DNA of 39,403 bases. Source: Muribaculaceae bacterium (GTDB taxonomy: Bacteria > Bacteroidota > Bacteroidia > Bacteroidales > Muribaculaceae). This document shows, piece after piece, positions 1 to 39,403 of the stretch. The stretch's first letter is position 1. Every line of letters starts with the position of its first letter. Below the pieces are notes generated by a model, which ran no database searches, was not told the origin of the DNA, and saw only the letters and a program-made list of their open reading frames with translations. Position numbers and translations under genes: made by a program. The DNA lies in assembly GCA_017396945.1 (NCBI GenBank), contig JAFQKI010000005.1, positions 1-39,403 on the forward strand, in the 5' to 3' direction.

Positions 1-2865
1 ATATGCGTCAACCACATAGATTTGGTTGTTGGAATTGTCAACACGATATACGGCATAGAGTTTGCCGTTGGCTACTGCGATATCATTGTTTACTTGAGTG
101 CCATAGCTTACCCAATCAGCGGTTTTATTAGAAACTTGTGAGTAATTCCAAACTTCTTCAAGAGCAGTAACGTTGTCGTTGAAGACGGTATTTGCCGAAC
201 ATGTACCTGAGAGCGCAACAGATTGAGCTACCGCACCATCAGAAGTGATAGTCAAAGTCGCAGTGTGAGAACCGATTGCAGTCGGATCGTAAGTTACAGT
301 TACTGTCGCAGACGCTTTACCTGATGATTGAGCAATTGAGGTAGTTGACAATTTAAATTGGTTAGCATTGCTACCCGACAAAGCAAGATTGATATTTCCT
401 GTCAAACGTTCACCTGAGATTGTCAAAGATTTAGCATCATCATAACCTTCAGTTGTGTTGAATGACAAAGCAGAAACACTTGCCGATACATAAGGATCAG
501 TAGGATCAGTATATGTGTAAGTAGGAGCAGTACCATGTTTGTAATATGCGATACCTTGGTTGTGAACAAGTACCCACATTTCAACACCGGCAGTTCCGTT
601 TACAGCAACTTCAACGCCAGATGACATAGATGTGTTGCGAGTTGTACCGAGACCGGCAGATGGATATTCACCAACATTTGATGCTGCAGCCCAACCGGCA
701 GAACCATCAAGAAGTACTATGCGACCTTTACGGAGACGTTCTGACGAAGTTGAATTTGGTTCATAGGTAGTAGCAAGACCATAGGTAGTACCTTTGAATG
801 TAAACGCTTTGAAAGTGTTACCTGCACATTCATTATTGAGAGCTTCGGCATTGAGAGAAGCCTCCATGATACCTTCGGGGTCAAACAATGTAGGATAGAA
901 GTTTTGGCCTACACACCAGAATTTGCCATTGGCTTCGGGGATTACACGAGGAGAAAGACCGAATTGAACTCCGGTTGTACCATCGTCGGTAACAGTAAGC
1001 ACTGTTGGAGTTGTTGAAGCTATACCATTAGTAATTGTATAAGAAACGACTTTGGTATCGGTATCGGCTTTACCTTCAGCGAAGAAAAGAGCACCATTGG
1101 TCAAATCTCCTTGGAGATTGAATGTATCACCAAGACGCACTGTTCCACCGATATTGGTAGTTTCAAGAAGTACGCGGGGAGTAGCCTTGTCGTTGTCCCA
1201 AACATAAACTTTAAGGGTATTGGTCGCTTCAGCATTTGTAGCGATGTTACAAGCTATGATTTTACCATCTACATAATTAACATCTACAACGTTTAATGCA
1301 CCACCAGCAACACCGGTCATATCAAGTTCACCAAGTTTTTCACCTGTTTGAGCCTTAACAATGTAAATTTTACCTTCAGATGCGCTAACTACATAAAGTT
1401 TACCGGCACCAAACGCAAAGTTACGTATTGAAGCCTTATCACTAGCCCAATTGGCTCCGGTTGAAGGAGCTTTACCGGAAGTTTCAGAGAAGTTCCAAAC
1501 TTCAGTGAAAGTCAAAGGAGGATTCTTAGCAGAACCACTTACAACAAGAGTTTTCTTGTGAGAGCCACTTGTCAATGTAATAGTAGTAGAGTGACTACCG
1601 GCCGCAGATGGTTTGTAGGTAATAGTCAATGTACCACCTGTTTTAGCAAGAGAAGTCGCGCTAATAGCAAACTCAGTAGTGTTACTTGAAGAGACAGCTA
1701 TTGTTGAAGACAAGTCGGTACCTTTAACAGTAACCGATTTTGTCGCAGTTGTCTCAGCAGTGATTTCACCAAAGTCAACCGATGTTGGAGATACAGTAAT
1801 TCCTGAGTTTGTTCCTTCTTCAAGGTCAAAATTGAGTTTGTGTTGAGTGTCGGTAGTTCCTACTGTAATAGTTTTAGTCACATCTTTATAACCGGCTTTT
1901 GAAACAGTGATTTCGTATGTCGCTCCATATACACAGTCATAGAATGTATAGAAACCGTTGTTGAATTGGTCAGTTGTATAGGTTTTTGTACCACCTGTAG
2001 CAACGTTTTTCAACGTCACTGTCGCACCGTTTATAGCAAGATATTTGTCACGGCCACGAGTTGTATAGCTTGTGTAACCGCAAGACTTAGAAAGGTCGCG
2101 GATATCACCGACGATGATAGGATAAATTTGAATGCCACTATATGCCGGAGATTCAAGATAAGCACGCATCAACTGCCAAGCGAGGAAGTAGTTGTAACCT
2201 TCGCTACACATGCGGAACGCTTCGGGACGATAGTCATGGAACCATGATTCTGCCAAGTAACCGGGTGCATTGTTGGTGCGGAGTACACCAAGTGAAGAAC
2301 CGCCATAGAAAGAGCGGTCTGTCATCGCACGTGGAGTGTCATAGGTTTCGCTTGTCAAGTTTACAGCATCGTGCCATTTTGCCGCGGCAGTAGCCATTTT
2401 CTTAGAACCTGAAACACGTTCACCTGAGGGATTAGAGCTTGACGTAGCACTATACATCACAATCATATAGTTGGCACTTGCATTACCTGCATTGGTGTGA
2501 AGCGACATGAAGTAACCGCCGTAAGAATTGGAATTTGATGCGATTGTTGACAATGACAAGTCGCCATCTTGAGTGTTTGACGAACGAGACAATTTGATAT
2601 TGCTATTCACACGCTTTGTCCAAAAATACTTGATACCAAGAGCACGATAAGTGTTACCTGATGACTCCCAGAAACAGTTGCTCTTATTATAGCCATTATC
2701 GCCAACAGGAAGTTTCACACCGTTAACAGAAGGCATTGATGTTTGACGGTCGTTAGAAGTATAACCACCATGACCTGGGTTTACATATAATTTAGTTTTA
2801 GAGAATGCCGATGCGCTAACGCCTACGCAAAGCAACATTATTAATAATGAACAAATTTTTTTCAT
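1..2865 (-). CDS. Secreted multidomain N-acetylmuramoyl-L-alanine amidase-like protein (3' end outside window)
   Basis: The frame is open for 955 codons from the ATG at 2865 to the window edge, with no stop seen. A signal peptide covers about residues 1-20. Residues 24-245 resemble the Amidase_3 family of zinc peptidoglycan amidases: GHGG with His32, Glu67 in CFWESSG, SLHTNAG with His123, and Glu206 in AESWFHD match the usual three zinc ligands and catalytic Glu. Next come a carboxypeptidase-regulatory-like beta-sandwich (about 270-345), an ASH-type beta-sandwich (about 353-445), a propeller-like stretch (about 450-780), a second ASH-type repeat (about 787-890) and the start of another propeller-like stretch. 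Relatives in Bacteroidetes are often annotated as xanthan lyase. It begins 3 bases after the stop of the upstream propeller gene, so the two share an mRNA. Cell-wall cleavage is inferred from the motifs; the ligand of the C-terminal modules is unknown. Confidence 0.8.
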   Translation of the reverse strand, partial: MKKICSLLIMLLCVGVSASAFSKTKLYVNPGHGGYTSNDRQTSMPSVNGVKLPVGDNGYNKSNCFWESSGNTYRALGIKYFWTKRVNSNIKLSRSSNTQDGDLSLSTIASNSNSYGGYFMSLHTNAGNASANYMIVMYSATSSSNPSGERVSGSKKMATAAAKWHDAVNLTSETYDTPRAMTDRSFYGGSSLGVLRTNNAPGYLAESWFHDYRPEAFRMCSEGYNYFLAWQLMRAYLESPAYSGIQIYPIIVGDIRDLSKSCGYTSYTTRGRDKYLAINGATVTLKNVATGGTKTYTTDQFNNGFYTFYDCVYGATYEITVSKAGYKDVTKTITVGTTDTQHKLNFDLEEGTNSGITVSPTSVDFGEITAETTATKSVTVKGTDLSSTIAVSSSNTTEFAISATSLAKTGGTLTITYKPSAAGSHSTTITLTSGSHKKTLVVSGSAKNPPLTFTEVWNFSETSGKAPSTGANWASDKASIRNFAFGAGKLYVVSASEGKIYIVKAQTGEKLGELDMTGVAGGALNVVDVNYVDGKIIACNIATNAEATNTLKVYVWDNDKATPRVLLETTNIGGTVRLGDTFNLQGDLTNGALFFAEGKADTDTKVVSYTITNGIASTTPTVLTVTDDGTTGVQFGLSPRVIPEANGKFWCVGQNFYPTLFDPEGIMEASLNAEALNNECAGNTFKAFTFKGTTYGLATTYEPNSTSSERLRKGRIVLLDGSAGWAAASNVGEYPSAGLGTTRNTSMSSGVEVAVNGTAGVEMWVLVHNQGIAYYKHGTAPTYTYTDPTDPYVSASVSALSFNTTEGYDDAKSLTISGERLTGNINLALSGSNANQFKLSTTSIAQSSGKASATVTVTYDPTAIGSHTATLTITSDGAVAQSVALSGTCSANTVFNDNVTALEEVWNYSQVSNKTADWVSYGTQVNNDIAVANGKLYAVYRVDNSNNQIYVVDAY

Positions 2866-2868
2866 CGC

Positions 2869-3789
2869 TTATTTCTCTTTAATTGTCATAATATAAATTT
2901 TACCTTCAAGAGTGTGGAAAGCGATTTGGTTTCCATCGGCAGAAACTGAAGGATACATTTTAATCTCAGAAGATGGGGTAGTGAGTTGTTGATAACCCGT
3001 ACCATCGGCTTTAACAATCACGATATCGCTATTTGTAAAGAAGTAGCCATCGTCGGTGTCAAGCATACCTACGACATGAGTGTTGCCACGCCATGCCGGA
3101 GCACGCAATGCACCAAGATTTACCAAGCCTGAACCATCAAGGTTGCACACAAACGCATAATCGGCACATCCAAAAAGAATTTTTTGTCCGTTAGGAGAAA
3201 GACTTGTCCAGCTATATTGAGACTCAACACCATCAAATTGACCGGCTAAGGGGTCAAGAACAGTGCGCTTACCATTACGATAAACCACGATTTTAAGGTC
3301 TTCTTCGGTTACAAGCACTTTACGTTCAAGACGTGAAGATATTGAGTTTGACACTTGGCGAGTCACAGTTTGGCTCATTGTTGCATAAGTTAACTTGCCA
3401 TTAGAGAGATTTACTTGATTGATGTGATCAAGATTAGTCGCCAAAGTTGTAACTGAACGATTTGGCACATTGATAGAATAGAGGTCAACGGTCAAATCTT
3501 CGTTCTTCTCACGAACAACGATTGTTTTTCCATCTTCACTCACTACAGGATAGTAACCAGCACTACGCATGTTAGTCAAATTGGTATATGTACCGGTTTT
3601 TACATTCACGATGCCTAAGCCATCGTAATTTTCTTCTGAAACCAAAAGGTTTCCATCGGGCATAAATCGGGGATGATAAGCCTCGGTTTTTGCGCCTGTG
3701 TTCACACGTTGAAGCGAAACAACTTCAAACTGCTGTGCATTGGCAATAAAAGCCGTTGCTACAGCCAAACAAAGTAGCATTTTTTTCAT
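2869..3789 (-). CDS. Secreted TolB/PD40-type beta-propeller protein
   Basis: 306 residues. The N-terminus MKKMLLCLAVATAFIANAQQ is a signal peptide with likely cleavage after Ala18. The rest is a chain of PD40/WD40-like blades, with recurrent motifs such as YHPRFMPDGNLLVSE, YYPVVSEDGKTIVV, WTSLSPNGQKILFG and YPSVSADGNQIAFH, as in TolB or DPP-IV propellers. No hydrolase domain follows, so it is probably a periplasmic or surface binding module. It is the first gene of an operon with the large amidase (3-base gap) and has a Bacteroidetes-type -7 element upstream. Its partner is unknown; scaffolding or sensing with the amidase is inference. Confidence 0.8.
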   Translation of the reverse strand: MKKMLLCLAVATAFIANAQQFEVVSLQRVNTGAKTEAYHPRFMPDGNLLVSEENYDGLGIVNVKTGTYTNLTNMRSAGYYPVVSEDGKTIVVREKNEDLTVDLYSINVPNRSVTTLATNLDHINQVNLSNGKLTYATMSQTVTRQVSNSISSRLERKVLVTEEDLKIVVYRNGKRTVLDPLAGQFDGVESQYSWTSLSPNGQKILFGCADYAFVCNLDGSGLVNLGALRAPAWRGNTHVVGMLDTDDGYFFTNSDIVIVKADGTGYQQLTTPSSEIKMYPSVSADGNQIAFHTLEGKIYIMTIKEK

Positions 3790-3831
3790 GTTATAAAAAT
3801 TAAAATTACTATAAGACTATTATTCTGCTTA

Positions 3832-3866
3832 CAAAGGTATATAAAATAATCATACATTTTTACAAA
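3832..3866 (-). promoter_or_regulatory. Promoter of the propeller-amidase operon
   Basis: On the minus strand TACCTTTG (3839-3832) fits the Bacteroidetes -7 consensus TAnnTTTG, with TTTG at 3866-3863 as the -33 element. The 23-base spacing is longer than the usual 19-21, so the -33 assignment is weak. The start codon lies about 40 bases downstream. Confidence 0.4.
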
Positions 3867-3936
3867 TATGTTATTAAACATATTTTTTAAGTCTCGTCGA
3901 TTAACACACATATTATAGCAAAACGTCAATAAAACA

Positions 3937-3972
3937 GCACCGCAGGCCATTTTTCACAAATGCCTGCGGTGC
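3937..3972 (-). terminator. Intrinsic terminator after guaA
   Basis: Perfect 11-base inverted repeat GCACCGCAGGC (3937-3947) and GCCTGCGGTGC (3962-3972). On the minus strand it is followed by a U-rich run. It lies 25 bases after the guaA stop and separates guaA from the next operon. Confidence 0.8.
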
Positions 3973-3997
3973 TTATTTTTATATCCTTATTTAAAAT

Positions 3998-5305
3998 TTA
4001 TTCCCACTCAATGGTAGCAGAGGGTTTTGGCGACATGTCGTAGCATACGCGATTGACACAAGGCACTTCTTTAAGAATGCGGTCAGTAATTTTTTTCAAA
4101 ATCGCCCAATCGATTTCCTCGATTGTTGCTGTCATTGCGTCAACAGTATTAACCGCACGGATGATTACAGGCCAATCATACGAACGTGCATTATCTCGTA
4201 CACCTACTGATTTGAAATCGGGTACAATTGTAAAGTATTGCCACACTGTTTTGTCAAGACCCGCAATTGCAAATTCCTCGCGAAGAATAGCATCTGATTC
4301 ACGAACAGCCTCAAGACGGTCACGAGTGATTGCGCCAAGACAACGCACTCCAAGACCGGGACCGGGGAATGGTTGACGATAAACCATTTCATATGGCAAG
4401 CCAAGTTCAACGCCACATGCACGCACCTCATCTTTAAACAATTGTTTCAATGGTTCAACGAGTTCAAATTGAAGGTCTTCGGGAAGACCGCCAACATTAT
4501 GGTGAGATTTCACCATTTTAGCTGTTTTTGTACCACTTTCCACTATGTCGGGATATATAGTACCTTGTCCAAGGAAGTCGATACCATCAAGTTTACGCGC
4601 TTCTTCTTCAAAGACGCGGATAAACTCGCTACCGATAATTTTACGTTTTTCTTCAGGATCAGCAACCCCTTCAAGTTTGCCAAGGAAACGTTCAGTAGCA
4701 TCAACATAAATTAAATTGGCACAAAGTTGATTGCGGAACACCTCAATCACGTTCTCAGACTCACCTTTGCGCATCAGACCATGGTTAACATGCACACACA
4801 CCAAATTGTCACCAATAGCTTTGAGCAACAATGCCGCAACGACAGAGCTATCAACCCCACCAGAAAGAGCAAGAAGGACTTTCTTATCTCCAACTTGACG
4901 ACGCACAAGTTCAATCTGGTCATTTACAAAGTTGGTCATATTCCAATTGGCTTCAGCCTTACAAGTATCAAATACAAATGACTTGACCGCATCTTTGATT
5001 GCGTCAACATCATCATTGAATTGAGGCAATTTCACATCACATAACGCTTTGTCATGACCGGCAGCCATAATGGGAACTCCGGCATTGTAAATCTCCGGAT
5101 TTACATCAATGGCAACCCCATCGATTACATTGTTTGGACCTCCATTAATAATAATCCCCTTAACATTTGGCAAAGCCTTAAGCTCATCAACCGTAATGTC
5201 ATGGGGATAAATTTCGCTGTAAACTCCGAGCGCGCGAATTGCTCGTGCCACTACTGTATTTTCGTGACTTCCTAAATCAAGGATCACAATCATGTCCTGT
5301 TTCAT
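3998..5305 (-). CDS. guaA: GMP synthase with degenerate, shortened glutaminase domain
   Basis: 435 residues; GuaA makes GMP from XMP, ATP and an amino donor. The ATP-pyrophosphatase domain is intact: P-loop LSGGVDSS at about 148-154, the FPGPGLGVRCLG segment, and the dimerization domain ending in the standard KPSATIEWE. The N-terminal class I glutaminase region is only about 110 residues instead of about 190-200. It aligns up to GVPIM, but where the nucleophile elbow GxCxG should be the sequence reads AAGHDKA, with no Cys. The following roughly 90 residues that normally carry the His-Glu pair are absent, and the sequence goes straight to the linker VKSFVFDTC. The remainder is in frame and conserved, so this looks like evolved loss rather than an error. 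The enzyme should depend on free ammonia or a separate glutaminase. It has its own promoter and terminator. Confidence 0.92.
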   Translation of the reverse strand: MKQDMIVILDLGSHENTVVARAIRALGVYSEIYPHDITVDELKALPNVKGIIINGGPNNVIDGVAIDVNPEIYNAGVPIMAAGHDKALCDVKLPQFNDDVDAIKDAVKSFVFDTCKAEANWNMTNFVNDQIELVRRQVGDKKVLLALSGGVDSSVVAALLLKAIGDNLVCVHVNHGLMRKGESENVIEVFRNQLCANLIYVDATERFLGKLEGVADPEEKRKIIGSEFIRVFEEEARKLDGIDFLGQGTIYPDIVESGTKTAKMVKSHHNVGGLPEDLQFELVEPLKQLFKDEVRACGVELGLPYEMVYRQPFPGPGLGVRCLGAITRDRLEAVRESDAILREEFAIAGLDKTVWQYFTIVPDFKSVGVRDNARSYDWPVIIRAVNTVDAMTATIEEIDWAILKKITDRILKEVPCVNRVCYDMSPKPSATIEWE

Positions 5306-5340
5306 AAAATCTACCTTATTAAATTATTGTTTTTCTGATG

Positions 5341-5372
5341 CAAAGATAGTACATTTTCAAAACCACCACAAA
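5341..5372 (-). promoter_or_regulatory. guaA promoter
   Basis: Minus strand: TTTG at 5372-5369, 20-base spacer, TATCTTTG at 5348-5341. This is an exact match to the Bacteroidetes housekeeping promoter consensus, about 36 bases upstream of the guaA ATG. Confidence 0.7.
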
Positions 5373-5392
5373 AATTAACGTTATTTTTTGCA

Positions 5393-5442
5393 TTAATAAA
5401 CAAAGGGTAATCGCTATGAAACGATTACCCTTTGTTTATTAA
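5393..5442 (-). terminator. Terminator after the winged-helix gene
   Basis: Perfect 21-base inverted repeat (5393-5413 and 5422-5442) around the 8-base loop CTATGAAA. The GGGTAATCG core with A/T-rich outer arms gives a built-in U tract on either strand. It lies 12 bases after the stop of the winged-helix gene and just upstream of the guaA promoter. Confidence 0.75.
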
Positions 5443-5454
5443 GTATCATTGAAA

Positions 5455-5664
5455 TTATTTCACAAGCGAAAGAGTAAGTTCTTTTCCATCTTCGCTTTCT
5501 TCAATGTTCAATTTACCTTCGCGAGCCAACCAACCGATTGCCGCATAAAGTTCTTTGTCTTTAAGTTTGGTTACTTTTTTAATTTGCTTGCTACCTAAAA
5601 CATCTGCTTCATTGAGGGCATTCCAAATAAGACCAGCCCATGTACCAATAGTTTCTGCGTTCAT
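5455..5664 (-). CDS. Small winged-helix protein (DUF2582 type)
   Basis: 69 residues, the usual length for this family, which is common in Bacteroidetes. The whole protein is one winged-helix domain: helix TIGTWAGLIWNALNEA, then SKQIKKVTKLKDKELYAAIGWLAREGKL as the helix-turn-helix, and a hairpin wing NIEESEDGKELTLSLV. No other domain is present. It is monocistronic, with its own promoter and a strong terminator. The fold suggests nucleic-acid binding, but the target and role are not established. Confidence 0.85.
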   Translation of the reverse strand: MNAETIGTWAGLIWNALNEADVLGSKQIKKVTKLKDKELYAAIGWLAREGKLNIEESEDGKELTLSLVK

Positions 5665-5728
5665 TTTCTCTAATAGAATTTTTATTAAACAATTTAGTCT
5701 TAGAATTAAGAAGGTTAAAATTTCGGTG

Positions 5729-5759
5729 CAAAGGTAGTAAAAATAATTTATAATTCAAC
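5729..5759 (-). promoter_or_regulatory. Promoter of the winged-helix gene
   Basis: Minus strand: GTTG at 5759-5756, 19-base spacer, TACCTTTG at 5736-5729. It gives a leader of about 60 bases before the ATG at 5664. Confidence 0.55.
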
Positions 5760-5841
5760 TATCTTAGAGACATAATTGATATATATTCACCATTTTATGT
5801 CATTTTATTTAGCATACAGACGTAAATTCGGATTAATTATG

Positions 5842-5849
5842 TAACTTTG
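5842..5849 (+). promoter_or_regulatory. -7 element abutting the prmC start codon
   Basis: TAACTTTG matches TAnnTTTG and ends only 7 bases before the prmC ATG at 5857. No clear TTTG is present 19-21 bases upstream. If used, the mRNA would be leaderless or nearly so. Confidence 0.45.
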
Positions 5850-5856
5850 TCAAGCC

Positions 5857-6705
5857 ATGACGCTTCATCAAGTATTGACATTTATTAAAGAAAAACTCAC
5901 TACGAAATATGACAATCGAGAGATTTCGTGGATGATTCGTGACATATTTGACTATCTCAAAGGTTATTCTGCCGTTGACTTGGTTATGCGTCGCGATGAT
6001 GAGTTGAGTGATTTTATCATTTCCAAAGTCGAGGCAATCGTTCAACGACTTTTAAATGATGAACCATTGCAATATATATTGGGGTTTACCCATTTTGGCG
6101 GTCACAAATTTATTGTTACACCTGCAACGTTAATTCCACGTCCCGAGACTCAAGAATTGGTTGACATTATAATAAATGAGAATAAACAAAGTGACTTAAC
6201 CATTCTTGACATTGGCACCGGCTCGGGGTGCATTGCCATATCTCTTGCGAGAGCGTTGAAATTTCCTATAGTCAATGCGGTTGATATTTCTGCCAACGCT
6301 CTTGAAGTTGCAAGTAAAAATGCAGAAATTTTGCGAGTAAAAATTGCGTTTAGACAAGAAGATGCCTTATCAATGCCTCAAGAAAATGCGAGATATAACA
6401 TAATCGTCAGCAATCCTCCATATATTATTGATGACGAAAAATCTCAAATGGAACGCAATGTGCTTGATTATGAACCGGCAGGAGCGTTATTCGTCCCCAA
6501 CAATGACCCCTTACGATTTTATCGAGCGATTGCTCAATTTGCCCAAACTGCATTGACAAACGACGGACGACTATACTTTGAAATCAATCCACTTTTTGCC
6601 ACTGAGCTGAGAGATATGCTCAAGAAGTCGGGATTTGCCGAGATTGAAATTATTAAAGATATGCAAGGTCGCAATCGCTTTGCTAAAGCGAAAATAATCA
6701 GGTAA
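5857..6705 (+). CDS. prmC: Peptide chain release factor N5-glutamine methyltransferase
   Basis: 282 residues, normal length for PrmC/HemK. It methylates the Gln of the GGQ motif in release factors RF1 and RF2 with SAM. Seen: the N-terminal helical substrate-binding domain (about 1-75), the PRPETQELV segment, SAM motif I ILDIGTGSGCIAISLA (about 115-130), and the catalytic NPPY (about 188-191) that positions the glutamine amide. The start is the first ATG and matches the family N-terminus. It is followed 2 bases later by recX, so prmC-recX-comF form one transcription unit. Confidence 0.95.
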   Translation: MTLHQVLTFIKEKLTTKYDNREISWMIRDIFDYLKGYSAVDLVMRRDDELSDFIISKVEAIVQRLLNDEPLQYILGFTHFGGHKFIVTPATLIPRPETQELVDIIINENKQSDLTILDIGTGSGCIAISLARALKFPIVNAVDISANALEVASKNAEILRVKIAFRQEDALSMPQENARYNIIVSNPPYIIDDEKSQMERNVLDYEPAGALFVPNNDPLRFYRAIAQFAQTALTNDGRLYFEINPLFATELRDMLKKSGFAEIEIIKDMQGRNRFAKAKIIR

Positions 6706-6707
6706 TA

Positions 6708-7187
6708 ATGGCAAAAAAAGAGGTAACACCCCAGCAGGCGGTTCTCAAACTGGAGTCCTTATGCGCTCGTGGCGAAAGGTGCACTTACGAGCTAAGGCAA
6801 AAGCTATCCTCATGGCAAATTTCGGAAGACACAGCTACAAAAATCATTAACCATTTGAAAAATTTACGATATGTAGATGATCAACGATTTGCTATGGCTT
6901 ATTGCCGTGACAAATTCAGATTTAGCAAATGGGGCAAACTGAAAATCACGCAAGGACTTGCAGCAAAGCGCATAAGCCGAGAATTAATAACCAATGCTAT
7001 CGTAGATATCGATGAAGAGGAATATAAGCACACCTTAATTGAGTTACTTCGACACAAATCTCAAATGATTAGTAATGCAAACAGCTATGAAGGCAAGACA
7101 AAGTTGTTTCGTTTTGGTGTGTCTCGCGGATTTGAAATTTCATTAGTTTCAGAAATTATAAAAAGCGGTGTGCTATGGAAAGATTAA
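6708..7187 (+). CDS. recX: RecX-family regulator of RecA
   Basis: 159 residues. RecX binds RecA filaments and limits their activity. The protein shows the three-helix RecX repeats: LKLESLCARGERCTYELRQKLSSWQI, then INHLKNLRYVDDQRFAMAYCRDKFRFSKWGKLKITQGLAAKRISRELI, with the hallmark Y-(V/I)-D-D-x-R-F-A. It starts 2 bases after prmC ends and its 3' end overlaps comF by 13 bases, which suggests translational coupling. No recA is present in the window. Confidence 0.92.
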   Translation: MAKKEVTPQQAVLKLESLCARGERCTYELRQKLSSWQISEDTATKIINHLKNLRYVDDQRFAMAYCRDKFRFSKWGKLKITQGLAAKRISRELITNAIVDIDEEEYKHTLIELLRHKSQMISNANSYEGKTKLFRFGVSRGFEISLVSEIIKSGVLWKD

Positions 7188-7879
7188 GTGAATGGAGCAA
7201 TGATTTGATGAGAATGATATATCCAAAGGTATGTGAAGTGTGCGGATACTCATTAGCCAAAGGGGAAGACATTATGTGCCTGCATTGCTCTCTGGATTTA
7301 CCTCGCGCCAATATGCACAATGAACAATTTAACATTATACATCAACGGCTTGCCGGACACGCTCCGATTGATAAAGCTGCCGGATATTTTTACTATTACA
7401 AAGACAGCTCATATTCTAATCTAATTCTTAACGCAAAATATCACAATCGACCAATTATCGCTCGTCTATTAGCATCAAGATACGCTCAAGAGATATCAAA
7501 CTCAGGTTTTTTTAATGATATTGATATTATCCTTCCGGTTCCTATGCATTGGATTAAGCGTCTGCGCCGAGGATATAATCAAAGTGAGGCGATTGCTCAA
7601 GGCATCAAAAATGTGACGGGAATTGAAATTGGAAAAAATCTCATCGCCAAACGTGGCCACTCAACACAAACCCGCAAAAGCAGCTATGCACGCTGGAAAA
7701 ATGCACAAAACATTTATGCAGTAACAGCACCCGAGCAACTTGAAAGCAAACATGTGCTTGTTGTTGACGATGTTGTCACCACCGGAGCAACACTACTTGC
7801 TTGTTGTGAAGCTATTCATAAAGTCTCGCCAACGACAACAATTAGCGTGCTTACTCTCGCCGTCACTCACCTTAGTTAA
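7175..7879 (+). CDS. comF: ComF-family phosphoribosyltransferase-like protein
   Basis: 234 residues. The N-terminus has a zinc-ribbon-like CxxC...CxxC (VCEVCG and CLHC, about residues 19-43). The C-terminus has the type I phosphoribosyltransferase PRPP loop VLVVDDVVTTGATL (about 192-206) and the ComF motif RRGYNQSEAIAQGI. In naturally competent bacteria ComF aids DNA uptake; in Bacteroidetes its role is not established. It overlaps recX by 13 bases and converges on the phosphatase gene at 7895 with only 15 bases between them. Confidence 0.9.
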   Translation: MERLSEWSNDLMRMIYPKVCEVCGYSLAKGEDIMCLHCSLDLPRANMHNEQFNIIHQRLAGHAPIDKAAGYFYYYKDSSYSNLILNAKYHNRPIIARLLASRYAQEISNSGFFNDIDIILPVPMHWIKRLRRGYNQSEAIAQGIKNVTGIEIGKNLIAKRGHSTQTRKSSYARWKNAQNIYAVTAPEQLESKHVLVVDDVVTTGATLLACCEAIHKVSPTTTISVLTLAVTHLS

Positions 7880-7894
7880 TTTACCAACGATACA

Positions 7895-8809
7895 TTACGA
7901 AATTTGATTTATATACCGAACAAAACTTTCGGGAAGAATAATGTTGGGAACATTAACAGCCCGACAAAACAATTTGGCAATCGTCTCATCTTTAAATCCC
8001 GCAATGCCACAACCTATGCGCGTTACAAGAAACTTTAAATCGGGACGAGATTTGGCAAATTCTACAAATTCGTCAACATAAGGCAGTATTGTTTCAACTC
8101 CACCTTGCATAGTCGGAATTGCGTAGCATTGCCCTTGCAACCCAACTCCTACTCCCCAAACAGCACCAAATTTATTGTATGCTATACGAGCCGCTCTACC
8201 ACCATGTTGACCGGCTAAGTTGCTGCCAAACACAAATATCTCATTCTCGTCCAACTCCAAAATCATTTCCGGAGTATATTCACGATTGTATCGGTTCTTA
8301 TCGCATTCTCCTTCTAATATGTTCGTAATTGCTGTGTCCAACAAGTTATTGTCTGCAAGAATTTTTTCCACAAATTCTCGAAAAGCTCCATATCCACCAC
8401 CTAATAAACAGACGTAATTAACCTCACGCTTGATATATTCGGGGGTATTTTGGGGAGAAGCACTGAAACCAACTAATTTTAACAACTTTAAGTCGTTAAT
8501 ATCATCACCTATAAAAGCAACATCTTGTAATGTTATACCAAGCTCATTGCAGAGTTGACTCGCTGTTTCAACTTTATCTTTTACACCAAGATAACAATAG
8601 TCGATTTTCAGTTTCTCGGCTCGACGTTTTACAATCATCGTGTTCTCACCGGTCATAATTGCGATAGGGATATTCAACTGGTGTAAAAATGCCACTCCCC
8701 AACCATCTTTGACCGAGAATCGCTTCATGACATCTCCCTCAGAGGTATAGTACATTCCCCCATCGGTCCAAACGCCGTCAATGTCGGTAATAACAAGTTT
8801 TGGTAACAT
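7895..8809 (-). CDS. KdsC-type HAD phosphatase fused to a C-terminal macro-like domain
   Basis: 304 residues, against about 160-175 for a normal KdsC-type phosphatase. Residues 1-160 are a C0-class HAD phosphatase: nucleophile motif DIDGVWTDG (Asp9, Asp11), Thr53 in MTGEN, Lys77/Lys79, and the metal motif GDDINDL (Asp102, Asp106). This family removes phosphate from KDO-8-P or nonulosonate-9-P such as KDN-9-P. After a linker, residues about 182-300 form a second domain (EIFVFGSNLAGQHGGRAARIA, GVGLQGQCYAIPT, FLVTRIGCGIAGF) like the macro-like proteins often annotated from phages. It starts 4 bases after the neuB-like stop, which points to nonulosonate-9-phosphate as substrate. The role of the second domain is unknown; ADP-ribose-type ligand binding is only a fold-based guess. 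Confidence 0.85.
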   Translation of the reverse strand: MLPKLVITDIDGVWTDGGMYYTSEGDVMKRFSVKDGWGVAFLHQLNIPIAIMTGENTMIVKRRAEKLKIDYCYLGVKDKVETASQLCNELGITLQDVAFIGDDINDLKLLKLVGFSASPQNTPEYIKREVNYVCLLGGGYGAFREFVEKILADNNLLDTAITNILEGECDKNRYNREYTPEMILELDENEIFVFGSNLAGQHGGRAARIAYNKFGAVWGVGVGLQGQCYAIPTMQGGVETILPYVDEFVEFAKSRPDLKFLVTRIGCGIAGFKDETIAKLFCRAVNVPNIILPESFVRYINQIS

Positions 8810-8813
8810 GAGA

Positions 8814-9854
8814 TTAGTCTATCAAATTGGGATATATAATCTCATTAGCGGGGATCTCCGCAATTACCTTGTGACCGACAACTAAATTTTTGTCAACCCA
8901 TTTGATACCATCTCCCGGGCTTAACAAATGTATATCTTCTTCGGTGATTGTATCGCCGGGATGCAACGTTTTTTTAGATGCTATCGAACGTTCTAATTTA
9001 ACTTTGGCTGATGCTACTGCAGGGTCAATATATATATCTTCAGTTCCCATCCAACGTTCAGCGATACGAATATCTCTAATCATGCGATTTACGCCATCAG
9101 GTCCCAACGAGCCTTGTTGGTCGGTACCTTTCATGTTACGATCAATGGTAATATGTTTTTCAATAATCTCAGCACCCATTCCAACGGCAACGATAGGAGC
9201 GGAAATGCCAATAGTATGATCAGAAAAGCCTATCGGATATTGACCATAATGTTTCTTCAAATAGGCTATTGATTTCAGATTTAAATTATCGGGGTGTGTC
9301 GGGTATTGAGACACGCAATGTAGTATCGCAATATCGCTATGATAACGAGTTATTACATCAAGCGCATCATCAAGTTCCTTTTTGCCTGCCATTCCGGTAG
9401 ATAGAATAATAGGGATCTTTGTCTCTGCCATTGCGGCAAGTAATGGCAAATTTGTCAAGTCGCGACTTGCGACCTTGAGTTTGTCGGGCGTAAACAACTT
9501 CAACATTGACAAGCAACCGAGAGAACATAGTGTTTCAACAAAATCAAGTCCTTTGGATTTGGCATGTTTATAAACATCATAATGTGCATCGTTATCAAGT
9601 TCCAACACAGCTCGGTGCTCTCCATAGGTGCGACCAAATGAATGTGGAGAATCATAGGGACGATTCATTTGAGAATCGGTCAATTCCTCTGACAAATCAC
9701 GTTTTGTCATTTTCACCGCATCCATTGGTTTTAACTCAAGTCCAAATGCTTCATCTCTAACCGGACGAGATACCAAATCAACAATAACTTTTGCTATATC
9801 AACCGAACCATTATGGTTTTGTCCTATTTCACCTATTATATAAGTACTTTTCAT
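8814..9854 (-). CDS. neuB: NeuB-type nonulosonic (sialic) acid synthase
   Basis: 346 residues, the usual size. NeuB enzymes condense phosphoenolpyruvate with a six-carbon sugar (ManNAc, mannose or their 6-phosphates) to nine-carbon acids. Seen: IIGEIGQNHNGS at the N-terminus, SFGRTYGEHR, GFSDHTIG and EKHITIDRNMKGTDQQGSL in the TIM barrel, and a C-terminal SAF/antifreeze domain (about 285-346, RSIASKKTLHPGDTI). The directly downstream phosphatase suggests a 9-phosphorylated product (Neu5Ac-9-P or KDN-9-P), but the exact sugar cannot be read from sequence. The adjacent cytidylyltransferase would activate it. Part of the 7895-13482 operon. Confidence 0.88.
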   Translation of the reverse strand: MKSTYIIGEIGQNHNGSVDIAKVIVDLVSRPVRDEAFGLELKPMDAVKMTKRDLSEELTDSQMNRPYDSPHSFGRTYGEHRAVLELDNDAHYDVYKHAKSKGLDFVETLCSLGCLSMLKLFTPDKLKVASRDLTNLPLLAAMAETKIPIILSTGMAGKKELDDALDVITRYHSDIAILHCVSQYPTHPDNLNLKSIAYLKKHYGQYPIGFSDHTIGISAPIVAVGMGAEIIEKHITIDRNMKGTDQQGSLGPDGVNRMIRDIRIAERWMGTEDIYIDPAVASAKVKLERSIASKKTLHPGDTITEEDIHLLSPGDGIKWVDKNLVVGHKVIAEIPANEIIYPNLID

Positions 9855-9883
9855 AAATCCCTTTTATTTAGATATTGTATAGT

Positions 9884-10633
9884 TTATTTTTCGTTGCATT
9901 TTATATTTTGTCTCATTAAAATTTTATAGCCGGGATTGGCATCAATGAGTCTTAGCAACGCTTCTATAGATTTATCTGTTTCCACATACTTGGCATAGAT
10001 TTCTTGCAATAATTTAAAATCATCCATTGTATCAAGCGTTAGCCTCAAATCAGTACGTTCTTCCAATTCCAATGGCAAATTTAGCAATTTTATTGAGAAC
10101 TGCGTTAAATGAGTATATAAATATATTGTCACATGCTCAATATATAATTTCTCGGAGGTTAATTGCGCAACTCGTTGAAGAGCATCTAACGTAGTTAATT
10201 CTGAGAACAATCCCAGATGCGATTTTATCGTCGGTCGTCCATCCGCAAAGCCATACGCTACATAATCACATTTCAACTCATCATGGGCTTCAAATAAATT
10301 GTTAAACGTATCAACCCTCAAAAATGGATTATCGGAACACACCCTGACAAATCGGGCTAAATTATTCTCTTTTGCAGCATTGATAAATCGATCAAGCACG
10401 TTGTCTTCGCTACCTCGGTAACAGACTATATTATTCTTGAGTGCATATTGCTCAAGTATGTTATCTTGAACAGCGTCGGTTGTCGCAAGAACAATTAGCT
10501 TATCGGCACATTCACTTCTTATTCCTTCGATAATGACATCTAAAATAGATTTATCCCCATAGAATGGCAATAGTATTTTATTGGGCAAGCGAGTAGAACC
10601 GGTCCTTGCCTGTATTATAATTCCGTCGTTCAT
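9884..10633 (-). CDS. SpsF/CMP-sugar cytidylyltransferase family protein
   Basis: 249 residues. The N-terminal IIIQARTGSTRLPNKIL is the nucleotide-binding signature of the SpsF/NeuA/KdsB cytidylyltransferase family, followed by VRVCSDNPFLRVDTFNNL, corresponding to the acidic metal-binding motif, and EERTDLRLTLDTMDDFKLL. With the NeuB-type synthase next to it, the likely job is making CMP-nonulosonate. The ATG (10633) overlaps the stop of the upstream gene by 4 bases. SpsF proteins also occur in other coat-sugar pathways, so the substrate is inferred from context. Confidence 0.8.
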   Translation of the reverse strand: MNDGIIIQARTGSTRLPNKILLPFYGDKSILDVIIEGIRSECADKLIVLATTDAVQDNILEQYALKNNIVCYRGSEDNVLDRFINAAKENNLARFVRVCSDNPFLRVDTFNNLFEAHDELKCDYVAYGFADGRPTIKSHLGLFSELTTLDALQRVAQLTSEKLYIEHVTIYLYTHLTQFSIKLLNLPLELEERTDLRLTLDTMDDFKLLQEIYAKYVETDKSIEALLRLIDANPGYKILMRQNIKCNEK

Positions 10634-11478
10634 ACTTTCATGCGTTTAAATGCATCAATAAAACTATTTGGCGTTATGTTTATCACTTCTTTATCTTGGG
10701 TATCAGCAAAATCTTTTAAGACGAAATATGATTTAAATGCTACATACATGTGATATAGTATCGTGTGTAATCGAGCACTTTTCAAGTTCTCTTGCTTAAC
10801 TGTTTCTGACTTAGACTTATTCTGATCATAAAAATGCTTTTGATGCATCAACACAACATTATCATCAGTAACCGTTACCTCAGGTAACCAAGAATGATCA
10901 GCACCGGCAAGATAAATGCGTTTAAATGGCAATCTAAGTCCAATTGCAATTGAGGGGATTAACACATTATGAGGGCGTGGCACCCCATAGCCTCTCTTAA
11001 ATATAAAATTACAAAAAAACTTAAATCCCTCAATAGGAGTAGTATTATAGATACACAATTTAATGTTTTGATTTTTGGCAATTAATGGTTGCCACATTTT
11101 ATCTTTAAGCGCTCTACAAGGAACAAAAAGAGTCATCTCCCAAGTAGTTTTCTCGGCAAGCGTGCCAAACAACTGTTCACGTTTTTCTGGGACAATCCAA
11201 AATAAAGGATCGGCAATAAGATATAATTCAGGCTTTAGCTGTTCAAACATCGGAGATGTCACCGCAAAGTTTACTGCAAGTAAAGTTTTATCGCAAATGA
11301 AATCATTGGAATTTTGCACCGTAGAATTTAACGACGGTCCGTTTGCTAATATCACCAACTCTTCATTATTACTAAATTGCGTAGGTAATGAGGTGTTCCA
11401 TTTTGATTGAAGCAAAATTTTCACTACACTGAGAAAAGTTTGCCATAACGTTTCAAGCCATCTTAGACATTTTTCCAT
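10630..11478 (-). CDS. DUF115/sialyltransferase-like protein
   Basis: 282 residues, no signal peptide. A Rossmann-like start LVILANGPSLNST (about 41-53) is followed by KTLLAVNFAV, KPELYLIADPLFW and, later, IPSIAIGLRLPFKRIYLAGADHSW. This pattern (NGPSL near the start, GxDhs near the end) is shared by DUF115/Maf proteins and GT42-type sialyltransferases. Its place directly before the cytidylyltransferase and NeuB genes supports transfer of a CMP-nonulosonate to a surface glycan. Sequence similarity is judged by eye and remote. The stop overlaps the next ATG by 4 bases. Confidence 0.6.
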   Translation of the reverse strand: MEKCLRWLETLWQTFLSVVKILLQSKWNTSLPTQFSNNEELVILANGPSLNSTVQNSNDFICDKTLLAVNFAVTSPMFEQLKPELYLIADPLFWIVPEKREQLFGTLAEKTTWEMTLFVPCRALKDKMWQPLIAKNQNIKLCIYNTTPIEGFKFFCNFIFKRGYGVPRPHNVLIPSIAIGLRLPFKRIYLAGADHSWLPEVTVTDDNVVLMHQKHFYDQNKSKSETVKQENLKSARLHTILYHMYVAFKSYFVLKDFADTQDKEVINITPNSFIDAFKRMKV

Positions 11479-11494
11479 TATCTATCCAATTTAA

Positions 11495-11947
11495 TCAATT
11501 CCACTTAATAAGATAGTAATCAACTACATACTCCCCTTTGTCGTATCTTAGATGCATTTCAGAGCCTGATAATAAAATAACATCAAGCATATTTATTCCA
11601 TTTTCTAAAAACATTCCACTTATCGGAGCATATTCATTTTTACCAGGCTCACTATCATTATCACAATGTCCAAAATCAAGCACCAATGAATCATCTTCGA
11701 CAAACCATGAACCATAATGGCTGATCTTACTATGATATAACTCATTAACCTCATCCATCTCTATTATTGAAGATTGGAAACTCCAAAAGATGTTATTATA
11801 CTTGTACACTCTAACATCTCCATCCAATGTTATCTTTTCCAACTTCCATCGACCAAAATAGTCTCCGATATTACCATCATTGCGAGTGCATGATGGTAAT
11901 ATGATAAAAATTACAAGAAGACAGAATATGATTTTTATCGTTTTCAT
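11495..11947 (-). CDS. Small lipocalin-like lipoprotein
   Basis: 150 residues. The N-terminus MKTIKIIFCLLVIFIILPSC is a lipoprotein signal with a lipobox-like LPSC (Cys20). The mature part starts GRWKLEKITLDGD and continues as short alternating beta strands, the pattern of Bacteroidetes lipocalin-like domains. No enzyme motif. Its ATG overlaps the stop of the wzi-like gene by 4 bases, so it is translated with it. It could assist the capsule-assembly porin in the outer membrane, but that rests only on position. Confidence 0.65.
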   Translation of the reverse strand: MKTIKIIFCLLVIFIILPSCTRNDGNIGDYFGRWKLEKITLDGDVRVYKYNNIFWSFQSSIIEMDEVNELYHSKISHYGSWFVEDDSLVLDFGHCDNDSEPGKNEYAPISGMFLENGINMLDVILLSGSEMHLRYDKGEYVVDYYLIKWN

Positions 11948-13482
11948 TTTTTCCCGATTTTAAGAAGTCCGTTATAACTGATTGTTACACATGCCCCAAA
12001 ATTGTTGCCATAAAGTTTCCCAAAATCCATTGCCACTTGAGCTTTGAGATTTAAACCCGGAACTTTTGCAACTTTATAACCGGCTTCCAACATTAATGAG
12101 GTAGCCTCTACAGCATGTAATCGTGGGATTGATGCACTTCCCCAACTTTTACGATAGCTCGCCAAAAAGCGATAATCAAGCGGTTTTAATATATTTCCGC
12201 TAATGCCCACATGAAATCCACGCACTTTATTGTCCACAAATGCAGGATAGCCATCCAGATTATAAATGGGCGAGCGCATGAACGGAGAGCCGATAGCCAT
12301 TCCATAGTTGCTATATGAATTATAATATGCATTATTGTAATAATCGTCCCTTCCGGTAGCTTGCGCTGTCAAAGTCGTTCCGGGATAATCACCCGGTGCC
12401 CAATGTATTGGGCCAGATTGATTAGTAAAATCAAGATACTCAATTACTGCGCCATTAACTAATGCAGGGTTTGCACTTTTATATTCTATACCCCATAAAC
12501 CATCAAAACCATTTTGCTTTCCAATACCGGAGCCATCCTCCCATGGCCATTGAAAATATGCTTTTATCTCATCATCATTTTTTAATCGATAGCGAGCAAT
12601 CAAGTCCCAGCTTCCCAAATGATTTCCGGCAACAAATCCTTCTTTATCACTCAGTTTCGGGATAAACATCTCAAACATATCTCCAAGATTTGCCGAACGT
12701 GTCTCCGTGCGATATACTCGCCCATTTTGATACCATTCGGTTGTCCCACCAAATTGTCCCGCGGCTTGCGCTCCAAATGTTACCGAAAATGGTTTATCGG
12801 GATTAGTACGAAAATATGCTCGTTTATAGGTGTACCATTGTCCGGTGGAAATATGGTTGTTGTAATAGTTGTAATGATTCTTAACCCAATCGTTGTCGGT
12901 AAATTTACCATATGATATTTCTCCTGAGATTTGTACCCAGCCGTTGGTGAATGGTATATCTTGAAAATCAATAAATCCGGCTCGCAGCTCAGGTATCGGT
13001 CGGGCATTGCCACTCTCTATGAGGTCGCCACTTGACAAGTCGCTGTTGAGCAACTTTGATGTGTGCTGCTTCATACCGGCAGTGACAAAAACTCCACGAT
13101 ATTTCACTTCACCATATAGTTGTTGCAGCCAGATGCGGGCGGGGTGTTGATTATTGTTGTCGGTTAAACTCATCGACATGGCGTTGTACTTGCTGTAAGC
13201 GATAGAGTTGCTATATCCGGTTAAAAAGTCCACGCCAAAACCATAACTGAAACGACGCCTTGTATCAAGTGGTTTCCATGCCATTCCTCGAAGTAACGCA
13301 TTATCTCCTTGAGTTAAAATGCCATGATTATTTGATGATATATAATATGGCGCGAGATCTTTTGACCCAAGGCTTCCGATAAATGAGGCATCATAATTTA
13401 CCGGTATCTCCGCAAAAGATGTTACACCTCCACACAATAACGCCACACACATCAATGCTTTCATTATTGATATATTTCTCAT
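11944..13482 (-). CDS. wzi: Capsule assembly Wzi-family outer-membrane protein
   Basis: 512 residues with an N-terminal signal peptide (to about Ala24, SFAEIPVNYDASF). The rest is a series of amphipathic beta strands rich in Tyr, Trp and Gly, including SNNHGILTQGDNALLRG, VKYRGVFVTAGMKQHTSKL, ending in a final strand near LLKIGKK. This matches the Caps_assemb_Wzi family, an 18-stranded barrel that holds capsule or polysaccharide at the cell surface in Enterobacteria. It is the first gene of the nonulosonate operon and links that sugar to the envelope. No clear promoter was found upstream; TAACTTTA at 13519-13512 is one base off the -7 consensus. Confidence 0.8.
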   Translation of the reverse strand: MRNISIMKALMCVALLCGGVTSFAEIPVNYDASFIGSLGSKDLAPYYISSNNHGILTQGDNALLRGMAWKPLDTRRRFSYGFGVDFLTGYSNSIAYSKYNAMSMSLTDNNNQHPARIWLQQLYGEVKYRGVFVTAGMKQHTSKLLNSDLSSGDLIESGNARPIPELRAGFIDFQDIPFTNGWVQISGEISYGKFTDNDWVKNHYNYYNNHISTGQWYTYKRAYFRTNPDKPFSVTFGAQAAGQFGGTTEWYQNGRVYRTETRSANLGDMFEMFIPKLSDKEGFVAGNHLGSWDLIARYRLKNDDEIKAYFQWPWEDGSGIGKQNGFDGLWGIEYKSANPALVNGAVIEYLDFTNQSGPIHWAPGDYPGTTLTAQATGRDDYYNNAYYNSYSNYGMAIGSPFMRSPIYNLDGYPAFVDNKVRGFHVGISGNILKPLDYRFLASYRKSWGSASIPRLHAVEATSLMLEAGYKVAKVPGLNLKAQVAMDFGKLYGNNFGACVTISYNGLLKIGKK

Positions 13483-13560
13483 ATTTTCCTGAGATTTACA
13501 ATTACAAGCGATAAAGTTACAAAAAATTATTCAAACTATGGGAAATGCTTTAATATAAAA

Positions 13561-13601
13561 AATTCTGTAATAACAGTTATCACAACCGCCATTACAGAAT
13601 T
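13561..13601 (-). terminator. Terminator after the Na/Pi cotransporter gene
   Basis: Inverted repeat AATTCTGTAAT (13561-13571) and ATTACAGAATT (13591-13601). On the minus strand it is followed by a run of T (TTTTATATTA), 24 bases past the stop codon. Confidence 0.7.
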
Positions 13602-13624
13602 CTTACTCGAATAAATACTATTGA

Positions 13625-15358
13625 CTACTTATGCACAAATGCTCTTTCGAGATCCTGATTGATATTAATTATAAAGTCTCCCATTCGCTCAAATTCATTC
13701 ACTATATCCATATAGTAAACACTTGTTTGGTAATTTTTACTATTATCTTCTATATCCTCAATCTCCGCATCCCTAAGATTATTTCTCAGTTCGTTTATGC
13801 GATCTTCGGCATTATATGCGTTAGATATTTCAACAAGCACCCCTTTATGAGCTGCGACAAGATTGGAAATCATAGCATCGTAGGCATCACGCACCGCATC
13901 AGCCATTTCTTCAAGGTTCTTAATTGTCTCCAAGTCAAAAGTTTTCTTATGGATATTTCTTCTTGAAAGAATACGGCTGATTGACTCTCCCGAATCACCA
14001 AGAGACTCCAACTCTCCGATTATCTTATACATTGCCTTAATTTTTACAGAAGTTTCTTCACTAATGTCCCCTGCCGACACAGAATTAAGGAATGCCGCTA
14101 TTTCACATTGTATCCTGTCTGAGATTTCTTCATATTTAACCAATTTAAGCCTGAGTTCCTCAAACTTATCTGAATTATTTTCCCCAATTGCCTCCTTGGC
14201 ATAACCAAGGCCATTCCTTGAGATTTGAGCAAAATGAATAATTTCATTATATGCCTGCTCGGTTGCGAGTTCCGGAGTTGCAAGTGGACCGGCTGAGATA
14301 TATTTTAACCTAAACGCCTCATTTTCTTGATTTTTAGGCGTTTTTATTATCCACACAACTGCTTTCTCGATGTATTTAGTAAACCAAATAAGTATAAACG
14401 TATTAATTGTATTAAACAACGTATGCAACATTGACAAACCATATAACGCAGCAACCCCATTGGCAGAATTGGGATTACTCACAACAAAATCTTCAGCAGA
14501 AGGATTTGGCAAGCCAAATAGCTCTATCACACTCCCGACTAATGCAAGAAATGGTTTAAACAAAATCAATGCCCATATTACCCCAAACACGTTAAATAAT
14601 GTATGTGACATCGCTGCCCGTTTTGCCTGTGTGTTTCCGACAGCGGCGGCGATATTGGCAGTAATTGTTGTTCCGATATTTTCACCCAAAACCATCGCAC
14701 ATGCCATATCAAATGGAATCCACCCCATACTGAGCATAATGAGCGTAATCGCCATTGTTGCCGATGATGATTGAAGCACTAATGTCAAAACTGTACCAAA
14801 CGCAAGGAAGACCAATACCGAACCAAATCCATAGCTTGACCATGTTTTCACAAACTCTAAAACCTGTGGAGTTTCATTCAAATCGGGCACCGACTCTTTC
14901 ATAAATGAAAGCCCAAGGAATAAAAGACAGAACCCCACTATAAGTTCTCCGATATTTTGTCTCTGATTTTTCTTAGAATTGGAGAATAAGAAACCAAACA
15001 ACATCAACGGAACCGCAAGAATTGAAATATCGGCTTTAAATCCAAGCCATGATACAAGCCATGCAGTTACTGTCGTACCGATATTTGCCCCCATTATAAC
15101 CCCAATGGCCTGAGCCAAAGATAAAAGACCGGCGTTAACAAAACTCACAACCATAACGGTCGTAGCTGATGAGGATTGAATTATTGACGTAATCCCAAGT
15201 CCGGTTAGCATCCCTTTAAAAGGGTTTGATGTCATTGCTGACAGAAAGCCTCGAAGTTTATCTCCCGATGTTTTTTGTAATCCTGAGCTCATTAGATTCA
15301 TTCCATAAAGGAACATACCTAAGGCTCCTAAAAGTGTAAATATCTGAAAAAAATCCAT
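13625..15358 (-). CDS. Na+/phosphate cotransporter family protein with PhoU-like C-terminus
   Basis: 577 residues. Residues 1-330 hold about 8-9 membrane segments with the inverted repeats of the Na/Pi-cotransporter family: QSSSATTVMVV with GANIGTTVTAW, and LQSSSATMAIT with GENIGTTITAN. Residues about 360-577 are an all-helical PhoU-like domain. These proteins (YjbB/NptA type) move phosphate with sodium at the inner membrane and can influence phosphate homeostasis. It follows the small exported-protein gene on the same strand after a 148-base gap and ends in a terminator. Confidence 0.9.
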   Translation of the reverse strand: MDFFQIFTLLGALGMFLYGMNLMSSGLQKTSGDKLRGFLSAMTSNPFKGMLTGLGITSIIQSSSATTVMVVSFVNAGLLSLAQAIGVIMGANIGTTVTAWLVSWLGFKADISILAVPLMLFGFLFSNSKKNQRQNIGELIVGFCLLFLGLSFMKESVPDLNETPQVLEFVKTWSSYGFGSVLVFLAFGTVLTLVLQSSSATMAITLIMLSMGWIPFDMACAMVLGENIGTTITANIAAAVGNTQAKRAAMSHTLFNVFGVIWALILFKPFLALVGSVIELFGLPNPSAEDFVVSNPNSANGVAALYGLSMLHTLFNTINTFILIWFTKYIEKAVVWIIKTPKNQENEAFRLKYISAGPLATPELATEQAYNEIIHFAQISRNGLGYAKEAIGENNSDKFEELRLKLVKYEEISDRIQCEIAAFLNSVSAGDISEETSVKIKAMYKIIGELESLGDSGESISRILSRRNIHKKTFDLETIKNLEEMADAVRDAYDAMISNLVAAHKGVLVEISNAYNAEDRINELRNNLRDAEIEDIEDNSKNYQTSVYYMDIVNEFERMGDFIININQDLERAFVHK

Positions 15359-15452
15359 CTTTAGTCAATTTAGTTTGTAATTAAATTTTCACCATGTATA
15401 ATTTATCATTAATACAATGTGTTATTTTGATTGCCTACACACAGCAATACTA

Positions 15453-15483
15453 GCGACATCCTAATAGACAATGAAGATGTCGC
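15453..15483. repeat. 8-base inverted repeat between two minus-strand genes
   Basis: GCGACATC (15453-15460) and GATGTCGC (15476-15483) with a 15-base loop, between the small exported-protein gene and the Na/Pi gene. There is no U tract on either side, so it is a poor terminator; an operator or mRNA structure is possible. Confidence 0.35.
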
Positions 15484-15506
15484 CGACAACTTTATATTAC
15501 AATACG

Positions 15507-15893
15507 CTAAATGATAAGTTTACCAAAACTGATCAATCGATGAGCAGGCTTGATAAACTGAGTATGACTTATTAGAGATTTTTTTTGTACAAAATGCTTG
15601 GCACTTAAATTAATCTGTGTACCACTATTTACAAATTCAAAATTATTTCTATGGACATTCGAAGTCCGTTTTGTTGTACTTTGTACTCTTAAAACATTAG
15701 TGGATGATGCTTGACGCGGTAAGAATAAATCTGTGTTAATTTCTGATGTCGAAAAATCAGTATAATATGCAATCTCATCAGATGCTAAACTTTCAACAGA
15801 ATCCTCAACTGAAACAGATCCCGGCTTGTCTATTCCTCTAATAAACGCAACCGCAATTAGAATGGAAATAAGATATCTCAAAAGTTTTTCCAC
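15507..15893 (-). CDS. Small exported or membrane-anchored hypothetical protein
   Basis: 128 residues, no recognized family. Residues 1-20 (MEKLLRYLISILIAVAFIRG) form a signal peptide or membrane anchor. The remainder is polar and Ser/Thr/Asn-rich with no Cys. The real-gene call rests on a textbook Bacteroidetes promoter 28 bases upstream, a clear ATG and the export signal. Function unknown. Confidence 0.6.
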   Translation of the reverse strand: MEKLLRYLISILIAVAFIRGIDKPGSVSVEDSVESLASDEIAYYTDFSTSEINTDLFLPRQASSTNVLRVQSTTKRTSNVHRNNFEFVNSGTQINLSAKHFVQKKSLISHTQFIKPAHRLISFGKLII

Positions 15894-15920
15894 AAATATA
15901 TTAATGTTCTATTTGTCTTG

Positions 15921-15951
15921 CAAATTTAGCAATAATTTATCATTTCACAAA
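15921..15951 (-). promoter_or_regulatory. Promoter of the small exported-protein gene
   Basis: Minus strand: TTTG at 15951-15948, 19-base spacer, TAAATTTG at 15928-15921. Exact match to the Bacteroidetes consensus, 28 bases before the ATG at 15893. Confidence 0.7.
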
Positions 15952-15971
15952 GTCAATTAATAAACATTATA

Positions 15972-16883
15972 TCACAAACTATTTTCATCGTAGTTGTGAG
16001 TGCGGAGATAATTGGTTACGCCGTGTGGTTGCCAATCTATTACACGAGAGATTGCATCAGAATTAAATGTGAGTGTTTCTGTCAGTTGAGACAATTGCTG
16101 ACTTGAGAATGGCATAAATGAAAATTTATCTCCAAACCACGCAAGCATACGCGCTTTTTTAAGTGAGACCACATATATGCGTTTGTTGCCCATGCGATAA
16201 GCCAACGCCTCTGCAAGATTGTGTACAGTAGGATTATCTCGATCGGTTATATTAAATGTTCCGCCCACCGGCGCAATTCTCTTTACCGCAGATGCGACAT
16301 CAACAGCATGAATAATACTGCGACGTGCATCACACCCTTTAATATGACGATAATACCCACGATAGATACCATTTACCATTGCACGCAATGTTCCTTTCAT
16401 ACCGGTACCTATTATCATTGGTGGGCGTAATATGCTCAACGTTACATTATGCGTTACACACCATTCCTTCAAAAACTTCTCTGCCTCAAATTTTGATTTC
16501 CCATAATCCGTAATGGGTGCAGGTTTAATTGTTTCGTCATAATTTTCGCCTTGAGTCTTTCCATAAACCTGAACCGATGAGATATACACCAATTGTTGAG
16601 GCGGTGCCGTTTCTAATGCGACACAAAGATTACGCGTACCCTCATAATTCACCGACATTGATTTTTCCGGACGTATATCACCCGCAGCATGAACCACCAG
16701 ATCAAATTGTCGGTCGAATTGCGGAATTCGAGTAGCCAAATCACATTCATAATTATTAAACGGATTCAATCCCAATGTAGTAACATCACAATCAGCAAAC
16801 TCATGACAAAGGTAACGCCCAAGAAATCCATGTGCGCCTGTTATTAATACCGATTTTAATTTTTGAGGTGTGATAGCTCTCAG
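15972..16883 (-). CDS. NAD-dependent sugar epimerase/dehydratase, apparent CTG start
   Basis: Extended SDR family. Starting at the TTG at 16775 would remove the nucleotide-binding motif. Reading further upstream in the same frame gives KSVLITGAHGFLGRYL, the GxxGxxG Rossmann signature, so the true start lies upstream. No ATG, GTG or TTG exists between the in-frame TAA (16889-16887) and this motif. The best candidate is CTG at 16883, which overlaps the preceding glycosyltransferase stop as CTGA, like a common ATGA junction. That gives 303 residues, typical for the family. Further motifs: VHAAG, YISSVQVYG and the catalytic YGKSK. A UDP- or dTDP-sugar substrate is likely, and the operon context suggests surface glycan synthesis. 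Start is uncertain; function class is firm. Confidence 0.8.
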   Translation of the reverse strand: MRAITPQKLKSVLITGAHGFLGRYLCHEFADCDVTTLGLNPFNNYECDLATRIPQFDRQFDLVVHAAGDIRPEKSMSVNYEGTRNLCVALETAPPQQLVYISSVQVYGKTQGENYDETIKPAPITDYGKSKFEAEKFLKEWCVTHNVTLSILRPPMIIGTGMKGTLRAMVNGIYRGYYRHIKGCDARRSIIHAVDVASAVKRIAPVGGTFNITDRDNPTVHNLAEALAYRMGNKRIYVVSLKKARMLAWFGDKFSFMPFSSQQLSQLTETLTFNSDAISRVIDWQPHGVTNYLRTHNYDENSL

Positions 16884-17638
16884 TTTTTAGACCTGTTATT
16901 TTTCAATATGCAAAGATACCGCTTTAAAAGCGAAAAACAGCTAATTTTAATCGATTTTTCTTTTAACACCTGATATTTTTCACGATTATTGGTTATTAAG
17001 CGATGATATAGTTGGGTTGATAATCCGCCTGTTGTCATTGCAACCATATCAATGGGAAGATAGTATCCCTCTACCCCATTTTCAAGCATAAGGCGCACAA
17101 ACATCTCAAAGTCACCACATATCAGATATTTCTCAGTATATAACCCATATTGTTCAAACATCTCTCTGCGAAGATATAATGACGGATGTGGAGGTGCGAT
17201 ACCTCGGCGCAACATTTCCGGAGTAAAATCAGATGCAGAATAATATCGCACACACTTATCACTTCCGGACTTGACATAATGAATATCTCCATATACCATT
17301 CTCACCGCTTCGTCATTCATTGCCATTGCCACCTCGGCAAGCACATTATTTGACGTAAATCGGTCATTACCATGAAGACATCCAACGACATCTCCCGATG
17401 CCATTCTTATTCCCTTATTTATCGCATTATAAACACCGGCATCAGGTTCACTAATATACTTTATCTTGTCGGGATACCGCTCTGCATAATCTTTTATGAT
17501 TGATAATGAACCATCGGTACTTGCGCCATCTATAATGATATGCTCCACATCACCATGAGTTTGCGACAAGACACTCTCAATCGTGTTTTTTATCGTCGCT
17601 TCATTATTGCGAGTAGCTGTAATTATAGTTATTTTCAT
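16880..17638 (-). CDS. GT2-family glycosyltransferase
   Basis: 252 residues from the ATG at 17638. A longer frame from 17677 exists, but its first 13 codons overlap the end of the upstream gene and the family N-terminus is MKITIITATRNNEATI. Seen: the GT-A fold start, HIIIDGASTDGS, EPDAGVYNAINKGIRMASGDVVGCLHGND with the DxD-like region, and GDFEMFVRL. This matches WcaA-like glycosyltransferases that add sugars to lipid-linked or capsular glycans. It starts 4 bases after the upstream stop and its stop overlaps the epimerase start. Confidence 0.88.
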   Translation of the reverse strand: MKITIITATRNNEATIKNTIESVLSQTHGDVEHIIIDGASTDGSLSIIKDYAERYPDKIKYISEPDAGVYNAINKGIRMASGDVVGCLHGNDRFTSNNVLAEVAMAMNDEAVRMVYGDIHYVKSGSDKCVRYYSASDFTPEMLRRGIAPPHPSLYLRREMFEQYGLYTEKYLICGDFEMFVRLMLENGVEGYYLPIDMVAMTTGGLSTQLYHRLITNNREKYQVLKEKSIKISCFSLLKRYLCILKNNRSKN

Positions 17639-17642
17639 ATCA

Positions 17643-19067
17643 TCACATTGCAGACTGTTGTAGATTGTAAGCCACAACCAAAGTTAACACAAGTAAAACT
17701 ATATATCCAACACACCACCACCGAAACATACGGCTATGCCGGCAACATGCGACAACATAAACCGCCGACGGCACAAGCATCGGTAACATCGGCAACCCAT
17801 ATCGAGAAACGGTTCCGGCAAACAGATAAGCCGGAATTAACCATAACACAACACCACACAATGACATACGGATTAATATGCGTGGAGACTTTCGCCAACC
17901 CACAAACAAATAATACAATACCAATCCACCTACCGCATACCATGGATAAGCTACATGAGCATAAGCCAATGTATATCCAAATCCCATATCACGCGCAAAA
18001 TTCCATGGAAATGGGACAAGATATTGCACTACCGCACTCATAGGCAAGTATAACAATCTTTTCCATATCGGGAAATCAAAATATCCCGCGACTATATCAT
18101 TATAAGCCCGATGTTGCGCATGGTCATAAAAAAATGAGGTTTTTACTGTTATTCCTTGTATCGCGCCTTGCGGAAGCCCAACCACACTCGGTTCTTCTGT
18201 TAATTGGGCGCAAACGACCATTATTGCAACGCCTGTTATAGCCATTATTACACCCGTTGCCACACTTTGTCTATTCCGCCTCATCATTAGAATAACTCCT
18301 ATCGGTATCATCAATAAATAAGTATGTCGCATAAATGCAAGCAATATACACCCTACTCCAAAACCTATCCATAACAAAACTTTATTGCGCAACGTTTTAG
18401 GAGTGGCATATATTCCGGTGAAACTCAATGCGACCAATACCATAGCGAAACACACACCTGCTTCTTTCAACAACAATGTGCCGGAATTTAGATAATAACA
18501 CACCACAGCTGTCAACGACATTGCGATAGTAGATTGAGACGTTCTATTACCGCAATTCCGCAAGACTTGCCAAGTAATGCCTCCACTCACTATGATACAC
18601 AACAATATCGCCATCATATTTACCACCAAAGGAGACACAATCGTAATTCCGGTAATACGCCACAACCAAGATATTAATAATCCATATCCATGCTGTTTTA
18701 ATGGCGAAAATACTCCGACAGGATGCCCCACGCTTGCCAACGCATCATAATAATAACGATGAGCATCCGGATTGTTTAGAACCGGCAGTTCCGTTGTTCC
18801 TCCTAATGCAACCGTAAAATAATGCACATTTGCTATCACTCCAACTGATAACAGAGTTGAGGCTACAAGCAATATCCACCTTCCCTTATTTGAATACCAA
18901 GGAGTATAGCGATATATAACAGACACACACAACCACACCGCAATCATTGCGCCACAAGTGCTCCACACTTCGGCACCCGGCAACATCCACAACGCAATTA
19001 ATACAATTATGATATAACACAATTGCGCTATTCTAAATGAGTGTTTGGTATAATTTTTATCTGCCAT
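17643..19067 (-). CDS. Polytopic membrane protein, GT-C glycosyltransferase-like
   Basis: 474 residues with about 10-12 hydrophobic membrane segments. After the third segment there is an acidic external-loop motif LNNPDAHRYYYDALASVG (Asp101, Asp108), the position where GT-C enzymes carry their catalytic Asp, followed by SPLKQHGYGLLISWLW. No family is certain by eye. It heads an operon with a GT2 glycosyltransferase and an epimerase, so transfer of a sugar from a polyprenyl-phosphate carrier on the periplasmic side is plausible. The ATG sits only 10 bases past the hairpin that ends the upstream gene. Confidence 0.7.
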   Translation of the reverse strand: MADKNYTKHSFRIAQLCYIIIVLIALWMLPGAEVWSTCGAMIAVWLCVSVIYRYTPWYSNKGRWILLVASTLLSVGVIANVHYFTVALGGTTELPVLNNPDAHRYYYDALASVGHPVGVFSPLKQHGYGLLISWLWRITGITIVSPLVVNMMAILLCIIVSGGITWQVLRNCGNRTSQSTIAMSLTAVVCYYLNSGTLLLKEAGVCFAMVLVALSFTGIYATPKTLRNKVLLWIGFGVGCILLAFMRHTYLLMIPIGVILMMRRNRQSVATGVIMAITGVAIMVVCAQLTEEPSVVGLPQGAIQGITVKTSFFYDHAQHRAYNDIVAGYFDFPIWKRLLYLPMSAVVQYLVPFPWNFARDMGFGYTLAYAHVAYPWYAVGGLVLYYLFVGWRKSPRILIRMSLCGVVLWLIPAYLFAGTVSRYGLPMLPMLVPSAVYVVACCRHSRMFRWWCVGYIVLLVLTLVVAYNLQQSAM

Positions 19068-19077
19068 TTAAAAATCA

Positions 19078-19111
19078 TGAGGGTGTGTCAATACAACATA
19101 ACACACCCTCA
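19078..19111 (-). terminator. Terminator after the CoA-transferase gene
   Basis: Perfect 11-base inverted repeat TGAGGGTGTGT (19078-19088) and ACACACCCTCA (19101-19111). On the minus strand it is followed by TGATTTTTAAAT, which already reaches the start codon of the next gene. Confidence 0.75.
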
Positions 19112-19129
19112 CTATAGTAGTTTTTACAA

Positions 19130-20623
19130 TTATGCAAATTTAGACCAATCGGTGTTGCGCATATCTCCTGATGCCGCAAATTCGGTGTGGAATGCGAGCG
19201 CGGCATTGAGAGTGTGCGGAGTTTGACCACCTTTACCAAGTTTCAGATAATCCCAAAGCAATTGTTTGTATTCGGGATTTACACAGTTTTCAATTACTGT
19301 TTCAGCACGTTGAACAGGATCTTTACCTCTGAGATCGGCGATACCTTGATCGGTGATAAGAACATCCACAGAGTGTTCACTGTGGTCAAGGTGAGATACC
19401 ATTGGCACGATATTACTAATCAAGCCACCCTTGGTAACTGACGGACAACTAAAAATTGAGAGATAAGCGTTTCGAGTAAAGTCGCCCGAACCACCAATAC
19501 CATTCATCATCTTGGTTCCAAGCACATGAGTAGAGTTGATATTTCCAAAAATATCTGCCTCAAGTGCTGTATTCATTGTAATAAGACCTAAGCGACGTAC
19601 AATTTCAGGATTGTTTGAGATCTCTCCTGGGCGAATAAGTATTTTATCATGGAAAAATTCCATATTGCTAAACACTTTATCCATTGCGTCATCAGAGAAT
19701 GTCAATGAACATGTGCTGGCAAATTTGCATTTTCCTTTTAACATCAAATCCACAACCGAGTCTTGAATAACTTCGGTGTACATTTCAAATTGAGGTATTT
19801 CAGCACTTTCACCAAGTCCATGAAGCACTGCGTTTGCAACATTACCTACACCCGACTGCATTGGCAAGAATGTTTTAGGTATGCGACCGGCACGCAACTC
19901 ACGAAGCAAAAATTCACACACATTTGCCCCGATGCGCATTGTAACTTCGTCAAGATCGGCAAAACCTTTCACTCCATCTTTGGCTGAAGTCTTAACGATA
20001 CCCACAATTTTTGCAGGGTCAACCAAAAGAATCGGCGAACCAATGCGGTCACTCGCGCTATAAATAGGAATTTCACGACGATATGGAGGATCGGCAGGAA
20101 GATACACATCATGAAGACCACGTATAGTTTGTGGTATAGCATCGTTCAACTCCACGATTACTTTCTTTGCCATTTTTGCAATTGTGGGAGAGATTCCCAT
20201 ACCGGTACCCAATATAATCTCACCATTGTCATTAATATCGGCAGCTTCAATAATAGCCACATCAAGATCACCAAAGAAACCATAACGCATTTTTTGAGCG
20301 AGTTCCGACAAGTGAAGATCAAAATAGTGAGCATCGTGAGCATTCAAGCGTTTACGCAAGTCGGCACTGCTTTGATAAGGAGTGCGCATATTGATTGCAT
20401 TTGCTCGAGCAAGCGCACCATCAACGTGATCATTGGTTGATGCACCTGTAAACATATTAATTTTAAACTCACGACCATTTTCGTGTTCTTTAATAGCCCT
20501 TTCAGCAAGAGCTTCGGTCACAACTTTGGGTGTACCTGACGCGGTAAAGCCCGAAAAGCCAACGTTGTCACCATTCTTTATATGTTCGGCCGCTTCTTGC
20601 GCCGAAATAAATGGGATTGCCAT
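19130..20623 (-). CDS. Succinate/acetate CoA-transferase (acetyl-CoA hydrolase family)
   Basis: 497 residues, typical of the ACH1/Cat1/SucCoA:acetate family. Seen: NVGFSGFTASGTPKVV near the N-terminus, MFTGASTNDHVDGALA, the conserved PMQSGVGNVANAVLHGL, TEVIQDSVVDLM with the likely catalytic Glu, and a C-terminal glycine-rich NGIGGSGDFTRNAYLS. These enzymes move CoA between succinyl-CoA or propionyl-CoA and acetate or succinate during the succinate-propionate fermentation of Bacteroidales. It follows a small membrane-protein gene by 28 bases (likely co-transcribed) and ends at a strong terminator. Confidence 0.92.
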   Translation of the reverse strand: MAIPFISAQEAAEHIKNGDNVGFSGFTASGTPKVVTEALAERAIKEHENGREFKINMFTGASTNDHVDGALARANAINMRTPYQSSADLRKRLNAHDAHYFDLHLSELAQKMRYGFFGDLDVAIIEAADINDNGEIILGTGMGISPTIAKMAKKVIVELNDAIPQTIRGLHDVYLPADPPYRREIPIYSASDRIGSPILLVDPAKIVGIVKTSAKDGVKGFADLDEVTMRIGANVCEFLLRELRAGRIPKTFLPMQSGVGNVANAVLHGLGESAEIPQFEMYTEVIQDSVVDLMLKGKCKFASTCSLTFSDDAMDKVFSNMEFFHDKILIRPGEISNNPEIVRRLGLITMNTALEADIFGNINSTHVLGTKMMNGIGGSGDFTRNAYLSIFSCPSVTKGGLISNIVPMVSHLDHSEHSVDVLITDQGIADLRGKDPVQRAETVIENCVNPEYKQLLWDYLKLGKGGQTPHTLNAALAFHTEFAASGDMRNTDWSKFA

Positions 20624-20651
20624 TGATGTGATGTTTTATTTTATTGTTATG

Positions 20652-21032
20652 TTAAAATTTTGTTTTAAATATCTCACTATCTATCATTGCTCTACGCCAT
20701 CTTTCCAATTCTTCTGCTTCATTTTGCGCTACAATTTCAGGATTTTCTATTGCTGACGGAATAGTTGCAACATCTTCGACTTCATCTGCAACAATTCGCG
20801 CACCCTCTTCTCTAATTATTGAAATAGGTGGTGCCGATCGTTTTGCCGGCGATGGCTTATTTTCAGTTTTATATTTCGGAGAGACAGGTTGAGCCTGTAT
20901 TATCTCTTCAGGAGTATATACCGGTCTTTCAGACGCAGATTGAGTTTTTCGGCTCTTCACGTCTTTAAGAATCTCCTTAATAATCAGACCTCCGATTATT
21001 AAAATACCTATAATTATTTTTGAGGTATCCAC
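20652..21032 (-). CDS. Small membrane-anchored hypothetical protein
   Basis: 126 residues from the GTG at 21032 (MDTSKIIIGILIIGGL...). The frame could begin at a TTG at 21053, but that codon is inside the -7 box of a well-formed promoter, so GTG is preferred. Residues about 4-18 are a hydrophobic anchor. The rest is a charged, Pro/Ser/Glu-rich, probably disordered tail with a helical end (NEAEELERWRRAMIDSEIF). No known family. It is the first gene of a pair with the CoA-transferase. Confidence 0.6.
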   Translation of the reverse strand: MDTSKIIIGILIIGGLIIKEILKDVKSRKTQSASERPVYTPEEIIQAQPVSPKYKTENKPSPAKRSAPPISIIREEGARIVADEVEDVATIPSAIENPEIVAQNEAEELERWRRAMIDSEIFKTKF

Positions 21033-21050
21033 TCTTTTAGTAATTTTGCA

Positions 21051-21082
21051 CAAAATTAGGTAATTCTGATTGTAATTACAAA
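21051..21082 (-). promoter_or_regulatory. Promoter of the small-protein/CoA-transferase operon
   Basis: Minus strand: TTTG at 21082-21079, 20-base spacer, TAATTTTG at 21058-21051. Exact Bacteroidetes consensus. It predicts transcription start near 21045, between the TTG at 21053 and the GTG at 21032. Confidence 0.7.
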
Positions 21083-21141
21083 GTTTTTTATCACTTTTAA
21101 TCGTTAAAACTTAGGTTTATTATAGATAGTTTTTGGTCATT

Positions 21142-22506
21142 ATGTCAAAAAACGCCACAAATCAAGATACTCCGACTCTCGATAAGAAATTATTTATCGA
21201 GACCTATGGTTGCCAAATGAATGTTGCCGATAGTGAAGTTGTTGCAGCCATTATGGGTATGGCCGGATATGAAACAGTTGACAACATTGAAGATGCCGAC
21301 GCAGTATTGCTCAACACCTGCTCAATTCGCGACAATGCCGAGCAAAAAATCATCTCTCGATTGAATTATTTTGCCTCATTACGTCGCAAGCATAAAGCTT
21401 CACGCTTGATTGTGGGCGTAATCGGGTGCATGGCTGAGCGCGTCAAAGACACCCTCATCAACGATTATGGCGTTGACCTTGTTGCCGGACCCGACTCTTA
21501 TCTTGATTTGCCTAATCTTTTTGCATCGGTTGAAAATGGAGAAAAAGCCATAAACGTAGAACTAAGTACGACCGAGACCTACCGAGATGTTATCCCCTCG
21601 CGCATCACAGGCAATCGCGTAAGCGGATTTATAAGCATCATGCGCGGATGTAACAATTTCTGCTCTTATTGCATCGTTCCATATACTCGTGGTCGTGAAC
21701 GCAGTCGAGAGGCACAAAGCATTCTCAACGAACTTGAAGACCTTCGGTCAAAAGGGTTCAAAGAGGTTACTCTATTAGGTCAAAATGTCAACAGCTACAA
21801 CTTTGTGGCTGAAGATGGTACACACACCGATTTCGCGTCATTACTTTCAATGGTTGCCGAGGCTGCGCCTGATATGCGTGTGCGTTTCACAACCTCCCAC
21901 CCCAAAGATATGAGCGATGAGATAATTGCCGTTATCGCTAAATATCCCAACATCTGCAATCATATTCACTTGCCGGTTCAATCAGGAAGCAACTCGGTGC
22001 TAAAAAGCATGAACCGCAAATACACTCGCGAGTGGTATCTCGACCGCATAGCAGCAATTCGCCGTGCCATACCCGATTGTGGCATCTCTACCGATATGTT
22101 CACCGGTTTTTACAACGAAAGCGAAGAAGATTTCCAACTCACCCTTGATCTCATGCGCGAAGTTGGGTTTGACGCATCATTTATGTTCAAATACTCTGAA
22201 CGTCCCGGCACTCTCGCCTCAAAGCAGATGCCCGACAACGTCCCTGAGGATGTGAAAATCGATCGTCTTAACCGAATGATTGCATTACAAAACGAGTTGT
22301 CTCTTGCTTCTAATCGCCGTGACATCGGCAAAACTTTTGACGTACTTGTCGAAGGGGTGTCTAAACGTAGCAAAGAGCAATTTGTTGGACGCAACCAGCA
22401 AAACAAGACCCTTGTGTTCCCTCGTGGCAATTATCGAGTAGGAGACATCGTGAAAGTCAAAGTTATTGATGCGTCATCAGCTACACTTATAAGCGAACTC
22501 GCATAG
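21142..22506 (+). CDS. miaB: tRNA-2-methylthio-N6-dimethylallyladenosine synthase
   Basis: 454 residues from the ATG at 21142; a TTG three codons earlier is less likely. MiaB is a radical-SAM methylthiotransferase that modifies A37 in tRNAs reading UNN codons. Seen in order: the UPF0004 domain with its cluster cysteines (ETYGCQMN, LNTCSIRDNA, IGCMAERV), the radical-SAM CxxxCxxC motif as GCNNFCSYCIVPYTRGRE, and a C-terminal TRAM domain (about 385-454). Complete and normal in length. The MFS gene follows 26 bases later on the same strand. Confidence 0.96.
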   Translation: MSKNATNQDTPTLDKKLFIETYGCQMNVADSEVVAAIMGMAGYETVDNIEDADAVLLNTCSIRDNAEQKIISRLNYFASLRRKHKASRLIVGVIGCMAERVKDTLINDYGVDLVAGPDSYLDLPNLFASVENGEKAINVELSTTETYRDVIPSRITGNRVSGFISIMRGCNNFCSYCIVPYTRGRERSREAQSILNELEDLRSKGFKEVTLLGQNVNSYNFVAEDGTHTDFASLLSMVAEAAPDMRVRFTTSHPKDMSDEIIAVIAKYPNICNHIHLPVQSGSNSVLKSMNRKYTREWYLDRIAAIRRAIPDCGISTDMFTGFYNESEEDFQLTLDLMREVGFDASFMFKYSERPGTLASKQMPDNVPEDVKIDRLNRMIALQNELSLASNRRDIGKTFDVLVEGVSKRSKEQFVGRNQQNKTLVFPRGNYRVGDIVKVKVIDASSATLISELA

Positions 22507-22532
22507 TCTTCCCTCAAAAACGTATCTCACCA

Positions 22533-23708
22533 ATGAAAGAGGTTCTTTGGAATAGGAACTATATAGCAGTGTGTGCGGCAAATTTTCTGCTGTTCTTTGC
22601 ATTTTATCTCCTATTACCCATGTTACCTCTATATCTACGAGACTCATTTGCGACCGACAAGCAAACGATTGGCATAATACTTTCAGGATATACGATTGCT
22701 GCTTTATTAATTCGACCATTTGGTGGTTTTATTGTCGATAGTTTTCCTCGCAAACCGGTTTTGCTGATATGCTACTTTGCCTTTTTCATCTTTTTTGCCG
22801 GCTATATCCTTGCCGGCACTTTGCTACTGTTTGCGATAATTCGTAGCGCTCATGGAGTAGCGTTTGGAGCAGTCACCGTTGCCAACAGCACTATGGCAAT
22901 CGACGTACTTCCCTCATCTCGGCGCAACGAGGGGATTGGCTATTATGGTGTAAGCAACAACCTCGCTATGGCTATCGGACCTTCAATTTCCATGTATCTC
23001 TATGACCACCACATCAATGCCGATGTTATCTTCACCATCTCTCTTATTGCGGCAGCCATAGGGTTGTTATGCAACGCATCTGTAAAAGCTCCTAAAAAAG
23101 ATACGATTAAAAACAAGCAACCGATTTCGCTTGACCGCTTTATCCTCACCAACGCTTCTCCGGAGTGCCTCATGGTGATATTTTTCTCATTCGCCTATGG
23201 CATTCTCTCAACCTATCTTGCGATTTATGGCAAGGATGAGGTTGGCATTAATGGCGGTAGCGGATTATTCTTTTCTCTACTCGCAATCGGACTTATCTCG
23301 GCACGCATTTTCTCAGCCCAATGGGTAAAACGCAACCGCCTGACGCTCAACATTGGCACAGGTATGGTAATCACAATCATAGGCTTTACCATGTTTGCAT
23401 TTTGGCGCAATGTCACCGGTTTTTATCTATCAGCCCTTGTTCTCGGTGCTGGCTATGGAGCCATGTGCCCATCATTCCAAGCCGTTTTCATCAACATGGC
23501 TCACAATAATCGCCGTGGCACTGCCAATTCCACTTATCTCACTTCTTGGGATTTAGGACTTGGCATCGGCGTGCTTATAGGTGGCGCAGTTGCCGAGCGC
23601 ACAAGCTACCACGATGCATATCTAATGGCAACAGCGGTGTGTATAATAGGCGCAATCGCCTTTTTCTACCACACCGCCAGCCACTTCAACCGCAACAAAC
23701 TCCGATAA
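22533..23708 (+). CDS. Major facilitator superfamily transporter
   Basis: 391 residues with about 12 membrane segments in two halves. The MFS loop 2-3 signature reads GFIVDSFPRKPVLL (close to GxxxDRxGRR), and AIIRSAHGVAFGAV lies in segment 4. The length and pattern resemble drug or sugar exporters of the DHA1/AraJ group; substrate cannot be told. It follows miaB by 26 bases and ends at a terminator shared with the convergent TonB-receptor gene. Confidence 0.88.
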   Translation: MKEVLWNRNYIAVCAANFLLFFAFYLLLPMLPLYLRDSFATDKQTIGIILSGYTIAALLIRPFGGFIVDSFPRKPVLLICYFAFFIFFAGYILAGTLLLFAIIRSAHGVAFGAVTVANSTMAIDVLPSSRRNEGIGYYGVSNNLAMAIGPSISMYLYDHHINADVIFTISLIAAAIGLLCNASVKAPKKDTIKNKQPISLDRFILTNASPECLMVIFFSFAYGILSTYLAIYGKDEVGINGGSGLFFSLLAIGLISARIFSAQWVKRNRLTLNIGTGMVITIIGFTMFAFWRNVTGFYLSALVLGAGYGAMCPSFQAVFINMAHNNRRGTANSTYLTSWDLGLGIGVLIGGAVAERTSYHDAYLMATAVCIIGAIAFFYHTASHFNRNKLR

Positions 23709-23716
23709 AAACGACA

Positions 23717-23760
23717 AGGATAACATGTCATCACGACACATTATCCTCATCATTTTATTT
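23717..23760. terminator. Terminator between convergent MFS and TonB-receptor genes
   Basis: Nested hairpin: AGGATAA (23717-23723) with TTATCCT (23741-23747), and inside it TGTC with GACA around ATCAC. It is followed on the plus strand by a T-rich run to 23760. The 69-base intergenic gap contains nothing else. Confidence 0.65.
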
Positions 23761-23777
23761 CGTATAATACAAGCCTC

Positions 23778-26165
23778 TTATAGGCTGAATTTCACACCGG
23801 CAAAATAGGTACGCGGAGCAGTAGGCCCATAGAAATATCCTGAGTCACGGAAACCTCCCGAATCAAGGTCTTCTTGAAACTCGTTGAAGATATTTTGCAC
23901 CCCCGCATTAAACTGCACATTCAAGTTATCTCGCAGATTAATTGTATAACTGAATTTCACATTAAAATCAAAGAAATCAGGCGTATGAACCAACTCATCA
24001 TGAGTAATATATGAGAACGGATAATCAACCGGAATATCCTCCGGAGCCGGTGCATAATGAGGCACATACATCTTACCTGTATAAACTCCCGACAAGGACC
24101 AATCAAAGTTCTTGAACGGAGATCCCGACAATGTGAAGTAACCATACAGATTTGGCGTGCGCATCATGTTTTTGGTTGGAGCCACTGAGGGATCCTCACT
24201 CCATTGTTCCGCTTCTTTATACAAGCTGCGTTGCCATGTCATGCCAAGTTGCAACGAGATATCTTTTCCATGTGCCATCCTGAAATCCACATTAGCCCCA
24301 TATACATGCGCTCCACTACCATTGCGACGCTCTTTCAAAGCGTTGCCATATTCATCATGTCCCAAGTCTTCAAGCACAAACACATCGTTGAGCGTGGTGT
24401 AAAATCCTTCAACCAACAAGTTGGCTTGCCAAGCGCCAAACGACCCGGTCCAATCAATTGACCCGCTGAAACTATTTGACCGCTCAGGGTCGAGACCATC
24501 GGCAAGTTGTATCAAAGTCCCCTCACCTCCTACTGCTGTAATGTGCAAATCCTCGTCATAGGCTTGTGGAGCGCGGAAACCTGTTGACCATGTGGCGCGA
24601 GCTTGGAATTTGTCGGTAGGTCGATACATCAAGTTGACTCGCGGACTTAATATAGGGTTATCAATTAAGTTGTGATTATCAAGACGCAATCCGGCAAGCA
24701 ACGTGAACTTATTCATCTTCCACTCATTTTGCACAAACGCGCCAAAAATTCTCACATCTTGCTTCATATCTCGATTATAACCCACCATTACATCATGCAT
24801 TGAGTTGCTTTGGTATTCAAGCCCGGCGGTGAAGACTGCCGGTGAGAATATCACTTTATCATAGCTACCGGTATAAGTTCCACCCAACACCCAAGTTATA
24901 TCATCGGTTTTACCATAGGCATCGGGATTTTGCTGCGCGCCATAATAGCTGTTTCGGTCTATATCTTGCACCGATGCATATATCGACATACGATGTTTCC
25001 ACTCCATCCAAGCATGGTCGTAGCTCACGCCACCGCTATTGATTATGTGTTTTGTTTGCTCGGTAATTTCGGTTTGAAATGGCTCGAGGTCAAAGTTATC
25101 ACCTCCACGACGGAATTCATTGGTTGTGTGATATTCAAGATTAATGCGGCTGAAATGTGTTGGGCGATAATACCCGTTAAGACCAAATGAATTCAAATTA
25201 AGTTTGCCAACTTCTGAAAATCCATCACCATTGGCATCATAGGGACTGCGATTGCGGAATGTTTCATAAACTGCCAACCCATATACATTGTTTTTAGAAA
25301 CCAACGATGCATTGGCATTAACTACCTCCTCCCATGCATCGCCATTCATATTTGATATAGTTGAGCCCACGCTAAATGAGTTGTTTATAGGATCTTTGGT
25401 GATAATATTGATTGTTCCACCCACTGCGTTTGCGCCAAACAATGCAGAGCCACCACCACGCACAACCTCGATACGGTCAATCATATTTACCGGTATTTGT
25501 TCCAAGGCATACACTCCCGACAAGGCACTGACTACCGGACGGCTGTTAATCAACACTTGTGAATATGGACCTTCAAGACCATTGATGCGCACCTGCGGGA
25601 AAGCACAGTTTTGGCAGTTGTTTTCGACACGCAAACCTGACTGAAAATTTAATGAACGTGCAAGGTCGGTCGAGTTGGTTCGCTCAAATAATTTTTCATT
25701 CAATATGCTTACAACTACCGGAGCTTCACTGCGTTTTACCTCATTGCGGCTCGCCGACACTACGACTTCTCCGATCAACATTCCGTCAACCTCCATGCGC
25801 AAATCTATCATTGCTGCACTCTCGGCTGTCACTTCCACAGGTTCTTCTATTGTAATGTAACCTACCGCCTGCGCTCTCACAGTGTATTTTCCGACATCCA
25901 AACCCGCAAATTCAAATGCGCCATCGATATTGGCAGATTGCGCCATTCCAGTTTCAACGATTGACACTGTCGCAAAAGGTATTACATCATCAGCCTCCAT
26001 ATCAATTACGCGACCGACTATTACATTCCCATGACTATGGCTATGATGATCATGTTGATGACCATGATTATGCTCCACACCACAATTCTCATGGCTATGT
26101 TGCTGCGCATACATAGCCGACACGCTTGCCACCACTGTAGCAAGTGTCAAAATATATTTCTTCAT
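23778..26165 (-). CDS. TonB-dependent receptor with His-rich N-terminus (metal uptake candidate)
   Basis: 795 residues. Signal peptide to about residue 20, then a His-rich stretch (about 23-46, many HxH and HD repeats with one Cys), a carboxypeptidase-regulatory-like domain (about 48-130, VIVGRVIDMEADDVIPFATVSI), a plug domain (about 140-255, VVVSASRNEVKRSEAPVVVSIL, RVNGLEG-like loop, VEVVRGGGSALFGANAVGGTINI) and a 22-strand barrel ending in the C-terminal Phe-type strand TYFAGVKFSL. The His cluster just after the signal peptide suggests capture of Zn, Ni, Co or Cu at the outer membrane. The neighbouring His-rich gene upstream supports this. Metal identity is inference. Confidence 0.88.
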   Translation of the reverse strand: MKKYILTLATVVASVSAMYAQQHSHENCGVEHNHGHQHDHHSHSHGNVIVGRVIDMEADDVIPFATVSIVETGMAQSANIDGAFEFAGLDVGKYTVRAQAVGYITIEEPVEVTAESAAMIDLRMEVDGMLIGEVVVSASRNEVKRSEAPVVVSILNEKLFERTNSTDLARSLNFQSGLRVENNCQNCAFPQVRINGLEGPYSQVLINSRPVVSALSGVYALEQIPVNMIDRIEVVRGGGSALFGANAVGGTINIITKDPINNSFSVGSTISNMNGDAWEEVVNANASLVSKNNVYGLAVYETFRNRSPYDANGDGFSEVGKLNLNSFGLNGYYRPTHFSRINLEYHTTNEFRRGGDNFDLEPFQTEITEQTKHIINSGGVSYDHAWMEWKHRMSIYASVQDIDRNSYYGAQQNPDAYGKTDDITWVLGGTYTGSYDKVIFSPAVFTAGLEYQSNSMHDVMVGYNRDMKQDVRIFGAFVQNEWKMNKFTLLAGLRLDNHNLIDNPILSPRVNLMYRPTDKFQARATWSTGFRAPQAYDEDLHITAVGGEGTLIQLADGLDPERSNSFSGSIDWTGSFGAWQANLLVEGFYTTLNDVFVLEDLGHDEYGNALKERRNGSGAHVYGANVDFRMAHGKDISLQLGMTWQRSLYKEAEQWSEDPSVAPTKNMMRTPNLYGYFTLSGSPFKNFDWSLSGVYTGKMYVPHYAPAPEDIPVDYPFSYITHDELVHTPDFFDFNVKFSYTINLRDNLNVQFNAGVQNIFNEFQEDLDSGGFRDSGYFYGPTAPRTYFAGVKFSL

Positions 26166-26248
26166 TAATTATTATTGTTTTTACTGAAATTGATAAATCA
26201 TTATTACACACATATATAGACAAAGGGTTCAATTCAGTGTGTGTTTTC

Positions 26249-26593
26249 TCAGCAAAAACAAGGAGGTGCACGCAGACTTATTATCTGCTTATCGGTGTAT
26301 CTGTTTCGGTTTTCATCAGTCAGTATAGTGATTTCATCTATTACCTGACGATAAACCGTTATGGTTTCTTCACTTTCAATTTCTCCGCTTTGGAATGATG
26401 ACAGATTGTGTATTGCCACATACTCTGCCCCGGAGTGGGTGTGAGATCCGCCACTATATGGGTGAGAGTGGGCAACAATTGAACCACCTACATTGTGAGA
26501 GTGGACAAAGAGTGTTATACCTGCTTGATATGACACAAACAAGGCAAACATCAACAATGATATCACTATATGTCGTCGGGTTCTATGCTCCAA
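26249..26593 (-). CDS. Small His-rich membrane-anchored protein
   Basis: 114 residues from the TTG at 26593. The open frame continues up to a GTG at 26620, but that codon shares a base with the -7 box, so the downstream TTG is preferred; the choice is uncertain. A basic start (EHRTRRH) precedes one membrane segment (VISLLMFALFVSYQAGITLF). Then comes a His-rich outer part (VHSHN, AHSHPYSGGSHTHSG) and a C-terminal APPCFC. Likely in the periplasm and metal-binding. It lies 83 bases upstream of the His-rich TonB receptor, probably in one operon. Confidence 0.65.
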   Translation of the reverse strand: MEHRTRRHIVISLLMFALFVSYQAGITLFVHSHNVGGSIVAHSHPYSGGSHTHSGAEYVAIHNLSSFQSGEIESEETITVYRQVIDEITILTDENRNRYTDKQIISLRAPPCFC

Positions 26594-26619
26594 AGTCTTA
26601 TTTTTCGTAAAATTCGCCA

Positions 26620-26653
26620 CAAAGTTACAAAAAAATCATGATTCACGCTCAAA
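26620..26653 (-). promoter_or_regulatory. Promoter of the His-rich protein/TonB receptor operon
   Basis: Minus strand: TAACTTTG at 26627-26620 as -7 element, with a TTTG at 26653-26650 and a 22-base spacer. The spacer holds the perfect palindrome AATCATGATT (26634-26643), a possible operator for a metal-responsive repressor (inference). Confidence 0.4.
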
Positions 26654-26657
26654 AACT

Positions 26658-26689
26658 CTTGACAACGCCTCTTGAATGTATTAATTTTG
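26658..26689 (+). promoter_or_regulatory. ftsX operon promoter
   Basis: CTTG at 26658-26661, 20-base spacer, TAATTTTG at 26682-26689, giving a leader of about 35 bases before ftsX. It is divergent from the His-rich operon promoter with about 5 bases between their -33 elements. Confidence 0.5.
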
Positions 26690-26729
26690 CAACTTAATAT
26701 AGATAACTACGTTATCATTAACAAAATTT

Positions 26730-27602
26730 ATGGAGAAAAAACATCGTTCCGGAATATCCACTTTTAGCGCACAACTCACCTCAACCATCAGCGTTGCTAT
26801 GGTATTGCTGATTTTGGGAATTGTCGCCATACTCAGTATCACAGCCCGTTCTATTACTAACGACATCAAGGAAAGCATGGGTATGGTTATCGAGATAAAT
26901 AACGACGCCTATTCCGATGAGATAAACGCGTTAGAGCAGTCCATCAAAAACGCGCCTTACCTCAGCAGTTACTCATTCAAGTCGGCCGAAGATATTCTAA
27001 ATGAAGAAAAGGAACATCTTGGAGAGGAAATAATGGACGTTTTAGACGTCAACCCCTATCGCAGCGAGTTTGACATCAAAGTAAAACCCGACTATGCCAA
27101 CCGCGACAGCCTTGAAAAAATAAAATCTGTTTTTGCCACCAACAAATCGGTTGCCACTATCCACACCAATACCGAGGTTGTTGACTCGGTAAACTCCGGC
27201 ATTGACAACCTCATAATAGTATTAACCATTGTGGCGGTTGCGCTATTGATAATCTCATTCGTTCTGATTAACAACACCGTGCGACTTACCATCTATTCCC
27301 GCCGTTTCATCATCCACACGATGAAACTCGTTGGAGCTACAGCCGGGTTCATTCGCCGTCCGTTTGTCACAAACAGCATCATAAACGGCATTATCGCCTC
27401 AATAATAGCAATTCTGCTCATGTCGGGCATCATCTACTACCTCAACTCTATCGGCGTGCAATTCATCTCTTTTATCGGCTACGAATTGATCGCCTGCGTG
27501 TTTATCGGGTTGATTATTGTCGGCATTTTAATCTGCGCGATTGCCGCTACATTTGCGACCAACAAATATCTGCGTAGCAGCTACGATGAAATGTTTAAAT
27601 AA
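26730..27602 (+). CDS. ftsX: Cell division ABC-transporter-like protein FtsX
   Basis: 290 residues. FtsX with FtsE controls peptidoglycan hydrolases during division. Seen: a short cytoplasmic N-terminus, a first membrane helix (about 20-42), an extracytoplasmic loop (about 45-160), then three membrane helices (about 162-184, 215-238, 255-280) of the FtsX/MacB domain, with NNTVRLTIYSRRFIIHTMKLVGAT in the cytoplasmic loop. ftsE is not in the window, as is usual in Bacteroidetes. First gene of the ftsX-DUF3098-uppP-truB-queA block. Confidence 0.93.
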   Translation: MEKKHRSGISTFSAQLTSTISVAMVLLILGIVAILSITARSITNDIKESMGMVIEINNDAYSDEINALEQSIKNAPYLSSYSFKSAEDILNEEKEHLGEEIMDVLDVNPYRSEFDIKVKPDYANRDSLEKIKSVFATNKSVATIHTNTEVVDSVNSGIDNLIIVLTIVAVALLIISFVLINNTVRLTIYSRRFIIHTMKLVGATAGFIRRPFVTNSIINGIIASIIAILLMSGIIYYLNSIGVQFISFIGYELIACVFIGLIIVGILICAIAATFATNKYLRSSYDEMFK

Positions 27603-27626
27603 GAAATTCTAATAATAATTATTATA

Positions 27627-27935
27627 ATGAAAAATAATAACAAAACCACTGTTAAATCTCAAACAGCCAACAAATCGGCACAAACCGAGCCGGTTCAAGA
27701 ACCGACAACTCCATTTCCCTTGGACAAAATAAATTTCATTCTCATGGGCATTGCCGGATTGATGATTATTGTTGGTTTCTTACTCATGCTTGGCGACAGT
27801 TCAACACCTGAAAAGTTCAACCCCGATATTTTCAGCACTCGTCGCATCATCGTCGGACCAACTTTAGCTTTCCTCGGCTTTATTTTTATGGGATTTGGCA
27901 TCATCTATCGTCCACGCAAGAAAAAAGAGGAATAA
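27627..27935 (+). CDS. DUF3098 two-helix membrane protein
   Basis: 102 residues. A Thr/Gln-rich cytoplasmic start (about 1-30) is followed by two membrane helices: FPLDKINFILMGIAGLMIIVG and RIIVGPTLAFLGFIFMGFGI, joined by the conserved loop DSSTPEKFNPDIFSTRR, and a basic tail RPRKKKEE. This matches DUF3098, found beside ftsX and uppP in Bacteroidetes. Function unknown; the conserved location suggests an envelope or division role. Confidence 0.9.
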   Translation: MKNNNKTTVKSQTANKSAQTEPVQEPTTPFPLDKINFILMGIAGLMIIVGFLLMLGDSSTPEKFNPDIFSTRRIIVGPTLAFLGFIFMGFGIIYRPRKKKEE

Positions 27936-27938
27936 TCG

Positions 27939-28778
27939 ATGGATGTTATTGACGCAATAATTATCGCAATCATCGAGGGACTCACCGAGTTTCTTCCGGT
28001 TTCTTCAACCGGTCACATGATTATTACCCAAAACATTCTTGGAGTTGAAAGCACCGACTATGTCAAAGCATTCACTTTCATCATTCAATTTGGGGCTATT
28101 CTATCGGTTGTGTGGCTCTATTGGAAACGCTTCTTTCAACTCGGCAAAGTTCCCGAAGGTGTTTCAGGTTGGAAAGCCCTATTGATTAAATACGACTTCT
28201 ATTGGAAACTCTTCATTGCGTTTCTACCCGCTGCCATCTTTGGATTGCTATTTAGCGATGCCATCGATGCCATGCTTGAGAAAGTCGAGGTTGTGGCAAT
28301 AACCCTCGTTATCGGTGGGATTTTCATGCTGTTTTGCGATAAAATTTTCAACAAAGGCAGTGAAAACACCAAACTGACCGAGAAACGCGCCTTTATGGTA
28401 GGATTGTTCCAATGCATCTCAATGATTCCCGGTGTTTCTCGCTCTATGGCGACAATCGTGGGTGGTATGTCACAAAAACTCACTCGCAAAGCGGCAGCCG
28501 AATTTTCTTTCTTCCTTGCCGTTCCCACCATGTTAGGAGCCACCGTCTATAAAGTTTACAAGCTCGTCAAAGTTGGTGGCACACAACTCATCACCGACAA
28601 CCTTGATACGCTCATTATTGGAAATATCGTTGCATTTATCGTCGCGCTTCTCGCCATAAAATTCTTTATCAACTTTGTCTCTCGACATGGGTTTAAAGCA
28701 TTTGGGTGGTATCGCATCGTCATCGGAGCGGCAATCCTCATCATGCTTGCTTGCGGAATGAATCTCCAAATAAGTTAA
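27939..28778 (+). CDS. uppP: Undecaprenyl-diphosphatase
   Basis: 279 residues, usual size for UppP/BacA, which recycles C55-PP to C55-P for peptidoglycan and glycan export. Signature motifs: [17 protein letters not shown] near the N-terminus (Glu-rich catalytic region and SSTGH) and [14 protein letters not shown] (about 165-178) with the catalytic Arg. About 8 membrane segments. It starts 3 bases after DUF3098 ends. Confidence 0.96.
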
Positions 28779-28808
28779 AAACATATCTCATTATACTTTT
28801 TACCGACA

Positions 28809-29534
28809 ATGTTCAATCCCTTAGAAGGCGAAATACTATATATTGATAAACCATTGCATTGGTCATCTTTTGACGCTGTCAAGAGAGTCAGGGGTGCGTT
28901 ATTGCGCCGACTCGGATTGAAAAAAATGAAAGTTGGCCATGCCGGCACTCTCGACCCTCTCGCCACAGGTGTGATGATTGTTTGCACCGGACGCGCCACC
29001 AAACGCATTGACGAGTTGCAAGCCCACGTCAAAGAATATGTGGCAACCATAGCTCTTGGTGCGACTACCCCATCTTTCGACCTTGAAACCGAGATTGATG
29101 AGACTTTCCCCACCGACCACATCACTTGTGAACTTGTTGAAGAGACTCTGAAAAAATTCACCGGACGCATCGAACAAGTGCCACCGGCTTTCTCGGCTTG
29201 CAAAATAGATGGCAAGCGTGCCTACAAAATAGCTCGCAAAGGCAAAGAGGTTAACCTCAAAGCCAAAATTCTTGTTATTGATGAGATTGAATTGCTTGAA
29301 TACTCTCAACAAAGCATCACTATACGCGTCGTTTGCAGCAAAGGCACCTACATTCGCGCTCTTGCTCGCGACATCGGCGAGGCTCTCAACTCTGGCGGAC
29401 ACTTGACAGCACTCCGACGCACTCGCGTTGGCGACATTTCGGTTAACGATTGTCTATCGGTCGATCAAGCGGTTGAACTCATCAACCGGGTAGAAATCAT
29501 AATGCCCGACAACATCGACAACTCAAACGAATAA
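28809..29534 (+). CDS. truB: tRNA pseudouridine-55 synthase
   Basis: 241 residues. TruB makes pseudouridine 55 in the T-loop of tRNAs. Seen: IDKPLHWSSFDAVKRVR, the active-site motif GHAGTLDPLATGVMIV with the catalytic Asp, PAFSACKIDGKRAYKIARKG, and VVCSKGTYIRALARDIGE. It lacks the long C-terminal PUA extension, as is common in Bacteroidetes. Member of the ftsX-queA operon. Confidence 0.95.
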   Translation: MFNPLEGEILYIDKPLHWSSFDAVKRVRGALLRRLGLKKMKVGHAGTLDPLATGVMIVCTGRATKRIDELQAHVKEYVATIALGATTPSFDLETEIDETFPTDHITCELVEETLKKFTGRIEQVPPAFSACKIDGKRAYKIARKGKEVNLKAKILVIDEIELLEYSQQSITIRVVCSKGTYIRALARDIGEALNSGGHLTALRRTRVGDISVNDCLSVDQAVELINRVEIIMPDNIDNSNE

Positions 29535-29564
29535 TAATAAAAACATTTCACATATACATTAATC

Positions 29565-30614
29565 ATGAAGTTATCTCAATTCAAATTCAAACTACCCGAA
29601 GAGCTCATCGCTCAAGAACCAGCCAACATTCGCGACGAGTCTCGACTTATGGTCGTAAACCGCAAATCGGGTGAAATAGAGCACCGTGTGTTCAAAGAAA
29701 TAATAAACTATTTTGACGAAGGCGACATCTTCATTTTTAATGACACTAAAGTTTTCCCCGCCCGTCTCGACGGCAACAAAGAAAAAACCGGCGCACGCAT
29801 CGAGGTGTTTTTGCTTCGCGAGCTCAATGTTGAGCACAAACTTTGGGACGTTCTTGTTGAGCCTGCACGCAAAATACGCATCGGCAACAAGCTCTATTTT
29901 GACGAAGATGAGTCAATCGTTGCCGAAGTTATCGACAACACTACTTCTCGCGGTCGCACCCTCCGTTTCCTCTACGACGGTAGCCACGAGGAATTTAAAG
30001 CCGCACTCTTCCGCCTCGGTATGACTCCGCTACCCGAATACATCAAGCGAGCTCCGGTCGAAGACGACGCCGACCGCTATCAATGTATCTTTGCTCGCAA
30101 CGAAGGCGCTGTTGTTGCTCCCGCTGCCGGTATGCACTTCAGCCGTGAATTGCTCAAACGCATGGAAATCAAAGGTATCGAGCAAGGATTTCTCACTGTT
30201 CACAGCGGACTTGGCAACTTCCGTGAAATCGACGTTGAAGACCTCACCAAACACCGCATGGACTCTGAAGAGATGGAAGTAACCCAAGAACTCGTTGACC
30301 GCGTCAACGCGATTAAAGATGCCGAAAAGCGTGTTTGCGCTATCGGCACATCGGTTCTCCGCGGCATCGCGAGCGCAGTGAGCATGGGCGGACACATGAA
30401 AACATTCTCAGGGTGGACCAACAAATTCATCTTCCCACCTTATGAGTTCAATGTAACCGACGCTCTCGTTTCCAACTTCCACATGCCCTACTCTACTATG
30501 TTGATGATGGTATCGGCATTCGGGGGATACGAACTCATTATGGACGCCTACCAAACCGCTATCAAAGAAGAATACCGCTTTGGTGCCTATGGCGACGCAA
30601 TGTTGATTATCTAA
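29565..30614 (+). CDS. queA: SAM:tRNA ribosyltransferase-isomerase
   Basis: 349 residues, full length. QueA transfers and isomerizes the ribosyl of SAM to preQ1-tRNA, making epoxyqueuosine at position 34. Seen: the start [54 protein letters not shown] and the C-terminal [20 protein letters not shown]. It follows truB by 30 bases and closes the conserved block. Confidence 0.95.
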
Positions 30615-30643
30615 AAAATCATTACCAATTATACTCTGACAAA

Positions 30644-31177
30644 ATGATTCTAAACGAACGTGATAGCCGCCACGAGCATCTGCTCGCGGCGGCTCGTCAA
30701 ATAATGACAGCGGCTCGCACTGCCCCAAAAGCCAAAGGTGTTGATATCATAGAAATTGCTCTCATCGAGGGTGACGACCTTATTGTTTTGTCCGACAAGA
30801 TGGTCGCTATGGTAGAGGAACACGGCATGAAATTTTTCTTACGTGATGCCGAAAACATCCGTCAGGCTGAATGTGTGATTATTATTGGCACTCACCAACT
30901 TCCTCATGGACTTAACTGCGCTCATTGTGGCTACTCTACTTGTACTGACAAGCCCAACGGTGTCCCTTGCGCAATAAACTCTATTGATGTGGGCATCGCA
31001 ATCGGCTCGGCTTGCGCTACTGCCGCCGACTTGCGCCTTGATACTCGCGTATTATTCTCTGCCGGACTTGCGGCTCAACGCCTCAACCTACTCCCCGACT
31101 GCACACAAACGTTTGCAATCGCAATTTCTGCATCATCAAAAAATCCTTTCTTCGACCGTAAATCCCCCAACACTTAA
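30644..31177 (+). CDS. DUF2148 ferredoxin-domain protein
   Basis: 177 residues. Cysteines cluster in GLNCAHCGYSTCTDKPNGVPC, consistent with an iron-sulfur binding site of DUF2148 proteins, followed by the conserved NSIDVGIAIGSACATAADLRLDTRVLFSAGLAAQRL. The N-terminus (LNERDSRHEHLLAAARQIMTAARTAPKAKGVD) resembles the start of related redox-like proteins. Function not established. It follows queA by 29 bases and ends 3 bases before the repeat that bounds the DUF559 element. Confidence 0.85.
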   Translation: MILNERDSRHEHLLAAARQIMTAARTAPKAKGVDIIEIALIEGDDLIVLSDKMVAMVEEHGMKFFLRDAENIRQAECVIIIGTHQLPHGLNCAHCGYSTCTDKPNGVPCAINSIDVGIAIGSACATAADLRLDTRVLFSAGLAAQRLNLLPDCTQTFAIAISASSKNPFFDRKSPNT

Positions 31178-31180
31178 AAT

Positions 31181-31243
31181 TTATATCGCTTTACACACGC
31201 CCCCGGCTCTACGAGCCACCCCCTCTAACTTAGAGGGGGAATA
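31181..31243. repeat. Palindromic repeat type A, left copy
   Basis: 63 bases, 61/63 identical to 31731-31793 in the same orientation. It contains a hairpin GGCTC-TAC-GAGCC (31205-31217) and a perfect palindrome with arms CCCCCTCTAA (31219-31228) and TTAGAGGGGG (31230-31239). One of the two differences from the other copy is in the loop of the first hairpin, so pairing is preserved. Confidence 0.9.
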
Positions 31244-31294
31244 CACGGCTATGTCACATTGTTGAGCAGACAGTGCGGTCGTAGCAAGTGAACT

Positions 31295-31338
31295 CCTCCC
31301 CTAAGTTAGGGGAGGTGCCCGGAGGGCGGTGGAGTGTG
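31295..31338. repeat. Palindromic repeat type B, inverted relative to type A
   Basis: Palindrome with arms CCTCCCCTAA (31295-31304) and TTAGGGGAGG (31306-31315), hairpin GCCC-GGA-GGGC (31317-31327), then a G-rich stretch ending in GTGTGT. It has the same plan as the reverse complement of type A: CTAAGTTAG core, hairpin, G-rich part, GTGTGT. The DUF559 gene ends inside it. Confidence 0.8.
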
Positions 31339-31719
31339 TCCTATTTTATCTTTACAAAGATGTTCTTGAGTCTCTTTTATTAATGCTAATACCATTTCAG
31401 GGCTTGACCACAACTCTCTATTCTCTAATCGCAGGACTGTTATGCCGTGATTCTCTGATAAATACCGTGTGCGTTGAGCATCTGCTTCGAAACCAACCGC
31501 TGTATAATGTGCTGCGCCATCCAATTCTACACATAATCCGGTCTTTGGACAATAGAAATCAAGAACATAATCCCCAATTGAAAATTGCCTACGCCATTGA
31601 AATCCGTCTAATTTCCGTGACTTTAATGCTGTCCACAACACAGCCTCGGCTGCGGTACTATTACTACGCAACTGACGCCTGATTTCTTTGCTTGATGACA
31701 AATTATGTGTTCGTTTCAT
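31306..31719 (-). CDS. DUF559 endonuclease-like protein within REP-like repeats
   Basis: 137 residues. The DUF559 domain has a Vsr/PD-(D/E)xK-like fold: helix KEIRRQLRSNSTAAEAVLWTALKSRKLDGFQWRRQ, then IGDYVLDFYCPKTGLCVELDGAAHY with acidic residues in catalytic-type positions, and RTRYLSENHGITVLRLENRELW. The stop codon and the last ten residues, ending TPPPSGHLP, come from the type B repeat. Unlike most genes here it has a strong Shine-Dalgarno, AGGAGG (31724-31729) 4 bases before the ATG, which suggests foreign origin. The biochemical activity of DUF559 is not established; DNA cleavage is inferred from fold. Confidence 0.85.
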   Translation of the reverse strand: MKRTHNLSSSKEIRRQLRSNSTAAEAVLWTALKSRKLDGFQWRRQFSIGDYVLDFYCPKTGLCVELDGAAHYTAVGFEADAQRTRYLSENHGITVLRLENRELWSSPEMVLALIKETQEHLCKDKIGHTPPPSGHLP

Positions 31720-31730
31720 ACTACCTCCTA

Positions 31731-31793
31731 TTATATTGCTTTACACACGCCCCCGGCTCTATGAGCCACCCCCTCTAACTTAGAGGGGGAATA
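31731..31793. repeat. Palindromic repeat type A, right copy
   Basis: Same orientation as 31181-31243, with 2 mismatches in 63 bases (31737 and 31762). It lies immediately upstream of the DUF559 Shine-Dalgarno and 10 bases past the kinase stop codon, where its CCCCCTCTAA/TTAGAGGGGG palindrome may also act as a transcription terminator. Confidence 0.9.
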
Positions 31794-31803
31794 TCTGCTC
31801 CGC

Positions 31804-33735
31804 TTATTTTTCTGTGACCGGGCGCACCGTGAGACCGAAGTCGCGGCCGTAGCTGCACATGTTGTGATTGCCACTAATGAAGTACAAGCCCCATGCGTGG
31901 TCGGTATCGCTCTCGTCGAGCGTAGAACTCCAGTAGCTGCCTTCGCTACCCACGCTGAAGGACGACGTACCGCCGCGTAAGCCCGCAGCGGGCAAGAAGA
32001 TAGAGTTACCATTAGGGCCCGTAACCTTATAACCGCTATGGCCACCCTCTGTAGTCCATGTCCATGTGCATCTGTTTTCGAGTTCCTCCCACTGCGCCTT
32101 GGTAGGTAGCTTCCATCCGCCTCCCCATTTCTGACGAGCGACATCATAACGTGTGCCGGCGATATTTGAGCCGATATTATGATAATTGTCCCAATTCCCA
32201 TCGCAATGAGTGTATGTGCTCCAACGATAATCGCTCTTGGTGGAAGTCTCACCCCAGGCGTAATATCCGCCGTAATCACCGGGAGAAGATGCCCCAACAT
32301 TGCGGTCTGCCCAATAGACAGAGAGTCCGAGATCAACAGCCTTGTCGGGCAAGCGAGACGACGCGGCTGCCTGCTCGGCTGCTGAAATCGCGCTATCACA
32401 TTTGGATATCAACGCATTGATTTCATTGCGATGACTCGGATAACTATTAAGCATTGACTGACAAAGCTGTTTACAATCATTGTATTTCTTCTGATTATAC
32501 ATGTTCAATGCCTCGGAATAAGCAACTGAATAGCCATCATCTACACTCGCATCGACCACCTCGACTTCAGGAACTATAGGAACAACCGGAGCCTCGGAAA
32601 CCAGAACGCTGTCAATTTGTTTAACTGTGTCCGCCGAAGTTGAACTAATGTCATCTGAGCTACCGCCGAAGATGTTGCCATTCTTAAACAACCATGTCAA
32701 TAACCCCGCTAAAATAAATACCCCTATCAACGACACTACAAGCAACACGCGACTGCGACGGCGTTTTTCTCGCTCTCGCGCCTCTTCTATCGAAATGGTG
32801 CCACCGGGATTAGGAGTCAGACTCGGCTGTGGTCCAGGACCGGGCGGAGTAACGCCACCTCCGCCGCCATTGAGGATGGCACGAAAATCTGCAATAGATT
32901 GGGGACGGGCGTTAAAGTTGTTCTGAACCGATGCTTTTACCACAGCGACAACCTCCGGCGACGCCTTAAAATCAGGCAGACTGCCGGTAACGGCAATCTC
33001 GCTCGGATCGGGTGGCGTAATGCCGGTTATCAATTTATACAAAGTGGCACCAATGGCATAGATGTCGGTGTGACGTCCCATCAAGTCTCGTTTGCCCGAC
33101 ATCTGCTCTATCGGGGCATAGCCCGGCGTACACGCGATGCCGGTAGAGAGCGACAACGACTTGCCATCGACCGTCTCCAACTGCTTGCTCGCGCCAAAGT
33201 CGATTACTATCGCCTTATTGTTCTCATTGATCATCACATTGCTCGGCTTGATGTCAAGGTGCAGTATCCCTGCATCATGAACCGCCTCTATCGCCGACAA
33301 TACCTGCTTGATATATTGCACCGACTTTTTTTCATTGAGTTGACCGTCACGCAACATATCGTCAAGAGACTTACCGCGTACATAGTCCATGACATAATAA
33401 GCGGTTCCGTTCTCCTCAAACTCGTCGCTCACTTTTACCACACCTGGATGATTTATCGCGCGCAAGCGTGCTGCCTCTTTGCGGAATTTTTCTTTCTGCT
33501 TGCGAAAGAGCGCTCGATTTTCGGCAACCGAAATCGACACTTGGCGGTCGTCACTCTCGCGCTTGCAAATCCCGGAGATAAACAATTCCTTAATCGCCAC
33601 ATGGCTACCCTCGTCAAGATCCTCTGCCTCATAGGTGTTCCCGAAACCTCCCGATGAGAGAAAGCGCAATATCTTATAGCGATTGTTTAATATCAGACCA
33701 TCTTGCAGATGCCGTTCCTTTTCTGATTCTGACAT
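31804..33735 (-). CDS. Transmembrane Ser/Thr protein kinase with extracytoplasmic FISUMP domain
   Basis: 643 residues. Residues about 20-290 are a Hanks-type kinase: glycine loop LSSGGFGNTYEAED, ATP-binding Lys49 in VAIKE, catalytic HLDIKPSN (Asp161, Asn166; HLD in place of HRD), DFG (Asp179), and APIEQ in place of APE. A Gly/Pro-rich linker (about 290-312) leads to one membrane helix (about 329-350). The outer part has a helical TPR-like segment (about 403-455) and a C-terminal FISUMP domain (about 465-640), with VDLGLSVYWADRNVGASSPGDYGGYYAWGE and YWSSTLDESD ending in LTVRPVTEK. This suggests a receptor kinase sensing an extracellular ligand. The outer-domain part is visibly richer in G+C than neighbouring genes. 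Substrate unknown. Confidence 0.88.
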   Translation of the reverse strand: MSESEKERHLQDGLILNNRYKILRFLSSGGFGNTYEAEDLDEGSHVAIKELFISGICKRESDDRQVSISVAENRALFRKQKEKFRKEAARLRAINHPGVVKVSDEFEENGTAYYVMDYVRGKSLDDMLRDGQLNEKKSVQYIKQVLSAIEAVHDAGILHLDIKPSNVMINENNKAIVIDFGASKQLETVDGKSLSLSTGIACTPGYAPIEQMSGKRDLMGRHTDIYAIGATLYKLITGITPPDPSEIAVTGSLPDFKASPEVVAVVKASVQNNFNARPQSIADFRAILNGGGGGVTPPGPGPQPSLTPNPGGTISIEEAREREKRRRSRVLLVVSLIGVFILAGLLTWLFKNGNIFGGSSDDISSTSADTVKQIDSVLVSEAPVVPIVPEVEVVDASVDDGYSVAYSEALNMYNQKKYNDCKQLCQSMLNSYPSHRNEINALISKCDSAISAAEQAAASSRLPDKAVDLGLSVYWADRNVGASSPGDYGGYYAWGETSTKSDYRWSTYTHCDGNWDNYHNIGSNIAGTRYDVARQKWGGGWKLPTKAQWEELENRCTWTWTTEGGHSGYKVTGPNGNSIFLPAAGLRGGTSSFSVGSEGSYWSSTLDESDTDHAWGLYFISGNHNMCSYGRDFGLTVRPVTEK

Positions 33736-33781
33736 AGTGATTTTAGTATTAGCAGATTATTCTTTTTTGTAATTAATTCTA

Positions 33782-33789
33782 CAAATATA
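33782..33789 (-). promoter_or_regulatory. -7 element upstream of the kinase gene
   Basis: TATATTTG on the minus strand fits TAnnTTTG, about 47 bases before the ATG at 33735. No TTTG is found at the proper distance, so the call is weak. The rest of the 216-base divergent gap to 33952 is A/T-rich without other clear signals. Confidence 0.3.
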
Positions 33790-33926
33790 CTCAAATCACA
33801 CTATATAATAACCTTTTTACCTAATCTTTTACAACACAAACCTATTTTTACTCCTATTTTTCATAATTATCACGCAAAATCGCCCTATCAACACACCTTT
33901 GCGCTCTAATTTTGAATTAAATTCTT

Positions 33927-33934
33927 TATCTTTG
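33927..33934 (+). promoter_or_regulatory. -7 element upstream of the IMPACT-family gene
   Basis: TATCTTTG matches TAnnTTTG and ends 17 bases before the ATG at 33952, predicting a leader of only about 10 bases. No well-placed -33 element is seen. Confidence 0.4.
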
Positions 33935-33951
33935 TATATCAGAAACAAGAT

Positions 33952-34542
33952 ATGGCTGACACGTTCTATACATTAAACGCTCCCGCCGAAGGAATTTACA
34001 AAGAGAAAATGAGTAAGTTTCTTGCCTTTGCAGTGCCGGTAACATCGGCAGCCGAGGCCAAAGAGGTCATAGCAAAATACCAAAAGGAGTATTTTGACGC
34101 TCGACACGTCTGTTGGGCGTATATGATAGGGTCGGCACGCACCGAGTTTCTCAGTAACGACAATGGCGAGCCGAGTGGCACTGCCGGAAAACCGATTCTT
34201 GGGCAAATCAACTCTTTCAATCTCACCAACATCGTGATTATCGTCGTGAGATACTTCGGAGGAATAAAACTCGGCACTTCGGGACTCATCGTCGCCTATC
34301 GCGAGGCTGCACGCGAAGCCATCACGGCGGGGGAGATTATCGAGTGTCACGACATGGCTGAAATAACATTTACATTTCCCTATCTGTCGATGAACGATGT
34401 GATGAAAGTAGTCAAAGACCCTGAAATAAAAATCATTTCGCAAACATTTGACAACGCCTGCGAAATGACCGTCACCACACGAGCCGACAACCGCGAGCGT
34501 GTCGCAACCCGTCTTGAGAACATCGACGGAGTTACTTTTTGA
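33952..34542 (+). CDS. IMPACT/YigZ-family protein
   Basis: 196 residues. N-terminal UPF0029 domain (about 15-125) with the family signature CWAYMIGS, EFLSNDNGEPSGTAGKPIL and VVRYFGGIKLGTSGLI. The C-terminal DUF1949-like ferredoxin-fold part (about 140-196) is FTFPYLSMNDVMKVV. YigZ and IMPACT relatives are linked to translation, but the bacterial role is unclear. The esterase gene follows after 37 bases on the same strand. Confidence 0.93.
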   Translation: MADTFYTLNAPAEGIYKEKMSKFLAFAVPVTSAAEAKEVIAKYQKEYFDARHVCWAYMIGSARTEFLSNDNGEPSGTAGKPILGQINSFNLTNIVIIVVRYFGGIKLGTSGLIVAYREAAREAITAGEIIECHDMAEITFTFPYLSMNDVMKVVKDPEIKIISQTFDNACEMTVTTRADNRERVATRLENIDGVTF

Positions 34543-34579
34543 CAAATCAAACAAACAATAATAAAACACCCCACTTATC

Positions 34580-35911
34580 ATGAAACGATTTCTAAAATCC
34601 CTTGCGCTTCTTCTCACATTTATCACGGCAAGTGCATCTATCCCCAAAGGCACTGTAATCACCGATACCCTTTGGAATTCCGACATATATCCCGGCACAG
34701 TGCGCGAATATAAAATCTATATTCCGCAACAATATGACGCATCGCGCCCCGCATGCCTATATCTCGGTCTTGACGGCATCTTATACAATGCTACTGCCGT
34801 AATGGATACCCTGATTGCTTCGGGAGAAATCCCGGTAATGATAGGGGTATTTGTTCAACCCGGTGTAATCACCGACAATGACGGCTCGGTCATTCGCTAC
34901 AATCGCAGCAACGAGTTTGACCGCACCGACGGCAAGTTTGCACACTTTATCGAAAGCGAATTGCTCCCCGCTGTTGAAACCCACAAGACACCCGACGGAT
35001 TACCTATCTTGATTTCTAAAGATGCCAACGACCGTGCGATTTCAGGCGCAAGCAGTAGCGGTATCGCCTCGTTTAACACTACATTTTGGCGTCCCGACCT
35101 CTTCAGTCGCATATATTCTACTTGTGGCACATTTGTCGCCATGCGTGGTGGCAACGAACTTCCGGCTCTCATACGCAAAACCGAGCCACGCCCTATCAGG
35201 GTGTTTCTGCACGACGGAAGTCAAGACGCGTGGAATCCATTGTTCGGACATTGGTATGAACAAAATCTATTGACCGCCTCGGCTCTTGAATTTGCCGGTT
35301 ACGAACTGAAAACGGTTTGGGACGACGGTAACCACAGCATCAAAAACGGTTCTAAAATTTTCCCCGAAGCTATGCGCTACCTCTGGCAAGGTTATCCTGA
35401 GAGAGTAAAAACCGGGATATCACAAAACAACATGCTCACCGCTCTGCTCATCCCCGGTGAAAATTGGGTTGAAGCATGCGACACCCTTCCCGCTACCACT
35501 TCCGGGATTTCTGCGCTATCTCCCGACGGAAAAGTCTTTACCGAAACCGAGCCCGACTCTGATTGGCTTGTCAGCTACACCGTTGCTGCCGACGGCGCAA
35601 AATCCAATGGTCAACAATTTTATTGGATACACAACCCACTACACCGCGATCAGCAAATCATAGGCATGATATATGCTTCTGACGGCAATCTGTTTGTCGC
35701 TACCGAAATCGGGATACAAGTGTGTGACCACAACGGACGTGTAAGAGCGATTCTGCCCTACCCTGTAGCCACCTCGGTAGAAGCATTCTCATTTGAGGAC
35801 AACTGCCTCTATATAACATCTCAGGGCAAGACATATCGCCGTCGCGTCAATGCTACAGCCCACCCGGCTACTGCACCACGCATTCAATATAAATCTCAAG
35901 GACAAGGATAA
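34580..35911 (+). CDS. Secreted esterase-like hydrolase with C-terminal propeller-like region
   Basis: 443 residues with a signal peptide (cleavage near Ser20). Residues about 25-275 resemble enterochelin-esterase/feruloyl-esterase alpha/beta hydrolases: YKIYIPQQYDASRPACLYL, the nucleophile elbow SGASSSGI (Ser158 or a neighbour), FLHDGSQD for the acid region, and DDGNHS with His252. Residues about 280-440 contain SMP-30/gluconolactonase-like blades (GISALSPDGKVFTET, DGNLFVATEIGIQVCDHNGRV). The fold combination suggests cleavage of an ester in a sugar or siderophore compound in the periplasm. Substrate unknown. Confidence 0.78.
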   Translation: MKRFLKSLALLLTFITASASIPKGTVITDTLWNSDIYPGTVREYKIYIPQQYDASRPACLYLGLDGILYNATAVMDTLIASGEIPVMIGVFVQPGVITDNDGSVIRYNRSNEFDRTDGKFAHFIESELLPAVETHKTPDGLPILISKDANDRAISGASSSGIASFNTTFWRPDLFSRIYSTCGTFVAMRGGNELPALIRKTEPRPIRVFLHDGSQDAWNPLFGHWYEQNLLTASALEFAGYELKTVWDDGNHSIKNGSKIFPEAMRYLWQGYPERVKTGISQNNMLTALLIPGENWVEACDTLPATTSGISALSPDGKVFTETEPDSDWLVSYTVAADGAKSNGQQFYWIHNPLHRDQQIIGMIYASDGNLFVATEIGIQVCDHNGRVRAILPYPVATSVEAFSFEDNCLYITSQGKTYRRRVNATAHPATAPRIQYKSQGQG

Positions 35912-35935
35912 AAACGCAAATATAGAAAACGCTTG

Positions 35936-35973
35936 TTTAGAGTGTGACCTCTCCACAGAGGGAACACTCTAAA
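35936..35973. terminator. Bidirectional terminator overlapping the ansA stop codon
   Basis: TTTAGAGTGT (35936-35945) pairs with ACACTCTAAA (35964-35973), and inside it CCTCT pairs with AGAGG around CCAC. The asparaginase stop codon (35937-35939) lies in the outer arm. It sits between the convergent esterase and asparaginase genes. Confidence 0.65.
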
Positions 35974-36980
35974 TATCGGCGAACCTCTCTAACCGACAAG
36001 CCTAAGCCAAACAAGTACATCATCTTTGTAATAGCCGCTTCACTTGTAATGTCATGACCTGAAACAACTCCGGTCGATGCCAATTGGTCGCCCGCCGCAT
36101 ACAATCGGGCATGAACTCCACCATTGACACACTGTGTCACATTCAAGATCACGATGCCTCGCTCAACCGCTTCTCTCACAGCGTCGGTAAACCATTGTGC
36201 CGTTGGCGCATTACCCGAACCAAATGTTTTCAAAACAACCCCTTTAATATCGGGTGTTGCCAATTGATGACGCAATATTCCCTCTGTAATGCCGGGATTT
36301 AAATCTACAATCATCACATTAGGGTCTAAATTATACTGCACATTCAACGGTCGCTTGGCTTGAACTCGCCACAATGCTTCGTCATTAAAATGAATATCAA
36401 GCCCTATTCGCGCCAAAGGAGGATAATTATTGCTCTTAAACGCATTGAAGTTATCGGCACTCATTTTGGTCGCACGATTTCCGCGCCATAGATAGTTCTC
36501 AAAAAGTATTGCAACCTCTTGAACAATAGGTTCTCCGGTGCTATCAGTTGCCGCGGCAACTTGCAATGCGGTTATCAGATTTTCTTCACCGTCGGTTCGC
36601 ACCTCACCTATAGGCAACTGCGACCCGGTGATTATCACCGGTTTGTGAAGATTTTCAAGCATAAACGACAATGCCGAGGCTGTATAAGCCATTGTATCGG
36701 TGCCGTGAAGCACCACAAAACCATCGAAACGGTCAAAATTTTCCTCAATATGTCGAGCGATTTCCACCCAATGACGAGGACTCATGTCACTCGAATCGAT
36801 AGGTGGATTAAACTGTATGTTGTCAATCTCATAATCAAGCATCTTGATTTTAGGCACATTATCAATCAAGTGAGTAAAATCAAATGGTTGCAATGAGTGG
36901 GTATCAGGATTTTCAATCATCCCGATAGTTCCACCTGTGTAAATTATCAATATGCGAGGCTTGACGTTTTGAGCTGACAT
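35937..36980 (-). CDS. ansA: Type I L-asparaginase
   Basis: 347 residues. Hydrolyses asparagine to aspartate and ammonia. Catalytic motifs: IIYTGGTIGM (Thr15, first catalytic Thr), FVVLHGTDTMAYTASALSFML (second Thr with Asp), GSQLPIGEVRTDGEENL, and the conserved FGSGNAPT. No signal peptide, so cytoplasmic type I. It starts 20 bases after metG ends on the same strand and probably shares its mRNA. Confidence 0.95.
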   Translation of the reverse strand: MSAQNVKPRILIIYTGGTIGMIENPDTHSLQPFDFTHLIDNVPKIKMLDYEIDNIQFNPPIDSSDMSPRHWVEIARHIEENFDRFDGFVVLHGTDTMAYTASALSFMLENLHKPVIITGSQLPIGEVRTDGEENLITALQVAAATDSTGEPIVQEVAILFENYLWRGNRATKMSADNFNAFKSNNYPPLARIGLDIHFNDEALWRVQAKRPLNVQYNLDPNVMIVDLNPGITEGILRHQLATPDIKGVVLKTFGSGNAPTAQWFTDAVREAVERGIVILNVTQCVNGGVHARLYAAGDQLASTGVVSGHDITSEAAITKMMYLFGLGLSVREVRRYLECSLCGEVTL

Positions 36981-37000
36981 ATATCTATTTCTTTGCTAAA

Positions 37001-39043
37001 TTATTTTACTTGTGCGCCTGGGACAACCGGTGCGGTAGGTCCGATTACTACCAATGAGCCATCGGCATTCTCAGCCGAGAGAATCATGCCTTGCGACATA
37101 ACACCTTTCAACTTGCGAGGTGCAAAGTTGGCAACGAAACAAACTTGCTTCCCGATAAGATCTTCAGGTTGATAGTATTTTGCAATACCCGAAACGATAG
37201 TACGTTTTTCCATTCCGTCATCAATCAAGAATTGCAACAGTTTATCGGCTTTAGGCACTTTTTGACATTCAAGCACTGTGCCGACACGAATATCCATTTT
37301 CATAAACGTGTCAAACTCTACATCGGGTTGTTGTGGTGCAGGTTGGAAACTTTTCACTTTGTTTTCCTCTTTTGTGCGTTGCAAACGATCGATCTGAGCT
37401 TGGATTGTCTCATCTTCAATCTTTTCAAACAACAATTCTGCTACTCCAAGTTGAGTGCCGGCAACAACTATTTCTTGTGAGCCGAGTTGATCCCAACTCA
37501 TCTTTTCTATACCGAGCATCTTAGCCAACTTAGCCGACATAAATGGCAAGAATGGTTCAAATGCCACTGCGATATTGGCACACAATTGGATTGCGACATT
37601 AAGAATTGTTTCAACTCGTGCCATATCGGTTTTTGCCAACTTCCAAGGCTCGGTCTCTTGCAAATACTTATTGCCAAGACGAGCAATGTTCATCGCATCT
37701 TTCAACGCTTCACGGAAATGGAATGTGTCGAGATTTGCGCTTAACGACGCTTTTATTTCAGCGAGTTCTTTATATGCGTCAACATCGATTGTTTGCAATT
37801 CTCCGGCAACAGGCAATTTACCATCAAAGTATTTATGAGTTAATACAATCGCACGATTGACAAAATTTCCAAGTATAGCCACCAACTCACTATTGTTGCG
37901 AGCTTGGAAATCTTTCCATGTGAAATCATTATCCTTTGTTTCAGGAGCGTTTGCAGTCAATACATAGCGCAATACATCTTGCTTGCCGGGCATATCTTTC
38001 AAATACTCATGCAACCACACTGCCCAATTGCGTGATGTTGAGATTTTATCACCTTCAAGGTTCAAGAACTCATTGGCAGGCACATTGTCAGGCAACTGAT
38101 AACCATCGCCGTATGCACTAAGCATCGCAGGGAACACAATGCAATGGAACACGATATTATCTTTGCCGATAAAGTTGATTATACGGCTTTCTTGATCTTT
38201 CCAATACTTTTCCCAACTATCGGGAAGTATCTCCTTAGTATTTGAAATATAACCAATAGGAGCATCAAACCACACATAAAGCACTTTGCCATCGGCACCT
38301 TCAACAGGAACAGGTACACCCCAATCTAAATCGCGGCTCACCGCACGAGGTTGTAACCCCATGTCTAGCCATGATTTACATTGACCATATACGTTGGTTT
38401 TCCACTCTTTGTGGTCTTCAAGTATCCATTGACGCAACTTTGGTTCCCACTTGTCAAGCGGCAGATACCAGTGCTTGGTTTCGCGCAACACAGGAGTATT
38501 GCCGGTTATCGCGCTCTTGGGATTAATCAAATCGGTGGCATTAAGTGATGTGCCACACGCCTCACATTGGTCTCCGTATGCACGTTCATTGTGGCAATGA
38601 GGACACTCACCGGTCACATAACGATCGGCAAGAAATTGATTAGCTTGCTCATCATAGAGTTGCATTGAGCTTTTCTCTACAAATTCCCCCTTATCATATA
38701 AACGGCGGAAAAACTCGCTCGCTGTTTCACGATGCATCTGCGATGTTGTACGAGAATACACGTCAAACTTGATACCAAATTCTTCAAACGCATCTTTTAT
38801 TATATTGTGATAACGATCCACAATATCTTGAGGGGTTACACCCTCTGCCTTAGCTTTTATTGTGATGGGCACGCCATGTTCATCGCTACCACCGATCATC
38901 ACCACATCCTCGCCACACAAACGAAGATAACGAGTATAAATATCGGCAGGCACATATACCCCGGCAAGGTGACCAATATGAACCGGACCATTAGCGTATG
39001 GCAACGCAGTAGTCACAAGAGTGCGTTTAAATTTCTTTTCCAT
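37001..39043 (-). CDS. metG: Methionyl-tRNA synthetase
   Basis: 680 residues. Charges tRNA-Met with methionine. HIGH motif in [25 protein letters not shown] (about 13-37), the zinc knuckle [18 protein letters not shown], the signature loop as [12 protein letters not shown] (KISTS for KMSKS), an anticodon-binding domain, and a C-terminal EMAP/Arc1-like tRNA-binding domain (about 577-680, [31 protein letters not shown]). Complete. Followed by ansA. Confidence 0.97.
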
Positions 39044-39403
39044 GTAAGTTATCTGATTTTTAGAAGTCTCAATAAAATTTTTCAGACTACAAATTTACAA
39101 CATTTAATCCACAATCCATAACACACCACAAAAAAACTATCCCATAACAATTCATAAGATACAGTTTTTAATTATACAACATATTTAACGCACAATGCTT
39201 CATTTTTAATTGTGAGCAAAAAGAATAAGCAATCGCGGCAAATCTCACACATCTCTGATGTAATGTGTAAGCTTATCGGGGGATGAGAGACAGTTATGGG
39301 TAAACTTGTCGCTTCATCGTTGGTGAGATAACGCGGGATAAGGTCGGTCTAATTTATCAACGTAAAATGTCTCTTCTGTAGTCAGACATCCTCGACGAGT
39401 AAA
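39044..39403. other. Region upstream of metG without an assignable gene
   Basis: 360 bases. The first 150 are A/T-rich and include TAAATTTG on the minus strand (39097-39090), a likely metG -7 element without a clear -33. The last 150 bases are more balanced in composition. Minus-strand frames from the right edge stay open for only 14 to 29 codons and match no family I recognize, so a partial gene end is possible but not supported. No tRNA or rRNA fold was recognized. Confidence 0.5.
39090..39097 (-). promoter_or_regulatory. -7 element of metG
   Basis: TAAATTTG fits TAnnTTTG about 46 bases before the metG ATG at 39043. No TTTG at 19-21 bases further upstream. Confidence 0.4.

Follow-up and report, generated by a model that had tools for sequence, protein, structure and literature searches.

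DUF559 nuclease-like genes between REP-like two-hairpin units: a candidate small mobile element in several bacterial groups

The window analysed here is the whole of a 39,403-nucleotide stretch of DNA from a Muribaculaceae bacterium (assembly GCA_017396945.1, contig JAFQKI010000005.1). It includes a small nuclease-like gene of the DUF559 family together with three REP-like units, lying between a DUF2148 gene (ending at 31177) and a gene for a protein kinase (ending at 31804). The coordinates are given in Table 1. The kinase (31804-33735) is of the eukaryote type and it is its C-terminal end that is weakly similar to Lcl_C. A similar gene end adjoins a REP copy at G000:C6:79876-79979 (locus L002).

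Table 1. Components of the DUF559 locus in the window (R2 is the model of the REP units of the genus, described in the text)
Feature	Position	Strand	Basis
Extra REP-like unit (direct copy 1)	31181..31243, core 31193-31239	-	Repeat comparison; R2 match L001:1558-1587 -
Likely left REP-like end of element (third, diverged unit)	31293..31339	+	R2 match L001:1669-1698 +
DUF559 (PF04480) nuclease-like gene, 137 aa	31306..31719	-	Pfam
Likely right REP-like end of element (direct copy 2)	31731..31793, core 31743-31789	-	R2 match L001:2108-2137 -

A first-pass annotation of the sequence described the gene as enclosed by two direct 63-base repeats. Comparison of the two copies bears out the repeats, which are identical at 61 of 63 positions with a spacing of 550 nucleotides. 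A third repeat, which it had placed in inverted and diverged form at the 3' end of the gene, was also recovered; this one runs into the DUF559 ORF and supplies the codons for its final residues. By reading, each unit combines two hairpins, one large and GC-rich and the other small, with a G-rich tail, in agreement with the two adjacent palindromes originally noted, and the stem of the small hairpin covaries within the genus (see below). One of the two differences between the direct copies (C at 31212, T at 31762) falls, as had been reported, within the loop of the small hairpin. The nearest unit on either side of the gene points its tail towards the gene, in the arrangement REP(+)-gene-REP(-). 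The gene is enclosed by palindromes as proposed, but the direct pair does not appear to form its ends: these are likely to be the inverted pair composed of the third unit and the core of direct copy 2, with direct copy 1 as an additional unit. The [-][+]gene[-] layout of the window is also found at three other loci (L016, L017 and L018, with a weak right unit, E 0.09, in L017).

The window ORF is a member of PF04480 (E 7.2e-29; 100.3 bits against a gathering cut-off of 20.6). In an alignment of 26 sequences, residues E25, D54, E65, D67, G68, H71 and D80 never vary. Among solved structures, the 'Endonuclease-Like Protein' 3hrl is detected by sequence (E 1.5e-14) and with two profiles (1.5e-36 and, for the second, 2.3e-29). 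The 'Mobile intron protein' 3r3p is detected by profile (E 5.6e-6; second profile 7.9e-4), the similarity spanning the catalytic half. PvuRts1I gives profile E values of 4.6e-5 and, with the second profile, 3.6e-4. Profile comparison with Vsr (PF03852) is weak (hhalign probability 48%, E 1.8e-4), as are the matches to DpdF. The conserved acidic and histidine residues and the solved nuclease-like homologue are those expected of a PD-(D/E)XK or Vsr-like nuclease, to which the predicted protein conforms. The gene is under purifying selection: of nine DUF559 gene pairs, eight have dN/dS values of 0.08-0.21 (with dS above 1 in five of these) and the ninth is saturated. The E. coli protein YcjD is listed in the PD-(D/E)XK superfamily, and a YcjD profile is reported to detect Vsr (PMC1189080). 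The Caulobacter protein VsrA (CCNA_02930), which carries a DUF559 domain, is described as necessary for the DNA-damage response when a methylase is lost; the term 'palindrom' does not occur in the main text of that report (PMC12907096).

To determine how commonly DUF559 genes are accompanied by such repeats, 350 nucleotides on either side of each gene were compared with each other in both senses, using other ORFs from the same loci as controls. The set includes 70 loci, to which 15 of 40 further DUF559 records contributed. Seven were left out because of short flanks, leaving 63 scorable loci. Two of 28 DUF559 places (L034 and L035, contig-end fragments) were not scored, and minus-strand loci from the genomes of relatives were scored unturned, with one edge displaced by about 20-40 nucleotides. 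At 52 of the 63 loci the flank-to-flank repeats outscore 95% of the 317 control ORFs (p 5e-27), and at 53 of 63 they do so against 98 size-matched controls, ORFs with lengths of 80-180 aa (p 2e-20). In a smaller first set, 48 of 55 loci were scorable, with 268 controls (p 1.9e-23). These p values overstate independence since the locus set includes the window itself (L019) and near relatives (for example, L021 and L029). A homologue regularly lacking repeats, which the first-pass annotation had named as evidence against its proposal, is thus not what is seen. The score does not exceed 30 at 11 of the 63 loci (L010, L011, L024, L025, L031, L062, L101, L104, L108, L110 and L112); it is above 30 for 17 of the 317 control ORFs. 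None of 30 Vsr genes has a flank score above 29, whether or not the loci are turned to the gene strand. At L104 (Photobacterium), a 105-aa control ORF has a flank similarity of 230 due to an unrelated strong repeat; the DUF559 gene there has no two-sided repeats.

Loci above the control level belong to eight groups: Bacteroidota (for example, Dokdonia), Acidobacteriota (Bryobacter), Verrucomicrobia, Kiritimatiellae, candidate division WS1, Pseudomonadota, Deinococcota and Cyanobacteriota. The grouping follows the titles and taxonomy of the records. This distribution, in at least eight bacterial groups, suggests that REP-flanked DUF559 genes represent a class of mobile DNA that is widely distributed and has attracted little notice.

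The units are dispersed. The 63-nucleotide unit of the window has four matches in its own genome, so that it does occur elsewhere, and none in 11 genus mates. For a broader search, a model (R2) was built from REP units of the genus, taken from next to the DUF559 genes of all eight genus genomes in which DUF559 was detected. It finds at least 11 matches in the window's own genome (including those of the window) and at least 301 across 12 genus genomes; these are lower bounds since at most 120 candidates were scored per genome (at most 150 for the second model, R1, introduced below). Beyond the genus, two out of 49 further relatives, namely G027 and G031, have R2 matches, and G027 is the sole genome with a detected DUF559 gene among 25 same-family genomes outside the genus. 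The co-occurrence of REPs and DUF559 at the family level (9/0/5/23, p 1.6e-5) was set aside as circular: it arises largely by construction because of the way in which R2 was built, and G027 is the only independent genome in the count. REPs are present with DUF559 undetected in four of the 12 genus genomes. A higher REP copy number in the DUF559-positive genus genomes was also considered, and the difference is not significant (p 0.06). No Rfam family was found for the REP-like units of 18 loci.

The small hairpin of the genus units covaries, with a score of 0.571 compared with 0.169 in shuffles (0 of 500 as high, a count that is not a probability because the 15 distinct rows are related), and the score is lower when the stem is slid. 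Cells changed on both sides number 19 compared with 7.6 in shuffles. Five measures were taken in all, and two of them (pairs changed on both sides and further pair types) are unexceptional, with 215 and 223 of 500 shuffles as high. For the second stem, in five Erythrobacteraceae-type genomes, covariation is 0.087 against 0.025 in shuffles (1 of 500), and the same two measures are again unexceptional in the sphingomonads (285 and 285 of 500).

The orientation of the units follows a rule. Within the genus, '+ gene -' is observed at eight of 10 loci; L023 has it on one side only and L020 runs against it. A second model, R1, describes the Erythrobacteraceae-type unit and has 625 matches in 13 genomes, of which 150 are listed and were used to count layouts. 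Among these listed matches there are 23 neighbouring pairs within 700 nucleotides, all 23 in the sense '+-'. Eight are long (447-489 bp overall) and 15 short (115-159 bp). A DUF559 frame lies inside all eight long pairs, five of them known beforehand and three newly found; the short pairs are too small to include one. In the genus, neighbouring gene-less REP units occur in both senses (by reading). Three gene-less short units in G215, and two in G211, have a common spacer and are unlinked in position; the gene-less unit therefore seems to spread as a whole. We rejected the idea that gene-less units are deletion derivatives: their spacers are unlike the interior of four full elements.

Some units lie inside genes. 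In Bryobacter (L036:250-2451) a unit is inserted in frame within hsdM, splitting the N6_Mtase domain and leaving an open frame of 733 aa. In Kiritimatiellae (L043:1-1308 and L055:1784-3418, the latter cut by a contig end) a unit also lies within hsdM, at a position other than that of L036. An hsdM gene with an in-frame DUF559 and REP-encoded linkers could possibly encode a fused nuclease-methylase. A gene-less REP pair is present in frame in truB in G209, G211, G212 and G208 (L212, L213, L214 and L216) and is absent in G210.

The type of REP is related to the lineage of the gene. Twenty of 22 sphingomonad DUF559 genes could be typed (L058 and L105 were excluded, as they are without a motif by pattern). 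Both REP types are found at none of the 20, and L060, L062 and L196 carry the type on one side only. Placed on the DUF559 protein tree, REP type requires two changes; the figure for shuffles is 6.9, and none of 500 is as low. In this tree about half of the inner forks are weak, and L042 and L062 form long branches. Genomes G213, G214 and G215 contain both types, each gene with its own, and REP type thus follows the gene and not the host. The same is seen in G220, with L062 one-sided.

Insertion polymorphism with defined ends, as expected of a transposable element, is seen at three junctions, where filled and empty states occur in related species; two of these are reciprocal. All such comparisons are between species. 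The junction flanked by an aminopeptidase-like gene on one side and a GH13-like gene on the other (by reading) is filled in G003, G006 and G008 (699-768 nucleotides, with three REPs and DUF559) and empty in G011 (121 nucleotides). At the ETF-QO/ispE junction (by reading) the element is present in G209, G210 and G211 (482-491 nucleotides); the site is empty in G208 (35 nucleotides) and G220 (about 120 nucleotides), and G212 has a different neighbour. The crtI-like/LOG-like junction is filled in G208 and G212 and empty in G210, where stop and start codons overlap; G209 and G211 have a different neighbour. The last two sites are therefore reciprocal between G208 and G210. No R1 match occurs at the loci with empty sites L132, L138 and L160, and no R2 match at the G011 locus. 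The element starts at, or only a few bases away from, a stop codon and ends with GGGGAGGA right before the next start, so that it may supply the ribosome-binding sequence of the following gene. No consistent target-site duplication was found on reading the junctions and gene-less units. A proposed empty site in S. meliloti was discarded: the query has no counterpart in the 3.7 Mb record, apparently a chromosome filed as a plasmid.

The arrangement in the window is not fixed among relatives, fixation being an outcome that the first-pass annotation had named as refuting its proposal: in the 11 genus mates no DUF559 gene was detected adjoining DUF2148, and other sites have the empty counterparts described above. 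On the downstream side of DUF2148, 10 of the 11 (G004 was left out) have neither DUF559 nor the kinase gene of the window, so that no orthologous queA/kinase junction offers itself as an empty site. In G002 (L123), REP units without DUF559 lie downstream of the orthologue of this DUF2148 gene; in G003, G005, G006, G008 and G011 a gene starts a few bases past DUF2148, with no REP there.

How does this element compare with known systems? REPtrons are characterised by dispersed palindromes in pairs, an enclosed gene and solitary units. They are described with one gene lying between units of its own type, the palindromes being dispersed and often paired, with solitary units as well (PMC3733652). 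The DUF559 element resembles REP/REPIN-RAYT systems in its dispersed, often paired, intergenic palindromic units, in having its gene between palindromes that belong to a dispersed family and in its solitary gene-less units. It differs in its enzyme, which is of the PD-(D/E)XK type with no Pfam Y1 match, in its unit of two hairpins and a G-rich tail, and in its size, the whole sphingomonad element with its inverted ends measuring 447-489 bp. The window's own genome (64% complete) has no match to a Y1/HUH transposase (PF01797). Without the Y1 enzyme the element falls outside the REPtrons, although it would work in a similar manner; mechanistically, it may be nearer to homing nucleases.

CGTC-tagged REPs are reported in the same source to be dispersed in several phyla, mostly as head-to-head dimers, without a dedicated transposase (PMC3733652). 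They share with the units described here their dispersal as palindromes in several phyla, and we asked whether DUF559 might be their missing partner. This was rejected: strict units (CGTC, stem of at least 6, CCA) do not occur within 400 nucleotides of DUF559 at any of 70 loci, and 16 are found at 800 nucleotides or more. The sphingomonad type B units share with them only the CGTC head and CCA (by reading), and CGTCAT[TC] within 600 nucleotides of DUF559 at 25 of 70 loci is about the chance expectation by arithmetic.

The family of 3r3p is one that we take to be Vsr-like ('EDxHD') homing endonucleases. DUF559 genes differ from these in lying within REP-ended units at many unrelated sites, with no intron or intein. 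Vsr itself shows a weak profile likeness and its genes are without palindromic flanks. No paper linking DUF559 or YcjD to such repeats was found among those examined in an open-licence PMC library.

We interpret gene and palindromes as a single mobile unit, REP(+)-DUF559-REP(-), moved by nuclease-driven cutting and repair, and give this reading a probability of roughly 0.64. In such a scheme the REPs would be the two-hairpin ends of the unit, and DUF559, presumed to be a small nuclease of PD-(D/E)XK type with Vsr-like and intron-homing relatives, would cut DNA at or beside the REP hairpins. Host repair or replication would then copy the REP-bounded segment to a new site, often past a stop codon or between genes. 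Use of the REP ends in trans would allow the spread of REP and REP-spacer-REP units without the gene. The association, the layout of the ends, the conserved stems, the insertion polymorphism, the dispersed gene-less units, the purifying selection on the gene and the co-segregation of REP type with gene are properties of the sequences themselves and are consistent with this scheme. That DUF559 mobilises its own palindromes had been proposed in the first-pass annotation; association, co-segregation and homology agree with it, while its action on the REPs and the cut-and-repair route are what we infer. Against the mobile-unit reading, a hydrolytic nuclease alone cannot join strands, and several of the results above also count: the loci with low flank scores and the controls with high ones, the genus genomes with REPs and no detected DUF559, the gene-less spacers unlike full elements, the want of a clear target-site duplication, and the exceptions L020 and L023. 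The broader proposal is that there is a RAYT-independent class of REPs, in which two-hairpin palindromes are moved by homing-endonuclease-like DUF559 through cut and repair ('hairpin homing') in at least eight phylum-level groups including E. coli, with gene-less pairs moved in trans and occasional in-frame insertion. We consider its chances to be evenly balanced.

A different possibility is that a homing-type DUF559 gene invades existing REP pairs, and that the REPs spread otherwise and serve as recognition or homology sites. This would accommodate the profile similarity to the solved 'Mobile intron protein', the '+-' ends common to full elements and gene-less units, and spacers in the latter unlike the interior of the former. 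However, the empty sites examined have no REP model match, and gene and REPs were therefore gained together, or in two unseen steps. REP type also tracks gene lineage, and no Y1 transposase match was found in 19 of 25 genomes, Y1 being the only REP-moving enzyme included in the search. We regard invasion as unlikely, although deserving some weight. The palindromes might instead be REPs of the ordinary kind, mobilised by a RAYT (Y1) transposase encoded at another place in the genome, with DUF559 unrelated. In favour of this, the paired-palindrome plan is like that of REPINs. Y1-family matches are present in six of the 25 REP-bearing genomes, but the 19 with none include the window's own and G208-G212 (several are incomplete), and it is to this explanation that we give the least credence.

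Palindromes acting as terminators or mRNA stabilisers might also simply pile up in non-essential intergenic DNA, where a small dispensable gene is tolerated. REPs do far outnumber DUF559 genes, and some lie at gene ends (by reading). Such passive hitchhiking does not account for control ORFs, size-matched ORFs and Vsr genes being mostly without such flanks, for the inverted arrangement of all neighbouring pairs among the sphingomonad matches listed, with DUF559 in every gene-sized pair, or for each gene lineage keeping its own REP type inside one genome; we judge it improbable. Nor is it at all probable that the DUF559 nuclease serves in mismatch repair, restriction or defence, with hairpins that shape expression and movement that is incidental. 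The role in the DNA-damage response given for Caulobacter VsrA in PMC12907096, the hsdM fusions, the weak matches to DpdF and PvuRts1I and the cyanobacterial plasmid loci amid toxin-antitoxin-like, DUF1156 and DUF499 genes are in its favour, but it leaves the end layout, the empty sites and the co-segregation unexplained, and other DUF559 loci lie in metabolic operons.

Several individual loci are worth recording. In Deinococcus psychrotolerans (L102:4983-5336) a DUF559 element with strong inverted ends lies within the phenylacetate operon, between paaD and paaZ. The surroundings of DUF559 on two cyanobacterial plasmids (L101 and L103) are defence-like, with toxin-antitoxin-like, DUF1156 and DUF499/DUF3883 genes; strong repeats are present at L103 and missing at L101. 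A faecal phage contig (L107, MT835749.1 7696-14016) carries a DUF559 gene with palindromes close by and is a possible transfer vehicle. At L010 and L013, DUF559 lies within long open frames.

REP-like palindromes are common in bacterial genomes. If the mobile-unit reading is true, a share of those outside the RAYT-linked families would be explained by a dedicated, widely conserved partner enzyme of another class. With a length below 500 bp and a hydrolytic nuclease as its sole requirement, the unit would rank with the smallest autonomous elements. A function would be given to DUF559 proteins, E. coli YcjD among them, and the question would become testable in laboratory K-12.

In K-12, ycjD (b1289) lies between sapF and fabI. 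At the E. coli locus L110 three palindromes, which we take to be 'box C', are located 3' of ycjD (by reading). The order of DUF559 gene followed by palindromes is like that of the element; the differences are that the repeats are on one side only (flank score 28) and that no clean empty site was found in the two genomes examined that are without ycjD. The sapF-ycjD-fabI query is held at 80% or more in 3361 of 5426 genomes. A clean empty site at sapF/fabI was sought in two of the others and rejected: both have an efflux operon instead, and such an operon is described as the other allele at this site in PMC12817139. The 61-base stretch that includes the first palindrome has similar places in 5351 of the 5426 genomes, 72,880 in all, with a median of 16.
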